Source of the DNA: Ruegeria faecimaris
GTDB taxonomy: Bacteria > Pseudomonadota > Alphaproteobacteria > Rhodobacterales > Rhodobacteraceae
Reading direction: 5' to 3'
DNA length: 64,000 nucleotides
Assembly (NCBI RefSeq): GCF_900182615.1
Contig: NZ_FXTE01000001.1
Span: forward strand, 1,178,001-1,242,000
Made by a program: the position numbers and the translations under genes. The notes under the pieces were generated by a model. That model was not told where the DNA came from, made no database searches, and saw nothing but the letters and a program-made list of their open reading frames with translations. Positions 1 through 64,000 of this stretch are shown one piece after another. The first letter of the stretch is position 1. The number at the start of each line of letters is the position of its first letter.

Positions 1-569
1 CGACCCATGCCGGAGAAGAAGAAATCGTTCTGGCTGCCCATGCAAAATTGCTGGAACGTTGGCCCGACCTGCTGCTGTTGTTGATCCCGCGCCACCCCGA
101 ACGCAGACAGGATGTGGCCGCGCTGTTGAAACAGGCCGGTCAATCCGCAGTTTTCCGAACATCGGAGGGGCGGATCGAAACTGAAACACAGGTCTATGTT
201 GCCGACACACTGGGCGAGACGGGCACGTGGTATGCGCTGTGCCCAATCGTATTTCTGGGCGGTTCGCTGCACGAGATCGGCGGCCATAACCCGTTCGAAC
301 CCGCGCAGGCTGGGGCGGCGGTAATAACCGGTCCCGGATACTTCAACTTTGCCGAAACCTTCGCGCCGCTCATCGAAACCGGTGGCGCGATTGAGGTGAA
401 CTCTGCGCAAGACCTGACAAACGCGGTCACGATTTGGCTCACCGATCAGGCCGCGCTGAATGCAGCGCGCGCTGCCGCGAAATCCTGCGTCAACACGCAG
501 AAATCCGCGCTCGATTCCATTGTCGAGACCCTGTGCGACCGGCTTGGCCTGAAGACCACCGGCGTTTAG
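1..569 (+). CDS. kdtA: 3-deoxy-D-manno-octulosonic acid (Kdo) transferase, C-terminal part
   Basis: This is the 3' part of the gene; the reading frame is open from the first base of the window (codons in phase with base 3), so the N-terminal half lies upstream. The first visible residues THAGEEE and, about 90 residues later, GGHNPFEPA are the nucleotide-sugar-binding signatures of the C-terminal domain of WaaA/KdtA, a GT-B family 30 glycosyltransferase. The family transfers Kdo from CMP-Kdo to lipid IVA at the cytoplasmic face of the inner membrane, the first core step of lipopolysaccharide. The stop at 567-569 sits at the foot of a hairpin and faces a convergent gene. An apparent TTG start at 48 is only an internal codon. 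Confidence 0.93.
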   Translation, partial: THAGEEEIVLAAHAKLLERWPDLLLLLIPRHPERRQDVAALLKQAGQSAVFRTSEGRIETETQVYVADTLGETGTWYALCPIVFLGGSLHEIGGHNPFEPAQAGAAVITGPGYFNFAETFAPLIETGGAIEVNSAQDLTNAVTIWLTDQAALNAARAAAKSCVNTQKSALDSIVETLCDRLGLKTTGV

Positions 570-591
570 GGGCAGAGCACCTGCCTGCCCC
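569..591. terminator. Hairpin between convergent kdtA and M20 amidohydrolase genes
   Basis: A perfect 7-bp stem, GGGGCAG and CTGCCCC, encloses a 9-base loop. It begins on the last base of the kdtA stop codon and lies in the 28-bp gap between two converging genes. There is no long T-tract, so it may serve as a weak bidirectional terminator. Confidence 0.45.
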
Positions 592-597
592 TTGGGA

Positions 598-1761
598 TCA
601 CGCCGCTGGCATCCTTTGCTCCACGATTTCGGCCCACCAGCTGCATCCTGCAGGGATAGCCTCATCGTTGAAGTTATATTCGGGATGGTGAACTGCTGCG
701 GTGTCCCCATTACCCACCAAAATATAGGCGCCCGGACGCTCTTCGAGCATAAAGGCGAAATCCTCGCCGCCCATGATCAGCGGTGCCTGGTCACAATCGC
801 CTGAGACGGACCGCGCCACCCGCGCTGCGAAATCGGTTTGATCATCACTGTTCACCATCACCGGGTAGCCCCGGTAATAGGTCACCTCAACCGCTCCTCC
901 GAATGTGGCGGCCACTCCGGTGCAGATCTCGGTCACGCGCTTTTCGGCCATATCCCGCATGTCCCGGCTCATTGTACGGACCGTACCTCGCAGCTTTACA
1001 GTCTGAGGGATCACGTTGAATGCAGTTGAAGAGGTTTCGAACGAGGTCACCGAAACAACCACCTGATCCACCGGGTCAGCGTTTCGCGCCGCGATGGTCT
1101 GGAGCGCCAGAACCGCCTGCGCCGCCATCACCGTTGTATCCACGGTTTCATGCGGCTTGGCTGCGTGGCCGCCTTTGCCTTCGAAAACGATGTCGAACTG
1201 ATCAGTAGCTGCGAAAAACGCGCCAGGACGGATGGCGAAACTGCCCACCGGACGGCCGGGCCAGTTATGCATTCCGTATACTTCCTGAATGCCCCAGCGA
1301 TCCATCATCCCGTCTTCACACATCTCACGACCACCGCCGCCGCCTTCTTCGGCAGGTTGGAAAATGACCACCACTGTCCCGTCAAAATTCCGCGTTTCCG
1401 AAAGGTATTTCGCCGCCCCCAACAACATCGCAGTATGACCATCATGGCCGCAGGCGTGCATCGCCCCATCGGTATTCGAGGCATAGTCCAATCCGGTCGT
1501 CTCATGGATCGGCAGCGCATCCATATCGGCGCGCAAACCGATAACCTTGCCGCCCGTGTCCGCCTTGCCCTTGATCACACCCACCACGCCCGTTCGGCCA
1601 ATTCCGGTGACCACCTCATCGCAGCCGAACTCTTTCAGCTTTTCCGCCACCAGCGCACTGGTGCGATGGGTTTCAAACAGGATCTCTGGATTTTGGTGGA
1701 TATCACGCCGCCATTCCGTGATTTCACTCTGCAGTTCTGCGAACCGGTTTTTGATCGGCAT
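598..1761 (-). CDS. M20 family metallo-amidohydrolase (HipO / N-acyl amino acid hydrolase type)
   Basis: The 387-residue product has the M20 peptidase motifs: GLRADMDALP at residues 75-84, HACGHDGHT at 102-110 with metal-binding Cys and His, the acidic pair in PAEEGGGGG near 138, and MGGEDFAFM in the C-terminal part of the catalytic domain. The family hydrolyses N-acylated amino acids such as hippurate or N-acetyl amino acids, usually in the cytoplasm with two divalent metals; the exact substrate cannot be read from the sequence. The ATG is preceded by GGGAGA. It lies 15 bp downstream of the MFS transporter gene on the same strand, so the transporter may import or export its substrate or product. 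Confidence 0.88.
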   Translation of the reverse strand: MPIKNRFAELQSEITEWRRDIHQNPEILFETHRTSALVAEKLKEFGCDEVVTGIGRTGVVGVIKGKADTGGKVIGLRADMDALPIHETTGLDYASNTDGAMHACGHDGHTAMLLGAAKYLSETRNFDGTVVVIFQPAEEGGGGGREMCEDGMMDRWGIQEVYGMHNWPGRPVGSFAIRPGAFFAATDQFDIVFEGKGGHAAKPHETVDTTVMAAQAVLALQTIAARNADPVDQVVVSVTSFETSSTAFNVIPQTVKLRGTVRTMSRDMRDMAEKRVTEICTGVAATFGGAVEVTYYRGYPVMVNSDDQTDFAARVARSVSGDCDQAPLIMGGEDFAFMLEERPGAYILVGNGDTAAVHHPEYNFNDEAIPAGCSWWAEIVEQRMPAA

Positions 1762-1776
1762 GTGTATCTCCCAAAA

Positions 1777-2925
1777 TCATCGTTCGTCGCTGTCACCGGG
1801 ACGCAACGCGCCGGATAACAGGACAATGAAAACAGCCAGCGGCAGCAAGGCCATGAATGCAAGACGCAATGTAAGCATCTCTGCCAGAAACCCAATAAGG
1901 GGCGGGCCAATCAACAACCCGCCATACCCTAATGTGGCCACGCTGGCGATGGCTTGACCAGGCGGGACATGCGGATCATTTGCCGCCCTGCTGAACGCAA
2001 CCGGCATGATCACTGCATATCCAAGCCCCATCAGTCCAAACCCAACCAGAGCAATCCCGGGGCCATCGGCCGAGACCACAGCCAGCACCCCCAAGGCGGC
2101 GCATACCCCTCCGAAACGGGCCGTTGCGGTTGGTCCGAACCGCGCGATCACGACGCCGCCTGCAAGACGGAAGGCGACCATCGTGACCGAAAACACCGCA
2201 AATCCCAGCGCCGCGACACTTTCGGGCGCACCGGTCACATCCCGCAGGAAGATCGCGCTCCAATCTGCGACGGCCCCTTCACCCAACGCCCCGCACAGGG
2301 CAAAGAACCCGACAAGTATCAACCCACCCGACGGGAGGGCAAAAACCGCCCCGCCCGAGGGCGCAACACGGCGCGAATTCCACTGCACCCGGGACAGGGC
2401 CAATGTCAGCCCAACCACGAGGCCACCGGCCAGCAAAAAGTGCTGCATCACCGTCAGGTCCGCTTGCACCGCGCCAAATCCGCTCAACGCGCCCAAACCC
2501 GCCCCCAAGCTCCACATGGCGTGGAACGACGACATGACGGGCCTGTCATAGGCGCGCTCAACCTCGGCGGCCCAGGCGTTCATCGCCACATCCATCGAGC
2601 CGTGGAAGGCCCCGAATACGAACAGGAAAAACGCCAGCGCCCAAAAGCTTCCGGCAAAGGCCAGCAGAATAAGGGAGGCGGTATAAAGAATGGCGATGAT
2701 CCGTGTGATCACCACAGCCCCGAACCGATCTGTCAGACGTCCGGTAACCGGGAACGAACACACAGCCCCAGCCGCCATGAACAGCAAGCCGTAGCCAAGC
2801 GCTTCGTGCGACAGGTCCAGGTGATCCCTGACTGCGGGAATACGCGAGGCCCAGATCCCGAACAAAGCGCCGTTCAAAATGAACATGGCCGCCACGGCCC
2901 GCCAAGCGGCCATAATCCCGATCAC
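1777..2925 (-). CDS. MFS transporter (YbjJ-like)
   Basis: A 382-residue, strongly hydrophobic protein with about twelve membrane spans. The loop GRLTDRFGAVV after the second span is the MFS signature between TM2 and TM3. The region around FGAFHGSMDVAMNAWAAEVE resembles the YbjJ branch of the superfamily, which includes sugar and efflux carriers; substrate unknown. The start is taken as GTG because AAGGA sits 6 bp upstream; an ATG four codons in is the alternative. It probably forms an operon with the M20 hydrolase gene downstream, and the DUF3422 gene lies 68 bp upstream on the same strand. Confidence 0.82.
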   Translation of the reverse strand: MIGIMAAWRAVAAMFILNGALFGIWASRIPAVRDHLDLSHEALGYGLLFMAAGAVCSFPVTGRLTDRFGAVVITRIIAILYTASLILLAFAGSFWALAFFLFVFGAFHGSMDVAMNAWAAEVERAYDRPVMSSFHAMWSLGAGLGALSGFGAVQADLTVMQHFLLAGGLVVGLTLALSRVQWNSRRVAPSGGAVFALPSGGLILVGFFALCGALGEGAVADWSAIFLRDVTGAPESVAALGFAVFSVTMVAFRLAGGVVIARFGPTATARFGGVCAALGVLAVVSADGPGIALVGFGLMGLGYAVIMPVAFSRAANDPHVPPGQAIASVATLGYGGLLIGPPLIGFLAEMLTLRLAFMALLPLAVFIVLLSGALRPGDSDER

Positions 2926-2993
2926 GTATTTTCCTTTGCTCCGCGCCCGCCCCTGTCAGTTCTACAGCCTAGGGAAGGTTTAGCAAACGCGGA

Positions 2994-4271
2994 TTAGGCC
3001 AACCGCTTTCGTATATGCCTGATACCCAGCCAGACACACAGGACAACCGGCAAGGTTGCCGCCGCGGTCAGCATCCCCTTGCTGATCCCGGTGGCGGTCA
3101 ACGGGTACAACAGATAGCTGGCCAGTGAGACCGCATAATAGCTAATCGCCACCACGGAAAGCCCCTCGACTGTGTGCTGCAACCTCAGGGCCAGATCAGC
3201 ACGGCGGTCCATACTTTCCAGCAAGGCCTGATTCTGGGCGCTGCGTTCCACATCTACCCGGGTCCGCAGCAACTCACCCCCCCGGATCGCCCGGTCGGAC
3301 AAGGTCTGCAGCCGACTTTCCGTGGCTTTCACTGTCCGAATTGCGGGCTCATACCTGCGCATCATGAAATCGGCAAAGGACTGACGGCCCTCGAACCTTT
3401 CCTCGCGCAATACCTCGATCCGTTGGTTCACGATGGCCTCATAGGCCCCGGTAGCCCCAAAGCGAAATGCGCATCGGGCAGAAAGCGTTTCCAATTCGAT
3501 GGATGTAGACAGCAGATCCGGCAGTAGTTCGTCAGGATGCGCCGAGTTATCTGTCATCTGCCCCATTAGCCGGGTCAGCTTTCCATCCAGCTCTCCGATT
3601 TTCGGCATCAGTTGCTTGATGCGAGCAAAGCCCAACATGGACATGGCCTTGTAGGTTTCGATCTCGCACAGGCGCTGGATGATGCGCCCGGTTCGGCGCT
3701 GTCCTGTTCCCTTGGTCACGAAGAGCGCGAACCGCATATGCCCAGCCGGATCAATCCGAAAGTCACTGGCACAAATCGCAGCATCATCCAGCACGCGCGC
3801 AACCGCAAGGCTTTCGGGTTCGAACCATTCGGCCAGCGCGGCTTTTACCGCCTCATCATCTGGTCTTTCAGTCACCCGAACCATGGCCGAGGTTATCCTC
3901 TGGCCCGGGCTGGCCATCAGCCAATCAGGTGGGAAAGCCTCAAAATCAGCGGGGTTGAAGGCCCGGTCACTGACATTCCGGGTGATCGCCGTATAGGTCA
4001 CAAATTCCGTGTGCTGCTCCCACTTGAGCCAGTGACGGCCGATCTGACCCGCGTAATGCGTCGCGTCCGGCTGCGGGTGCTGCGCACCGTGACGGTCCAG
4101 AAGATTGACCAGATGGGCTATGTCTTCGCTCCGGTCCCGCGCAACCGCCGCCACGGGTTTCTTGATGGCCAAAAACGCAACGGTGCATGGCGTCGAGGCC
4201 ACGGGAAACGGGCGCGCATGCAGCTCGTTGGCCAGCGAATAGCGCAGTGGATGATCGTCGATCGGCGTCAT
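2994..4271 (-). CDS. DUF3422 family membrane protein
   Basis: A 425-residue protein beginning MTPIDDHPLRY and continuing NELHARPF, the N-terminal signature of DUF3422, a proteobacterial family of unknown function. The C-terminal 60 residues hold two predicted membrane spans separated by a short loop and end with a basic tail (RHIRKRLA), so the bulk of the protein is probably cytosolic and anchored at its C-terminus. The start at 4271 is preferred over an ATG 14 codons upstream because GGAG lies about 7 bp before it. Its neighbours (MFS transporter, M20 hydrolase) follow in the same direction, but give no clear functional hint. Confidence 0.78.
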   Translation of the reverse strand: MTPIDDHPLRYSLANELHARPFPVASTPCTVAFLAIKKPVAAVARDRSEDIAHLVNLLDRHGAQHPQPDATHYAGQIGRHWLKWEQHTEFVTYTAITRNVSDRAFNPADFEAFPPDWLMASPGQRITSAMVRVTERPDDEAVKAALAEWFEPESLAVARVLDDAAICASDFRIDPAGHMRFALFVTKGTGQRRTGRIIQRLCEIETYKAMSMLGFARIKQLMPKIGELDGKLTRLMGQMTDNSAHPDELLPDLLSTSIELETLSARCAFRFGATGAYEAIVNQRIEVLREERFEGRQSFADFMMRRYEPAIRTVKATESRLQTLSDRAIRGGELLRTRVDVERSAQNQALLESMDRRADLALRLQHTVEGLSVVAISYYAVSLASYLLYPLTATGISKGMLTAAATLPVVLCVWLGIRHIRKRLA

Positions 4272-4379
4272 TGAATGCTCCGGCGTTGTCCGGCGCACTA
4301 TACGACAGTTCAAAAATACATCAATTATCTTTTTATTTCAATAGCTTACATGGATACTACGGTATACAAACCCCTTATG

Positions 4380-4736
4380 TCATTGATTTGGCTGCCACAG
4401 TTCGATTGGGTTGCCCTCAGGGTCGTGAATACGTGCGAATTTTCCAACCTCGCTATCCCATTCCGGATTGGTCTCGACGGCAATGCCTGCGGCTTGCAAC
4501 TGGGTCGTCATGGCAGACAGATCGTCAACCCGAAAATTGATCATCCACTGCTGCTCGGCGCGGCCAAAATAATCGGTGTCCTGCGCAAACGGGGCAAAGA
4601 CCGTATAGCCTTCGCGCTGTTTCCAGGGGACGGGATCGTAATGATGAACGCCAAGATGGGTCTCGTACCAATCCCGCAGCGCTTCCGGATCTCTGGCGCG
4701 AAAAAACACGCCACCTATGCCGTTGACCTTTTCCAT
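4380..4736 (-). CDS. VOC family protein (glyoxalase/bleomycin resistance fold)
   Basis: A 118-residue, single-domain protein. The opening EKVNGIGGVFFRARDPEAL and the closing HDPEGNPIELWQP are typical of vicinal-oxygen-chelate proteins, which bind a divalent metal in paired beta-alpha-beta-beta-beta modules and act as dioxygenases, glyoxalases or binding proteins. The C-terminal E of NPIELW is a standard metal ligand. The ATG is preceded by a strong GGAGGTG site. Size and motifs suit the small lactoylglutathione-lyase-like proteins common in proteobacteria; the substrate is not predictable. Confidence 0.8.
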   Translation of the reverse strand: MEKVNGIGGVFFRARDPEALRDWYETHLGVHHYDPVPWKQREGYTVFAPFAQDTDYFGRAEQQWMINFRVDDLSAMTTQLQAAGIAVETNPEWDSEVGKFARIHDPEGNPIELWQPNQ

Positions 4737-4793
4737 GGGGCACCTCCTAGTCTCTCTTTAATAGCCCAAGGATACCACATTCCGTCCGCCTCA

Positions 4794-4836
4794 TCTGGCC
4801 AGAAATTTCCTGGAGGCTTGGGGGCAAAGCCCCCAA
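4794..4836. repeat. Palindrome plus GGGGGC-AAA-GCCCCC hairpin, intergenic repeat-like element
   Basis: A perfect 10-bp palindrome TCTGGCCAGA (4794-4803) is followed by a perfect 8-bp stem, TTGGGGGC (4818-4825) and GCCCCCAA (4829-4836), closing on AAA. It lies beyond the pntB terminator, towards the VOC gene. Rhodobacteraceae genomes are rich in small intergenic hairpins of this GGGGGC type, so it may be one copy of a dispersed element; only one copy was noticed in this window. Confidence 0.4.
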
Positions 4837-4850
4837 CATGACAAACAAGA

Positions 4851-4874
4851 AAAGGGCGCCCGAAGGCGCCCTTT
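4851..4874 (-). terminator. Rho-independent terminator of pntAB
   Basis: Read on the minus strand, AAAGGGCGCC pairs perfectly with GGCGCCCTTT around a TTCG tetraloop and is followed by TTTTCTTGTTT. It lies 23 bp beyond the pntB stop codon. A stable UUCG loop and T-rich tail make this the clearest intrinsic terminator in the window. Confidence 0.9.
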
Positions 4875-4896
4875 GCATTTTGGTTAAGGCTTTAGA

Positions 4897-6351
4897 TCAA
4901 TCGATCATCGGCAGCAGCTTGTCCAGCGACTGTTTCGCGTCGCCATAGAACATGCGGGTGTTCTCTTTGAAGAACAGCGGATTTTCGATACCCGAATACC
5001 CCGTACCCTGACCACGTTTGGACACGAACACCTGCTTGGCCTTCCAGCATTCCAGAACCGGCATACCGGCGATCGGGCTGTTGGGGTCTTCCTGCGCTGC
5101 AGGGTTCACGATGTCGTTCGAACCGATGACGATGGCAACATCCGTTTCCGGGAAGTCCTCGTTGATCTCGTCCATTTCCAGAACGATGTCATACGGCACC
5201 TTGGCTTCGGCCAGCAGAACGTTCATGTGGCCCGGCAAACGACCGGCAACCGGGTGGATCGCAAAGCGCACATTCTTGCCCTGCGCCCGCAGCTTGCGAA
5301 CCAGTTCGGACACCGATTGCTGTGCCTGCGCGACGGCCATGCCATAGCCCGGAATGATCACCACGCTGTCGGCGTCATTCAGGGCTGCGGCAACACCGTC
5401 GGCCTCGATTGCAATCTGCTCGCCTTCGACAGCCATCTGCTCACCTTGCGGACCACCAAAGCCACCCAGGATCACACTGACAAAGTGCCGGTTCATCGCC
5501 TTACACATGATGTAGGAGAGGATCGCACCGGACGAGCCCACAAGCGCACCGACCACGATCAGCAGGTCGTTGCCCAACGAAAAGCCGATGGCCGCAGCCG
5601 CCCAGCCTGAATAGCTGTTCAGCATCGACACAACCACCGGCATGTCGGCACCGCCGATGCCCATGATCAGGTGATAACCAATAAACAAGGCGGCCAGCGT
5701 CATCAGGAACAGGGGCAGGAATCCGCCCGTGGACGTGTACCAAACCAGACAGATCAGCGAGAGCCCCGCCGCAGACGCATTCAGCGCGTGACCACCGGGC
5801 AGTTTGGTTGCCGTCGATGTAACCTTGCCAGCCAGCTTGCCATAAGCCACGACCGAACCGGTAAAGGTGATTGCGCCGATGAAGATGCCCAGGAACAGTT
5901 CCACGTGCAGGATTGCCAGCTCTGCCGCTGTCTTCTTGGCGATCAGCTTGGCAAACGCGCCCAGGTCGGAAAGGTCGACGTCTTTGGCGGCATCAACAAC
6001 CGCAAAAACTTCGGCGACATTCTTGATTTCAAAATGCGCGTTGAAACCCACGAACACAGCCGCCAAACCAACCAGCGAATGCATCGCAGCCACAAGCTGT
6101 GGCATCTCGGTCATCTGGACGCGCCGCGCCACATATTGACCGATCAGACCACCACCTATGATCAGCAGCAGTGACAGCAGCCACAAGCCCGAACCGGGGC
6201 CGACCAGCGTAGCGAAAACCGCCAGCGCCATACCGACGATGCCATACCAGACAGCGCGCTTGGCGCTTTCCTGGTTCGACAGGCCGCCAAGCGAGAGGAT
6301 GAACAGAACAGCCGCAACAACGTAGGCGGCAGTGGTGAAGCCATAATCCAT
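4897..6351 (-). CDS. pntB: NAD(P) transhydrogenase subunit beta
   Basis: A 484-residue inner-membrane subunit of the proton-translocating transhydrogenase, which drives hydride transfer from NADH to NADP+ with the proton gradient. The N-terminal part holds the membrane helices of domain II; the C-terminal part is the NADP-binding domain III, with [13 protein letters not shown] and [15 protein letters not shown]. The start is placed at 6351 because AAGGAGG lies 8 bp upstream; an in-frame codon 12 triplets earlier is within the spacer to pntA. The gene begins 13 bp after the pntA stop, so the two are co-transcribed, ending at the terminator at 4851-4874. Confidence 0.96.
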
Positions 6352-6364
6352 GTGCCCGGCCTCC

Positions 6365-7936
6365 TTAAGATTTCTGGAACATGGCAAGCATGCGCCGAGT
6401 TACGAGGAAGCCACCGAAGATGTTGATCCCGGCCATGAATACGGACAGAGCCGCCAGCAGAATAACCAGGAACGACCCGGATCCGATCTGCATCACTGCG
6501 CCAACGATGATGATGGACGAGATCGCGTTGGTAATCGCCATAAGCGGTGTGTGCAGGCTGTGCGCGACGCCCCAGATCACCTGGAATCCCACGAAGATCG
6601 CCAGCACAAAGACGATGAAGTGCTGCATGAAGCTGGCCGGAGCAATCAGACCGATCAACAGCATTAGCGCACCGCCGATACCCAGCAAGGTGAACTGCTG
6701 TTTGGTTTGCGCCTTGAAGGCCGCAACTTCCTGCGCCTTTTTCTCCTCCGGGGTCAGCTCCCTGACCTCAGGCTTTTTCTGAGCGGCAATCGCCTGAACT
6801 TTCGGCGGCGGTGGCGGGAAGGTGATTTCACCTTCATGCGTCACGGTTGCGCCGCGGATCACGTCGTCTTCCATGTCATGGTTGATCTGACCGTCCTTTT
6901 CAGGCGTCAGGTCTGTCATCATGTGACGGATGTTGGTTGCGTAAAGCGACGAAGACTGTGCCGCCATCCGGCTTGGGAAATCGGTATAGCCGATGATGGT
7001 CACGCCATTATCGGTCACGATCTTCTCGTCAGCAACGGTCAGCTTGCAGTTGCCGCCTTTTTCCGCCGCAAGGTCCACGATCACCGAACCCGGTTTCATC
7101 GCTTCGACCATGTCCTTGGTCCAAAGCTCGGGCGCTTCGCGGTTGGGGATCAACGCGGTGGTGATCACGATGTCCATTTCCGGAGCAAGCTCGCGGAACT
7201 TGGCCAGCTGTGCCTCGCGGAATTCATCGGACTGAACACTCGCGTAACCGCCGGTTGCCGCGCCGTCCTGCTGGTCTTCTTCGAAGTCCAGATAGACGAA
7301 TTCGGCGCCCATGGATTCAACCTGCTCCGCCACTTCGGGGCGTACGTCGAACGCATAGGTGATCGCACCCAGAGAGGTCGAGGTGCCAATGGCGGCCAGA
7401 CCGGCCACACCGGCACCTACGATCAGAACCTTGGCAGGCGGTACTTTACCAGCAGCCGTCACCTGACCGGTGAAGAACCGGCCAAAGTTGTTACCCGCTT
7501 CGATCACCGCGCGGTAGCCCGCTATGTTGGCCATCGACGACAGAGCGTCCATCTTCTGGGCACGACTGATACGCGGCACCATTTCCATGGCGATCACGTT
7601 GGCGCCCTTGGACTTGGCGGCCTCCATGCCCTTTTCATTCCCTGCGGGGTTGAAGAACGAGATCAATGTCTTGCCCTTGGCAAGACGCTTCAGCTCGGTT
7701 TCATTTGGCTGACGTACCTTGGCGACGATGTCGGCGGCTTTCCACAGCGCCGCCGCGGTTCCGATAACCTCGACACCCGCCTCTTTATATGTGGCGTCCG
7801 AGAACCCGGCCGCAGCGCCGGCCCCTTTCTCGATCAGGCACTCATACCCGAGCTTTTGCAGTTGACGGGCTGAATCCGGAGTCATCGCGACCCGGTTCTC
7901 ACCGTCAAATGTTTCCTTTGGCGTTCCAATCTTCAA
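6365..7936 (-). CDS. pntA: NAD(P) transhydrogenase subunit alpha
   Basis: A 523-residue protein close to the E. coli PntA length (510). It starts MKIGTPKET as the family does. The NAD-binding domain I shows [14 protein letters not shown] near residue 180; a proline- and lysine-rich hinge (FPPPPPKVQ) precedes about four membrane helices from residue ~410, the alpha-subunit part of the proton channel. Unlike many Rhodospirillales, the two alpha pieces are on one chain. The ATG has a strong AGGGGGA site. The promoter probably lies in the 128 bp upstream, after the methyltransferase gene. Confidence 0.96.
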
Positions 7937-8064
7937 CGGCGCGTCCCCCTAATTTTCGGTCAGTTCGCAAGGATAGTTGGCATTCTATCTGAAGAACCAG
8001 TTTTAACTGCGCAAGATTATTTCGCAAGCGCAGCATTGTTACGTCGTGTAAAATCCCGTCCACA

Positions 8065-8517
8065 TCAGATCCAGCGGCGGGTTTGCCTTTCATATCTGGC
8101 GAAATCCGTGCGAAAGGCACGGCGCATACGGTTTTCTTCCGGCACAATAAACCTGCGTTCCAAAATCCAGACAAAAACAGGCATCAACACCAAGGACAGC
8201 ACCGCGTCGAAACGCAGAATCAAGCCGGCCAGAATAAGTACATCGCCAACGTAGATCGGATTGCGGCTGCGCTTGAAGATACCTGTTTGAACCAGACTCG
8301 ATGGAGTTTCATGCGGCAGGACAGTTGTTCGATGTCGACGAAACTCGGCAATCGCCAGCACGACAAGAACGACGCCGCCCCCGATCAGAAGGCCGCTGAG
8401 CAGGTCGGTAAACCCGCTGGCCAGCGACAGGCCGAAGGACGCATAGTTCGCCTGCAGCCAGGCGAGAACAGCAAAGGCCACCAACCAAGCGGGCGGAATG
8501 TCGAGTTTGCGCTTCAT
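8065..8517 (-). CDS. ICMT/PEMT-like membrane methyltransferase family protein
   Basis: A 150-residue protein with about four membrane spans. RSRNPIYVGDVLILAG followed near the C-terminus by PEENRMRRAFRTDFARYE matches the isoprenylcysteine carboxyl methyltransferase / phospholipid methyltransferase-like family, where these segments bind S-adenosylmethionine. The acceptor in bacteria is usually unknown. The reading frame extends 107 codons upstream, but that extension runs into the kynU region; MKRKLD at 8517 with GAGGA upstream is the real start. It is divergent from kynU and precedes pntA in the same direction. Confidence 0.75.
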   Translation of the reverse strand: MKRKLDIPPAWLVAFAVLAWLQANYASFGLSLASGFTDLLSGLLIGGGVVLVVLAIAEFRRHRTTVLPHETPSSLVQTGIFKRSRNPIYVGDVLILAGLILRFDAVLSLVLMPVFVWILERRFIVPEENRMRRAFRTDFARYERQTRRWI

Positions 8518-8700
8518 GCTTGTTCCTCTGATCCTGCGGTATGGATGTCGCATTTGTCGGGGTATGTACCGCTTTGCATCCACGAAAGCAAAACCACAGT
8601 TGGTCGCATCTGTGCATTTTCGGCCGAACGCGTAGACACGGCAGAACTGATCAGATAGCCCTTTAGTCAGACATTTGTCAGAATTCTGCACAGGACCTCC

Positions 8701-9894
8701 ATGACTGATTTCGCTGCAACCAAAGCCATGTTCGATCTGCCGAATGGAACCATTTATCTGGACGGCAACTCGCTTGGCCCATTGCCACGTGCTGCCGCCG
8801 AGCGGGTGAGTGGAATGATGACACACGAATGGGGTCAAATGCTGATCACCGGTTGGAACAAGGCCGGGTGGATGGGGCTACCGACCGGGCTTGGCGACCG
8901 TATCGGACGGTTGATCGGTGCGGAACCGGGTACCATCGTGACCGGCGATACCCTGTCGATCAAGGTCTATCAGGCTGTTGCCTCGGCGCTGGAGCTTTGC
9001 CCCGACCGCAAGGTTGTGCTGTCTGATAACGGCAATTTCCCTTCGGACCTTTATATGGTCGACGGTCTGCTGCGTTCACTCGGATCGGAATACGAATTAC
9101 GGGTGGTCGCACCCGAGGATGTTGCCGAAAACATCACCAAAGACGTCGCGGTTCTGATGCTGACCGAGGTCGATTACCGGTCTGGCCGGATCCATGACAT
9201 GAAGGCGCTGACGGAACAGGCTCATGCGAACGGCACAATAACCGTTTGGGATTTGGCCCATTCCGCAGGGGCGATCCCGGTTGAGCTGTCCAGTTGCAAA
9301 GCGGATTTTGCCGTTGGCTGCAGCTATAAGTATCTGAACGGAGGCCCCGGCGCGCCGGCGTTCATCTATGTGGCGCCCCGCCATGCGGATCGCGTGCGCC
9401 CTGCATTATCCGGGTGGCTGGGCCATGAAGCCCCGTTCACGTTCGATCTGGATTACCGCCCCGGGCAGGGTATCGAGCGGATGCGTGTCGGCACACCTCC
9501 GATCATCCAGATGACCGCGCTGTCTGCGGCGATGGACATCTGGGACATGGCCAACATCAAAGACGTGCGCGCCAAGTCAATCGAACTGACCGAGCTGTTT
9601 ATTTCGGGCGTCGAGGCCACCTGCCCTAACCTGAAACTGGCCAGCCCCCGCGACCCTGCGCAGCGTGGCAGTCAGGTTTCATTCCGTTTCGCCGATGGCT
9701 ATGCCGCAATACAGGCCTTGATCGCGCGCGGCGTGATCGGTGATTTCCGCGCCCCGGATATCATGCGCTTTGGGTTCACCCCGCTTTATATCGATGAGCA
9801 GGATGTAAACGGAGCGGTGGACATTCTGGCCGACATCATGACCAACCGGTTATGGGACGCACCGGAATACAAAGTCAGACAGCGGGTTACCTGA
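8701..9894 (+). CDS. kynU: Kynureninase
   Basis: A 397-residue PLP enzyme of fold type I that cleaves L-kynurenine to anthranilate and alanine in tryptophan breakdown. IYLDGNSLGPLP at residues 18-29, WDLAHSAG with the PLP-contacting Asp184 and His187, and CSYKYLNGG with the PLP lysine Lys210 are all kynureninase signatures. Length is normal for the family. No tryptophan dioxygenase or kynurenine formamidase gene is adjacent. Its last 8 bp overlap the 3' end of the convergent TetR gene. Confidence 0.94.
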   Translation: MTDFAATKAMFDLPNGTIYLDGNSLGPLPRAAAERVSGMMTHEWGQMLITGWNKAGWMGLPTGLGDRIGRLIGAEPGTIVTGDTLSIKVYQAVASALELCPDRKVVLSDNGNFPSDLYMVDGLLRSLGSEYELRVVAPEDVAENITKDVAVLMLTEVDYRSGRIHDMKALTEQAHANGTITVWDLAHSAGAIPVELSSCKADFAVGCSYKYLNGGPGAPAFIYVAPRHADRVRPALSGWLGHEAPFTFDLDYRPGQGIERMRVGTPPIIQMTALSAAMDIWDMANIKDVRAKSIELTELFISGVEATCPNLKLASPRDPAQRGSQVSFRFADGYAAIQALIARGVIGDFRAPDIMRFGFTPLYIDEQDVNGAVDILADIMTNRLWDAPEYKVRQRVT

Positions 9895-10465
9895 TTTCCA
9901 ACGCTGCACCAATCATGGCGGCAAGGTTCGAGTTCATCCGGTCAAATTCTTGAAAATCCGTCGCGCTGATTTTGTTTCCCCGCAGCGCAGAGGCAATGGT
10001 CTCCGCAGTTTCTCTTGCGCCATCAAACAAACGGGCACGATCATTCGACGCTTCTTTCTGTAGCCACCCGGTATATAAAGATTGCAGCCGGGCCTCGCCC
10101 TGCGTGATGATATCCGAGGCCAGCGACTTTCCTGCATCTAACAGTTCCATCCCGTGTGGAGAGGACATGATCTGAGCCATACCATCGGTCTGCACGTGGA
10201 TTGCCTGGCCGATGATCTGCGAAACCGAGCCGTCTGCCTGCAGGGCTTTCGCAACGGCTTCGATCTTCTCCTCATAGTGCAACTCGGTGAGTCTGCGCAG
10301 GATCGCCTCTTTGTTGTCGAAATACAGATACAATGCCGGGCGCGAGATCCCCACGCCCTTTGCGATTTCATCCATCGACGTCTTTTTAAAGCCGTAAGCC
10401 GCGAATGCCTTACGCGCCGAATCCAGTATGGCAAGGCACTTTGCGTCTAGCACGAAATCTCTCAT
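9887..10465 (-). CDS. TetR/AcrR family transcriptional regulator
   Basis: A 192-residue regulator. The N-terminal helix-turn-helix reads TSMDEIAKGVGISRPALYLYF, about residues 27-47, followed by a ligand-binding domain of typical size. The start is set at 10465, with AAGG 7 bp upstream; an ATG 20 codons earlier would put the coding region over the repeat array at 10476-10533 and is less likely. It diverges from the molybdenum hydroxylase genes across that array, which suggests it represses them and itself. It overlaps kynU tail to tail by 8 bp. Confidence 0.88.
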   Translation of the reverse strand: MRDFVLDAKCLAILDSARKAFAAYGFKKTSMDEIAKGVGISRPALYLYFDNKEAILRRLTELHYEEKIEAVAKALQADGSVSQIIGQAIHVQTDGMAQIMSSPHGMELLDAGKSLASDIITQGEARLQSLYTGWLQKEASNDRARLFDGARETAETIASALRGNKISATDFQEFDRMNSNLAAMIGAALEIR

Positions 10466-10475
10466 CTGAACCTTT

Positions 10476-10533
10476 TGACACTTTTCACTCAATTTGTCAG
10501 TTGACACTCTGACACTCACACCCATTTATGTCA
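10476..10533. promoter_or_regulatory. Array of TGACA/TGTCA half-sites, probable TetR operator over divergent promoters
   Basis: Five TGACA or TGTCA pentamers occur in 58 bp, at 10476-10480, 10495-10499, 10502-10506, 10510-10514 and 10529-10533. The middle pair forms a perfect palindrome, TGTCA-GT-TGACA (10495-10506), whose right arm lies within a consensus -35 box TTGACA (10501-10506) for the rightward genes; the hexamer 17 bp further on (ATTTAT) is a poor -10. Position between tetR and its likely target is what an autoregulated TetR operator would show. Confidence 0.6.
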
Positions 10534-10567
10534 GAACGTCACTAAATGCCAAGAGGGAGACGCAGCT

Positions 10568-11032
10568 ATGACGGCCAGCTTAAAGATAAATGGGACGTCA
10601 TATAAGGTCGATCTACCCGAGGATGTCCCCCTTTTATGGGTTCTGCGCGACGAGATCGGACTGACCGGCACCAAGTTTGGCTGCGGGGTTGCGGCATGCG
10701 GCGCCTGTACCGTTCATATAGACGGAGAAGCCGTGCGCTCTTGCCAGGTTGCCTTGTCCGATGTCTGGGGTGACGTCACCACAATCGAAGGTCTGGGCAG
10801 CCCGGATGCGATGGCCAAGATACAGCAGGCCTGGGTTGACCATCAGGTTGCGCAATGCGGTTATTGCCAATCGGGTCAGGTCATGCAAGCCGCCGCGCTA
10901 TTGGCCGAGAACCCCAGCCCCACGGATCAGGACATAGACGATGCGATGCAGGGCAATCTGTGCCGCTGCGGCACCTATCCCCGTATCCGTGCCGCGATCC
11001 ATGACGCAGCCTCCAGACTGAAGGAGGCATAA
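10568..11032 (+). CDS. Molybdenum hydroxylase small subunit, two [2Fe-2S] clusters (IorA-like)
   Basis: A 154-residue electron-transfer subunit of the xanthine dehydrogenase family. The plant-type ferredoxin cluster is bound by Cys39, Cys44, Cys47 and Cys59; the second, helical cluster domain by Cys97, Cys100, Cys132 and Cys134 (QCGYCQSGQ and NLCRCGTY). Subunits of this size pair with a large molybdopterin subunit in isoquinoline 1-oxidoreductase and aldehyde oxidoreductases. The large-subunit gene begins 3 bp after its stop. There is no FAD subunit gene, as expected for the two-subunit type. Confidence 0.92.
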
Positions 11033-11035
11033 GCG

Positions 11036-13276
11036 ATGGCTTCCGTAGGAAAAATTCTTCGCCGCACGTTTCTTATCGGCTCAGCCGCCATTGTTGGCGG
11101 CGTCGCGTTTGGCGCCTATTATGTCAGCCGCCCGGCAGCCAACCCGCTGAAGCCTGGCGATGGGGAAACCGCGCTTAGCCCGTTCATCCTGATTGATCAG
11201 CAGGGCGTAACCCTGTTCGCGCCACGTGCCGAGATGGGACAGGGCGTAATGACCACTTGGGTAGCCCTGATTGCCGAAGAGCTGGACGTCGAATTGGACG
11301 ATATCCGGGTCCTTCACGGGCCTGCGGCAGCCGCCTATTACAACTCGGCCATTTTGGGTGAGAGCCTGCCGAACAAGGGATATGACATCTCGAACTTCCA
11401 GCACAATCTAGCACAATCGCTAGGCGTTCTGGGCAAGGTTGTCAGCCTGCAGGTCACCGGCGGATCGACCTCGATGCGCGACGGGTTCGAACGTATGCGC
11501 GAGGCAGGGGCCACCGCCCGCGAAACACTGAAACAAGCCGCTGCTGATCGTCTGGGCGTGGGGCGTGACCAGTTGAAGACCGAAAACGGCGCCGTGATCG
11601 CGCCGGACGGGACGCGCATTCCCTATACCGAACTGGCTGAGGCCGCCGGACAGATCGAGCCCATGCAGGTCGAGCTGCGCGATCCCTCAGACTGGCGTTT
11701 GCTGGGACAGAATCTGCCACGAGTCGACATGGTTGGAAAATCCACGGGCACGGCCGAGTTTGGCATCGACGTGCGCCCCGAAGGTCTGAAATTCGCCTCG
11801 GTCCGGATGAACCCGAAACTAGGCGGTGCGATGAACGGCTTTGACGCCAGCGCTGCGGAATCCATGCCCGGCGTGGAAAAGGTGGTCGATCTGGGCAACG
11901 GCGTGGCGATTATTGCCAATAACACCTGGCTGGCCATTCAAGCGGTTGAGGCCATAGACGTCGATTGGGCCGACGCCCCATACCCGCCGGATACTGACGG
12001 TATATTCGCAAAAATTGCCGAGGCGTTTGACGACTCGCCAAATTCGACCATGCGTGACGATGGCGATGTTGAAACCTTGCCCGAAGGGGCCACCGAAATC
12101 ACCGCTGAATATCAGGTACCCTATCTGGCGCATTCCACGATGGAGCCCATGAACGCCACCGCGCTGTTCACTGGTTCCAGGCTCGAGCTGTGGTGTGGCA
12201 ACCAGGCGCCGACTTTCCTTCTGACCCGCGCTGCAAACACGGCGAATCTGGATAAAGAAGCGGTCGAGATTCACACCACCTATCTTGGGGGCGGATTTGG
12301 TCGTCGTGGAGAGCTGGATTTCATCGAAATCGCAACCAAAGTTGCCATGGCCATGCCCAATACTCCGGTCCAGACCACCTGGAGCCGCGAGGAGGACATG
12401 CGCCATGACTTCTACCGACCCGGTGCACTGGCGCGGATGCGTGGCGCAGTCAAAGACGGCAAGGCGGTTTTGATCGACGCCAGAGTTGCATCGCAATCCT
12501 GCACGCAACAGGCCGTGGAACGCATATCGGGCCTGCCCGGCGCTGGCCCCGACAAGGTCCTGGTCGAAGGTCTTTTTAACCAGCCCTATGCCGTGCCGAA
12601 CTACCGCGTCAGCGGCCACATCGCCGATCTGGATGTACCTGTGGGGTTCTGGCGCTCTGTCGGCAACAGCCATAACGGGTTCTTCCACGAGACATTCATG
12701 GACGAGCTGGCCCTGGTCGCCGGTCGCGATCCGCTGGAATTCCGACTTGAGCTGGCCCAAACCGAGCACGCGCCCTCAGCTGCGGTCCTGCAAGCCGTCA
12801 AGGAAATGTCAGGTTGGACGGGTGAAACGCCTGCCGGTGTTGGTCGTGGCGTAGCAATGACCTACAGCTTTGGCACCCCGGTAGCGCAGGTGATCGAGGT
12901 GGTCGATGAGGACGGCACCATTCGCATCGCAAAGGCGTGGATTGCCTGCGATGTGGGTCTTGCTTTGGATCCGGGAACGGTCGAAGCGCAGATGTTCGGT
13001 GGCATGATCTATGGCCTGTCAGCAGCCGTGATGGGCGAGATCACCTTCGCCGACGGTGAGGTCGAGCAATATAACTTCCCCGACTATGACGCGCTGCGGA
13101 TGCATAATGCCCCGGTGACCGAGGTCCGCATTCTGGAAACCAATCGCCATCTGGGTGGTGTGGGCGAGCCGGGGACGCCTCCGTCGATGCCAGCACTTGG
13201 CAACGCCCTGTTCGACCTTACCGGCAAGCGCGCCCGCAGCTTGCCGTTGATCAACCAATTCGATCTGCTGGTTTGA
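11036..13276 (+). CDS. Molybdopterin-binding large subunit of xanthine dehydrogenase family (IorB-like), TAT-exported
   Basis: A 746-residue catalytic subunit. It begins with a twin-arginine signal (RRTFLIGS, residues 9-16) and a hydrophobic stretch, so the folded complex is probably carried to the periplasm and may stay anchored there. GGGFGRR near residue 422 and GVGEPGTPP near 704, holding the likely catalytic glutamate, are molybdopterin-domain motifs. The length agrees with the IorB type, which hydroxylates N-heteroaromatics or aldehydes. The ATG follows a perfect AAGGAGG. No cytochrome subunit or XdhC-type cofactor insertion gene is adjacent. Substrate unknown; the neighbouring kynurenine gene is suggestive only. 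Confidence 0.88.
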   Translation: MASVGKILRRTFLIGSAAIVGGVAFGAYYVSRPAANPLKPGDGETALSPFILIDQQGVTLFAPRAEMGQGVMTTWVALIAEELDVELDDIRVLHGPAAAAYYNSAILGESLPNKGYDISNFQHNLAQSLGVLGKVVSLQVTGGSTSMRDGFERMREAGATARETLKQAAADRLGVGRDQLKTENGAVIAPDGTRIPYTELAEAAGQIEPMQVELRDPSDWRLLGQNLPRVDMVGKSTGTAEFGIDVRPEGLKFASVRMNPKLGGAMNGFDASAAESMPGVEKVVDLGNGVAIIANNTWLAIQAVEAIDVDWADAPYPPDTDGIFAKIAEAFDDSPNSTMRDDGDVETLPEGATEITAEYQVPYLAHSTMEPMNATALFTGSRLELWCGNQAPTFLLTRAANTANLDKEAVEIHTTYLGGGFGRRGELDFIEIATKVAMAMPNTPVQTTWSREEDMRHDFYRPGALARMRGAVKDGKAVLIDARVASQSCTQQAVERISGLPGAGPDKVLVEGLFNQPYAVPNYRVSGHIADLDVPVGFWRSVGNSHNGFFHETFMDELALVAGRDPLEFRLELAQTEHAPSAAVLQAVKEMSGWTGETPAGVGRGVAMTYSFGTPVAQVIEVVDEDGTIRIAKAWIACDVGLALDPGTVEAQMFGGMIYGLSAAVMGEITFADGEVEQYNFPDYDALRMHNAPVTEVRILETNRHLGGVGEPGTPPSMPALGNALFDLTGKRARSLPLINQFDLLV

Positions 13277-13283
13277 TAGCAAA

Positions 13284-13312
13284 GCGCCGGTCCCTTCAAT
13301 CAGGGCCGGCGC
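13284..13312. terminator. Hairpin between molybdenum hydroxylase and PuuD-like genes
   Basis: GCGCCGG-t-CCCT pairs with AGGG-CCGGCGC across a 6-base loop, with one bulged base. It fills the 42-bp gap between convergent genes, so it can serve as a shared terminator although it lacks a T-tract. Confidence 0.5.
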
Positions 13313-13318
13313 AGGGAC

Positions 13319-14098
13319 TCAGGCGGTTTGTTTAACCAATCCCGATCGCACTCCTGCGGACCAGTCGCGTGCCGCATCGCCAAACGCCTCAAAGAGCGGC
13401 CGCGAGACAGGGTCATTGACCGCGTCCCATTCCGGGTGCCATTGCACCGACAGCGTGAAACCGGGCGCGTCCTGCACATAAATCGCCTCGGGCGTGCCGT
13501 CTGGTGCAGCGCCGTCAATCACAATGCGATGTCCAACCGTTTTGATCCCCTGCCCGTGCAGCGTGTTGGTCATCACCTCGGCAGCGCCCATCAACCGATG
13601 AAACACGCCCCCCTCGGTCAGGTTGACCACATGGCGTAGGGCAAATTTCTCTTCCAAGGTGCCGTCGGGGGGCATCCGATGGTTCATGCGCCCCGGCAGA
13701 TCGCGGATTTCTGGATAAAGCGTTCCGCCCATGGCCACGTTGACCTCCTGAAAGCCGCGGCAGATGCCGAAAAAGGGCTGTCCTCTTTCGACACAGGCCC
13801 GCACCAAGGGTAACGTGATCGCATCGCGCGCCCGGTCGAAATCGCCATGCGCGTCGGTCGCAGGTTCGCCATATTCCTCGGGGTGAACATTGGGACGCCC
13901 CCCTGTCAGCAGGAAACCATCACAGACCTCAAGCAGTTCCTCGACACAGACATACCGCGGGTCGGCAGGGATCAGCATCGGCAAGCAACCCGAGACATTG
14001 GCCACGGCGTCCGAGTTCATCGTGCCGCCGGCATGAGTCGGATATTGATCGTTCATCAAATATGAATTGCCGATGATACCGACGACAGGTCGAGCCAT
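13319..14098 (-). CDS. Gamma-glutamyl-gamma-aminobutyrate hydrolase family protein (PuuD-like class I amidotransferase)
   Basis: A 259-residue class I glutamine-amidotransferase-fold hydrolase. The nucleophile is Cys113 in FFGICRGFQ, and the His-Glu pair is in VQWHPEWD near residue 218. PuuD-type enzymes cleave gamma-glutamyl-GABA in the gamma-glutamylated putrescine route. No puuA/B/C genes lie next to it, so it may act alone on a related gamma-glutamyl compound. It converges on the molybdenum hydroxylase operon. Confidence 0.85.
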   Translation of the reverse strand: MARPVVGIIGNSYLMNDQYPTHAGGTMNSDAVANVSGCLPMLIPADPRYVCVEELLEVCDGFLLTGGRPNVHPEEYGEPATDAHGDFDRARDAITLPLVRACVERGQPFFGICRGFQEVNVAMGGTLYPEIRDLPGRMNHRMPPDGTLEEKFALRHVVNLTEGGVFHRLMGAAEVMTNTLHGQGIKTVGHRIVIDGAAPDGTPEAIYVQDAPGFTLSVQWHPEWDAVNDPVSRPLFEAFGDAARDWSAGVRSGLVKQTA

Positions 14099-14280
14099 TA
14101 TTCTTTCCTAGTTCTTTCCGCACGTTCCGGGAAAGGTATCGACAGGGTCACAGGCGCGCAATAGCACATAGCCTGTGTGTCAGCGCAAGTCTCTGTTCAC
14201 CCCTGCACAACAAGGGGCCTGATCGGACCACCGCCGAATAGGCCCTATTCGCTTTGCGCGCCGCTTGTGCCTCGTAAAGA

Positions 14281-14306
14281 TCGGAGAGCCTTTGCCGGCT
14301 CTCCGA
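14281..14306 (-). terminator. Terminator of the glcB-glcG operon
   Basis: A perfect 10-bp stem, TCGGAGAGCC and GGCTCTCCGA, with a 6-base loop lies 13 bp beyond the glcG-like stop codon. Read on the minus strand it is followed by TCTTTA, a short T-rich tail. Confidence 0.75.
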
Positions 14307-14318
14307 GTTCACCAAAGG

Positions 14319-14759
14319 TCAAATTTCGCCAGTCAGCCCGGCCGCTTCGATCCCGGCCATGGCAGCGATGGCGTCGTTATCCGACGTGTCGCCGGTCACA
14401 CCGACTGCGCCGATTACGGCACCTTTTCGGTCACGTAGCAGAACACCACCCGGAACCGGCACGACCTGACCGCCATAAACACCGTTTACGGCGGCCATGA
14501 AATAGGCCTGCGCCTCGGCGCGTTGCATCTGGGCTGTGCCCGCCATCCCCAGCATGACCGAGCCATAGGCCTTGCCCTGCGCAATCGCAAAACGACCAGG
14601 GGCAGCACCGTCTTCACGCTCAAACGCGATGACGTGGCCACCAGCATCAAGAACGATGACCGAGAGGGGTTTCAGCCCCAACTCGCGCCCTTTTTCAAGG
14701 GCTTTGCGGATAAGGGTACGGGCTTTGCGCAAAGAAATTACCATATTCGATCCAGTCAT
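14319..14759 (-). CDS. GlcG/HbpS family heme-binding-like protein
   Basis: A 146-residue protein of the GlcG/HbpS (DUF336) family: KARTLIRKALEKGRELGLKP at the N-terminus, then SVIVLDAGGHVIAFEREDGA, and a glycine-rich core with GGVLLRD and IGAVGVTG. Members are found in glycolate operons (glcG) or bind heme or cobalamin; function unproven. The start lies 10 bp after the glcB stop, and a second ATG five codons in is possible. Joint transcription with malate synthase G is consistent with a role in glycolate/glyoxylate use. Confidence 0.82.
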   Translation of the reverse strand: MTGSNMVISLRKARTLIRKALEKGRELGLKPLSVIVLDAGGHVIAFEREDGAAPGRFAIAQGKAYGSVMLGMAGTAQMQRAEAQAYFMAAVNGVYGGQVVPVPGGVLLRDRKGAVIGAVGVTGDTSDNDAIAAMAGIEAAGLTGEI

Positions 14760-14769
14760 TTCTGTTGGG

Positions 14770-16902
14770 TTAAAGGCTGGCTTTCATCTCCAGTCGGCGG
14801 GCGTGCAGGACAGGTTCGGTATAACCCGAAGGCTGAACACGGCCTTTGAAAACCAAATCACAGGCCGCCTGGAAGGCGATGCCGTCGAAACCGGGAGCCA
14901 TTGGGCGATACGCCGGATCGCTATCATTCTGCCGATCGACCACTACGGCCATTTTCCGCATCGCGGCCATGACTTGCGCCTCATCGACAGTGCCATGATG
15001 CAGCCAGTTGGCCAAGGCCTGAGATGAAATCCGGCACGTGGCACGGTCTTCCATCAGGCCAACATCATTGATGTCCGGCACTTTCGAACAGCCAACACCT
15101 TGATCGACCCAGCGAACCACATAGCCCAGGATGCCTTGCGCGTTGTTTTCGATCTCACGCGCAATTTCATCATCGCTGAGGTTGCGGCCGCCCAGCAAAG
15201 GCACAGTCAGCAGATCATCCAGCGTACCACGTGCGCCACCGGCAGCCAATTCGTCCTGGCGCTCTAGGACGTTGACCTTATGATAATGTGTTGCGTGCAG
15301 TGTCGCGGCAGTCGGCGACGGCACCCAGGCGCAAGTTGCGCCCGATTTCGGGTGACCGATCTTGGCGTCCAGCATGTCACCCATACGGTCGGGCATCGCC
15401 CACATGCCTTTGCCAATCTGTGCCTTGCCCTTCAAGCCACATGCCAGACCGATATCAACATTGCGATCTTCATAAGACGCAATCCACGGCGTGTTCTTGA
15501 TGTCGCCCTTGGGCAGCATTGGTCCTGCCTCCATCGAGGTGTGGATCTCATCCCCGGTCCGGTCCAGAAAGCCGGTGTTGATGAAGGCCACGCGCGATTT
15601 GGCGGCACGGATACATTCCTTAAGGTTCGCCGAGGTGCGGCGCTCTTCATCCATAATACCGAGCTTAACGGTATTCCGCGGCAGGCCAAGGATGTCTTCA
15701 ACCATATCGAAAATTTCGACGGCAAAGGCGACCTCTTCGGGGCCGTGCATCTTGGGCTTTACCACGTAGACCGAACCAGTGACCGAGTTGCCCCCATCGC
15801 GCTGCAGGTCGTGCATCGCAATCAGAGTGGTGCACAGCGCGTCCATCAGACCTTCGCCGATCTCGCGCCCTTCGGCATCCAGAACGGCGGGGTTGGTCAT
15901 CAGGTGCCCCACATTGCGGACCAGCATCAGCGACCGGCCCTTAAGAACACCAGCGCCACCGTCCGCCGCGGTAAAAGTCAGGTCATCGGACAGTTTGCGT
16001 GTAAAAGTCGTGCCGCCTTTGCAGACCTCTTCGGTCAGATCACCCTTCATCAGGCCCAGCCAGTTGCCATAGGCAACCACCTTGTCCTCGGCATCCACAC
16101 AGGCGACTGAATCTTCGCAGTCCATGATCGTCGACAGCGCCGATTCAAGATGCACGTCAGCAATACCGGCCGGGTCGGTGGCGCCAATGGTGCTAGAGGT
16201 GTCAATCACGACTTTGACATGCAGACCGTTGTTCTTCAGCAGAACAAAGTCCGGGTTTTCAGCGGCACCGCCAAAACCCACAAACTGCGCTGCATCTGCC
16301 AGCGCAGGCACCAGAACCCCATTTTCAACGCGCAGTTCTGACATTTCAGCCCAAGATCCGCTGGCCAGCGGGGCGGCATCGTCCAGAAACGCTTTGGCCC
16401 AAGCAATCACGCGTGCTCCGCGCGCATTATCATAACCACCACCGACGGGAAGATCGCCCATCGCATCGGTGCCATAAAGCGCGTCATACAAGCTGCCCCA
16501 GCGCGCATTCGCAGCGTTCAGTGCAAAACGCGCATTGGTAATAGGAACCACCAGCTGAGGACCGGGAATCAACGCGATCTCGGGATCGACATTGTCGGTT
16601 TCGATCTGAAAATCCCCGCCTTCAGCCACCAAATAGCCGATCTCGCGCAGGAAATCCTGATAGGCGGCAGCATTATGCGGCTGGCCATTGTTTTCCAAAT
16701 GCCAGGCATCGACGCGCCCCTGGATATCGGCCCGCTTTGCCAAAAGTGTACGGTTCTTTGGACCCAACTCGTGAACCATCTGCGCAAGCCCGTTCCAGAA
16801 GGTGTCAGCCGCAACGCCTGTTCCAGACAGAGCACGCCCTTCTATGAATTCAGTCAGAATCCCGTCGACCTTGAGTCCGCTCCGCATCTGTCTGCTGCTC
16901 AT
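14770..16902 (-). CDS. glcB: Malate synthase G
   Basis: A 710-residue malate synthase that condenses glyoxylate with acetyl-CoA to malate. [17 protein letters not shown] and [19 protein letters not shown] around residues 405-445 belong to the TIM-barrel active site, and length matches form G (about 720) rather than form A. The start at 16902 is supported by GAGGGA about 8 bp upstream; an upstream in-frame ATG at 16944 has no such site. It heads an operon with the glcG-like gene and diverges from pepN. Confidence 0.95.
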
Positions 16903-17121
16903 GCCACATTCCCTCGTATGTACGCCGTTGTATACAGGCCCCAATTAGGGCGGATATTTCCGATAGGCAACATGTCTTGGTCAGTTTGGGTCTTTGGTCG
17001 TCAGGCCACTTCGACATCGACAGATACTTATCGCCTATTGAGCAAGCTTACTTGCACCGCTTGCAGCCCATCGCAGCAACCCATAACGTCGCGCCTGATA
17101 CCAACCCATTCGAGGCCACCG

Positions 17122-19731
17122 ATGCGCGACGCAGCCCCCACGACGATCTATCTGAAAGACTACACTCCGTTTGGTTATCTGGTGGACAGCGTACATCTGA
17201 CCTTTGATCTGGCCCCAAATGCGACCCGAGTGACTTCGCGCATCGCCTTCCGGCCCAATCCTGATGCCTTAGACCGTCAGTTTTTCCTGCATGGTGAGCA
17301 ACTGAAACTGATCCGTGCTACTGTTGACGGGGTTGAGATCACTCCAGACGTTACAGAGACCGGCCTGACAGCGGTTGTCCCCGACGCGGCATTTGTCTGG
17401 GAAGCCGAGGTCGAAATCGACCCAGGCAACAACACTGCACTTGAGGGGCTCTACATTTCGAACGGCATGTATTGCACCCAATGCGAGGCCGAGGGGTTTC
17501 GCAAGATCACCTTCTATCCCGACCGGCCCGACGTGATGTCGATCTTCACCGTACGCATTAATGGCGCGTTGCCGGTTCTGCTGTCGAACGGCAACCCGAC
17601 CGGCAAGGGGGATGGCTGGGCCGAATGGAATGACCCCTGGCCCAAACCCGCCTATCTGTTCGCCCTTGTCGCAGGCGACCTGATTACACATCCCGGTCAG
17701 TTCACAACCAAATCGGGCCGCGAGGTTGAACTGAACCTGTGGGTGCGCCCGGGCGATGAGGGAAAATGCGCCTTCGGTATGGAGGCGCTGAAGAAGTCGA
17801 TGAAATGGGACGAGGACGTCTATGGCCGCGAATACGACCTGGATGTCTTTAACATCGTCGCCGTCGATGATTTCAACATGGGGGCGATGGAAAACAAGGG
17901 TCTGAACATTTTCAACTCGTCCGCCGTGCTGGCCAGCCCTGAGACATCCACCGATATGAATTTCGAACGGATCGAGGCGATCATCGCGCATGAGTATTTC
18001 CACAACTGGACTGGCAACCGCATCACCTGCCGCGACTGGTTTCAGCTGTGCTTGAAAGAGGGTCTGACGGTGTACCGCGATGCGCAGTTCACCTCGGACA
18101 TGCGCTCGGCCCCGGTCAAACGTATCCACGATGCCATCGACCTGCGGGCGCGCCAGTTCGCCGAGGATAACGGCCCGCTTTCACATCCGGTGAGGCCAGA
18201 GAGCTTTCAGGAGATCAACAACTTCTACACCGCGACGGTCTACGAAAAAGGCGCCGAGGTGATCGGCATGCTGAAACGTCTGGTAGGTGACGAGGCCTAT
18301 GCGCAGGCGCTGGAGCTGTATTTTGATCGGCACGATGGTCAGGCCTGCACCATCGAGGACTGGATCAAGGTGTTTGAAGACACCACAGATCGCGACCTGA
18401 CCCAGTTCAAACGCTGGTACAGCCAGTCTGGCACCCCGCGCGTATCGGTGACCGAAGATTGGACTGATGGCATCTACACCTTGACGCTGAAACAGCGCAC
18501 CGACCCGACCCCCGGACAGTCAGATAAACTGCCGCAGGTTATCCCCGTTGCGGTCGGGCTGATCGGCGCGAACGGGGATGAAACCATGCCCACAACCATT
18601 CTGGAGTTCACGCAGGAAATCCAAAGCTTTGCTTTCGAATACACAGTAGAAGGCTGGCGCTTGCAGGGTTGCGAAGGACCGGAACGCGTGTCCGGTGCCA
18701 ATCCGCCCAAACCCACGGCCTCAATCCTGCGCGATTTCTCGGCCCCCGTGATTCTGGAACATGACCAGAGCAGCGCTGAGCGAGCTTTTTTGCTGGCTCA
18801 TGACAGCGACCCGTTCAACCGCTGGCAAGCAGGGCGATCTTTAGCCGAAGACACGCTGATCAAGATGATCTTGACGGATGCGGCACCGGAAACGGATTAC
18901 CTCGATGGCATCCTCGCCGTATTGCGCGACAGCGATCTTGACCCGTCTTATCGTGCCTTGATGCTGGGGTTGCCGTCCCAATCTGAACTTGCTGCGATGA
19001 TGCATGAACAGGGTGTCACGCCCGACCCGGTGGCCATTTGGACCGCTGTTGAAACGCTGCGGCAGGTAACGGCCCAGCACGTTCAGGATCTGCTGCCCCG
19101 CCTGCACAGCGAAACCAGCATCGAAGCCGCCTTTAGCCCGGACGCAGAACAAGCCGGCCAGCGGGCTCTGGGTGGGGCCGCACTGGCGTTGACCTCACGG
19201 CTGGACGGGGGTGCAAAAGCGGCCGAGGATTATCAGCGCGCCGATAACATGACCCTTCAGCTTTCGGCTTTGTCCTGCCTGTTGCGTGCGGGCAAAGGGG
19301 AACAGGAACTGAACGCGTTTTATGACCGGTGGCAAGATGACCGGCTGGTGATGGACAAATGGTTCGGCCTGCAGGTGGCGATGTCAGCCCCGGCAGAGAC
19401 TGCAGATATCGTAAGCCACCTGACCGGGCATCCGGATTTCAACTGGAAGAACCCGAACCGTTTCCGGGCTGTTCTAGGGGCATTGGCGACGAATCACGCC
19501 GGTTTCCACCGTGCTGATGGAGCTGGTTATTCTCTGCTGGCGGACTGGCTGATCAAACTGGATCCGGTCAATCCGCAGACCACGGCGCGGATGTGTTCGG
19601 CATTCCAGACGTGGAAGCGGTATGACGCAGATCGCCAGGCCCTTATCCGCAACCAGCTGACCCGCATCGCCGAAACGCCAGACCTTTCACGGGACACGAC
19701 CGAAATGGTGACGCGCATCCTGAACGCATGA
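17122..19731 (+). CDS. pepN: Aminopeptidase N (M1 family)
   Basis: An 869-residue M1 zinc aminopeptidase of the proteobacterial PepN type, trimming N-terminal residues from peptides in the cytoplasm. It shows GAMEN at residues 254-258, the zinc site HEYFH at 290-294 and the third ligand Glu313 in LKEGL. The frame is open for 149 codons further upstream, but that part overlies glcB; MRDAAPTT at 17122 with GAGG 6 bp before it is the family-typical start. It is translationally coupled to the next gene by an ATGA overlap. Confidence 0.95.
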   Translation: MRDAAPTTIYLKDYTPFGYLVDSVHLTFDLAPNATRVTSRIAFRPNPDALDRQFFLHGEQLKLIRATVDGVEITPDVTETGLTAVVPDAAFVWEAEVEIDPGNNTALEGLYISNGMYCTQCEAEGFRKITFYPDRPDVMSIFTVRINGALPVLLSNGNPTGKGDGWAEWNDPWPKPAYLFALVAGDLITHPGQFTTKSGREVELNLWVRPGDEGKCAFGMEALKKSMKWDEDVYGREYDLDVFNIVAVDDFNMGAMENKGLNIFNSSAVLASPETSTDMNFERIEAIIAHEYFHNWTGNRITCRDWFQLCLKEGLTVYRDAQFTSDMRSAPVKRIHDAIDLRARQFAEDNGPLSHPVRPESFQEINNFYTATVYEKGAEVIGMLKRLVGDEAYAQALELYFDRHDGQACTIEDWIKVFEDTTDRDLTQFKRWYSQSGTPRVSVTEDWTDGIYTLTLKQRTDPTPGQSDKLPQVIPVAVGLIGANGDETMPTTILEFTQEIQSFAFEYTVEGWRLQGCEGPERVSGANPPKPTASILRDFSAPVILEHDQSSAERAFLLAHDSDPFNRWQAGRSLAEDTLIKMILTDAAPETDYLDGILAVLRDSDLDPSYRALMLGLPSQSELAAMMHEQGVTPDPVAIWTAVETLRQVTAQHVQDLLPRLHSETSIEAAFSPDAEQAGQRALGGAALALTSRLDGGAKAAEDYQRADNMTLQLSALSCLLRAGKGEQELNAFYDRWQDDRLVMDKWFGLQVAMSAPAETADIVSHLTGHPDFNWKNPNRFRAVLGALATNHAGFHRADGAGYSLLADWLIKLDPVNPQTTARMCSAFQTWKRYDADRQALIRNQLTRIAETPDLSRDTTEMVTRILNA

Positions 19732-20156
19732 CCCCCTATTCCTATACACGGCATAACAGGTCACCGCAGGTCATCGCCATTCTGCTGTCGGTCTATTCCG
19801 CGCTGGCGGTGTTGTTCATCGCCTTTGATGCCGTCTGGTGGCTGATTGGCCTGCTGGCCCTGTTCACCCTGCCCGCATTATGGGACTTTGCACAAAACAC
19901 CCGTTCGGGGCTCCGGCTGGATCAGGATGGGCTGCGGTGGTTCTCGGGGCGGCGCGAGGCTGGCGTAAGATTGAGCGAAATCGACCATGTGCGTCTGGAT
20001 ACACGCTGGGATTTCTCGGTGCGCATGTCGCTGGTGCTGACCTCGGAAAAGCGGATTCGCCTGCCCGATGAGTCGACCCCTCCGCATAAGGAACTCGAGT
20101 CCCGCCTGAAAGAGGCTGGTCTAAAGGTTGAACGGCATCATTTCGGCCCATTTTGA
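19728..20156 (+). CDS. Small membrane protein of unknown function, coupled to pepN
   Basis: A 142-residue protein with two predicted membrane helices (residues ~13-32 and ~36-52) followed by a soluble, charged C-terminal domain containing repeated short beta-like segments (SGLRLDQDGLRWF, VRLSEIDHVRL). The layout resembles small PH-like membrane proteins, but no family is claimed. Its ATG overlaps the pepN stop (ATGA), so it is co-translated with pepN. Confidence 0.7.
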   Translation: MTPYSYTRHNRSPQVIAILLSVYSALAVLFIAFDAVWWLIGLLALFTLPALWDFAQNTRSGLRLDQDGLRWFSGRREAGVRLSEIDHVRLDTRWDFSVRMSLVLTSEKRIRLPDESTPPHKELESRLKEAGLKVERHHFGPF

Positions 20157-20285
20157 AACGATCCCGAGCCTCAGGGCGCATTGACCGGAACAAAGCGACA
20201 ATAAGACGGTTGTAGCTTGAATTTGAGCCAAATAGAGGCCAGTCTTTAAAGCTAGGTTACGATTTTTTTTGTTTCGAGTGTAAGC

Positions 20286-21545
20286 ATGTTCCGGTTTCTG
20301 ATGGCCCAAAAGGCCCGCGTTCCACATCCATCCTTGAAAATTGCGTCAGATTTCGACGCCGCCGATGCAGTGCTGGCCGCTGCTCTGCCAGATCAGGGTT
20401 CGGTAAATATCCCCGTCGCAAATGTCTCGGCCGATGAACTGATCGGTCAGGACGTCATCGAACTTGGCCGCGATCTGGCCCGTCAGGATCGGTGGGCAGA
20501 CCTTTCTGCAAAGATGCGTGCCGCCGATGACGCACGCGAAACTGCGCCCGATGGGATGCCAATCGCGGATTTGCTGGCATTCGGCGCTCGGTCCGATGTG
20601 GTGCTGGCGGTCGAACACGCTCTGTCCGATTATCGGGCATTGTCAGACTATGATCTTCTTGGCGGAATTTCTGAGCTAGAGGATGAAATGCGGGCGCATG
20701 AGGATGATCCGATGATCGCCCTTGTTGTGGCTATGGCGCATATTGACCTGGCCTGGGCGTGGCGTGGCACTGCGACAAACGCAGTTCTTCCCCCCTTACA
20801 CCGGTCTCGCTGCACCGCCCATTTCGACCGCGCGGCCGATATCCTGCCAAAATGCCGCGAAGCCGCGCCCAACAATGCGCTGGTTGCGGCTGTTGGCTGT
20901 GCTCTGCTGGCAGGTCAGCGCAAGTCCAATCTGCGCGTGGCTGATCAGTATGAACAGTTGATTACGTTGGACCCGCATAACCAACGCCATATGCGTGCAA
21001 TGGGCACTCATCTGCTGCCACGCTGGTTCGGCAGCTATGAAGAGCTTGAGGTTCAGGCCCTGCGCAATGCAGCCCGTACCCATGACCTTTGGGGCGCCGG
21101 TGGCTACACGTGGGTCCAGTTTGATGCCATCGCCCTGGACGACGAAGCCTGCGCACGGCTGGATATCGAATATTTCCTGCAGGGTTTGCACGATATTCTG
21201 CGCAACCGCCCCGATCAGCAGATGGTCAATATGCTGGCTGCCTATTGTGCGATAACCATCCAGAACGGCCTTGGGGGGAATGAAAAGGCCGACGCGGTGC
21301 GCGCTCAGATCCACGACGCGGCCAACTGGCTGATCCGTGATCACCTGACCGAACTGCATCCGCTGATCTGGGCCCATGCGGCACAAGGGTTCAATAACTC
21401 GGTCCGCATCAACTCGCCCGAACGGTTTGCAGCCCGCGGGCACCGCGATGCGTTGCGGGCAATCGGTGACCTGTTTCGCGAGGAACTGCGCAGCGGCATG
21501 GATGTGACCTTTACTCCGACAGGGTTGCACCTGTCCGGACACTGA
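20286..21545 (+). CDS. Hypothetical protein, 419 residues, alpha-helical
   Basis: I do not recognise the family. The protein is soluble, acidic and probably all-helical, with TPR-like stretches in the middle (AHFDRAADILPKCREAAP, residues ~180-197, then YEQLITLDPHNQRH) and a Trp-rich segment near 277 (HDLWGAGGYTWVQFD). No signal peptide or membrane span is evident. It is in the same direction as pepN and gatB with its own 129-bp upstream gap, in which a T-rich run (about 20263-20270) lies 15 bp before the ATG. Codon use looks normal for the neighbourhood, so it is a real gene. Confidence 0.72.
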   Translation: MFRFLMAQKARVPHPSLKIASDFDAADAVLAAALPDQGSVNIPVANVSADELIGQDVIELGRDLARQDRWADLSAKMRAADDARETAPDGMPIADLLAFGARSDVVLAVEHALSDYRALSDYDLLGGISELEDEMRAHEDDPMIALVVAMAHIDLAWAWRGTATNAVLPPLHRSRCTAHFDRAADILPKCREAAPNNALVAAVGCALLAGQRKSNLRVADQYEQLITLDPHNQRHMRAMGTHLLPRWFGSYEELEVQALRNAARTHDLWGAGGYTWVQFDAIALDDEACARLDIEYFLQGLHDILRNRPDQQMVNMLAAYCAITIQNGLGGNEKADAVRAQIHDAANWLIRDHLTELHPLIWAHAAQGFNNSVRINSPERFAARGHRDALRAIGDLFREELRSGMDVTFTPTGLHLSGH

Positions 21546-21615
21546 TTCCCCCTTGCCCCTTTGGCGCGCCGGGCCTAATACGCAGGCTTAGACTTCTGCG
21601 GAAATGAGGCGCGCC

Positions 21616-23127
21616 ATGCTCGACCTGACATACGAAATGCCTAAGCCCAAAACCATTGCCGGGGCCAAGCACGATTGGGAACTGGTAATCGGGATGGAGG
21701 TGCATGCGCAGGTCTCGTCCAATGCCAAGCTGTTCTCTGGCGCGTCGACCCAATTCGGGGCCGAGCCGAACTCGAACGTGGCCTTTGTGGACGCGGCAAT
21801 GCCGGGGATGCTGCCGGTGATCAACGAATATTGCGTCGAACAGGCCGTGCGCACTGGGTTGGGCCTGAAAGCCGATATCAACCTGAAATCGGCTTTTGAC
21901 CGCAAGAATTATTTCTACCCCGACCTTCCGCAGGGTTATCAGATTTCCCAGCTTTATCAGCCTATTGTCGGCGAAGGTGAAGTTTTGGTCGAGATGGGCG
22001 ACGGCACCGCGCGCATGGTGCGGATCGAACGCATCCACATGGAACAGGACGCGGGCAAGTCGATCCACGACATGGACCCGCATATGTCCTTCGTCGACCT
22101 GAACCGAACCGGTGTTTGCCTGATGGAGATCGTCAGCCGCCCCGACATTCGCGGCCCGGAAGAGGCCGCCGCCTATATCGCCAAGTTGCGTCAGATCCTG
22201 CGCTATCTGGGCACCTGTGATGGCAACATGCAGAACGGCAATTTGCGGGCAGACGTGAACGTCTCGATCTGTTTGCCGGGGGCCTATGAAAAGTATCAGG
22301 AAACACAGGATTTCTCGCATCTGGGCACCCGTTGTGAGATCAAGAACATGAACTCGATGCGCTTCATCCAGCAAGCCATTGAGGTCGAGGCCCGCCGCCA
22401 GATCGCCATCGTCGAAGGTGGTGGCAAGGTCGATCAGGAAACCCGCCTGTATGACCCGGACAAGGGCGAAACCCGCTCGATGCGGTCCAAGGAAGAAGCG
22501 CATGATTATCGCTATTTCCCTGACCCTGACCTGCTGCCGCTAGAGATCGAGCAGGCCTGGGTTGACGACATCGCCGCCAACCTGCCCGAGCTGCCTGACG
22601 ATAAAAAAGCGCGTTTTATCAGCACGTTCGGACTGACGGACTATGACGCATCGGTGCTGACTGCTGATGTTGAATCGGCTGCCTATTTCGAAGAGGTCGC
22701 GCAGGGTCGCAATGGCAAACTGGCTGCAAACTGGGTCATTAACGAACTGTTTGGCCGCCTGAAAAAGGAAGATCACGAGATCACCGACTCGCCGGTTTCA
22801 CCTGCACAGCTTGGCGGCATCATCGACCTGATTTCCTCGGACGCGATCTCGGGCAAGATCGCCAAGGACCTGTTCGAAATCGTCTATACCGAAGGCGGAG
22901 ATCCGGCGCAGATCGTCGAAGACCGCGGCATGAAGCAGGTGACGGACACGGGCGCGATCGAGGCCGCTTTGGACGAGATCATAGACGCCAATCCGGCACA
23001 GGTCGAGAAGGCCAAGGTAAACCCGAAACTGGCCGGCTGGTTCGTTGGTCAGGTGATGAAGGCGACTGGTGGCAAGGCAAATCCCAAGGCCGTCAACGAG
23101 CTGATTGCCAAGAAACTGGGATCGTAG
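21616..23127 (+). CDS. gatB: Aspartyl/glutamyl-tRNA(Asn/Gln) amidotransferase subunit B
   Basis: A 503-residue subunit of GatCAB, which converts misacylated Glu-tRNA(Gln) or Asp-tRNA(Asn) to the amide form. [13 protein letters not shown] near residue 22 is the diagnostic motif; the C-terminal 150 residues form the YqeY-like helical tRNA-binding tail. The start is MLDLTYE at 21616 with GAGG upstream, the usual roseobacter N-terminus, rather than the ATG 12 bp earlier. gatA and gatC are elsewhere. A strong terminator follows. Confidence 0.96.
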
Positions 23128-23150
23128 ATCTTTCGGTTTTGCTGATTTCG

Positions 23151-23187
23151 GCGGCGGGACTTTAGCCTTTGCGCAAAGTCCCGCCGC
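23151..23187 (+). terminator. Terminator after gatB
   Basis: A perfect 13-bp stem, GCGGCGGGACTTT and AAAGTCCCGCCGC, surrounds an 11-base loop 23 bp beyond the gatB stop, followed by TTGTCATTTG. The stem is long and GC-rich, while the T-tract is interrupted. Confidence 0.8.
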
Positions 23188-23309
23188 TTGTCATTTGTGG
23201 CACCAGGCCCGCACCAGCAGATGTGCCGGAATTCGCCCGCCGCGCTATGATGACTTTCCCATTGTGATCAACCTGCTAGATTACTCGGAACTTACAGGTA
23301 GGAATTCCG

Positions 23310-23741
23310 ATGCCCCGCTACGAATACAAAGTTGTCCCTTCCCCCCAAAAGTCTGCCAAGACCAAGGGTGAAAAGTCAGCCGAGGGACGTTTCGCTGCTT
23401 CTATTGAACAAGCGCTAAACCAGATGGGGCAGGATGGCTGGGAATATCAACGCGCCGAGTTGTTGCCCAGCGAGGAACGCTCCGGCCTGACTGGCAGCAC
23501 CGTGAACTGGCGCAATGTGCTGATATTTCGCCGTGAAATTGATGTGCCTGTTGCCCCGACACCTAGCCCGACCGAAACGAAGGATGGCGTTGCTCTTGCT
23601 CAACCTGTTCCTGGACCCGATACCGTTCAGGCCCCGGCCCCCATTGCGGAACAGGCCAAAGAGCCGCCTTTGTCGCTGAAAGGTGCTGAAACAGAAAAAT
23701 CGGAAGACGAAACTGCAGAGATTGAAGGTCAAAAAACCTGA
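23310..23741 (+). CDS. DUF4177 domain protein with low-complexity tail
   Basis: A 143-residue protein. Residues 1-78 (PRYEYKVVPSP, then DGWEYQRAELLPSEE and VLIFRRE) fit DUF4177, a small alpha/beta domain of unknown function. The remaining 65 residues are a Pro-, Ala- and Glu-rich, probably disordered tail. GTAGGAATTCCG precedes the ATG and gives a modest ribosome-binding site. It stands alone between the gatB terminator and a convergent glycosyltransferase gene. Confidence 0.78.
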   Translation: MPRYEYKVVPSPQKSAKTKGEKSAEGRFAASIEQALNQMGQDGWEYQRAELLPSEERSGLTGSTVNWRNVLIFRREIDVPVAPTPSPTETKDGVALAQPVPGPDTVQAPAPIAEQAKEPPLSLKGAETEKSEDETAEIEGQKT

Positions 23742-23796
23742 TTGCCCTAACCGGGTCTGTAAAAAAAAATGGCTGTCAGGAGTTGCGTTTTGAATC

Positions 23797-24879
23797 TCAG
23801 CTCGTGACGTCGCGAATTAGCGTGTCCCATTGGGCAAAGACCTGATCTGGGGACAGATCGGCCTTTAGCGTAGGTGACACCTTGGACATCTGCGCCCTGA
23901 GGTCGGGTTCATGGATCAGCTTCAGCACTGCCTGTTCCAAACCACTGACATCGTTGACGGGAACCAGATATCCGTTCCGTCCGTTTTGAATAAACTCTGA
24001 CGGACCGTAATCGCAATCGAAAGACACGACCGGTATCCCGCTGACCGCCGCCTCAGCGACGACATTGTGAAACCCTTCGAACCGCGAGGTCGCTACCAGA
24101 ATGTCCGCGCGCTGCGCCCATTCCCCGACCTCGATCGTATTGCCCGGCAGCCGAGCAACCGACTGTAGCCCCAGATCATCGCGCAGTTTCTGCAGATTTT
24201 CCCGCTCGCTGCCCTCACCATAGATAATCAGCCTGGTATCTGGAGCTTGGGAATGAATGCGCTGCATCGCCTGCAGCAGCATGTCGAACCCCTTTTGCCG
24301 AACGAGGCGGCCAACCGCGACCAATTGCACACCCCGCCTCGTGCCAGAGGATTCAACTCGCTCAAAGGGGAGGATCGGGTTCGGAATAACCATCCCCTTC
24401 TTACGCAAAGTGAAGGGAAGATCCGCCAATCCGCGATGTGTCAGCCCGACAACCTTTGCTGCCTTTATCCCCGCAATCCCCTGAAGCGGTGCCCAAAGGG
24501 GATGTGCGTCCTGTCGCAGCGGATTATTGCGTTCAGAAATGATAACGGGAATCCCGGTTCCAACGCTGGCCAGAAGAGTCTGAACATTCACCTTGGTCAG
24601 GAATGAGATTACAACGTCCGGTCGAAATTTCTTTATGACAGAGCGGATATGCGCAATACGTGACGCCTGTCCCGTCACCTTTTCTGCAACGCTGAGTTCA
24701 ACATTGAGATGCATCGGGAAATAGGGACCATCGGTCGGCATCTGAAAACCGGTAACGTGAACAGCACAACCGCGCCGGGCAAAATGCCCTGAAAGCATGG
24801 CTATTACTTTCTCTGCCCCCCCAGGCCCAAATCCAGCCTGCACAAAAAGAACTCTCAAAACCAAATACCTGAAAAACAT
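23797..24879 (-). CDS. Glycosyltransferase family 4 (GT-B)
   Basis: A 360-residue GT-B glycosyltransferase. The N-terminal FGPGGAEKVIAMLSGHFA is the acceptor-side glycine loop of WaaG/capsule-type enzymes, and SRFEGFHNVVAEAAVSGIPV near residue 280 is the nucleotide-sugar-binding EX7E-like region. Such proteins extend lipopolysaccharide or exopolysaccharide at the cytosolic side of the membrane. The start is uncertain: ATG at 24879 is used, while an ATG at 24930 and a TTG near 24861 are possible. No other polysaccharide gene is adjacent. Confidence 0.85.
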   Translation of the reverse strand: MFFRYLVLRVLFVQAGFGPGGAEKVIAMLSGHFARRGCAVHVTGFQMPTDGPYFPMHLNVELSVAEKVTGQASRIAHIRSVIKKFRPDVVISFLTKVNVQTLLASVGTGIPVIISERNNPLRQDAHPLWAPLQGIAGIKAAKVVGLTHRGLADLPFTLRKKGMVIPNPILPFERVESSGTRRGVQLVAVGRLVRQKGFDMLLQAMQRIHSQAPDTRLIIYGEGSERENLQKLRDDLGLQSVARLPGNTIEVGEWAQRADILVATSRFEGFHNVVAEAAVSGIPVVSFDCDYGPSEFIQNGRNGYLVPVNDVSGLEQAVLKLIHEPDLRAQMSKVSPTLKADLSPDQVFAQWDTLIRDVTS

Positions 24880-25141
24880 CCCGTCAATTGAGGGTAGATT
24901 AGGGCCCGCGTTCGAGCAACTGTTATGCATGGAATGTTTTCACATTCAGACTGAATTTCCTGATTTGTTGCCATCACTGCAAGAAACCGGTCGAAATCAC
25001 CAAAACACCGAAAAATTACCGGCCGGCTTTCACCTATCCAACCCGCGACCCTGTGCCAATCTCTGAACGATCACGGCAAAACCCGCGAATTGTCTTCGCT
25101 GCAGGAGTGCGACCGTTCCGGGCCGCGTTACAAAAGCCTGC

Positions 25142-25396
25142 CTAAACACCGATATCCAATGCCAAAGCATGGATCCGCGGCACGATATCTCCAAGCGCTT
25201 TGTGCACTGCGCGGTGGCGGGCAACGCGAGATTGCCCCTCGAATGCAGCCGCGCGGATTCGGATGTTGAAATGGCTTTCACCACCTTCTTGGAATCCGGC
25301 ATGCCCGCGGTGGCTTTCGCTGTCGTCAACGATTTCAAGCTCATGTGGATCAAACGCCGATTGCAGGCGGCTTCGCATTTCTTCGGTCACGGTCAT
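25142..25396 (-). CDS. BolA family protein
   Basis: An 84-residue BolA-like protein. The core SESHRGHAGFQEGGESHFNI, with the conserved His residues that bind an iron-sulfur cluster together with a monothiol glutaredoxin, and the closing RHRAVHKAL are typical. Roles in iron-sulfur trafficking and stress response are known for the family. A TTG six codons upstream is an unlikely alternative start. It is divergent from the J-protein gene, a pairing often seen with cobS in Rhodobacteraceae. Confidence 0.9.
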   Translation of the reverse strand: MTVTEEMRSRLQSAFDPHELEIVDDSESHRGHAGFQEGGESHFNIRIRAAAFEGQSRVARHRAVHKALGDIVPRIHALALDIGV

Positions 25397-25503
25397 TTTT
25401 ACGCTCAGCGGCAAAAATATTACCGCCCCCCTCTTCTACTTTCGGCTGCTTAGACTAAACTGCTGCCTCCGAGTCGAGAAGATGCGTTCTTAAGGATCAT
25501 AGC

Positions 25504-26130
25504 ATGACGAAATCAGACCCATTTGGATTCGATATGTCCGTCTCCAGCGCGAAGAAAAAAAACCCGCGTGGACGGCGTGGTATGTCTGGCGCGTCTGAAA
25601 CTTCGGTGCGAATCTGTGACCATGAGGGCTGTGAAGAGCCTGGTAAATTTCGGGCCCCGAAAGCACCGGATGTTTTGGATGATTTCTTCTGGTTCTGCCA
25701 GCAGCATGTGCGCGAGTATAACCAGAAATGGAATTTCTTCGACGGCACGACCGAGGCCGAAATGAATGCTCAACAGTCTAAGGACAAAGTCTGGGAGCGT
25801 GAAACCAAACCCATGGGCGATCCCGAGGCACGTGCCTGGGCCCGTTTGGGAATCGAAGACCCGCACCAGGTGCTGGGCGCGAACAGTACCCAGAACAAAG
25901 GGCGCACTACAGGCGGAGGCGGCCGCCGCCTGCCCCCAACCGAACGTCGCGCTATCGAGATTCTGGAAGCCAATGACAGCTGGTCCAAGGCCGAAATCCG
26001 AAAGACCTATAAAAAGCTGATCAAGGTGTTGCACCCCGATATGAACGGCGGCGACCGTTCTCAGGAAGAGCAGTTGCAAGAGGTTGTCTGGGCGTGGGAT
26101 CAGATCAAGGACAGCCGGAATTTTAGGTAG
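25504..26130 (+). CDS. J-domain protein with N-terminal Cys/His cluster
   Basis: A 208-residue protein whose J domain is at the C-terminus (about residues 150-205) with the Hsp70-stimulating HPD at 177-179 (KVLHPDMNGG). The N-terminal half contains Cys38, Cys43, Cys65 and His68 (CDHEGC and FCQQH), which could bind one zinc ion. This layout, unlike DnaJ with its N-terminal J domain, suggests a specialised co-chaperone. It diverges from bolA and lies upstream of cobS; the Hint-domain gene converges on it and ends 5 bp from its stop. Confidence 0.86.
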   Translation: MTKSDPFGFDMSVSSAKKKNPRGRRGMSGASETSVRICDHEGCEEPGKFRAPKAPDVLDDFFWFCQQHVREYNQKWNFFDGTTEAEMNAQQSKDKVWERETKPMGDPEARAWARLGIEDPHQVLGANSTQNKGRTTGGGGRRLPPTERRAIEILEANDSWSKAEIRKTYKKLIKVLHPDMNGGDRSQEEQLQEVVWAWDQIKDSRNFR

Positions 26131-26135
26131 TGGGT

Positions 26136-27038
26136 TCAGTGCGCGAACGTATCGCGTAACGCAGCAGCTTCGGGGCGTTTTAGGCAACGTACGCGCGTTT
26201 GCTCAAAAGCGGGTGCCGCGTTTCGCAGTTCGGGAAATAGCTCACGGAGTTCCTCGGCATCTTCCCGATCGAAGGACATCACCGCCATTTCACCTAAAAA
26301 CAAACTTTCAGTTGGCAAACCATTCGACAACAGTATCGCGTGGCGACAGCAAGCAATATGGTAGTATGTAACGGGATCATAAGTATTTACTTGGCGAATT
26401 GTATGATCGTTAACGAGATGAACTGCCGCGGCGAAAACTTTTGGCTCTCCAAACAGCAACTCTGCGCGCCAACCCTCCACGACAATCCTATGTTGTGGAG
26501 AAACGTACAAATCTCGGTCAGGCAGTCCTTTTCCGAATGCACCTTTCTGAATGCAAACCGGACGTAACTGGGGGTTTCGCTTCAAAGCTTCTGCCTGCAG
26601 GGTCTTCTCTCCGATCCACTCGATGCGTAGCAGTTCACCACTGGAAGCACGCACTTTGTCACCAACAGCGAGTTCCTCAACAGCGCGACAGCCACTTTCA
26701 GTTTCAATCAATGTCCCTTTCACGAAACACGGCACCGTTCCAGCGGGCAACCTAACGGTTACCCCAATCGAGGCATTGTTGCCATTTCCAGGCCCGCTGG
26801 AGGCTCTGACGATCAAACTCAGAGTTGTATTTGGGGGAACAATAACCCCCGGCTGCAGGTCCACTGTTAGTAAACCAGCACTGGAAATCGTAACCGAGTA
26901 ATCTGAAGGGGAAAGAAGTCCGTCATCTGTTACAGATACAAACCAAGACGCTGGCTTGCTGGAGTTGTAGTCCACAGAAAATGTGTCCGTGTTCGGAGGA
27001 AAGAAAATCCTCGTTGGACCGGTAATTACTAAAGCCAT
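26136..27038 (-). CDS. Hint (Hedgehog/intein) domain protein
   Basis: A 300-residue protein with a beta-rich N-terminal domain (residues 1-100, Ser/Thr/Pro-rich, no signal peptide) and a Hint_2 domain. PCFVKGTLIETESGC supplies the autoprocessing nucleophile Cys104, and LYVSPQHRIVV supplies His183 of the second block. The last 60 residues (FDREDAEELRELFPEL) are the usual tail of roseobacter Hint proteins. The family may cleave itself after the N-terminal domain. AAGG lies 6 bp before the ATG. The gene lies between the J-protein gene and cobS, on the opposite strand, and its base composition seems more AT-rich than its flanks. Confidence 0.82.
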   Translation of the reverse strand: MALVITGPTRIFFPPNTDTFSVDYNSSKPASWFVSVTDDGLLSPSDYSVTISSAGLLTVDLQPGVIVPPNTTLSLIVRASSGPGNGNNASIGVTVRLPAGTVPCFVKGTLIETESGCRAVEELAVGDKVRASSGELLRIEWIGEKTLQAEALKRNPQLRPVCIQKGAFGKGLPDRDLYVSPQHRIVVEGWRAELLFGEPKVFAAAVHLVNDHTIRQVNTYDPVTYYHIACCRHAILLSNGLPTESLFLGEMAVMSFDREDAEELRELFPELRNAAPAFEQTRVRCLKRPEAAALRDTFAH

Positions 27039-27656
27039 GGCAACCTTTTACTTATTACTTAAACTAAGTCCAAAATAGTGTACCACCTCCACAACACATT
27101 TCAATATCTGCACGTGACGAGCCGCAAGTTGTGACGATTTCTTGTGGCATTTGCCCGAGGTCACTTTCCCGTTCGCCGAAAGTGTTGCCCTGCCTAGTTT
27201 CTACACGTCCTTAGGATGACGCTGAATCCAGAAACTGCCATCTCGACGTCTGGTATTGCCAACTGACAGTTCTGGCTCGCGACTAGCAAAGAAATCTGCT
27301 GTGTACTTGAGCAACTTGCAAAAAGCCCCATGAGACCATTTTTCATATGTCTGATAAGGTCATTTTCAACATTTGGATTATTGAATACTTACCTGCATAC
27401 AGCATTTCCGACACATGGATCGGCATGTGCGTCCGAACAGGCCGCAGTGCCTTTGTTGACAAACGCGGCTTGACCTGCACCTGGTACGCGTCGCGACCAA
27501 GGATCGCCCGCGCGTCAATAGGGCCAGTTTGAAAGAAAAACCTGCTCACCTTTCCAAGGGGGCCGCTTTCCCTTGCCCTTATCTGCAATATGTTGCACCA
27601 CACACGGGTTCAGAAGCCCGCGCGGGGGCCGCGGTATCAGGATAAGGACGACAGGC
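27039..27656. other. 618-bp gap before cobS, with a possible gene remnant
   Basis: No intact gene was found. The part next to the Hint gene (27039-27350) is AT-rich and holds its promoter. Around 27375-27530 the minus strand reads as a GC-rich coding-like stretch ([16 protein letters not shown] and onwards to RPVRTHMPIHV) with G/C-rich third positions, within a frame open for 86 codons; it may be the 3' remnant of a lost gene. The last 50 bp before cobS carry its ribosome-binding site. Confidence 0.45.
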
Positions 27657-28640
27657 ATGGATTGGCCGATTGACGCAAACGCAAAACCAACAGAAGAGAT
27701 TTCGGTCCGAGATGTGTTCGGCATCGATTCTGGCATGCAGGTCAAACGCTTTTACGAACAGACAGAACGGGTTCCCGAGATCGACCCGACATATAAGTTC
27801 GACCCAGATACGACGCTGGCAATCCTCGCAGGGTTTACCCATAACCGCCGCGTGATGATTCAGGGTTATCACGGCACCGGTAAATCGACCCATATCGAGC
27901 AGGTCGCTGCGCGACTGAACTGGCCGGCCGTGCGCGTCAATCTGGACAGCCATATCAGCCGGATCGACCTCATCGGCAAGGATGCGATCAAGCTGCGTGA
28001 TGGCAAACAGGTCACGGATTTCCACGAAGGAATTCTGCCCTGGGCTCTGCGTAACCCTGTTGCTATCGTCTTTGACGAATACGATGCCGGGCGCGCAGAC
28101 GTGATGTTTGTGATCCAGCGCGTTCTGGAAACCAATGGCAGCCTGACCCTGCTGGACCAGAACGAGATTCTGACCCCGCACAAGTATTTCCGCCTGTTTG
28201 CCACCGCCAATACTGTTGGCCTGGGTGACACAACCGGCCTGTATCACGGCACACAACAGATCAACCAAGCCCAGATGGACCGTTGGTCTCTGGTCGCGAC
28301 GCTGAACTACCTTAGCCATGACGCAGAAACGATGATCGTTCTGTCCAAAGCGCCGCACTACAACACGGCCGAGGGCCGCAAGATCGTCGCTCAGATGGTC
28401 ACCGTTGCCGATCTGACTCGGACTGCATTCATGAACGGTGATCTTTCGACCGTGATGAGCCCCCGAACGGTAATCAACTGGGCGCAAAACGCCGAGATTT
28501 TCCGCAATGTCGGCTATGCTTTCCGCCTATCCTTTCTGAACAAATGCGACGAGCTGGAGCGCCAGACAGTAGCCGAGTTCTATCAGCGGTGTTTTGACGA
28601 GGAACTCCCGGAAAGCGCTGCAAGCACCAGCTTGGGATAA
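27657..28640 (+). CDS. cobS: Cobaltochelatase subunit CobS
   Basis: A 327-residue MoxR-type AAA+ ATPase of the aerobic cobaltochelatase CobNST, which inserts cobalt into hydrogenobyrinic acid a,c-diamide. Walker A is GYHGTGKS (residues 70-77) and Walker B is VFDEYDAG. The start is MDWPID at 27657 with AAGGA upstream; 28 codons of open frame before it are not used. cobT lies 1.4 kb downstream rather than immediately after, since a divergently placed glycosyltransferase-like gene intervenes. cobN is not in the window. Confidence 0.95.
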
Positions 28641-28655
28641 CAAAATATACGGAAT

Positions 28656-28690
28656 TTCCGGGGGCTTGTGCGTGGCACAGGCTTTCGGAA
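28656..28690 (+). terminator. Hairpin after cobS
   Basis: TTCCGGGGGCTTGTGC pairs with GCACAGGCTTTCGGAA around GTG; the stem is 16 bp if G-U pairs are allowed. It lies 15 bp beyond the cobS stop and between convergent genes, with no clear T-tract. Confidence 0.55.
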
Positions 28691-28733
28691 GCTCTTGCAG
28701 GGCCACATCATCAAAAGCTACGAAAGTTAGCTT

Positions 28734-29765
28734 TTATGCATTATTGGCCAAATGTGCCTGTGCAACTTCTTGAGCCGCATCTGGAGCCAACAATCCATCG
28801 TCGTCAAGTTTCCAGATTCCAATGTGATTGTCACAGAATTCGCGAAGATGACCGCGTTTACTGACGTCTTCCGCCAATTTGGTTAAACTATCCGCCGCCT
28901 CTGTGAAGTTATGCATGGCATAATCATCAAAGTCCTGGGTTTTCCACGGCCGATCATCGCCGAAATGAAACGTCAGACTGACATTCTTGAGCATCAGCAT
29001 TCGTTTCGAGTGCGCAGCGAGGTTGAATAGCATTGGTTGTATGACCCCAGACATCCCGAGGCAGGAATCTGTGCGGACAAATTGGTCGAAAACTTCTTTG
29101 GAAAAAACAAAGCAGTCGAAACCCGGATGCTGCATACCAACCTCGCCCATAGACAGGGGGTCATGGGAAAACCCATGCGCATCGCCAAATGTCCGACGAT
29201 TGATCGTGATGGCATCGAAACCACCCGCAATAAGCTGACGTACCGCGCCATAAAAATAGGGCTGAAGACAAATATCTGCATTAGTGTAGATTACAAAATC
29301 TCCGGGTTTAGCAACGGATGCACCCTTTTCCAGAACATCAAACAAAAGTGGCAAAGGCCGAGGAATTCGAAACGTTCCGACATCCAGAACCGTGCGTTCC
29401 AGTTTTGTCGCAACTTGCATGCCGTAATGGGCCTGAATCAGATCTTCGTCCCCATGCACCGGAACCTGCACCAATGTTGTTTCACCTTCACCAGCCAACG
29501 GATCTGATTTGGCAGTCACCATGCTATCCAACGTAGCGCGCTGGACATCATTCATCGCTCCGTCGACAGAAAAGAAATTGACGATATGCACCAGGTTGAT
29601 TGGGTCAGGATCTTTGTATTTGGGATCGAAAACGTGAACTATCTCACTCAGCGGCGTTGAGGGTGACTGACAGAAAACATTCTCGGCTAGCCAGCCCGAG
29701 GGCTGTAATTCTATGGTCTGTCTTTTGATCCCGAACAATTTTCGAAATTGTCTTCTGAGTCCCAT
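28734..29765 (-). CDS. Glycosyltransferase-like protein of unknown family
   Basis: A 343-residue soluble protein. FVIYTNADICLQPYF near residue 172 looks like a GT-A nucleotide-sugar site with a DxD-like NAD, and LVHIVNFFSVDGA near 57 could be the first strand of that fold. The rest, including HPGFDCFVFSKEVF and LTFHFGDDRPW, resembles sugar-transferase or capsule proteins without a named match. It interrupts the usual cobS-cobT order on the opposite strand, and composition seems lower in GC than the flanks, so recent insertion is possible. Function is not assigned beyond a probable glycosyltransferase fold. Confidence 0.6.
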   Translation of the reverse strand: MGLRRQFRKLFGIKRQTIELQPSGWLAENVFCQSPSTPLSEIVHVFDPKYKDPDPINLVHIVNFFSVDGAMNDVQRATLDSMVTAKSDPLAGEGETTLVQVPVHGDEDLIQAHYGMQVATKLERTVLDVGTFRIPRPLPLLFDVLEKGASVAKPGDFVIYTNADICLQPYFYGAVRQLIAGGFDAITINRRTFGDAHGFSHDPLSMGEVGMQHPGFDCFVFSKEVFDQFVRTDSCLGMSGVIQPMLFNLAAHSKRMLMLKNVSLTFHFGDDRPWKTQDFDDYAMHNFTEAADSLTKLAEDVSKRGHLREFCDNHIGIWKLDDDGLLAPDAAQEVAQAHLANNA

Positions 29766-30016
29766 TAAACCGTCCCAAACAAATAACTATATCACGCGTT
29801 CGTGTACCGTTCGTTTTGCATTGTACTGACGGAAAAGTCACCCCCAGTTAGAATCACAGGCCACGCAGAAGCCGGGCGTTGCCTCTTTTCTACAGGTCTG
29901 GCGTTTTTGCAATTCGGGCGTGCCGCTGATTACCCGGAAAACAAGGCCGACCCTATGGTCAAGACCTATGATTGGCTCTAGGTTGCCCGAGTAGAACAAG
30001 ACCGGACCTGCCACCG

Positions 30017-31894
30017 ATGAGCAAACCCAAAGACAACCCCGCTGATCCGTTCAAGAAAGCTCTGGCCGAAGCCACCAAAGTGATGGCCGACGATCCGGAA
30101 CTTACGGTGAGCTATACGGTCGACCCGTCGGGCCTGTCGGGTGAGTCGATGCGGTTGCCTCAGGTCTCGCGGCGCATGACGCGGGAAGAGGTTCTGTTGG
30201 CGCGCGGGACCGCGGATGCTTTGGCTTTGCAGCGACGCTATCACGATGATGCTACTCATAATCGCTATGCGCCTCCAGGTGACATGGCCCGCGATCTGTA
30301 CGAGGCGATGGAGGTTGCCCGGTGCGAAGCGATGGGTGCGCGGGACATGCCAGGCACTGCGTCCAACATCGACGTCAAGATCGGGCACGAAGCGATCCGG
30401 CGTGGGTATGATCAATGCAAACAGCCAGCTGACGCGCCTCTTTCGGTGGCCGCCGGCTATCTGATCCGGCATCTGGCCACTGGTCGCGACCTGCCGCCTG
30501 CGGCTGACAATGTCATGAACCTGTGGCGCGGGTTTATCGAAGATCAGGCAGGGGGCGTACTGGAGAACCTTGACGAGGTGCTTTCGGACCAGGCCGAATT
30601 CGCCAAGTTTGCACGCCAGATGATCAAGGATCTGGGCTATGGCGATCAGCTGGGCGATGACCCGGATGAGCTGGACGAAGATCAGGAAGATCAGGCCGAA
30701 GACGACGCCGAAGAACAACCCGACCCCGACAGCACTGGTCAGGATGATCAGGACGAACAGGACGCGGATGCGACCCCTGAGCAGTCACAGGAAGAACAGC
30801 AGGATCAGTCTCAGGCCCAAGTCTCCATGGATGAGATGGCCGAGGATGAAATGGGAGAAGAGGCCGAGATGCCCGAGGGCGAGGCCCCGCTGGAGCCGCC
30901 TGCCCCTCCGCCTGCATCCGATGCTGATCCCGACTATAAGGTCTACCTGAGCACCCATGACGAAGAGATCGCCGCCGAGGATCTGGCGGAGCCCGCTGAG
31001 CTGGAACGCCTTCGGGCCTATCTGGATCAACAGCTAGAACCGCTGAAAGGTGCCGTCAGCCGTTTGGCCAACAAATTGCAGCGCCGGTTGCAGGCGCAAC
31101 AGAACCGCAGCTGGGAGTTCGACCGCGAAGAAGGCATTCTGGACGCGGGCCGTCTGGCGCGTGTTGTTGCAAGCCCAACCACACCGCTGAGCTTTAAGGT
31201 CGAGAAGGATACTGAGTTCCGCGATACGGTGGTGACGCTGCTGTTGGATAATTCGGGCTCGATGCGCGGGCGACCTATTTCGATCGCGGCGATCTGCGCG
31301 GATGTTCTGGCACGCACGCTGGAACGCTGCAACGTCAAGGTCGAGATTCTGGGCTTTACCACGCGAGCGTGGAAAGGCGGGCTGGCGCGCGAGGCCTGGC
31401 TGAACGATGGCCGCCCACAGCAGCCCGGTCGTCTGAACGATCTGCGCCATATCATCTACAAAGGCGCGGATGCCCCGTGGCGACGCGCCCGACCCAATCT
31501 GGGGCTGATGATGAAAGAAGGTCTGCTGAAGGAAAATATCGACGGCGAGGCGCTGGAATGGGCGCATCGCCGGATGACGGCACGGCGCGAGCAGCGCAAG
31601 ATTTTGATGGTAATCTCGGACGGGGCGCCGGTCGATGATTCAACGCTCAGCGTGAACCCAGCAAACTATCTGGAAAAGCACCTGCGCGATGTGATCGGGA
31701 TGGTCGAAAAGCGCAAGATGGTGGAATTGCTTGCCATCGGCATCGGCCATGACGTGACCCGGTATTACGACCGCGCCGTGACCATCACGGATGTCGAGCA
31801 ACTGGCCGGAGCCATGACCGAGCAACTGGCCGCTCTGTTTGACAGTGATCCGCGCGCACGAGCGCGGGTGATGGGAATGAAGAGAGTAGGCTGA
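30017..31894 (+). CDS. cobT: Cobaltochelatase subunit CobT
   Basis: A 625-residue subunit of CobNST. It has an N-terminal helical region, a very acidic Asp/Glu/Gln-rich linker (about residues 215-310), and a C-terminal von Willebrand A domain with the MIDAS motif DNSGS starting at Asp411. CobS and CobT form a hexameric chaperone-like ATPase ring that acts on CobN. MSKPKDNP at 30017 is the family-typical start, 15 codons inside the open frame. The M24 peptidase gene follows 53 bp later. Confidence 0.95.
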
Positions 31895-31947
31895 ATCGCC
31901 TTTTCCATAACATGGCGTCGCGCGCTCCAAACTGATAGAGGTATGAC

Positions 31948-33729
31948 ATGTTTCAGTCCTTCGCCGTGACCGCACGGCCGGAACAGGGCCCGCCTCGGCT
32001 GGCCGATCTGCGGACCGAATTGGCACGCGACGGGTTGGACGGTTTCTTGGTCCCGCGCGCAGATGTGCATCAAGGCGAGTATGTGGCCCCGCGCGACGAA
32101 CGGCTTGCCTGGCTGACCGGGTTCACAGGTTCGGCCGGGTTCTGCGTGGTTTTGGCAGATAAGGCCGGCGTCTTCATTGACGGACGTTATCGTACGCAGG
32201 TCAAAGCGCAGGTCGCCGCCGATTACACACCTGTTCCATGGCCCGAGGTCAGCCTTGCCGCGTGGCTAACGGAACAACTCCCGCAGGGTGGTCGGGTTGG
32301 CTTTGATCCGTGGCTACATTCGGCGGGTCAGATCGCGAAAACGCAGACCGACCTTGAAGGCCGAGATATTACACTGGTGCGCAGCGACAATCTGGTGGAC
32401 CGGGTTTGGTGGGATCAACCCGATCCACCAATGAACCCGGTAAAGCTGCACCCGATCGAATTCGCGGGCGAAAGCGCAGACAGCAAAATCGCGCGTCTGG
32501 CGCAGTCCCTGCAGGACACGGGCTGTGGCGCAGCGGTGATTACCCTGCCCGACTCGATCATGTGGTTGTTGAACATTCGGGGCTCCGATATCGGGTACAA
32601 CCCGGTGGCGCATGGGTTTGCTATACTGCATGCGGATGGCCGCGTGGATCTGTTCATGGCGCACCAAAAGCTGAACGTGGCGATGGCCGATTCAGTCACA
32701 GTTCATGCGCCGGACACGTTTTTGACGGCTGTCGCAGCGCTTGACGGTAAGGTTCAGGTTGATCTTGGTACGCTGCCACAGGCAGTGGCCGATGTGCTAG
32801 AAGGGCAGATGGTCGATGGCGGCGACCCTTGTGCGCTGCCCAAAGCCTGCAAGAACCCTGCCGAAATCGCAGGCAGTGCCGAGGCACATCTGCGCGATGC
32901 TGTCGCTGTGATCGAAACGCTGTGCTGGCTGGATGCGCAAGCCGCTGGCGATGTTACGGAAACGCAGGTGGTCACTCGGCTTGAGGAGAACCGGCGCAAG
33001 GATAATGCCCTGCAGGATATCTCGTTCGATACGATTGCAGGGACAGGACCCAATGGCGCGATCATGCATTACCGGGTGACCGAGGAAACCGACAGCCTGC
33101 TGCAAGACGGTCATATCCTGGTGCTGGACAGCGGCGGACAATATTTGGATGGCACGACTGATATTACCCGGACCATTGCTATCGGCAATGTGGGTGAAGA
33201 AGAAAAAGCCTGCTTTACTCGCGTGCTGAAAGGCATGATCGCCATGTCTATGCTGCGCTGGCCTGCCGGGTTGGCTGGACGTGATATCGAATCCGTGGCG
33301 CGTATTCCCCTATGGGCAGCGGGTCAGGACTTTAATCACGGTGTCGGGCACGGCGTCGGTGCCTATCTGAGTGTGCATGAGGGCCCTCAGCGTCTGTCCA
33401 AAGCCAGCCATGAGCCCTTGCTGCCGGGCATGATCTTGTCGAATGAGCCGGGTTACTACCGCGAAGGTGCGTTTGGAATCAGGATTGAAAACCTTTTGGT
33501 GGTGCAATCTGCCCCTACCCTGCCCAGTGGTGACGCGGAACGTCCCATGTTGGAATGGCGCACATTGACCTATGTCCCTATCGACCGACGCTTGGTTCTG
33601 ACCGATATGCTGACGGCAGTCGAACGCGACTGGCTCAACGCATATCACCGCGAAGTTGCCGAAAAAGTTCGACCAAGGCTGGGAGATGACGCCCAACTGT
33701 GGTTGGATGCCGCAACCGCACCGATCTGA
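31948..33729 (+). CDS. Aminopeptidase P family protein (M24, Xaa-Pro aminopeptidase)
   Basis: A 593-residue, three-domain M24 peptidase of the long (eukaryote-like) aminopeptidase P type, which removes an N-terminal residue preceding proline. The dinuclear metal site is visible: LDSGGQYLDGTTDITRT gives two Asp ligands near 393-405, GVGHGVGAYLSVHEGP the His, and SNEPGYYREGAFGIRIEN the two Glu. AGAGG lies upstream of the ATG. It sits downstream of cobT in the same direction, though there is no known functional tie. Confidence 0.92.
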   Translation: MFQSFAVTARPEQGPPRLADLRTELARDGLDGFLVPRADVHQGEYVAPRDERLAWLTGFTGSAGFCVVLADKAGVFIDGRYRTQVKAQVAADYTPVPWPEVSLAAWLTEQLPQGGRVGFDPWLHSAGQIAKTQTDLEGRDITLVRSDNLVDRVWWDQPDPPMNPVKLHPIEFAGESADSKIARLAQSLQDTGCGAAVITLPDSIMWLLNIRGSDIGYNPVAHGFAILHADGRVDLFMAHQKLNVAMADSVTVHAPDTFLTAVAALDGKVQVDLGTLPQAVADVLEGQMVDGGDPCALPKACKNPAEIAGSAEAHLRDAVAVIETLCWLDAQAAGDVTETQVVTRLEENRRKDNALQDISFDTIAGTGPNGAIMHYRVTEETDSLLQDGHILVLDSGGQYLDGTTDITRTIAIGNVGEEEKACFTRVLKGMIAMSMLRWPAGLAGRDIESVARIPLWAAGQDFNHGVGHGVGAYLSVHEGPQRLSKASHEPLLPGMILSNEPGYYREGAFGIRIENLLVVQSAPTLPSGDAERPMLEWRTLTYVPIDRRLVLTDMLTAVERDWLNAYHREVAEKVRPRLGDDAQLWLDAATAPI

Positions 33730-33794
33730 CACCGCATCGTTACATATACCGGGCAGTGGACAAGCGGGAAACCGGACCAGAGGAAAGAGCAAAG

Positions 33795-34136
33795 ATGACC
33801 GAGATCACCATTCGCAAGACACCAGGCAAATGGAGCGTCCGTTCAGGAGGCGCCATTCTGGGTGAAACCACAAATGCTCTGGAATTGCTCGAGGGCGATC
33901 TTGATCCGGTCATCTATTTCCCTCGTACCGATATCGCGATGGCATTTCTGGATGTTACCGACAAGGTCACGCAGTGCAAACACAAGGGCCAAGCCACGCA
34001 TTTTTCGATCGTCAACAAATCCTCGGTCACTGAAAACGCTGCTTGGAGCTATGAAGACCCGATCCATTCTGCCTTAGACATCAAAGGCCATGTCGCCTTC
34101 TACCCGCTTGATTCCGTGAAGGTCGAACAAATCTGA
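33795..34136 (+). CDS. DUF427 domain protein
   Basis: A 113-residue protein of the DUF427 family: WSVRSGGAILGETTNALELLEG at the start, VIYFPRTDIAM, then HKGQATHFSI and HVAFYPLDSVKVEQI at the end. Members are small mainly-beta proteins of unknown function; some occur fused to nucleotidyltransferases. The start at 33795 is chosen for the GAGG-containing leader and the family N-terminus TEITIRKTPGKW. It follows the aminopeptidase gene by 65 bp and is the last gene of this rightward run. Confidence 0.85.
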   Translation: MTEITIRKTPGKWSVRSGGAILGETTNALELLEGDLDPVIYFPRTDIAMAFLDVTDKVTQCKHKGQATHFSIVNKSSVTENAAWSYEDPIHSALDIKGHVAFYPLDSVKVEQI

Positions 34137-34476
34137 CGTATGTCCCAGATGCGCAATACCTCTACTCAATCGAGTTGTTGCACAATATGAAAGGCCAGAT
34201 CGCTTTGGCCTTCACGTCAAAATCTGGCTCGAAGTAAGAGAACGATCCTTTACGCTGGATACCACGAAAGTATCAAACGAGCCCGACCTGCACCTTGGGA
34301 TTTCTCGCTGCGCCTACACTAAAAACTGCTTTTTTCCGGTATTCATGGCGCAGTTTCTTGGCAAAACCCACGCCCAAAATGGTCTGTTTTTCTGGCACCA
34401 AATAGATTTGTTTTTGGTCGATCTAATGCCGCAAACAAGGTGAGTTTAGAGAGTTAAACTGAAGCCTGCTCAAGAT
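34137..34476. other. 340-bp gap between DUF427 gene and a convergent hypothetical gene
   Basis: No gene was found. A hairpin, AAGGCCA (34191-34197) and TGGCCTT (34206-34212), lies 54 bp beyond the DUF427 stop and may end that transcript, though without a T-tract. The rest is AT-rich and featureless. Confidence 0.5.
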
Positions 34477-34758
34477 CTAAAACTCATCAAATTCCGGAAC
34501 ATTTCCAAGCCTAATGATAAAGCTCGGCGCCCCGACCTCGCCACTGTTCGGGTCCTCACTGACCATGTAGGCATCGGCGCCAGCGCAATCGTCGGATAGC
34601 GCTTCCCTTTCTGCTCTGTTTTGTGCTTCCGCCGCCGTGGAGTATTCAAATTGCTTGCCAATTTTCAAGTTTCCTTGCCCTCCGCGACCGGGCTTATTTT
34701 CCACATATGTCTGGCAGATATAGTGAATTTTTTCTGAGCTCTCATCTGAGATTGTCAT
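34477..34758 (-). CDS. Hypothetical protein, 93 residues
   Basis: A small acidic protein (MTISDESSEKIHYICQTYVE at the N-terminus) with one central basic patch and an acidic C-terminus. KIGKQFEYSTAAEAQNRAE followed by DAYMVSEDPNSGEVG suggests a compact alpha/beta fold; no family is recognised. The start is the internal ATG at 34758; the 17 codons before it have no ribosome-binding site. It is on the same strand as the following 70-residue gene and the racemase pair. No function is proposed. Confidence 0.62.
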   Translation of the reverse strand: MTISDESSEKIHYICQTYVENKPGRGGQGNLKIGKQFEYSTAAEAQNRAEREALSDDCAGADAYMVSEDPNSGEVGAPSFIIRLGNVPEFDEF

Positions 34759-34877
34759 GGCAGTATCCGTAAAATGAGTATGGGTGCGATTGATGCATGG
34801 GAAAAACAATGTTCGCTAGCCGCTTTGTTCGTGGTTCGATCATTCCAGTCGCGCAAAAAGAAGGGGCGACAATCCTG

Positions 34878-35090
34878 TCACCGCTTTTTGACGGGCTTCG
34901 GCGGACAGGCTTCAGATAATATATTCGCATCCCTTTCGAGCCGAGTTTTGCGGAGCCGGGCATTCTTGATCTGTCTTTGCTCTGCTTCTTCGTTGACCAT
35001 TTCTCTAACGATCCGCGTTGTTTTGTCCATCGGTGTTTCCGCCTTGGGAACGTGTGCATTGAAGACAGTTTTTTTTGTCAGCTTTGCCAA
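34878..35090 (-). CDS. Small conserved hypothetical protein, 70 residues
   Basis: A highly charged, probably helical 70-residue protein (AKLTKKTVFNAHVPKAETP, then TRIVREMVNEEAEQRQIKNA). The pattern of basic helix residues recalls small proteins I have seen in other Rhodobacterales, but the role is unknown. AGGAGA about 6 bp before the ATG supports real translation. It begins 48 bp after the stop of the upstream racemase gene and may be its distal operon member. Confidence 0.65.
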   Translation of the reverse strand: MAKLTKKTVFNAHVPKAETPMDKTTRIVREMVNEEAEQRQIKNARLRKTRLERDANILSEACPPKPVKKR

Positions 35091-35138
35091 TGGTTATTCT
35101 CCTAACCGTTTTCAACGGTGCATTTATCAGTTGAGTGA

Positions 35139-36260
35139 TCAAATCGATGCTAGGTGGGTGCCTGATCCTTGAGAGACATGCGCGTGTCGTGAATGACTGC
35201 CACGGAGCAACTTTGTCTTAACGTCGGGAGCGGACATAGCATTCATCAACGCACTATAGTTCATTTGGAACTTCATTTCCGATCCTACGCTATGCGTCGA
35301 ATGGTAAGTGCCAACGACAAGATGATCGCTTGTTGCACCAATAAGCCTGTATCCAGGGGGCATCGAAAGCCCCAAAATGTCCGTATCTTGCTGACCAACG
35401 GCCAGAATTATTTGTGTGCTCTGTCCGCTTTTCGGGACGAGGTGAAGTCTTTTGAATACCGGATCGCAGATGCTCTGAGGGTGAGATGCAGGTTTGGACC
35501 CTGTTTCAATTACCTCAGCGACAAGCGTGAAGGCATCCGTATACATCCCGCCTATCTGATCTCCGGAAACCGGATCAACGCCCAGAAGTATTGCTTCCCC
35601 CAGCCTTAGATCATTGATGCGACAAACTGGGTGTCCGCCGAGGGCCCAAGGAAGGTTGGCCGAGTTTCCGCCAGATACAGTGTGAAGGAAGGGACCACAC
35701 TGCCCCTCTGTTTCATTCGCCAGGTCAGATAGGGCCTCCATATCTGCAGCATTCGGGGCAATCCCCCCCAGACATGCAAAGTTCGCTCCGATGCCTTTCA
35801 GCGTAACGCCGGGCATGTCCACCACTTGCTGTGCAACTGAGCCGAGGTCTTTTGGCATGATCCCTTCGCGCAGATCGCCCATCTCAACCATCAGGATAAT
35901 GCCGTGAATGCAGTCTTTCCGGATCGCGGCGGCGGCCAGAGCGGTAATCACGAGGATTTCTGTATTGTAGCTCGCCTCACAGTATTGGATGACCTGATCG
36001 ACCTGGCTCAGCGTTGGTGTACGGATCAATGTGATCGGGCATGTCATGCCCGCGTTGCGTAACCTTCGCACGTTACTAAGCCGCGCTTCCGCAAGCCCCA
36101 CAGCGCCGCCGTCGAGCATAGCCTGAGCGATGGCTGGATGCCCGCACACTGCCTTGGTCACACCGGTGACACCGATGCCGCGTGTCTTGAGGCGCTCGAC
36201 AACAGTCTTCGCATTGTGACGTATCTTGCTCAGATGCACCTCAATGCGAGGGGTACTCAT
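35139..36260 (-). CDS. PLP-dependent alanine/ornithine racemase-like enzyme
   Basis: A 373-residue fold-III PLP enzyme of the alanine racemase N-terminal superfamily. The PLP lysine is in GVTGVTKAVCGHP (about Lys36), HTVSGGNSANLPW and RLGEAILLG are later cofactor or substrate contacts. Relatives include alanine/ornithine racemase (Orr) and YhfX. The reaction could be racemisation or a related PLP chemistry on a D- or L-amino acid. Its ATG overlaps the stop of the DUF1611 gene by 4 bp, so the two proteins are produced together and probably act on the same compound. Confidence 0.82.
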   Translation of the reverse strand: MSTPRIEVHLSKIRHNAKTVVERLKTRGIGVTGVTKAVCGHPAIAQAMLDGGAVGLAEARLSNVRRLRNAGMTCPITLIRTPTLSQVDQVIQYCEASYNTEILVITALAAAAIRKDCIHGIILMVEMGDLREGIMPKDLGSVAQQVVDMPGVTLKGIGANFACLGGIAPNAADMEALSDLANETEGQCGPFLHTVSGGNSANLPWALGGHPVCRINDLRLGEAILLGVDPVSGDQIGGMYTDAFTLVAEVIETGSKPASHPQSICDPVFKRLHLVPKSGQSTQIILAVGQQDTDILGLSMPPGYRLIGATSDHLVVGTYHSTHSVGSEMKFQMNYSALMNAMSAPDVKTKLLRGSHSRHAHVSQGSGTHLASI

Positions 36261-37456
36261 ATCGCAGCCACGGGTGTGGAGTGACGTAACCCAGGGTAAG
36301 CGGCAACAACCATTGCAAGCAAATGCGAAGCCGGCCGGCTGAGTACATCCGTTACAGGCAGCCCGAGTATTTGTGACTGTGCGGCGATCGTGTCGGTTAC
36401 CTCGGCCTCGGACATCCCCTCATGATTGAGCGTGACACCAATGACCTTTGTGTCAGCAAATGCTTCGATTAGGGCAATCTCACTTGCAGGCTTGGGCATC
36501 GGCATATTGGGAAAGTCACAGCGATGCGCGCGCTTTGGAGCGTGCTGGAGGATTACGGCGTCCGGCTGGCTGCCCCGCAGGATAAAGGCGGATGTGCAGA
36601 ATGCCGGATGGCTCAACGCCCCTTGACCTTCGATCAATATGACATCGGGTCGTTCAGACTCGGAAGCGTCGACGATCGCGCCTTCAAGTTCGCCGCAACA
36701 GAACTGCGGTGGTACGGCATCCATTGCCACCCCATATTTTGCACCCTGCATCAAACCTGTCTGGCCCGTACCAACAAGGACAGTCTTGATGCCTCTTGTG
36801 TTCAAGGCACGGGCTAAAACAGTCGCTGTTGTCCGCTTTCCGATGGCGCAGTCGGTCCCAAGAACCGCTATGCGCAGTGCTTTCACACCAGAAATACTTC
36901 CATCGAACAGGCGCATATCCTTGCTGGGTTTGGGTTTGCGAATATCTCGGATGGTGACTTTGCGTTCGACCGCAAAAGAAGCGATTTCTGGATCATCGCC
37001 CAGATATTCATGCAATCCACTGACGATGTTCATACCAAGTGATATCGCGTCGAGAACAACGTCACGATCTGTCGATGAGAGCCTGCCCGTAGATGGTGCC
37101 ATCCCGTAAATGAGGGTATCCGGGATTACAGCTTCATGGACAACAGCAGCGTCCAGACTTCTGAAGACCGGAATGTGGTTTACAGTATCGTCAAGAACCA
37201 ACCCGCTGTCTTTGCCGTCGTGATCGCTATCGATGACAGACAGGATCCTGTAGGCCTCTGAATGGCGAACGAGGCCATTTGCAGTTTTGCCATCCGCCTT
37301 GGCAAAGTTACCTTGGCAATAGACAATCGCAGTTGGCGGCAAGATGATCTGAGTGGCAGAAGTTGATCTTATGGGTTCGTCGCTGGTAAATGGCGGCGCC
37401 TGCGCCCCGCTAACAGGACGACGGATCGTGTTTGCCACGTTAAAGTCGGTTTTCAT
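36257..37456 (-). CDS. DUF1611 / DgcN family protein
   Basis: A 399-residue protein with an N-terminal Rossmann-like domain (ATAIVYCQGNFAKADGKTANG, residues ~41-60) and a C-terminal P-loop domain (LGTDCAIGKRTTA near 215, then ILIEGQGALSHPA). This is the DUF1611 arrangement, a family that includes DgcN, reported as a D-glutamate N-acetyltransferase in D-amino acid breakdown. Whether this member acetylates D-amino acids is inference. AAAGGA lies 7 bp before the ATG. The racemase-like gene follows with a 4-bp overlap, in place of the DgcA enzyme typical of characterised pairs. Confidence 0.78.
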   Translation of the reverse strand: MKTDFNVANTIRRPVSGAQAPPFTSDEPIRSTSATQIILPPTAIVYCQGNFAKADGKTANGLVRHSEAYRILSVIDSDHDGKDSGLVLDDTVNHIPVFRSLDAAVVHEAVIPDTLIYGMAPSTGRLSSTDRDVVLDAISLGMNIVSGLHEYLGDDPEIASFAVERKVTIRDIRKPKPSKDMRLFDGSISGVKALRIAVLGTDCAIGKRTTATVLARALNTRGIKTVLVGTGQTGLMQGAKYGVAMDAVPPQFCCGELEGAIVDASESERPDVILIEGQGALSHPAFCTSAFILRGSQPDAVILQHAPKRAHRCDFPNMPMPKPASEIALIEAFADTKVIGVTLNHEGMSEAEVTDTIAAQSQILGLPVTDVLSRPASHLLAMVVAAYPGLRHSTPVAAI

Positions 37457-37539
37457 GATGTTTCCTTTGTGTGGTCGACACCCAAGGCAACACGGTCGTC
37501 ACCATCGGATACCAAAGTCGAAATAGTCGCGCCGCGCGC

Positions 37540-38358
37540 TCAGTTATCGAGAACGCACAGACCTTTAGATGACTTGAAATTCTTGTTGCAGTTCCAACGG
37601 TTTCCGGACCTGTCAAGATGGGCATTCGCAGGAAGCTCTATTGTTTCGCAATTCACACCTGAGGTCGCGTATCCCCGCTCGCACTTCCATCCCGTGCCGT
37701 ACGTTGCATCGTCCAAGTAGGCATGTTCAGGGATCATGACGGCCGCGCACGTGCCATCCTGTACAAAATATCCACGTTCACATGTCCAGGGTTGGCCGTA
37801 TCCTGATGAATTCAAATACGCGTTGGCCGGGACCACAATGGCGACGCAACGGTCGTCCAATGCTTCGAACCCACGTTTGCATTCCCACGCGGGTCCATAG
37901 GTCGTATCAGCCAGATAAGCGTTTGCGGGTACGACAATTTCTTGGCACGTATCGTCGATTTTGAGAAAACCGCGCGAGCAATGCCAGCGTTCACCTGATG
38001 AATCAAGGAATCCGCCATCGGGTACAATCACCGCAACACAGGTCGCTTCATCGTTCTCGCGAAAACCATGAAGACATTCCCAACCTAAACCATAGGTACG
38101 GTTGGTCGGATAGGCATTTTCTGGCACTACGACAGCTGCGCAGACGTCGCCACTCAACCTATACCCGGCGTTGCATTTCCAACCGTCACCGTAACTTGTT
38201 GCAGTGGCATTTTCTGGCACCGATTGCGATGTAGATTGAGCGAATGCAGGCATCGAAAATAAAAGCAAAGCACAGAGTGTAAACCCAATCAGCACCGCAC
38301 TCATCTGAATGCCTAGTGACAGATTTGCGCGCCAAGTCGTCCGAAAGAGTTGCGGCAT
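37540..38358 (-). CDS. Secreted cysteine-rich protein made of seven tandem repeats
   Basis: A 272-residue protein with a long N-terminal signal (hydrophobic run ending MPAFA, cleavage near residue 40) and then seven units of 31-35 residues. Each unit follows the plan VPxNAYLx6-8GxxWxCxRGFx6-8C, with two cysteines, 14 in all, so each unit probably holds one disulphide. Charged, loop-rich composition and export point to a surface or periplasmic binding or structural role; no enzyme motif is present. Similar VP-x-NA repeats occur in uncharacterised proteins of other marine alphaproteobacteria. The start 10 bp after the stop of the upstream gene has AAGG; starts 7 and 16 codons upstream are possible. 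Confidence 0.75.
   Translation of the reverse strand: MPQLFRTTWRANLSLGIQMSAVLIGFTLCALLLFSMPAFAQSTSQSVPENATATSYGDGWKCNAGYRLSGDVCAAVVVPENAYPTNRTYGLGWECLHGFRENDEATCVAVIVPDGGFLDSSGERWHCSRGFLKIDDTCQEIVVPANAYLADTTYGPAWECKRGFEALDDRCVAIVVPANAYLNSSGYGQPWTCERGYFVQDGTCAAVMIPEHAYLDDATYGTGWKCERGYATSGVNCETIELPANAHLDRSGNRWNCNKNFKSSKGLCVLDN
37543..38220 (-). repeat. Seven tandem coding repeats of about 96-105 bp
   Basis: The repeat units lie in the cysteine-rich gene. Protein similarity between units is clear (VPENAY, VPANAYL, IPEHAYLD, LPANAHLD), while the DNA is diverged, so the array is old rather than a recent slippage product. Confidence 0.8.
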
Positions 38359-38368
38359 TGCCTTTGCC

Positions 38369-38722
38369 TTATGATCCATCCAGCTCAAGCCCCGCGATAC
38401 AGGCATCTGCGAGGTCGCGGCTTGGCGAATCTGACCCCGGCAGTGTTGCCCAACCTGTATCCATCATGGCCTTGCGGCGGTTAAAGCCAGAGGCCTCTTG
38501 CAGTGTTTCGATTATTTCTTCGCGCTTGGGGTCAGCGGTTGACCTGTTCAGGCAGACCGGCACCATCGCAAGCGTTACTTCTTCGCTTGCATGGTCTTTC
38601 GCCAATTCTTGAGCGCTGCCGCTGGTTGTCCATCCGCCCCACGTAAAGCCAAGGATTGAGACCGCAACCGCACCACACAAAGCACCGTAGATGCCTGGTT
38701 TCGTCCATTCTGGAAATGTCAT
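38369..38722 (-). CDS. Conserved hypothetical inner-membrane protein, 117 residues
   Basis: An N-terminal membrane helix or uncleaved signal anchor (IYGALCGAVAVSILGFTWGG, residues ~11-30) precedes a small, probably periplasmic helical domain. VTLAMVPVCLNRS and MDTGWATLPGSDSPSRDLADAC give a conserved pair of cysteines with a GWATLPG motif. I recall this pattern in many alphaproteobacterial hypothetical proteins; no function is known. It precedes the repeat protein by 10 bp and is probably co-transcribed with it. Confidence 0.72.
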   Translation of the reverse strand: MTFPEWTKPGIYGALCGAVAVSILGFTWGGWTTSGSAQELAKDHASEEVTLAMVPVCLNRSTADPKREEIIETLQEASGFNRRKAMMDTGWATLPGSDSPSRDLADACIAGLELDGS

Positions 38723-39494
38723 TTTAGTTCCTCTGGCGGAGAAAGCGCCGCCTCGCTGTTTTATGTCTTTCTGCGCAATCTTAATCTTGCGCCCAGGCCA
38801 TTCTCAGGACGCGATGGTCGATAGGCGCAGTTCTTGCCTATCGGAAGCTCATTTGATCAACGGTTGCGTTGTGGTTTATTGGCAAGCCATCGGTGCGTCT
38901 GATCACCACAAACGGATCAACTAACATCACAAGCGATGTGGTCGTGCGCGATAACATCGGCAACTTTCCCAAACATCAAATCCAAGTAGAGGACGTGACA
39001 GCTGAATTTTCATGATGGAAGAACTTAGTTCACTCTAGCAGGCGATACGCCTGGGCTGCAGAAAACCAGAACTTTAGTGTTCCCTATGTAACCACTTGGA
39101 GCCGCAATTACAACGCTCGTGGCCCTACCGCTGTTCCCAAGGCCCCGATACCGATCAAAAAAATGGTTTCAACCTGGCATTTACTTTGTGTATCGGCAAA
39201 TCCGTGACCACTTATGTAGCCTTTTTACTATGTCACTCTGAAACTGGCATTCGCTGCATCAAGGAAAACATGTGGTGAGGGCAGATAATGCTTGGACGTT
39301 TTACCGAAAAGTGTGGGTTTGTCTCTGATCTCACATGCTGTTTTGAGTGTGCCTCGCCAATTATTTCTGAGCGATTTTTTGGATGATGACAGGTTGGACT
39401 GACGCGCAGGGAAAAATCGGAATTTGGCGAGAAAACGGGTGTGGGTAACGCCTGAGACGCGCCGTCAAACGGATCGGCTGGACGCCTCACCGAC
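38723..39494. other. 772-bp stretch without a convincing gene
   Basis: The stretch is AT-rich (38850-39420) and carries no open frame with coding character, no tRNA fold and no repeat that I could see. The part nearest 38723 must hold the promoter for the leftward 117-residue protein. The last 80 bp, next to the cysteine hydrolase stop, are more GC-rich. It may mark the edge of an inserted or decayed segment. Confidence 0.5.
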
Positions 39495-40136
39495 CTAGCC
39501 ACGACCGATTTCGTCAAGCAATTCGGCTGTCGTCACCTGACGGCAGTAGCCTTTGATCGTTTTCAGGGAATTGTCGTGACGCTCTTGCGTGTAGGTCATG
39601 CAGGCATCCGTCACTTGGGTGACCAGATAGCCCAGATCACAGGCATCGCGAATTGCGCTTTCGACGCATTGATCGGTCACGATCCCTGCCAGCACCAATT
39701 GCTTAATGCCGAGATTGCGCAGCACGTAATCTATGTGGGTCGAGACAAAGACTGAAGACGAAGATTTTGGAAACACGATCTCATCATCGGCTGGTGCCAG
39801 TTCGTCGATCACCTTGCCGTCCCAGGATCCTTTGGGCACGTTGAAGCCCGTGATTTTGTAATCCAGAGATCTGTCGCGCCCGTCTTTGGTCAGACTTTCA
39901 ATCGTTGTATAAAGAACCTCGATTCCCGCCGCGCGAAATCCCTTTTGCAAGGCTTGCATATTAGGTACGATACGGGATTTCAGCTGCTCAAAAAACCAGC
40001 CAAACTTTGCGTCAAAATCGGCATTTGTCAGCCCTTCGAATTCGGCACCATCCCTGTGGGCTGCAAAGTTCTGCACGTCAATAAACAGCAATCCCGATTG
40101 GTCATGTTCTAGTGGAAGATCGCGGGTCAATTCCAT
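39495..40136 (-). CDS. Cysteine hydrolase, isochorismatase-like family
   Basis: A 213-residue hydrolase. The Asp-Lys-Cys triad is visible: LLFIDVQNFA (Asp ~16), VFPKSSSSVF (Lys ~98) and IVTDQCVESAIRDA (Cys ~136). The family comprises amidases such as N-carbamoylsarcosine amidase, nicotinamidase and ureidoacrylate hydrolase, and true isochorismatase. Given divergent placement from the rpiR-led catabolic operon, an amidase that frees ammonia from an intermediate of the same pathway is most likely. A TTG ten codons upstream is rejected in favour of ATG at 40136. Confidence 0.82.
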   Translation of the reverse strand: MELTRDLPLEHDQSGLLFIDVQNFAAHRDGAEFEGLTNADFDAKFGWFFEQLKSRIVPNMQALQKGFRAAGIEVLYTTIESLTKDGRDRSLDYKITGFNVPKGSWDGKVIDELAPADDEIVFPKSSSSVFVSTHIDYVLRNLGIKQLVLAGIVTDQCVESAIRDACDLGYLVTQVTDACMTYTQERHDNSLKTIKGYCRQVTTAELLDEIGRG

Positions 40137-40236
40137 GTCTGTCTCTGCTTTCAAATGTTTGCCCAAGAGGTCTGATTTTATGAATGAGGGCGATCATGAC
40201 GTCCACACTAAAAGAAAATAAAATTCCAAAGTCAAT

Positions 40237-40277
40237 TCAATTTAGATTGACAGAAAATATTTTTCCACCACCATATA
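40237..40277 (+). promoter_or_regulatory. rpiR promoter with two palindromes (probable autoregulatory operator)
   Basis: A consensus -35 TTGACA (40247-40252) is followed after 19 bp by CATATA (40272-40277), a moderate -10, putting the transcription start within a few bases of the rpiR ATG at 40282. The perfect palindrome GAAAA-TAT-TTTTC (40253-40265) fills the spacer, and a second one, TCAAT-TTAG-ATTGA (40237-40250), overlaps the -35. AT-rich GAAA/TTTC palindromes are common for RpiR regulators. The location between divergent genes suggests control of both. Confidence 0.5.
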
Positions 40278-40281
40278 GCGC

Positions 40282-41130
40282 ATGTTGATCAGAGACCGCA
40301 TCGAAAACGCAGCCGATATGCTAACCAGCGGAGAGCGCAAACTTGCTGCAGCTATCCTGTCGGATTACCCATTTGCTGGCCTTTCCTCGATCCAGGAGCT
40401 GGCAAAACACGCCGAGGTGTCACCGCCTTCAATCTCACGGTTTGTTACCAAGATTGGACTTGATGGATATCAGGATTTCCAACGTGATCTTATCGCGGAA
40501 TTGAAAGAAGGGCACCGCTCGCCGGTTCAACTCCACCAGGCGGAACGGCCCGTTCATGGGGGATATCTGAAGGACTTTATTTCCAAATCGGCCAGCCAGA
40601 TGGCCATGGCGGCTGATGCGATCACCGAAGATCAGTTTAACCAGATCTGCGCCCTTCTGACCGACCCGAAACGCAGCGTTTACGTGCTGGGTGGCCGGAT
40701 CAGCGATACGATCGCCAAGCATCTTTCGTTCCACCTGCGTCAGATCCGCAAGGATGTGTTTCATCTGCCTGATACGCCTGAAGGCTGGCCAGAATATCTG
40801 TTGCGGATGCGGCCCGGGGATATCCTTTATGCTGTTGATTTTCGCCGCTACCAACCGGCGCTGGAGCAGCTGTCGCTTGTTGCCTCACGCGATCGGAATG
40901 CCCGTGTGATCCTGATGACGGACAAATGGATTTCACCGATTGCCAAACACGCCCATGAGGTCATGCCGGTGCCAATTGATAGCGGCACCTTGTGGGATAC
41001 TTACTCGGCGGCACTCTCGGTGACCGAGGCCATCGTGACGCGGATTGCCGAGGACAACTGGGAACAGACCCGAGACCGCATCAAGGCCTGGGATGCTTTG
41101 CGCTTTACTCAAGAGGAAAATGAAAAATGA
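40282..41130 (+). CDS. MurR/RpiR family transcriptional regulator
   Basis: A 282-residue regulator with an N-terminal helix-turn-helix of the RpiR type (IQELAKHAEVSPPSISRFV near residues 38-56) and a C-terminal SIS domain (VYVLGGRISDTIAKHLSFHL near 134), which binds phosphosugars or other small ligands. There is no Shine-Dalgarno before the ATG, and a promoter runs up to it, so the mRNA is probably leaderless. It overlaps the next gene by 4 bp, so it heads the catabolic operon. Confidence 0.87.
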   Translation: MLIRDRIENAADMLTSGERKLAAAILSDYPFAGLSSIQELAKHAEVSPPSISRFVTKIGLDGYQDFQRDLIAELKEGHRSPVQLHQAERPVHGGYLKDFISKSASQMAMAADAITEDQFNQICALLTDPKRSVYVLGGRISDTIAKHLSFHLRQIRKDVFHLPDTPEGWPEYLLRMRPGDILYAVDFRRYQPALEQLSLVASRDRNARVILMTDKWISPIAKHAHEVMPVPIDSGTLWDTYSAALSVTEAIVTRIAEDNWEQTRDRIKAWDALRFTQEENEK

Positions 41131-42431
41131 CCCTGCCGCTAATTTTTGCTGCCATATCCGATGTTGCCGGAAAGGTGCGCGGCAAAGCCTTTCCCGCTGA
41201 TCAGTTGGAAAAACGGCTGGTGCGGGGGGTCGGCTGGACCCCTACCAATGTGCAGATCACCTGTTTCGACATAATCGCTGACAGCCCGTTCGGCGCACTA
41301 GGTGATTTGCTTTTGATTCCCGATGCAAACGCAGAGGCCCGGGCGACATTTGGAGATGTGACCGAGCATTTCCTGATGGGCGATGTCGTCACGCTTGACG
41401 GGGATCCTTGGGCCTTTTGTACGCGCGCTATCCTCAAATCCGCGCTGAAGCGCCTGCATGATGTGGCGGGCGTTCATCTGATCTCGGCGTTCGAGCACGA
41501 GTTTCAACTGAAAAGCCCACCGGCGGTGGAAAACCAGGGATACGGACGCGAAGGGTTCGAGATTCAGCGGAAGCTTTGCGAAGTGCTGATGGCGACACTC
41601 GCCGAAAACGGGCTCGAGCCAGACAGTATCATGAAGGAATTCGGCCCCAATCAATACGAGGTCGTTATCGGCCCTGCCAAAGGTGTGCGCTCGGCAGATG
41701 CGGCAGTAATCCTGCGCGAGCTTACTCGCTCGGCAGCGCGTCACCTGGGTGAGGCTGCAACCTTTACGCCAATCCGCGATGTGGCGAGCGTCGGCAATGG
41801 CGTTCATATCCACATGAGCTTTGTCGACGATGCCGGCGAGCCGGTCACATTTGATGCAAGCGGCCCCTGCGGGATGTCCAGACTTACTGATGGGTTCGCT
41901 GCTGGCGTGCTAAAATACCTGCCTAACATTTTAGCGCTGACGGCACCGTCTGTCGTGTCATACGAACGCCTTACTCCGCACCGGTGGTCGGCTGCGTATA
42001 ACAATCTCGGGTTCCGAGACCGCGAGGCCTCGTTAAGGGTCTGCCCTGTGACGGCAAAGGACCCCGCTTCAATCGCCAGACAATTCAACATTGAATACCG
42101 CGCGGCGGATGCAGCGGCGTCGCCTTACCTGGCTTTGGCCGCTGTTGTACATGCTGGTGTTCAGGGGATCGAAGATGGGCTGAAAGCGCCTGCGCCGACC
42201 GAGGAAGACCTGTCACTTCTGTCAGCGGACGATCTCACGGCGCGTGGTTTTGTGCGCCTGCCCGAAACGCTTGAGGCCGCCCTTGAGGCGTTTCAGGCGG
42301 ATACGACAGTCACCGGTTGGTTCGGACCAGATTTCGCGAGCGTCTACGCCGCCCATAAGGCTGCAGAAATCGACGCGGTAAAAGACATGGACACAGCACA
42401 AAAATGCGCCGCGTATGAAGGAACATACTGA
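41127..42431 (+). CDS. Glutamine synthetase-like ligase
   Basis: A 434-residue protein of the glutamine synthetase superfamily, shorter than housekeeping GlnA (about 470). Visible active-site elements are FEHEFQL near residue 122, the FGPNQYEVVIGPA strand near 172, GNGVHIHMSFV near 222 and PHRWSAAYNNLGFRDREA near 285. Related non-canonical members join glutamate to amines such as putrescine or ethanolamine. The ATGA overlap with rpiR and the overlap with the next gene fix it in the operon, where it probably activates or conjugates the imported compound. Confidence 0.85.
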   Translation: MTLPLIFAAISDVAGKVRGKAFPADQLEKRLVRGVGWTPTNVQITCFDIIADSPFGALGDLLLIPDANAEARATFGDVTEHFLMGDVVTLDGDPWAFCTRAILKSALKRLHDVAGVHLISAFEHEFQLKSPPAVENQGYGREGFEIQRKLCEVLMATLAENGLEPDSIMKEFGPNQYEVVIGPAKGVRSADAAVILRELTRSAARHLGEAATFTPIRDVASVGNGVHIHMSFVDDAGEPVTFDASGPCGMSRLTDGFAAGVLKYLPNILALTAPSVVSYERLTPHRWSAAYNNLGFRDREASLRVCPVTAKDPASIARQFNIEYRAADAAASPYLALAAVVHAGVQGIEDGLKAPAPTEEDLSLLSADDLTARGFVRLPETLEAALEAFQADTTVTGWFGPDFASVYAAHKAAEIDAVKDMDTAQKCAAYEGTY

Positions 42432-43200
42432 TGAGCGCGCCCTCTGACAGAGCATTGGTTCCATTTGTCAGCGTCGAAAACATGCGGGCCCTGGTCCATA
42501 AGCATGGCCTACGGGACTGCCTTGCAGGATTGGCCAATATGATCGAAGCCGATTTCAAACGCTGGCCGGTATTTGACAAAACACCGCGCGTTGCGTCCCA
42601 TTCTAAGGCGGGTGTGATTGAACTGATGCCAACCTCTGATGGTGTGGATCACACCTTCAAGTCCGCGAACGGGCACCGATCGAACACCAAGGTCGGCCTG
42701 CAAACCCTAACCGCCGTTGGTGTGCTGGCCTCTGTTGATACCGTCTATCCACAGCCCTTTTCTGAAATGACCCTTCTGACGGCGCTTCGCACGGTGGCAA
42801 CATCGGCGATGGTGACGCGTATACTGGCCCCCAAATCAGCTAAAACCGCTGCGAGTATCGGCAACGGGATATTCTGATGCGCAATGACATTTCTGTAGAG
42901 TACCCAAAACAGACGCGCATCAAGGGCGATATCCAGCAACTCGACCCGGATCACGCGGTCAACGAACTGTGGCAGGTTCTAACCGGTTCTAAAAAGGGAC
43001 GAACCTCCGAAGATCAGATCACGGTTTTTGATGGTGTTGGCTTTGTGGTCGAGGATTTCTCGGCCACGCGCTGGCTGCACCAAAAAGCGACTGACGGCGC
43101 CCCAAGCGAAATGCTGGATCTGGTTGCCGACCCGCACGACCCCAAGGATCTGCTCGGTATGATAAGACGATGCACACACCGTGCGGTCCAAGCTGCATGA
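42431..43200 (+). pseudogene. Ornithine cyclodeaminase family gene broken by an internal deletion
   Basis: Two adjoining frames encode the two ends of one ornithine cyclodeaminase/mu-crystallin protein. The first (42431-42877, 148 residues) covers the substrate-binding start, including NGHRSNTKVGLQTLTA and EMTLLTALRTVATSA, and ends just after IGNG, the glycine loop of the NAD domain. The second (42877-43200) resumes at DISVEYPKQTRIKGDIQQL, near the end of that domain, and runs to the C-terminus. About 95-100 residues of the Rossmann fold are missing and the frame shifts at the junction, so no active enzyme should result. The two parts overlap by a TGATG, so both pieces may still be translated. 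The family forms proline from ornithine or acts on related amino acids. Confidence 0.82.
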
Positions 43201-43967
43201 ATTTGTGTACTCATACCTTATTGGGGCCGAACGATCCTGCGCCGATTGACGTCGTTAATGCAGATAGCACGTCGGAGATCGTGCTGCTGTGTGAGCATGC
43301 AGGCAATGCAGTCCCCGAGATGCTTGGAGATTTGGGAGTCTCCCGCGACGTCATTGAAAGCCACCGCGGCTGGGACATTGGTGCTCAGGATGTAGCGCGC
43401 CAGTTGGCTGAACAGTTGAACGCGCCTCTCGTCGTCCAAAATTACTCACGGCTGGTATTTGACTGTAACCGTCCCCCTGACAGCCCCTTGGCGGTCCCTG
43501 CGATCAGCGACCAGGTTGAGGTGCCGGGTAACAGCGCGATCACCGAATTGAGCCGGGCCATGCGTGTCGATGAAATCTTTCGACCTATGGATGCAGAGTT
43601 GAATCGGCTCTTTGCCAACCGTCCGCGTCGTGCCGCGTTTTCGATCCATTCCTTTACACCGCATCTCGATGGCAAGGACCGGCCTTGGCAGGCAGGCTTT
43701 TTAAGCCGCGGAACAGGCGGTGCTGCCAAAGCATTGATGGCACATATCGCGCAGCGCCGCCCTGACATGGCCTTTGCGTTGAACAAGCCCTATCAGATCG
43801 AAACTGAGGGCGATTGGTTTATTCCAGCGCATGCAGAACCCCGTGAGCTTGTGCATTGCCTGATTGAAATTCGAAACGATCAAATCCGCGAACAATCGCA
43901 AGTCGGGCTGTGGGCGGATCTGCTGGCAGACGCAATCCTTACAGCAGTAGGGGACATTCCCTCATGA
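43197..43967 (+). CDS. N-formylglutamate amidohydrolase family protein
   Basis: A 256-residue member of the N-formylglutamate amidohydrolase (FGase) family. IVLLCEHAGNAVP near residue 28, SHRGWDIGAQDVA near 54 and FSIHSFTPHLDGKDRPW near 156 carry the conserved Glu/His residues thought to bind zinc. HutG-type enzymes release formate from N-formylglutamate; in operons without histidine genes the substrate is probably another N-acyl or gamma-glutamyl amino acid. There are no hut genes nearby. Its start overlaps the preceding stop by ATGA, and it overlaps the transporter gene the same way. Confidence 0.85.
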   Translation: MNLCTHTLLGPNDPAPIDVVNADSTSEIVLLCEHAGNAVPEMLGDLGVSRDVIESHRGWDIGAQDVARQLAEQLNAPLVVQNYSRLVFDCNRPPDSPLAVPAISDQVEVPGNSAITELSRAMRVDEIFRPMDAELNRLFANRPRRAAFSIHSFTPHLDGKDRPWQAGFLSRGTGGAAKALMAHIAQRRPDMAFALNKPYQIETEGDWFIPAHAEPRELVHCLIEIRNDQIREQSQVGLWADLLADAILTAVGDIPS

Positions 43968-45844
43968 GCATCGTCCCCCTTCATACACATCCCGGACGCT
44001 TGCGGGCGTCCAACTTGCTCCGGACGGCGGCGGCGGTTGCTGTGCTGCTGGCTGTGGTGCTTGGGCTGACGTTGATTTTTGGACGCACTGGCGAGCGGAT
44101 TGCTGTACAGATGTGTGTCAATGTGGTCGCTGTAGTGGCCCTTGCGGTTTATTGCGGCAACACGGGCATTGTGTCTTTCGGGCATGGCGCGTTTTTGGCG
44201 CTAGGCGCTTATCTGTCAGGCATTCTCACCATGCCTGCTGCTCTTCAACGTTCTGCCCTGCCGGATCTTCCGTCATTTCTGGCAGGCCATGAAGTAACGA
44301 TCTGGGTGTCGCTGCCGGTGGTCGCCCTTGCGGGACTTGCCTTTGCAGCCCTAACCGGAAGCGCCATCGCTCGGCTTGTGGGTGCGTCTGCCACGATTGC
44401 CACGCTTGGCCTGCTGATCATCGCCCATGGCGTGGCCATCGCCGCACGCGAGATCACACGCGGCAGCCAGACGTTTTACGGTGTGCCAAGGGTGACAGAC
44501 CTGGTTCTGGCCCTCGGCGCGGCCACGAGTGCAATCCTGCTGGCCCGTTGGTATCGCGAAAGCCGTTTGGGTCTGTTTTCCCGCGCGGCCCGTGACGATG
44601 AGGATGCCGCAACAGCACTTGGCATCAATGCCCGACGCACAAGATTCATTGCTTGGTGTGCCTCTGGTACCATGGCGACAGTCGCGGGTGCACTTTATGG
44701 GCATATGCTGGGGGCATTTTCACCCGCATCCTTCTACCTTGGGCTCGTCTTTGCGCAAGTGGTCATGATGATTGTCGGTGGAATGTCATCGGTTGGCGGC
44801 GCAGTGGTCGGGGTGATCGCGGTGACGCTGCTGCAGGACACTGTGCGCCAGTTCGAAGGCGGCTCAACTGTGCTTGGCGTCACCTTGCCCGAGGTCTTTG
44901 GCCTGACGACGATTGTCCTGGGGCTTGCCATCCTGCTGGTGATCTGGGCGCGACCTCAGGGTCTGGTCGGAGGCTTTGAACTTGGCCCTGGCGCGGATGC
45001 AAATCTGCTCGGGCGCCTGAAGCCCCGAGTAACTCCTGCGCGCACGCCCGAGTCCGTCGTCCCAGCCACGCTGAAAGCATCAAACCTGTCAAAAAGTTTC
45101 GCAGGCGTCAAAGCCGTAAGAGACGTCAGTTTCGAAGCTCCGACTGGGCGCATCACTGGCCTGATTGGCCCCAACGGTGCTGGCAAGTCCACGCTTGTTA
45201 ACTTGCTGACACGCGCCTATCAGGCGGACACCGGTTCTGCGCATATGGGCGAGGTTGATTTGACCCGTGTCTCGCATCACAAAGTGCCAGGCTTTGGTGT
45301 CTCGCGTAGCTTCCAAAACTTGCGCCTGTTCAGCGGTCTGACAGCCTACGAAAATGTTCTTGTTGCCGCTTTGGCCGCAGGTCACGACCGCAAGACTGCC
45401 GCGGCTATCACGCTGCGTGAACTGGATGCCTTTGATCTTGGGGAAGTCGCCGGGTATCGCGCCGACGGCCTGCCATATGGTGCCCGCAAGCGCCTGGAAA
45501 TCGCCCGCGCTTTGGCACAAGACCCGAAGATTCTTTTACTGGATGAACCGGCCGCTGGCATGAATCCCAGCGAAACAGATGACCTGGCTGATCGGCTGAT
45601 TAAGGTCGGCAAAACACGCGGCATCGGTGTCCTTCTGATCGATCATGACCTGAGGTTCGTGAACCGCCTGTCGGACTGGATCGTGGTGATGCACCAAGGT
45701 GGCGTCATCGCGCAAGGCACGCCTGAAGACGTGCGCGCAAATCCCAAAGTCATCGAGGCTTACATCGGCAAAGGGCGCACAGCCCAAAAAGCAGAAATTA
45801 GCGAAACCAACCGAAGTCAACCAACAGAGGTAGCAATAAAATGA
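43964..45844 (+). CDS. Fused branched-chain amino acid-type ABC permease and ATPase (LivM-LivG)
   Basis: A 626-residue fusion. Residues 1-350 form a LivM-like permease with about nine membrane helices (FGHGAFLALGAYL near 80, then SSVGGAVVGVIAV). Residues 365-626 form a LivG-like ATPase: Walker A GPNGAGKST near 402, signature segment YGARKRLEIARALA, Walker B ILLLDEPAAGMNP, and the LivG-typical RSFQNLRLFSGLTAYENV. Liv importers take up branched-chain or other hydrophobic amino acids, urea and short amides. Normally the two are separate chains; fusion fixes 1:1 stoichiometry. The start at 43964 uses the ATGA overlap with the amidohydrolase gene. Confidence 0.92.
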   Translation: MSIVPLHTHPGRLRASNLLRTAAAVAVLLAVVLGLTLIFGRTGERIAVQMCVNVVAVVALAVYCGNTGIVSFGHGAFLALGAYLSGILTMPAALQRSALPDLPSFLAGHEVTIWVSLPVVALAGLAFAALTGSAIARLVGASATIATLGLLIIAHGVAIAAREITRGSQTFYGVPRVTDLVLALGAATSAILLARWYRESRLGLFSRAARDDEDAATALGINARRTRFIAWCASGTMATVAGALYGHMLGAFSPASFYLGLVFAQVVMMIVGGMSSVGGAVVGVIAVTLLQDTVRQFEGGSTVLGVTLPEVFGLTTIVLGLAILLVIWARPQGLVGGFELGPGADANLLGRLKPRVTPARTPESVVPATLKASNLSKSFAGVKAVRDVSFEAPTGRITGLIGPNGAGKSTLVNLLTRAYQADTGSAHMGEVDLTRVSHHKVPGFGVSRSFQNLRLFSGLTAYENVLVAALAAGHDRKTAAAITLRELDAFDLGEVAGYRADGLPYGARKRLEIARALAQDPKILLLDEPAAGMNPSETDDLADRLIKVGKTRGIGVLLIDHDLRFVNRLSDWIVVMHQGGVIAQGTPEDVRANPKVIEAYIGKGRTAQKAEISETNRSQPTEVAIK

Positions 45845-46992
45845 TACGTAATGCCCTTCTTCTTTCAACAGCAGTTATCACCGGCCTGGCTGGAACAGCG
45901 ATGGCTGAGAGTTATAAAATCGGCGTAATGTCCGCGCAATCGGGCTATCTGGCCCCCTATGATGGACCCGCCTATGCCGGGTTCCAGTTCTGCATTGACG
46001 AAATGAACGCCAAGGGGGGCCTGAACGGCACAACACCGGTTGAGCTGATCGTGCGCGACACCCGGTCTGACATCGCCGAAGGCGTTAAAGTCGTACAGGA
46101 AATGATCGATGACGGCGCGCAGTTCATCGTGGCGTCAGCCGATGCCGATCCGACAATCGCCGCGGCCCAGATCACAGCGGCTGACAGCATCCCAACAATG
46201 ACCTTTGCCGGAACAGCCCCGGTTCTGACGCAAGTCGGTGAACATGTCTTTGGCAGTTACCCTGCGGACAACCAACAGGCCGCCGTACTGGCAGGCCACG
46301 CACGCGAGCAAGGGTTCGAACGTGTCTGGCTCGTGAAATCCCCAGACAGTGCCTACACATTGGGTGGGCCCGAGTACTTTGGCGAGGCCTTCACATCGCT
46401 TGGTGGTGCCGTTGTCGGGGAAAGCAACTATTCGCTGAACCAGCCGGACTTTTCTGCCATCGTGACGACCATCAAGAATGCGGATACCACCCCGGATGTG
46501 ATCGTCACATGGGCTTGGGAGCCTGATTTCCCGGCCTTCATCCGTGCGCTGCGCGGTGCCGGGGTTGATACCCAGGTGATGGGAGGTGACGTACTCGATT
46601 CACCAACCGTACGCGGCCTTGGTGATGTCGTCACAGGCGTAGCGCATACATCTGGTGGCTTCCCAGACGAAGGCTCTGCCTATGCCGATTTCATCGCTCG
46701 GTTCTCTGCTGCAAAGGGGATCACGCCTGACAACAATTACTACGTCAATGGCTGCGATATTGCGCATATGATCGAGGATGCTGTCGCAGCGGCTGGCACG
46801 ACAGACCCTGCTGCCGTGACTGCCGCAATGGCCGGCATTGAGAATGGTGAGGGTATCATGTCCAACTTCACTTTCGCGGGGACCGACCGGATGCCTCTGC
46901 GTGATGTTGTGGTCGCGCGGATTACCGATGCAGGCGAAAAAGAGTTTGTCCTGCGCACCTCAGCTGATCCCGCAATCCTGCCACAGCCGTAA
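45841..46992 (+). CDS. Periplasmic substrate-binding protein of Liv-type ABC transporter
   Basis: A 383-residue binding protein with a Sec signal peptide (hydrophobic core LLLSTAVITGLAG, cleavage after AMA near residue 22). YKIGVMSAQSGYLAPYDGPA and NAKGGLNGTTPVELIVRDTRSD are the usual opening of the amide/branched-chain amino acid-binding family (Peripla_BP_6). It delivers the substrate to the LivM-type and LivH-type permeases. It overlaps the fused transporter gene by 4 bp. The binding cleft is not characterised enough to name the ligand. Confidence 0.93.
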   Translation: MIRNALLLSTAVITGLAGTAMAESYKIGVMSAQSGYLAPYDGPAYAGFQFCIDEMNAKGGLNGTTPVELIVRDTRSDIAEGVKVVQEMIDDGAQFIVASADADPTIAAAQITAADSIPTMTFAGTAPVLTQVGEHVFGSYPADNQQAAVLAGHAREQGFERVWLVKSPDSAYTLGGPEYFGEAFTSLGGAVVGESNYSLNQPDFSAIVTTIKNADTTPDVIVTWAWEPDFPAFIRALRGAGVDTQVMGGDVLDSPTVRGLGDVVTGVAHTSGGFPDEGSAYADFIARFSAAKGITPDNNYYVNGCDIAHMIEDAVAAAGTTDPAAVTAAMAGIENGEGIMSNFTFAGTDRMPLRDVVVARITDAGEKEFVLRTSADPAILPQP

Positions 46993-47004
46993 GGTCTGAA
47001 CCCA

Positions 47005-47718
47005 ATGGAAACAGCACTCGATATCCAAGGCTTGCACGTCCGCTATGGCCCAATCCGCGCGGTTCAGGGCATTGACCTGATCGTCCCCAAAGGCGGCATA
47101 ACGGCGCTTTTAGGGGCCAATGGCGCAGGCAAGACAACGACGGTCATGGCCATCGCAGGTGCTTTGCCCGTGGTATCGGGCGCTGTTTCCCTTTTTGGCA
47201 AGGATATGACAGGGGCCAAACCCGACGCCATTGTGCGGGCGGGTGTGGCCATCTCACCGGAAGGACGCCGCGTGTTTGCGCAGCTGACGGTCGAAGAAAA
47301 TCTTTTGCTGGCCGGATCAATTCTGGGCGACGAGAAGCTCAGCGCCAAACGTTTGGCCGAGATGAAAGAGCGTTTCCCGATCCTGGGCGAACGCCGCCGT
47401 CAGATGGCGGGGCTTTTGTCGGGGGGCGAACAACAGATGCTGGCGGTGGGACGTGCCTTGATGAGCGGACCGCGCTTGCTGTTGCTGGACGAACCGTCGC
47501 TTGGTCTTGCGCCGCAGGTCGTGGATCAGATTTTCGACATCGTAGAAGAATTGAAAGCCGACGGTATTTCAGTGCTTCTGGTCGAGCAAAACGCGGCTCT
47601 TGCCCTGGACATTGCCGATCATGCCGTGGTGCTGGCGAATGGCGCTGTTGCCGCTGCCGGTGCACCATCGGAACTAGCAAATGACGCGGTCTTGCAATCC
47701 GCATATCTGGCGGCTTGA
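47005..47718 (+). CDS. ABC transporter ATPase, LivF type
   Basis: A 237-residue ATPase with Walker A GANGAGKTTT near residue 37, signature LSGGEQQMLAVGRALM, and Walker B LLLLDEPSLGLAP. EGRRVFAQLTVEENL is the LivF-type Q-loop region. Together with the ATPase half of the fused protein it makes the heterodimeric motor of the importer. It begins 12 bp after the binding-protein gene and ends 3 bp before the LivH-type permease gene. Confidence 0.93.
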   Translation: METALDIQGLHVRYGPIRAVQGIDLIVPKGGITALLGANGAGKTTTVMAIAGALPVVSGAVSLFGKDMTGAKPDAIVRAGVAISPEGRRVFAQLTVEENLLLAGSILGDEKLSAKRLAEMKERFPILGERRRQMAGLLSGGEQQMLAVGRALMSGPRLLLLDEPSLGLAPQVVDQIFDIVEELKADGISVLLVEQNAALALDIADHAVVLANGAVAAAGAPSELANDAVLQSAYLAA

Positions 47719-47721
47719 GCG

Positions 47722-48609
47722 ATGGAAGTTCTTCTTCAACAAATGATCAACGCGCTTAGCCTTGGGGGAATTTATGCGATGCTGGCCCTGGGGCTGGCGA
47801 TTGTGTTCTCTATTGTGCGGTTGATCAATTTCGCGCATGGCGAAATCATGACTTTTGGGGGCTATGGCATCTTTCTGGCCATGAGCTTTGGCCTGCCGCC
47901 GATCGCCGCTCTTGTTGTCGGGCTTGGCGCTTCTGTGTTCATGGCCATGGCAATGGAGCGTACAGCGTTTCGCGCCATGCGCGGCGCGGATGTCGTTGCA
48001 CTTTTGATCACATCTTTCGCGGTGTCCGAGATCCTCAAAGTTCTGTTCCAGAACGGAATTTCCGCCAGACCCGTCCCGATCTCTTTTCCAGCGTCATGGT
48101 CTGGCACTTATCATATCGGCCAGACGACATTTGGCATTATCCCGACCGTATCAATCATAGTAACATTTTCAGCCCTTGCAGGCCTGACATTCGTGTTGCG
48201 GCGCACAACGATTGGCATGGCCATGCGCGCCGCTGCCGAAGATATCGAGATGCTCAAACTGCTGGGTATCAAGGCCAACCGGGTCGTTGCTGTGGCTTTT
48301 GCCCTGTCAGGGCTACTTGCGGGTATTGCCGCTGTCATCTGGACGGCACAACGCGGGTCAGTGGATCCACTGATGGGATTTTTCCCCGTTCTCAAGGCCT
48401 TCATTGCGACCGTACTTGGGGGTTTGGGCAGCTTGGGCGGCGCTGTCCTTGGTGGGTTCATCGTCGGCGGGCTGGAGGTTCTGCTACAGGCTTTCCTGCC
48501 AGACAGTCTGGCCCCATACCGGGATGCAATGGTTCTGGCCTCAGTCATCTTGTTGTTGCTGTTACGCCCGGATGGCCTCCTTCCAGCGGCGAATGCCAAC
48601 AGATCGTAA
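47722..48609 (+). CDS. ABC transporter permease, LivH type
   Basis: A 295-residue permease with about eight membrane helices. LSLGGIYAMLALGLAIVFSI near the start, INFAHGEIMTFGGYG near 35 and the EAA-like loop AAAEDIEMLKLLGIKAN near 170 identify the LivH family. It is the last gene of the operon, which runs unbroken from rpiR at 40282. The long gap after it contains no recognisable intrinsic terminator. Confidence 0.93.
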   Translation: MEVLLQQMINALSLGGIYAMLALGLAIVFSIVRLINFAHGEIMTFGGYGIFLAMSFGLPPIAALVVGLGASVFMAMAMERTAFRAMRGADVVALLITSFAVSEILKVLFQNGISARPVPISFPASWSGTYHIGQTTFGIIPTVSIIVTFSALAGLTFVLRRTTIGMAMRAAAEDIEMLKLLGIKANRVVAVAFALSGLLAGIAAVIWTAQRGSVDPLMGFFPVLKAFIATVLGGLGSLGGAVLGGFIVGGLEVLLQAFLPDSLAPYRDAMVLASVILLLLLRPDGLLPAANANRS

Positions 48610-49133
48610 GGAGCGGTGTTGGCGCATAGTTCATCACTCGCTCGGATTGTTGCCCTCAGAGCGCGATGACAGACAAAGAGTGTGCAAATCGGATTCTGCG
48701 GAAATTGAATCTAACTTTCAAATTCAGACATTGGTGCAGCCGCAGCGGAACTGGGCTACGCCGCACAGCCGTTTTTTGGCCAGATACCGACAAGAATCCG
48801 CAATAGATCAGAATTCCTCGATGTTACGGCCAATATTGCATGACCCGCTAGCTCGAAAAGATTCTGGGAAGCTGTCGACGGCTCAAAGTTGCGCGTCGTT
48901 CCACAAATTCCAGAGCGTCAGTGAGGTAAAGTTAGTCCTTCACCAGCACTCCAAGGCCTGATGCTTTTCAGCCAGAAAGCTCAGTTCTGCACAGCTTGTC
49001 AGATCGAACACATGAGCCTCTGGATTTCGACTGGCCACGCCCGGTAGGTGCAGATCCAAAGATCGTATCGCTTCAATGCCTCGCCTGTTTCAAGGAACAA
49101 GATGGACAAAGACCAATGTTCCAGGGGCCTCTG
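48610..49133. other. 524-bp gap after the ABC operon, with a possible remnant on the minus strand
   Basis: No intact gene or RNA was found. Between 48962 and 49095 the minus strand encodes a coding-like run (RSLDLHLPGVASRNPEAHV, then FDLTSCAELSFLAEKHQ) ended by a stop codon; a further in-frame stop lies upstream. It may be a decayed C-terminus, but no family is recognised. The remainder is unremarkable. Confidence 0.35.
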
Positions 49134-50819
49134 TTATGAATGTTCTTCTGCAGCCGTGGCTGCCAACGCGCGGTTATAGGCCTTTAGCGCATCAATATGG
49201 TAGAGCGTACCGACTGGCGTCTCAGCTCCGTCATTACCGCTCACCACCACCGGTATGCAGAGGATTTCGTCTCGGTCGAAGAACGGCATCGCCGCCTCAA
49301 GCGTAGCGCTTGCTTGAACAAAAAGACCCTGATCAATCAAAACCTGTGCTTCTTCCCGGGTGATTGAACGTGCATCGCCAAGCGGTCGCATCACTGCGCC
49401 TGCGCGCAACATCGCCAGAAGATAGGCCTGTGGCCCCGCGGCCAGATGCACATTGCGCCGTTCCAGTTGGGTCAGGAAGAAGGATCGATCCACGAGGCGC
49501 GAAGCCAGCGCCGTGGACATTGAAACCGACACCATCACCGCCAGACCGATCTGCCAATCTCCGGTCAGTTCAAAGACAATCATCGTGGTCGAAATCGGGG
49601 CACCAAGCACGGCAGCGGCCACCGCGCCCATCCCGGCAAATGCGTAGAGGGTATGGGTACCCGATACATCGGGCAGCAAACCCGTTGCAATCAACCCGAA
49701 TGCCAACCCGGTTAACGCACCTATCATCAGCGAGGGTGAAAACACACCGCCACCCATACGTCCCCCCATCGTGATCGCAACAGCCACAGTTTTGATGATT
49801 GCGAACAGGATGGCGGTTGTCAGAACCAAATCTCCGGCCAGAGCCCGGATCGTGGTTTCGTATCCAACGCCGATGATGTGGGGAAACCAGATCGCGATCA
49901 GTCCCAACATTGCGCCTGATACAGCAGGACGCAGCCATCCGGGCAAGGACAGCCGGCTTTGAATGTGATTGCCAATATCTTCTGCAAAAAAGATCGACCG
50001 CATCAGAAGCAAGGCCACCAACCCGCAGATCAACCCAAGGATCAGAAACGCGGGCAGCTCGACATAGAATTGCAGTGATCCGGGCGTATCCAGAGTGAAT
50101 TCGGTCACGTCGCCGTATTCCAGCCGGTTAATCACCGTCCCGGCGACCGAAGCGATAACGATGGGCGCAAAAGCATGCACCGCGAAATGGCGCAGCACCA
50201 CCTCAAGCGCGAACAGAGCACCGGCAATGGGTGAGTTGAAACTGGCCGAAACCGCCGCCGCCACTGCACATCCCAGCAAATCACGCCCGGTAATTCCGTC
50301 GGCATGGATACGATTACTGACCCAGGTCGAGATCACGCCTGCCATATGCACAACCGGCCCTTCTCGACCCGTAGATCCACCTGTGCTGAGCGTAATCAGC
50401 GAGGAGAAAAAAGACGCGATACCCGCCTTGCCTTCGACCCGACCATCGGTGAGGGCAGCGCCTTCGATTACATCCGCAACCGAACGCACGCGCCCGTCAT
50501 CGGTATACCGGTGCAGGATGATGCCAACGATAAGACCGCCGATGATCGGTGTGATCAGGATCAGGAACCACGGCAGCTTTTCCACATGGCTGTGCAGCAA
50601 CGAGATATCCCCGGTGTCGTAGACATAGGCCTGCAATGCCTGAATTGCCTTACGAAATCCCAATGCCATAAAGCCTGCGGCAATCCCGATCGCCAGCGCG
50701 ATGAACCAGAACTGGATTTGGCTGGGCCCGCGCCTGCGCATCACCCGCCACGCGTCCTTCATCGCGGCCAGAGCCTGGTTGAGCTGGTTGCGCAGAACGG
50801 TGCGGGTTGACTGGGTCAT
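49134..50819 (-). CDS. ClC family chloride channel or Cl-/H+ antiporter with CBS-like tail
   Basis: A 561-residue membrane protein with 10-12 helices. GGSTGREGPVVHMAG near residue 150 contains the gating glutamate of the GREGP filter segment, and GGRMGGGVFSPSLMIGA near 365 is the GxFxP filter. The final 110 residues look like a soluble CBS-type domain (REEAQVLIDQGLFVQAS, CIPVVVSGNDG). Retention of the gating Glu suits either a channel or an antiporter. Such proteins help maintain ion balance or acid resistance. It stands as the last of the leftward run beginning at 64000, with an 81-bp gap from recN. Confidence 0.9.
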   Translation of the reverse strand: MTQSTRTVLRNQLNQALAAMKDAWRVMRRRGPSQIQFWFIALAIGIAAGFMALGFRKAIQALQAYVYDTGDISLLHSHVEKLPWFLILITPIIGGLIVGIILHRYTDDGRVRSVADVIEGAALTDGRVEGKAGIASFFSSLITLSTGGSTGREGPVVHMAGVISTWVSNRIHADGITGRDLLGCAVAAAVSASFNSPIAGALFALEVVLRHFAVHAFAPIVIASVAGTVINRLEYGDVTEFTLDTPGSLQFYVELPAFLILGLICGLVALLLMRSIFFAEDIGNHIQSRLSLPGWLRPAVSGAMLGLIAIWFPHIIGVGYETTIRALAGDLVLTTAILFAIIKTVAVAITMGGRMGGGVFSPSLMIGALTGLAFGLIATGLLPDVSGTHTLYAFAGMGAVAAAVLGAPISTTMIVFELTGDWQIGLAVMVSVSMSTALASRLVDRSFFLTQLERRNVHLAAGPQAYLLAMLRAGAVMRPLGDARSITREEAQVLIDQGLFVQASATLEAAMPFFDRDEILCIPVVVSGNDGAETPVGTLYHIDALKAYNRALAATAAEEHS

Positions 50820-50900
50820 TTGCCCTCGGGGGATCAGAATACACCCCTTACTAAGCCACGGAGGGCACGGTTAAAAGCCGGATCGCGCGTCTGTGAGGGC

Positions 50901-52550
50901 CTATGCGTCCAGAAGGGCACGGGCAGCGGCACGCGCTTCGTCCGTGATCGTGTCACCGGCGACCATCCTGGCAATTTCGTCCACCCGGTCGGCTTGGGCC
51001 AATGGAACCACGGTCGACAGGGTTTGCCCGTCGGTCACATGTTTCTGAACACGCCAATGATAGGCGGCACGGGCGGCGACCTGCGGCGAATGCGTCACAA
51101 CCAACACCTGCCCCCCCTGCGCGAGCGCAGCCAGACGCCTGCCAACAGCATCCGCGGTCGCGCCGCCAACACCCCTGTCGATCTCATCAAAGATCATCGT
51201 GCGCGCGCTGTCATCGCCGGTCAGACAGACCTTGAGCGCCAGCAAGAAGCGGCTCAGTTCACCGCCCGAGGCGATTTTGTTTAACGGTCCAGACGGTGCA
51301 CCGGGGTTGGTGGCAACGGTGAACGCCACAGCATCCGCACCTTCGGGGCCGGGATCGGACGGGGTGATCTCGGTCTGGAACACAGCGCGTTCCATTTTCA
51401 GCGGTGCAAGCTCGGCCATCACTGCGGTGTCGAGTTTCGACGCTGCCCGCTGACGCAAGGTGCTGAGCGCCTTGGCAGCTTTGTTGTAGGCGGCCTGTGC
51501 GGTTTCAACCGCAACGCGCCTGTCGGCCAGATCAGCGTCACCAGCATCCAAACGGTTCAGCCGCTCACGCAAGGTGTCCGCGAACCCGCCCAAGTCGTCC
51601 GGGGCAACGTCATGCTTTCGGGCCAACGCACGAATGGCGAAAAGCCGTTCCTCGACTGCCTCCAGTTCAACCGGATTGAAGTCCAGCGCCTGAAGACTGG
51701 CATTAACGCCATCTTGCGCCTCGCCCAATTCGACCAGTGCACGCCCCAGTGCGACAACAGGCTCTTCCAACTGCCCGCCTGCATTATCGGACACGCCTTC
51801 CAGCCAGCGCAGAGCATCAGACATCGCGCCCTCGGCCCCATCACTGCCAAGCAAGTCATAGGCACGGGCGACGTCATCGCGAATCCGCTCTGCCCCCTGC
51901 ATCATGCGGCGCCTTGCATCCAGTTCGGCATCCTCGCCGGGCTGCGGATCAAGCTTATCAAGCTCAGTGACCGCATGGCGCAGAAATTCTTCCTCTGCCC
52001 GCATGGCAGCCAAGGCAGATTCGACCTCAGACAAAAGCTTGCGCGCGCGCGACATCTCGGACCATGCAGAGCGCACAGTGGCCAGTTGCCCCCCTGCCCC
52101 GGCAAAATCATCCAGCATCGCGCGGTGGCCACGTGGGTTCAGCAGGCCGCGATCATCGTGCTGGCCATGCAGTTCCACCAGGGTTTCCGACAAAGCCCGC
52201 AACACCTCGCCCGAGCAACGCCGGTCATTGACCCATGCGGTTTTCCGGCCCTCGGCTGTGTTCACGCGGCGCAGGATCAGCTCTTCGCCTCCGGGCAATC
52301 CGGCTTCGGCCAAAATCGGATGTGCGGGGTGGTTTTCGTGCAGCTCGAACTCGGCCACAACTTCACCCTGAGCGGCCCCCTGACGCACCAGCTCTGCCCG
52401 CCCGCGCCAGCCCAGAACGAACCCAAGCGAATCCAGTAGGATCGACTTGCCCGCGCCGGTCTCGCCGGTCAACGCGTTCAATCCCGGCTGGAACGTCAGT
52501 TCCAACCGGTCGATGATCAGCATATCGCGGATATCAAGGGCGCGCAGCAT
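50901..52550 (-). CDS. recN: DNA repair protein RecN
   Basis: A 549-residue SMC-like ATPase for double-strand break repair. It begins MLRALDIRDMLIIDRLELTF and has Walker A TGETGAGKS (residues 29-37), a long coiled-coil middle, the ABC signature LASGGELSRFLLALKV as ASGGELSRF near 428, and Walker B MIFDEIDRGVGG. Length is normal. It follows bamD by 35 bp, the order seen in most Rhodobacterales. Confidence 0.95.
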   Translation of the reverse strand: MLRALDIRDMLIIDRLELTFQPGLNALTGETGAGKSILLDSLGFVLGWRGRAELVRQGAAQGEVVAEFELHENHPAHPILAEAGLPGGEELILRRVNTAEGRKTAWVNDRRCSGEVLRALSETLVELHGQHDDRGLLNPRGHRAMLDDFAGAGGQLATVRSAWSEMSRARKLLSEVESALAAMRAEEEFLRHAVTELDKLDPQPGEDAELDARRRMMQGAERIRDDVARAYDLLGSDGAEGAMSDALRWLEGVSDNAGGQLEEPVVALGRALVELGEAQDGVNASLQALDFNPVELEAVEERLFAIRALARKHDVAPDDLGGFADTLRERLNRLDAGDADLADRRVAVETAQAAYNKAAKALSTLRQRAASKLDTAVMAELAPLKMERAVFQTEITPSDPGPEGADAVAFTVATNPGAPSGPLNKIASGGELSRFLLALKVCLTGDDSARTMIFDEIDRGVGGATADAVGRRLAALAQGGQVLVVTHSPQVAARAAYHWRVQKHVTDGQTLSTVVPLAQADRVDEIARMVAGDTITDEARAAARALLDA

Positions 52551-52585
52551 CGGGTCTCAGCGTCCCACGCCTTTAGCCATGGCGA

Positions 52586-53428
52586 TTACAACCACTGACC
52601 TTTGACGGTCTGGCGATAAATCGTGCTGAGCCAGTTGTTGCCGCGGCTTTTGAGTTTCAGCCCGCGAGAGGTCAGCAGCTTATAGCCAGCGTCATACCAT
52701 TCCGAGGATTGGTAGTTGTAACCCAGAATTGCACCGGCCGATTGCGCCTCATCCACCAGACCCAGCGAGAGATATGCCTCGATCAGGCGATAGAGCGCTT
52801 CGGCGGTGTGCGAAGTTGTCTGAAAATCCTCTACCACAACGCGGAACCGGTTGATCGCGGCAGTATAGTGATCCTGACGCAGATAATAACGTCCGATCTC
52901 CATTTCTTTGCCAGCCAGATGGTCAAAGGCCAGATCGAATTTCAGCACGGCGGAGGTGGCATATTCGCTGTCCGGATAGACCTCGATCACCGTGCGCAAT
53001 GACTGAAGCGCCTGGAACGTCAGGCCCTGATCGCGGCCCACCTCGTCAATCTGGTCATAATAGCTGAGTGCCAACAGGTATTGGGCATAGGCCGCATCTT
53101 CGTCAGTTGGATAGAAATCTATATAGCGCTGTGCCGCTGCACGGCTTTCTTCGTAATTCTCATCTGCATGGTACGAAAACGCCTGCATGATCAGCGCGCG
53201 CTTTGCCCAGTCAGAGTAAGGGTAAAGACGTTCAACCTCTGAGAAGTACCACGCCGCATCGTCGGAACGATTCTCCGACAGCTCAAATTCCCCACGCGTG
53301 AAAATCTGTTCGGGGGTGAACCCTTCTAGGTTCTGATTGCGGTCAGCGCCCCCGCTGTTGCACGCTGTCAAAACTGCTGTCAGAAGTACCGCCCCTGCGA
53401 ATCTGACCGCCGCTTTGGTGCCTATCAT
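52586..53428 (-). CDS. bamD: Outer membrane protein assembly factor BamD
   Basis: A 280-residue lipoprotein. The signal peptide ends in LLTAVLTACNSGG with the lipobox cysteine at about residue 23. TPR-like units follow: TPEQIFTRGEFEL, DAAWYFSEVERLYPYSDWA and YEESRAAAQRYIDFYPTDED, diagnostic of BamD/ComL. BamD joins BamA in folding outer membrane beta-barrels. It lies between lpxC and recN, all leftward. Confidence 0.94.
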   Translation of the reverse strand: MIGTKAAVRFAGAVLLTAVLTACNSGGADRNQNLEGFTPEQIFTRGEFELSENRSDDAAWYFSEVERLYPYSDWAKRALIMQAFSYHADENYEESRAAAQRYIDFYPTDEDAAYAQYLLALSYYDQIDEVGRDQGLTFQALQSLRTVIEVYPDSEYATSAVLKFDLAFDHLAGKEMEIGRYYLRQDHYTAAINRFRVVVEDFQTTSHTAEALYRLIEAYLSLGLVDEAQSAGAILGYNYQSSEWYDAGYKLLTSRGLKLKSRGNNWLSTIYRQTVKGQWL

Positions 53429-53554
53429 TCCGCCAATCCTTGTCGTCTTGCTTAATGGGAATACCCCGGTTTGGGCCTTGGTCTAGCACATAAAATTCCA
53501 GTGCAAAACGCCTTAGTAGGCCCTTTGGCGGATTTGTCAGCAGAGTGGAACCAA

Positions 53555-54475
53555 TCAGGCGACTTCGGGGATTTCGTCCCAGACCAGACCCTGTCCGGGC
53601 AGACGCGCGGCCTGTTCGGGGGTACACAGGATCGGACGCACAGCACCGGGTGTTTCAAACAGCTTGCGCAGCAGCGTGTTTGTCATTGCATGACCAGACT
53701 TGTCGCCGGTGAAATGACCCAGAATCGGTCCACCCGCCAAATACAAATCACCCAGAGCATCTAGCATCTTGTGACGCACCGCCTCGTCCGCGTGGCGAAG
53801 GCCACCCGGGGTCAGAACTTCGTCGCCCTGAACGACCACAGCATTTTCAAGCGTGCCGCCAAGAGCCAAGCCGTTCTCGCGCATCGCTTCGACGTCGGTA
53901 CGACGGCAGAATGTCCGGCAATCACTAAGCTCGCGTGCAAAAGAGCCATTGCACATATCCAGCGTCTTAGTCTGTCGACCAATGGCGCTGTCTTCAAAAT
54001 CGATATGAAAATCGATAATCAAACCGTCCGCAGGCGCAATCGAAGCACTGGCACCCTCTCGGGTTGCGGTCACAGGTTTAAGAACCTCATAGGCCAGGAC
54101 CGGGCTTGCCTGACGACGCACGCCTTTCAACATGATGCCACGAACGAATTCAATCGAAGACCCGTCCATGATCGGCACCTCGGGGCCATCAATCTCGATC
54201 AGCGCATTGTGGACACCGCATCCAGCCAAAGCTGCCATGATATGCTCGACGGTGGAAACCGTAACGCCCGCTTCATTGACCAGTCGGGTACAAAGCGGGG
54301 TACGATCGACCACATCGTAGATTGCAGGGATCAACGCATTGCCCAGCTCGATATCCGTCCGTTTGAACCAGATGCCGTGGCCAGCAGCAGCCGGCTTCAG
54401 GATCATCGTCGCAGGCTTACCGCTGTGCAGCCCGAGGCCTGTAAACGTGATCGGAGATTTGAGCGTATGTTGCAA
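53555..54475 (-). CDS. lpxC: UDP-3-O-acyl-N-acetylglucosamine deacetylase
   Basis: A 306-residue zinc deacetylase, the first committed step of lipid A synthesis. TFTGLGLHSGKPA near residue 10, STVEHIMAAL near 77 and HKMLDALGDLYLAGGPILGH near 232 supply the zinc ligands. The start is assigned to TTG at 54475, with GAGG 6 bp upstream, giving LQHTLKSPITF and the usual length; an ATG 16 codons upstream lacks a ribosome-binding site. LpxC is a control point of outer-membrane synthesis, so a weak start could limit its amount. Confidence 0.93.
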   Translation of the reverse strand: MQHTLKSPITFTGLGLHSGKPATMILKPAAAGHGIWFKRTDIELGNALIPAIYDVVDRTPLCTRLVNEAGVTVSTVEHIMAALAGCGVHNALIEIDGPEVPIMDGSSIEFVRGIMLKGVRRQASPVLAYEVLKPVTATREGASASIAPADGLIIDFHIDFEDSAIGRQTKTLDMCNGSFARELSDCRTFCRRTDVEAMRENGLALGGTLENAVVVQGDEVLTPGGLRHADEAVRHKMLDALGDLYLAGGPILGHFTGDKSGHAMTNTLLRKLFETPGAVRPILCTPEQAARLPGQGLVWDEIPEVA

Positions 54476-54640
54476 GTGTGACCTCGGTGAGTGGCGTCCG
54501 ACCTGTGATGGCCGTGTTGGCATTCAACTAAGGAAGCAGGTCAAAAGGCTCAACTCACTCTTTGCAACCGAATGAAACATGAATGTGACAGGTCGGCAAA
54601 ACCCTGCTCACATAGGGATAATGCACTGTTTTAAAATAAG

Positions 54641-54668
54641 AAAGGGCCGCCAAATGGCAGCCCCTCTT
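54641..54668 (-). terminator. Terminator of ftsZ
   Basis: Read on the minus strand, GGGCTGCC pairs with GGCGGCCC (one T-G pair) around ATTT, followed by TTTCTTATTTT. It starts about 20 bp beyond the ftsZ stop codon and precedes the lpxC leader. Confidence 0.8.
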
Positions 54669-54687
54669 TAGTATATTGTTACCGCGA

Positions 54688-56295
54688 TCAGTTGGCTTGA
54701 CGGCGAAGGAAGGCCGGTATTTCAATCCGATCCTGCTCCGGGTCGTCCTCGACATGTGCAGGTGCCGTCGCGTCAGATTGGCGCAATACCGGCTGCTGGC
54801 GGGCCGGTTGCTGCGCTGGAGTATCGGCTGCGTGGCCGGTCATGCGATCAATCAGGCGGTTAAAACCAAACCGCGGGCGGTCGGCATCGCCATGACTATC
54901 TGAGACCTCCTGCGGCCGAGGCGCAGGATGACCTCTTTCAGCCGGAGGTACATTCTGGACGGCTGCCTGCAAGCGCCTCAGAGCTTCGGGTGATGGCGAT
55001 CCTGCGGGTGCTTGCGGCTGAGGTGCGACAAAGCTTTCTGGGGCGTATTCGACCGGCTCGGGAGTCGGCTCGAATTCGGCCACGCGCGGCTGATAGGCCG
55101 GGGGTGGCAGGCCGTCATCATCCTGTTCTGCGCGCGGTTGGAACTGCGGTTCCATCGGCTCTTCAGTTGCCTCAAACAGCGAAGGTTCACGCGTTGGTTC
55201 GGGCTGAGGTTCAGGTTCGGCGCTTGCCGCCACTGACATTTCTTCCAGGGCCGCTTCCTCTGCAGAAACCGAACGGGTCAGCGGTGCCGACATCGAACGA
55301 CGCGCGACAGGCACATCATCCTGCTTTTCGCTGGCGTCGATACCTGTTGCCACAACCGAAACGCGCATGCCGCCTTCCATTGCGGTATCCAGCGTGGAGC
55401 CGACGATGATATTCGCCTCTGGGTCCACTTCCTCACGGATACGGTTTGCGGCTTCGTCCAGTTCGAACAGGGTCAGGTCGTGGCTGCCGGTGATGTTGAT
55501 CAGAACGCCCTTGGCGCCCTTGAGGCTGATTTCGTCCAACAGCGGGTTGGCGATGGCCTTCTCGGCGGCCTGTACGGCGCGATCTTCGCCGGTGGCTTCG
55601 CCCGTGCCCATCATCGCCTTGCCCATCTCGTCCATAACGGCGCGAACATCCGCGAAGTCGAGGTTGATCAGGCCCGGACGCACCATCAGGTCGGTCACGC
55701 CTTTGACACCCTGATACAGAACGTCATCCGCCATCGAAAACGCCTCGGTAAACGTGGTCTTTTCGTTGGCCAGACGGAACAGGTTCTGGTTTGGAATGAT
55801 GATCAGCGTGTCGACTACGCGCTGCAAGGCTTCAACACCGTCTTCGGCCTGACGCATCCGCTTGGCGCCTTCGAACTGGAAAGGCTTGGTCACAACACCG
55901 ACGGTCAAAACACCCAATTCACGCGCTGCCTGCGCGATGATCGGTGCGGCACCCGTGCCGGTGCCACCGCCCATACCGGCCGTGATGAAGCACATATGCG
56001 CGCCTGCCAGATGGTCTACAATCTGCTCGATGCTTTCTTCGGCTGCTGCCGCACCCACTGTCGGACGCGCGCCCGCACCCAGACCTTCGGTGACTTTCAC
56101 GCCTAGTTGAACTCGTGACGAAGACTGGCTTTGCTGCAGCGCCTGGGCATCGGTGTTGGCAACGACAAAATCGACACCGTCCAACTGTTTTTCAATCATG
56201 TTGTTGACGGCGTTACCGCCCGCTCCGCCAACGCCAAAAACTGTAATCCGAGGCTTCAGCTCGTCGTGCCCGGGCATCGAAAGATTCAATGTCAT
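54688..56295 (-). CDS. ftsZ: Cell division protein FtsZ
   Basis: A 535-residue tubulin homologue that polymerises at midcell. The GTP-binding motif GGGTGTG is in [14 protein letters not shown] near residue 107; the N-terminal [13 protein letters not shown] is also typical. The alphaproteobacterial long linker (residues ~320-510, Glu/Pro-rich) ends in the conserved peptide IPAFLRRQ that binds FtsA. It is separated from the ftsA transcript by 348 bp, probably with its own promoter, and ended by a terminator. Confidence 0.97.
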
Positions 56296-56643
56296 GCTTC
56301 TGTCCGCCTGTTTATATAACCCGCCAACGCGGTGTTTTTCTTACCTATCCACTAACAATCCTACCGATCCAAACGGCAAACGTCACGCCAAAAATCGCGA
56401 AAATCCACAAAATATGGAGGAAATAAGGCACCTGGAAACAGTATTTGGCAGAGATTGCCAGATGTTGCGGAATTATCTCAAAGCACCACAAAACATGCGA
56501 CGCTCGCGCCAATGTTGACGGGCGCGTCACTTGCAATTCATTCACATTCTGTCTGCGGAAAACTGCTCAAGCCCTCTCGCAAGGCCTCTGACGGGCCCTG
56601 TGGATATCTTGCGGGATTTTGACAGCCCCTGCAAGATATTTCT
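56296..56643. other. 348-bp ftsZ upstream region
   Basis: An AT-rich region without a gene, between the secreted hypothetical protein and ftsZ; it most likely contains the ftsZ promoter. A 9-bp inverted repeat, ATATCTTGC (56604-56612) and GCAAGATAT (56631-56639), with inner GGG/CCC complementarity lies just beyond the stop of the hypothetical gene and may attenuate read-through. No clear promoter consensus was identified. Confidence 0.5.
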
Positions 56644-57057
56644 TTAGCTAATTGGGGCACTTGGGCAGTTAAGACCTTTCTCAGAAATGTCCCTGACCTC
56701 TTGAATTTCTGTCCTGGAGAAACCGACCATTCGCACCATCAACTGGTCTTCATACAAAAACGGCCACCAGCAAACTGGCAGACCATCCTCGTCATCGTCG
56801 TACAGAAAGCAAATCTGCCCATTAGGAGTTGTAATTTTCCCGTACACACAACCCTTGCCCTCCATACGCCAGACCGAGAGAGTCGGGCTCAGGAACTCTT
56901 CGGTGCCGACCAGCATACCGCTGTTATAGACGTGAAACTTTACGGTCTTTCCTTGAACGGCCCCCAGGAAGGCTTCGGGTGTGATACGGGTCTGAGCCTC
57001 TATCGCTGACGGCACAGCTATGACTAGCGCCGCGATCGCGGCCTTACCAGTTGTCAC
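56644..57057 (-). CDS. Secreted hypothetical protein overlapping ftsA
   Basis: A 137-residue protein with a signal peptide (hydrophobic AAIAALVIAVPSA, cleavage after IEA near residue 21). The mature part is small with four cysteines (KGCVYGK, GQICFLYDD, PVCWWPF, LNCPS) and aromatic residues, consistent with a disulphide-bonded periplasmic domain. No family is recognised. Its ATG lies 14 bp inside the 3' end of ftsA, so it is translationally linked to ftsA within the division cluster, where such a gene is not standard. Confidence 0.7.
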   Translation of the reverse strand: MTTGKAAIAALVIAVPSAIEAQTRITPEAFLGAVQGKTVKFHVYNSGMLVGTEEFLSPTLSVWRMEGKGCVYGKITTPNGQICFLYDDDEDGLPVCWWPFLYEDQLMVRMVGFSRTEIQEVRDISEKGLNCPSAPIS

Positions 57058-58381
57058 GGAACCACCGCACAGCGCGCTTGAACGGGCGTGCGGAATAGGT
57101 GTCTACGGGGATTTCAAAATCCCACCATTCATCCTGTGGGTTGGCTGCAAACAGGCTTAACCCCACAACCGAAGAGAACCCCGGCCCTGTGGCCGATTGC
57201 GGCAACCCATGGACCCGCAGCGGGCGACCAAGGCGAACACGCTGCCCCAGAATACGAGAGGCCAACCCGTCCAGCCCCATGATTTGGCTGCCGCCTCCGG
57301 TCAGGACGATCTGCTGACTGGGCATGTGCTCAAAGCCAGCCGCATCCAGCCGTACACGCACTTCTTCCAGGATTTCTTCGACACGTGGACGCATGATACC
57401 TATCAACTCTGCCCGGCTGACAGTACGGCGGTCATGTTCCCAATCGCCGGTATCACCGCCAATGTCGATCAAGTCGCGGTCATCCGCGCCGGTCGCGTGA
57501 ACGCCGCCATTGAATGTCTTGATCCGTTCGGCAACAGACGCCGGAACGCCCAGCCCCATTGAGATGTCACTGGTCACATGATCCCCACCCATGCGCACGC
57601 AATCGGCATAGATCATGTGTTTCTTCATAAATATTGACACGCTCGTGGTGCCACCGCCCATGTCGATACAGGCGGCACCCAGTTCCTGTTCATCCTCAAC
57701 CAGCGCCGAAATACCCGAGACATAGGCCGAATTCGCGATACCGGCCAATTCGAGATCGCAACGCTTGATACAGCGCACGATATTCTGGATTGCAACCGCG
57801 TCCACGGTCAGCATGTGCATATCGACGGCCAGCGATTGCCCCATCTGACCCCTTGGGTCGATCAGGCCCGATCGGTTATCCAGCGCAAAATTCACCGGCT
57901 GAGCATGTAGGACTTCGCGACCCACACCATAGTCGGGCACGTCACAGGCATTCAGAACCCGGCCGACTTCGGCCTCGGTTACCAGCTGACCTTCCAGATC
58001 CACCTGGGCATCCAAACCATAGGACCGCGGGTTTGCCCCTGAGAAACAGGCGATCACATGGTCGACACGGATATCCGCCATTTTCTGCGCGGCTTGAAGC
58101 GCGGTTCGAATGGCGCGCTCAGTCTCCTGCATCGCAGTGACTTCGCCAAATTGCACACCACGGGAACGCGTGGTCGCGGCACCGATCACCCGAAACCCGG
58201 ATTGTCCGGCCAGAGACCCGATGCCACTGTCCTCGTGCAAACGTCCGGCGCCGTCGAACCGCAGCACAAGGCAGGAAATCTTAGAGCTCCCGACATCTAG
58301 AATAGCGACAACGCCGCGTTGCATCGCCTGCCTGCGCATTTGCCGCATGGCCCGTTGGGACTGATAAAGATCGGTCATCAT
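57044..58381 (-). CDS. ftsA: Cell division protein FtsA
   Basis: A 445-residue actin-like protein that tethers FtsZ to the membrane. VAILDVGSSKISCLVLRF near residue 25 is the first phosphate-binding loop, and GAACIDMGGGTTSVSIF near 232 the second. The C-terminus contains basic/hydrophobic residues (RPFKRAVRWFRDNW) that form the amphipathic membrane helix. The start lies 5 bp beyond the ftsQ stop, so the two are coupled. Confidence 0.96.
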   Translation of the reverse strand: MMTDLYQSQRAMRQMRRQAMQRGVVAILDVGSSKISCLVLRFDGAGRLHEDSGIGSLAGQSGFRVIGAATTRSRGVQFGEVTAMQETERAIRTALQAAQKMADIRVDHVIACFSGANPRSYGLDAQVDLEGQLVTEAEVGRVLNACDVPDYGVGREVLHAQPVNFALDNRSGLIDPRGQMGQSLAVDMHMLTVDAVAIQNIVRCIKRCDLELAGIANSAYVSGISALVEDEQELGAACIDMGGGTTSVSIFMKKHMIYADCVRMGGDHVTSDISMGLGVPASVAERIKTFNGGVHATGADDRDLIDIGGDTGDWEHDRRTVSRAELIGIMRPRVEEILEEVRVRLDAAGFEHMPSQQIVLTGGGSQIMGLDGLASRILGQRVRLGRPLRVHGLPQSATGPGFSSVVGLSLFAANPQDEWWDFEIPVDTYSARPFKRAVRWFRDNW

Positions 58382-58386
58382 TGTCG

Positions 58387-59382
58387 TTACTGCCCGCTAC
58401 TCACATCTACTTTTGTATTCCACCAGTCTTCGCTGGCGGCTTTGGTCATTCGGATTGTCGGTCGCTGACCCAGGCGCATATCCACCACGGCCACATCGCG
58501 TTCCAGAAGATCCTGAACCTCGTTCACGGCCAACACGCGTTCCAATGCGCGCACTGGCCGTTCCGTCGGCAACATGATGCGCTGACCGCGATCCAGAACT
58601 AGATCCCAGCGACGTTCGCCAATTCGCACCAGACCGCGCACCCGATTGCCCAGACTGCTGGCTGTGGCCGTCAGTTGCAGCGCTTCGGGTACATAGGAAT
58701 CCGCGCCCTCACCCGCGATCAGTGGCAAATTGGAGTGATCCTGCCGCGATGCGATGATTTCAACATGCGCGCCGGTTTCATCCAGCAATTCGACCCCTCG
58801 GCGGGTACGCCAGACAATGGCGGGCTGCCGTTCGACAACATCCACCTGCAGGATACCTCCTGGACGGATGCGCACAGAGGCTGATTTAACCGGATCCAAT
58901 CCTGTGATCGTTTCGCGCATCTGTTCGACATCCAGGTCCCAGGAACTGATTGGGAAGTCCAGCGGCACCACTTCACGAATGTCTTCCGAAAGGTTGGTTC
59001 CCGCCCCATCAATCGCCATCAGGTTGACCATGAATTCTGGTCGCTGCTGGATCGAGATTTTCACATCATGGACATGAGCCACAATCGCTTCGCGCCGGTC
59101 CTGAGAGCTGAAATACCCGCCAAGCGCTGCACACACAGCGAAGACCGGCAGCCCGTATTTCAGGCCACGGCGAACACCAGGCGTCAACATCCAGCGCTGT
59201 AACCGATAGCTTAGGCGGGACGGCGCCGGATCAAACGCCGATGACTTACGCCCCCAAAGTCGCCGCAGGCGGAACTTGGGTTCTACATTGTTGCGGTCCC
59301 CCGAAGCGAAATCGGCATCCGGACCAGCAAGTGGCTTTGAGCGATGGATAACCGGCGCACGGGTGGCTGTCAGCGGTCGCAT
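58387..59382 (-). CDS. ftsQ: Cell division protein FtsQ
   Basis: A 331-residue bitopic divisome protein: a 70-residue cytosolic tail, one membrane helix (YGLPVFAVCAALGGYF, ~76-91), then a periplasmic POTRA domain (VHDVKISIQQRPEFMVNLM) and the FtsQ domain (VEQMRETITGLDPVKSASV, RPGGILQVDVVERQPA). Start chosen at 59382 with GGAGG 7 bp upstream; this overlaps the end of ddl by 13 bp. Other ATGs lie 7 and 17 codons further upstream. Confidence 0.93.
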   Translation of the reverse strand: MRPLTATRAPVIHRSKPLAGPDADFASGDRNNVEPKFRLRRLWGRKSSAFDPAPSRLSYRLQRWMLTPGVRRGLKYGLPVFAVCAALGGYFSSQDRREAIVAHVHDVKISIQQRPEFMVNLMAIDGAGTNLSEDIREVVPLDFPISSWDLDVEQMRETITGLDPVKSASVRIRPGGILQVDVVERQPAIVWRTRRGVELLDETGAHVEIIASRQDHSNLPLIAGEGADSYVPEALQLTATASSLGNRVRGLVRIGERRWDLVLDRGQRIMLPTERPVRALERVLAVNEVQDLLERDVAVVDMRLGQRPTIRMTKAASEDWWNTKVDVSSGQ

Positions 59383-60290
59383 GATGCGTCCTCCACCATC
59401 CATGCGCAAAGCTGGCCGAAGGTTATCCCGCAATGCGCGCCCTGTTCCGGAGCCAGTGACGTCGGCGTCATTCCCGGCTGGGTGTTGGTTTCCAGAAGGA
59501 ACAAGCCCTCTGCGCCCTTGCTGTCATCCCACCGAAAATCTGTGCGGCTGACGCCTTTGCAACCCAACAGATCATGCGCCTGTTTGGCAAAGCCCATACA
59601 AAGGTCAAAAATGTCCTGCGGGATTTCAGCAGGCAGCACATGCCACGACCCACCCGGCTTGTACTTGGCATCGTAATCGTACCAGCCATCCGTCATGATT
59701 TCTGTCACGGTCAAAGCGCGGTCGCCCATGACTGTGACGGTCAACTCGCGGCCAGCCACATATTGTTCGACCATTACCAGTTCGGGCATGTCGTCTGCCA
59801 GTTTCGGTGGAGTGTTGGCGCCTTCATGCACCAGATAAATGCCGACGCTGGAACCCTCGTTGTTGGGCTTGACCACATAGGGCGGTTCCATCGTGTGACG
59901 CGCGGCAACTTCGGATTTGGCCTCGATCACACTTTCGGCGACTGGCAGACCCGCGATATGGAACGCCGCTTTGCTGCGCTGCTTGTCCATGGCCAACGCC
60001 GAAGCCAGCACACCGGAATGAGTATAGGGAATACGCAACCACTCCAGCAGACCCTGCACGCAGCCATCCTCGCCCCAGCGACCATGCAGAGCGTTGAAGA
60101 CCACATCCGGCTTGATATCCAAAAGGCGCACATAGAGGTCCGGACCCGCGTCCAGTTCGACCACTTCAAAGCCTTCTCCCCTTAGGGCGGCCGCGCATTC
60201 GCGCCCAGAGCTGAGAGACACCTCACGTTCCGCCGAGGGTCCACCCATCAATACCGCCACTTTGGGGTTTGTCCTGCTCGAACTACCCAC
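59370..60290 (-). CDS. ddl: D-alanine--D-alanine ligase
   Basis: A 306-residue ATP-grasp enzyme that makes the D-Ala-D-Ala dipeptide for peptidoglycan. VLMGGPSAEREVSLSSG near residue 13, VVFNALHGRWGEDGCVQG near 60 and LLETNTQPGMTPTSL near 267 are the family's substrate and ATP motifs. Length is normal. It overlaps ftsQ by 13 bp and is preceded by murB with a 104-bp gap. Confidence 0.96.
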   Translation of the reverse strand: MGSSSRTNPKVAVLMGGPSAEREVSLSSGRECAAALRGEGFEVVELDAGPDLYVRLLDIKPDVVFNALHGRWGEDGCVQGLLEWLRIPYTHSGVLASALAMDKQRSKAAFHIAGLPVAESVIEAKSEVAARHTMEPPYVVKPNNEGSSVGIYLVHEGANTPPKLADDMPELVMVEQYVAGRELTVTVMGDRALTVTEIMTDGWYDYDAKYKPGGSWHVLPAEIPQDIFDLCMGFAKQAHDLLGCKGVSRTDFRWDDSKGAEGLFLLETNTQPGMTPTSLAPEQGAHCGITFGQLCAWMVEDASCDR

Positions 60291-60394
60291 GTCGTGCGCC
60301 TCAAATCCTGCGGACCTTATGTGGTGGTCCGTCCTGCTTTATGCCTTTGATCCGTCGCCCTATTTTGCCTGTTTTGGGTCTGACGGTCGGAGCT

Positions 60395-61321
60395 TTAATC
60401 TGTCAGCGGATCACCGACCCGCATGATTTCCCACTCTAGCGTGATGCCGCTTGTTTCGTAAACCTTTTTTCGCACATCTTCGCCCAACCCTTCGAGGTCG
60501 GCAGCGGTGGCAGAGCCGGTGTTGATCAGAAAATTGGAATGCTTGGGGCTCATCTGCGCCCCGCCCCGCATCACGCCCCGCATTCCCGCGTCGTCGATCA
60601 CCTTCCAGGCCTTGAGGTCATGCACATCATCCGCGCGACCGGTTGAGGAAAATCCCGCCGGATTGCGAAAGGTCGAGCCCGCGCTGCGATCTTTGGTCGG
60701 CTGGGTCTCATCCCGCTTTTTCAACTGCGAGTCCATGCGGGCATGCAGTTCATCAGGATCATCTAGGGGGCCTTCGAACGTGGCCGAGATCAGCACCGCA
60801 CCCTCAGGCAGATCCGACTGACGATAGCGAAAATTCAGTTCTTCGGGCGTCAGATCGACGACCTGCCCTTGCCGCGTAATGATCGTCGCCTTGCATAGAA
60901 CATCCGCCGTATAGCTGCCATAACATCCCGCATTCATCCGCACAGCGCCGCCAATCGACCCCGGAATGGTTCGCAAAAACGTCAGGTCCACGCCCGCATC
61001 AGCTGCCTTGCGCGCCACATGCGCATCCAGCGCTGCCGCGCCTGCGGTGACAATGTTGCCCTCAATCGAGATGCCATTAAATCCCCGGCCCAACCGGATC
61101 ACTACGGCGCGCAGCCCACCGTCCCGGACGATCAGGTTTGAGCCGACGCCCATCGGGAAAACCGTGATATCGTCAGGCAAGTCGCGCAGAAACTGCTGCA
61201 GGTCTTCCTGGTCGGCGGGTTGAAAGAGGTAATCCGCCGGTCCTCCGACCCGCAACCAGGTCAGATCATTCAGCGGGCGGTTCTGGGTGAGCTTGCCGCG
61301 TGGCGAGGGAACAGAAGTCAT
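60395..61321 (-). CDS. murB: UDP-N-acetylenolpyruvoylglucosamine reductase
   Basis: A 308-residue FAD/NADPH reductase for UDP-MurNAc formation. [15 protein letters not shown] near residue 72 is the FAD-binding motif, [19 protein letters not shown] near 126 the pyrophosphate loop, and [10 protein letters not shown] near 218 carries the catalytic serine. MTSVPSPRG at 61321 is taken as the start; a TTG ten codons earlier has no better leader. It follows the two small membrane-protein genes. Confidence 0.95.
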
Positions 61322-61366
61322 GGCCGCTAATTCGCGGATTCGAACCGCCAAAGCAAGCTGTATCCG

Positions 61367-61621
61367 CTATTGCGCGGCACCCAGGATCCGACGCAACCAC
61401 CGTCCCAGATAAATCACGGGCCAACGCAGTACCGAGATCCCAGCAACCAGAACAATCAACCCGATCCACGGACCGTTCTGCAGCGTGACATAGCCAACGA
61501 TAGGAATACCCGCAGCAATCAAGAAATAGGCGCGGGTCCAGTGATTATCCTTGCTGGGGATCATCGCCAGGACATTCGCAACAACTCCCCACAGGGCGGC
61601 AAGGGCAATGGACCAATTCAT
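61367..61621 (-). CDS. DUF2484 family small membrane protein
   Basis: An 84-residue protein with three membrane segments (LAALWGVVANVLAMIPS, FLIAAGIPIVGYVTLQ, LIVLVAGISVLRWPVIY) and a basic end. The SKDNHWTRAYFLIAAGIP motif is the DUF2484 signature found beside murB in Rhodobacterales. Its ATG overlaps the preceding gene by ATGA; the open frame continues 72 codons upstream but within that neighbour. Function unknown; the location in the division and wall cluster suggests a role there. Confidence 0.82.
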   Translation of the reverse strand: MNWSIALAALWGVVANVLAMIPSKDNHWTRAYFLIAAGIPIVGYVTLQNGPWIGLIVLVAGISVLRWPVIYLGRWLRRILGAAQ

Positions 61622-61866
61622 TCGTCGTCCCCTCGGCCTGTCCAACGTTGCCAATAGTGGCGAATTGGGTTTCGGAACATGGATGCAAAAGCCGCAAAGC
61701 CCAGGACCGAAAAGAACCAGCCGAAATCGTAACCCAGCCAGACAATCAGCGCCGGCGCAACGATAACCAACACAATCCCCGGTGGAAATTGCAGGCGCAT
61801 CGGTAGCATGGCCACGATAGTCGATGCTATGACCCACAACCCTGCAAATAATACCGAATACGCCAA
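61618..61866 (-). CDS. Small membrane protein of the dcw cluster, TTG start
   Basis: An 82-residue protein with three membrane segments (VLFAGLWVIASTIVAMLPM, GIVLVIVAPALIVWLG, FSVLGFAAFASMFRNP) and a basic C-terminus, similar in plan to the DUF2484 protein that follows and overlaps it by 4 bp. The likely start is TTG at 61866, with a strong GGAGG 6 bp upstream; a GTG at 61908 is the alternative and would add 14 basic residues. It lies 88 bp downstream of the murC stop. Confidence 0.72.
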   Translation of the reverse strand: MAYSVLFAGLWVIASTIVAMLPMRLQFPPGIVLVIVAPALIVWLGYDFGWFFSVLGFAAFASMFRNPIRHYWQRWTGRGDDE

Positions 61867-61954
61867 ATCTTGCCTCCGAGACCGCTTTTTCTGCGGTTGC
61901 ACGATCACTCTTTAGGGTTGCACCACAAAAGAGTCCATTACGTCACATCGCCTG

Positions 61955-63352
61955 TTATTTCTGCAAGCGCGAAGGCAGGCCATTGGCCCAGGCGCTGATC
62001 GTACCGGCACCAAGGCAGACAACCATGTCTCCGGGGCGGGCCTGTTCACGAACCAGGCGTTCAAGATCGGATTCGTCCATCAAAGCGCGGGCATGTCGAT
62101 GCCCATGCCGGATCAGCCCCTGAACCAGGTCATCGCGGGACGCCCCTTCGATCGGGTCCTCTCCGGCAGCGAAAATATCGGCGATGGCAACAACGTCGGC
62201 GTCATTGAAACAGGTACAGAAATCATCGAACAGATTAGACAAACGCGAATACCTGTGGGGTTGATGGACCGCTATCACTCGGCCTTCGGTGGCCTGGCGT
62301 GCGGCTTTCAGAACCGCTGCGATTTCAACCGGGTGGTGACCGTAATCGTCGATGATCGTGACGCCATCGACCTCACCCACTTTGGTAAAGCGACGATTGA
62401 CGCCACCGAAATGAGCCAACGCTTCGCGGATTTCGGCGGCTTTCATGCCCAGGTGGCGGGCAACAGCGACGGCCGACAATGCGTTCGAGACGTTGTGGTC
62501 GCCGGGCATCGGCAGGGTGCAGCCCTCGATCCTCTTGTCTTCGTATTGCAGGTGAATGTCGAAATGTGCGACGCCGCCCTTATAGGTCAGGTTCTCGGCC
62601 CGCACATCCGCCTGCGCGTTGAAACCATAAGTCCGCACGCGCCGGTCTGTGATGCGACCCACCAGTGTTTGCACTTCGGCGTGGTCGGTGCAGCAGACGG
62701 CAAGCCCGTAAAACGGCAGGTTCGAGACAAATTCGTAGAACCCGTCGCGCAGCTGGTCGAAATCGCCCCAATGCTCCATATGCTCGGGGTCGATATTGGT
62801 GACAATGGCAATGGTCGCAGGCAGACGGTTGAACGAGCCGTCGGATTCGTCCGCCTCGACCACCATCCATTCGCCCTGCCCCATTCGCGCATTCGAGCCA
62901 TAAGCGTGAATGATACCGCCATTGATCACGGTCGGGTCAAATTCCCCTGCCACCATCAGTTCAGCCATCATCGTGGTGGTGGTGGTCTTGCCGTGGGTTC
63001 CGGCAATGGCAATGTTGGATTTCAAGCGCATCAACTCGGCCAGCATATCGGCCCGACGCACCACTGGCAGGCCCCGCGCACGGGCACCGTCCAGCTCCGG
63101 GTTGCCCGGTTTGATCGCGGTCGACACCACAACCACGGCGGCGTTCTCAAGGTTTTCAGCGCTTTGACCGACAAAGATCTCGGCGCCCAGACCAGCAAGG
63201 CGGTCGGTGATTTTCGACGCTTTCAGGTCCGAGCCCTGCACCCGGTAGCCCAGATTCAAAAGCACCTCGGCAATGCCCGACATCCCGATCCCGCCGATAC
63301 CCACGAAATGGATCGGCCCGACATCCTGCGGCAGTTTGGTTGCTGGGGTCAT
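61955..63352 (-). CDS. murC: UDP-N-acetylmuramate--L-alanine ligase
   Basis: A 465-residue Mur ligase adding L-alanine to UDP-MurNAc. [18 protein letters not shown] near residue 14 is the Rossmann loop, [17 protein letters not shown] near 115 the ATP P-loop, and [17 protein letters not shown] near 332 a later catalytic region. It overlaps murG by 4 bp (ATGA). A 483-codon open frame on the opposite strand is an antisense shadow. Confidence 0.96.
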
Positions 63353-64000
63353 GCGGTCTCCTTCTGGGCCAACTGTTCGACCTGGGCGACCAAACGCTCG
63401 GTCGCGTCCGGTGCGCCGGTCGATAAGGCGGCATGGGCCATCTTTTGCGCGGCTTCGGGGTTTGTCAGAACTGCGGTGATTTGCTGTGTCAGCGAAGGAA
63501 CGTCAAGCAGGTTCTCTGGGATCATGATTGCCCCTCCGGCCTGAACCAGCCCGCGTGCATTGGCGGTCTGATGATCGCCCGCTGCGGCGGCATACGGGAT
63601 CAGGATCGAGGGCCGTCCGATGACGGAAATATCCGCAACACTTGACGCACCTGAGCGTGATATCACCAGCTGCGCATCGGACATACGACGGGGCACATCC
63701 TGAAAGAACGGTTTCACTTCGGCACGGATACCGTGGTCGTCATAAAACGCGGAAACACGGGCGCCGTCTTCGTCACGGGCCTGATGTGCGACACGAATAT
63801 GGCGGCGCATCTCATCAGGCAGCGCGGCAATCGCTTCGGGCACAATCTGACTAAGGATGCGCGCACCTTGCGAGCCACCCATCACCAGGATCGACATCGG
63901 GTAATCGCCCGGTGGGATATAGCCCGCCGCAGCCCGGTCCAGCACGGCGGCCCGAACCGGGTTGCCGGTATGTATGCCCTTTGCACCGTCCGGCAGATCA
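63349..64000 (-). CDS. murG: UDP-N-acetylglucosamine--MurNAc-pentapeptide-PP-undecaprenol GlcNAc transferase, C-terminal part
   Basis: The 3' part of murG; the N-terminus lies beyond the window, and the frame stays open to base 64000. The visible 217 residues start [16 protein letters not shown] and contain [30 protein letters not shown] and [21 protein letters not shown], the nucleotide-binding GT-B motifs of MurG. The enzyme makes lipid II at the inner face of the membrane. It overlaps murC by 4 bp. Confidence 0.94.

Follow-up and report, generated by a model that had tools for sequence, protein, structure and literature searches.

Deletion-derived pseudogenes inside operons are a known general kind in bacteria. 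The gene described here is like them in having an internal deletion, a frameshift, an intact paralogue and a lesion that is shared by none of the relatives listed. Unlike the general case, an overlapping stop and start codon keeps both of its halves open, and translation of downstream genes may continue. The gene belongs to the ornithine cyclodeaminases (OCDs), and its closest described counterparts are the long-type OCDs (NF005762/PRK07589; PF02423), including the Pseudomonas putida enzyme (1u7h/1x7d). In a computational study of P. putida OCD (PMC3497308), the substrate proton is transferred to Asp228 while the hydride goes to NAD+, and Glu56, Lys69 and Arg112 are named as substrate-side residues. 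The gene described here resembles the long-type OCDs in the sequence of both of its fragments and in the order of what remains. It differs from them in lacking 97 residues, in its broken frame, in having neither the NAD loop nor an equivalent of Asp228, and in the alteration of 12 of 97 invariant positions. We refer to the analyzed stretch of DNA, 64,000 nt from Ruegeria faecimaris (contig NZ_FXTE01000001.1, positions 1,178,001 to 1,242,000), as “the window”, and all positions are given relative to its first base.

Operon context

The operon lies on the plus strand and begins with an RpiR-type regulator gene (40282–41130; PF01418 and PF01380). The second gene (41127–42431), the upstream neighbor of the OCD gene, is open and encodes a glutamine-synthetase-like ligase (GS; PF00120, 2.2e-68); its best NCBIfam model is gamma-glutamylputrescine synthetase (NF045547), with a score of 257.9 bits that lies under the cut-off of 650. 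The GS stop codon and the OCD start codon overlap in a TGATG configuration. Downstream of the OCD gene, the ATG of an N-formylglutamate amidohydrolase-like gene (FGase, 43197–43967; PF05013, 3.6e-31) overlaps the OCD stop codon, with 4 nt shared; the FGase start was selected from this ATGA overlap and from alignments of homologues. The operon continues with genes for a branched-chain-amino-acid-type ABC transporter (43964–48609), i.e., a fused permease-ATPase, a solute-binding protein, a LivF-like protein and a LivH-like protein. A divergent gene for an isochorismatase-family hydrolase (39495–40166, minus strand; PF00857, 2.4e-35) is a frequent companion of the operon in relatives. The initial annotation described the rest of the operon as intact and tightly overlapped, and this description holds: the other genes are open, and neighbors from the RpiR gene through the solute-binding protein gene overlap by 1–4 nt, although two of the start codons behind these figures were themselves chosen from the overlap.

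Internal deletion in the OCD gene

Positions 42431–43200 hold an OCD gene without its central part. The N-terminal fragment (42431–42877; 148 aa) is homologous to intact OCDs up to the glycine loop motif IGNG (42857–42868), after which two more codons and a TGA follow. The C-terminal fragment (42877–43200; 107 aa) is in a different frame, and its homology begins 12 nt upstream of its ATG. Both frames are open, and they overlap by a single base. Against PF02423, the N-terminal fragment matches positions 6–139 of 314 (1.5e-33) and the C-terminal fragment positions 241–312 of 314 (1.8e-22). Against the OCD equivalog NF005762, the corresponding matches cover positions 1–137 (1.9e-54) and 240–334 (2e-34) of 334. 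The whole-protein cut-off of this model, 350 bits, is reached by neither fragment (184.8 and 119.1 bits); the intact OCDs of loci L001, L101, L088 and L122 score 513.4 to 567.9 bits. That the two pieces match one curated OCD family at complementary positions argues for a deletion.

Alignment with intact relatives places the joint at about 42865–42868, where the final codon of IGNG and the Arg codon of RDIL (42865–42876, other frame) share bases. Homology restarts at RDILMRNDISVEYP in the downstream frame, four codons ahead of the ATG. The initial annotation was therefore right that the N-terminal part ends directly after IGNG, whereas the resumption point that it gave, DISVEYP, has to be moved upstream to RDIL. 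Its estimate of ~95–100 missing residues was also accurate. IGNG and RDIL are 97 residues apart in all six intact relatives measured by script; a row for L163 (138 residues) was left out of this count because an earlier GNG had been matched, and its alignment shows the normal arrangement. The net deletion is 295 nt, reflecting 303 nt between the matched positions in L101 versus 8 nt in the window. Since 295 mod 3 = 1, the frame changes at the joint, as had been reported. These alignments support the loss of the middle of the OCD gene through an internal deletion.

Predicted loss of enzyme activity

By manual count on the alignment, the missing part corresponds to residues 139–236 of P. putida OCD (1u7h/1x7d). 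Because homology breaks after IGNG and restarts at RDIL, the NAD-binding loop GNGAQ and the dinucleotide-binding core that follows it are missing. Residues 139–236 presumably cover most of the dinucleotide-binding core of the P. putida enzyme. The Asp of GGDCPGK, equivalent to Asp228, also falls in the deleted part. By contrast with these losses, the N-terminal fragment retains the aligned positions of Glu56, Lys69 and Arg112. With the NAD loop and the Asp228 equivalent gone, the gene product is very unlikely to be active as an OCD, a strong inference from the alignment.

OCD as an optional member of the operon

A search for a second OCD gene in the genome, which the initial annotation had suggested, identified an intact OCD gene (L001) on the same contig as the window; it scores 567.9 bits against the cut-off of 350. 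There are five other PF02423 matches in the genome, each extending past the missing middle. Across the genus, the N-terminal fragment was matched in all 54 genomes, that of R. faecimaris included. The GS genes of four of these genomes agree without a mismatch across 1200 bases with loci in named Ruegeria records, and the genus was accordingly taken as Ruegeria.

GS itself is found in only 8 of the 54 genus genomes, again counting R. faecimaris (E-values up to 1e-100), and the GS of one of these, G020, is only 42% identical. Among the other seven GS-bearing genus genomes, G051 alone has an OCD gene adjoining GS (1.5 kb flanks). In a broader set of 80 GS loci from named genomes, which includes one (L107) that ends at GS and so has no readable downstream side, an OCD gene lies beside or near GS in seven: directly after GS in six and ~1.3 kb further in one. 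None of 20 FGase-centered loci shows an OCD gene, but for five of these (L071, L077, L080, L081 and L084) the sequence covered includes <400 bases after GS or no GS, and since some of the 20 are GS loci already counted, we did not take them as separate evidence. Given its rarity near GS, OCD is an optional passenger of this operon. The proposal that the pathway has recently lost this step is not borne out, because OCD is not found near GS in most relatives of the operon and an intact OCD gene lies elsewhere in the genome. More generally, where the gene concerned is optional and duplicated, its breakage within an otherwise orderly operon does not have to imply that the pathway is missing a step.

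Additional OCD copies were seen in other genomes. At L088 (G052:C10), two more copies with normal spacing lie ~10 kb apart on one contig (7628–8644 and 17592–18626). At L036 (G030:C28, ~1504–2315), a second OCD copy, located at one end of a contig of 6.6 kb, has an internal TAG and a frame switch around GGDCPGK; it is perhaps another decaying spare OCD, in a different genus genome.

Origin of the window copy

In a tree of 11 taxa, the window OCD and the OCD copies linked to GS in L101 and L122 form one group (ultrafast bootstrap 95 for this split). The L101 and L122 genes share their position after GS with the window copy, and L101 also has the same one-base TGATG overlap of GS and OCD. This grouping and the common overlap indicate that the window copy was once an ordinary intact gene. 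The GS-linked OCDs of L089, L154 and L163 are placed elsewhere in the same tree, in which deeper nodes are weakly supported, and OCD may have become linked to this GS on more than one occasion. The surroundings differ between the loci: the OCD gene of the window is followed on its own strand by FGase and the transporter genes, but L101 and L122 carry FGase on the divergent side. Due to this difference in arrangement, the window OCD sits mid-operon.

Signs of decay or constraint

We compared the window copy with intact OCDs at invariant alignment columns. A total of 43 OCD sequences were extracted; L002 and L005 fell below the 200-residue alignment filter of this step. L003, L004, L009, L021 and L036 were removed before alignment (L009 and L021 are the same loci as L088 and L089, and L036 has an internal stop). 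Removal of L013, L034 and L131, which have short or odd starts, left 35 sequences, and from these, 12 representatives under 88% identity were retained. Of 97 columns invariant across these representatives, the window copy alters 12, which lie on both sides of the joint; among the substitutions are P to R, G to V, L to P and E to K. When each intact representative was compared with the rest, between 0 and 9 of 97 to 106 invariant columns were altered. The excess in the window copy is modest, since the maximum, 9 of 106, belongs to the intact L122.

Decay does not appear advanced, because both frames are still open and the third-position G+C of the fragments (0.60 and 0.59) is similar to that of the neighboring genes. 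A two-ratio codon model with eight taxa gave an omega of 0.064 for the window branch versus 0.020, a difference that is not significant (2dlnL 1.2) in a test that used a home-made optimizer and, with dS saturated at such distance, was without power. With intact genes as foreground, the same model gave 0.070 for L122 (2dlnL 0.8), 0.112 for L089 (2dlnL 1.9) and 0.014 for L101. With the intact L122 and L089 giving omegas as high or higher, this test does not distinguish the window copy from intact genes. The pattern would fit mostly purifying selection in the past, with at most a brief relaxed phase, and a fairly recent deletion, but it is suggestive only.

Probable inactivation of a redundant copy by deletion

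Intact relatives are available for comparison (L101, L122 and L001), and the lesion is shared by no other genome among the matches listed; together, these observations are those expected of a deletion-derived pseudogene. We consider it very probable that the window holds a redundant, operon-linked OCD copy that was inactivated by one internal deletion, 295 bases net, and that this loss was tolerated. A single event in this spare second copy, perhaps between short repeats of ~3 bases (CGG), would have taken out what followed IGNG in the NAD-binding loop, together with most of the dinucleotide-binding core and the counterpart of Asp228, while shifting the frame. The deletion may have been tolerated since OCD is optional in the operon and the contig carries an intact OCD gene at another site. 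Ribosomes that end translation of the N-terminal fragment could restart at the overlapping ATG and then reach FGase, and the downstream operon is thus probably not silenced. In this marine bacterium, the locus looks like ordinary gene decay of a spare copy of a common enzyme of amino-acid metabolism. Of the overall interpretation in the initial annotation, the loss of an enzyme by internal deletion is supported; the lost pathway step and the new role for the frames are not.

Overlapping stop and start codons at the joint

The stop codon of the N-terminal fragment and the start codon of the C-terminal fragment form a TGATG (42875–42879) in which a single base, 42877, completes the TGA that ends the first frame and begins the ATG that opens the second. 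Across 44 relatives, the residue at the position of this ATG is Leu in 40, Asn in two, Glu in one and Thr in one, and Met in none; the 44 are those parsed of 57 distinct segments, and one with Leu, L091, comes from a broken copy. The change at 42877 could be compensatory. In an addition to the decay of a redundant copy, and compatible with it, the base may have changed after the deletion, turning a conserved Leu codon into a stop/start overlap, with the fragments of the dead gene doing nothing themselves and being kept only so that ribosomes continue to FGase and the transporter genes. The mid-operon, codirectional position of OCD in the window, as opposed to L101 and L122, is consistent with this idea, as is the absence of such an overlap at the first stop of L101 and L122 when these are read in the shifted frame. 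However, when 43 intact relatives were read in the shifted frame as a control, 26 had a first stop that overlapped a start codon (ATG, GTG or TTG), which was ATG in six of them. Overlaps of this kind arise readily, so selection need not be invoked, and the TGATG at the joint is weakened as evidence of selection. Moreover, the Leu-to-Met change could predate the deletion. We therefore regard a compensatory change with retention of the fragments as a ribosome relay as unlikely. If it did occur, the locus would illustrate on a small scale, in nature, how an operon can survive when a deletion shifts the frame of one of its middle genes.

Other explanations

An assembly or sequencing artefact, with the gene intact in the organism, is improbable to a greater degree. 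The genome is a draft of 38 contigs, but the joint sits within a contig of 1.26 Mb, and no loose OCD middle piece was found elsewhere in the genome (E-values up to 0.001). In addition, the base that makes the ATG and the TGA differs from that of the 44 parsed relatives, and the altered invariant positions on either side of the joint fit, though modestly, a gene that is truly changing.

Least probable of all is the suggestion, made in the initial annotation, that the two short frames now do something else, e.g., bind substrate as a split protein or pair with the intact OCD without catalysis; the frames are open and coupled and the N-terminal fragment keeps the Glu56, Lys69 and Arg112 positions, but the split form occurs in no other genome among the matches listed, several of the 12 substitutions at invariant columns, which flank the joint on either side, are radical, and the residual Rossmann domain would be incomplete.

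Conservation of the wider operon

The RpiR regulator, GS-like ligase, FGase-like protein, isochorismatase-like protein and branched-chain-type ABC transporter (39495–48609 in the window) form a recurrent, mostly alphaproteobacterial set (L068–L171). Within the literature library searched, no paper treats OCD jointly with N-formylglutamate amidohydrolase, glutamine synthetase and isochorismatase. Among plasmid records, 305 had a match; none reached 80% coverage of the query, and the 20 that were listed match over the GS gene. The transporter permease and ATPase are fused in one gene in the window (43964–45844); they are fused in several relatives and separate in others. Near the operon, on the minus strand (35139–37456), ornithine-racemase-like and DgcN-like genes, both scoring under curated cut-offs, overlap by four bases.
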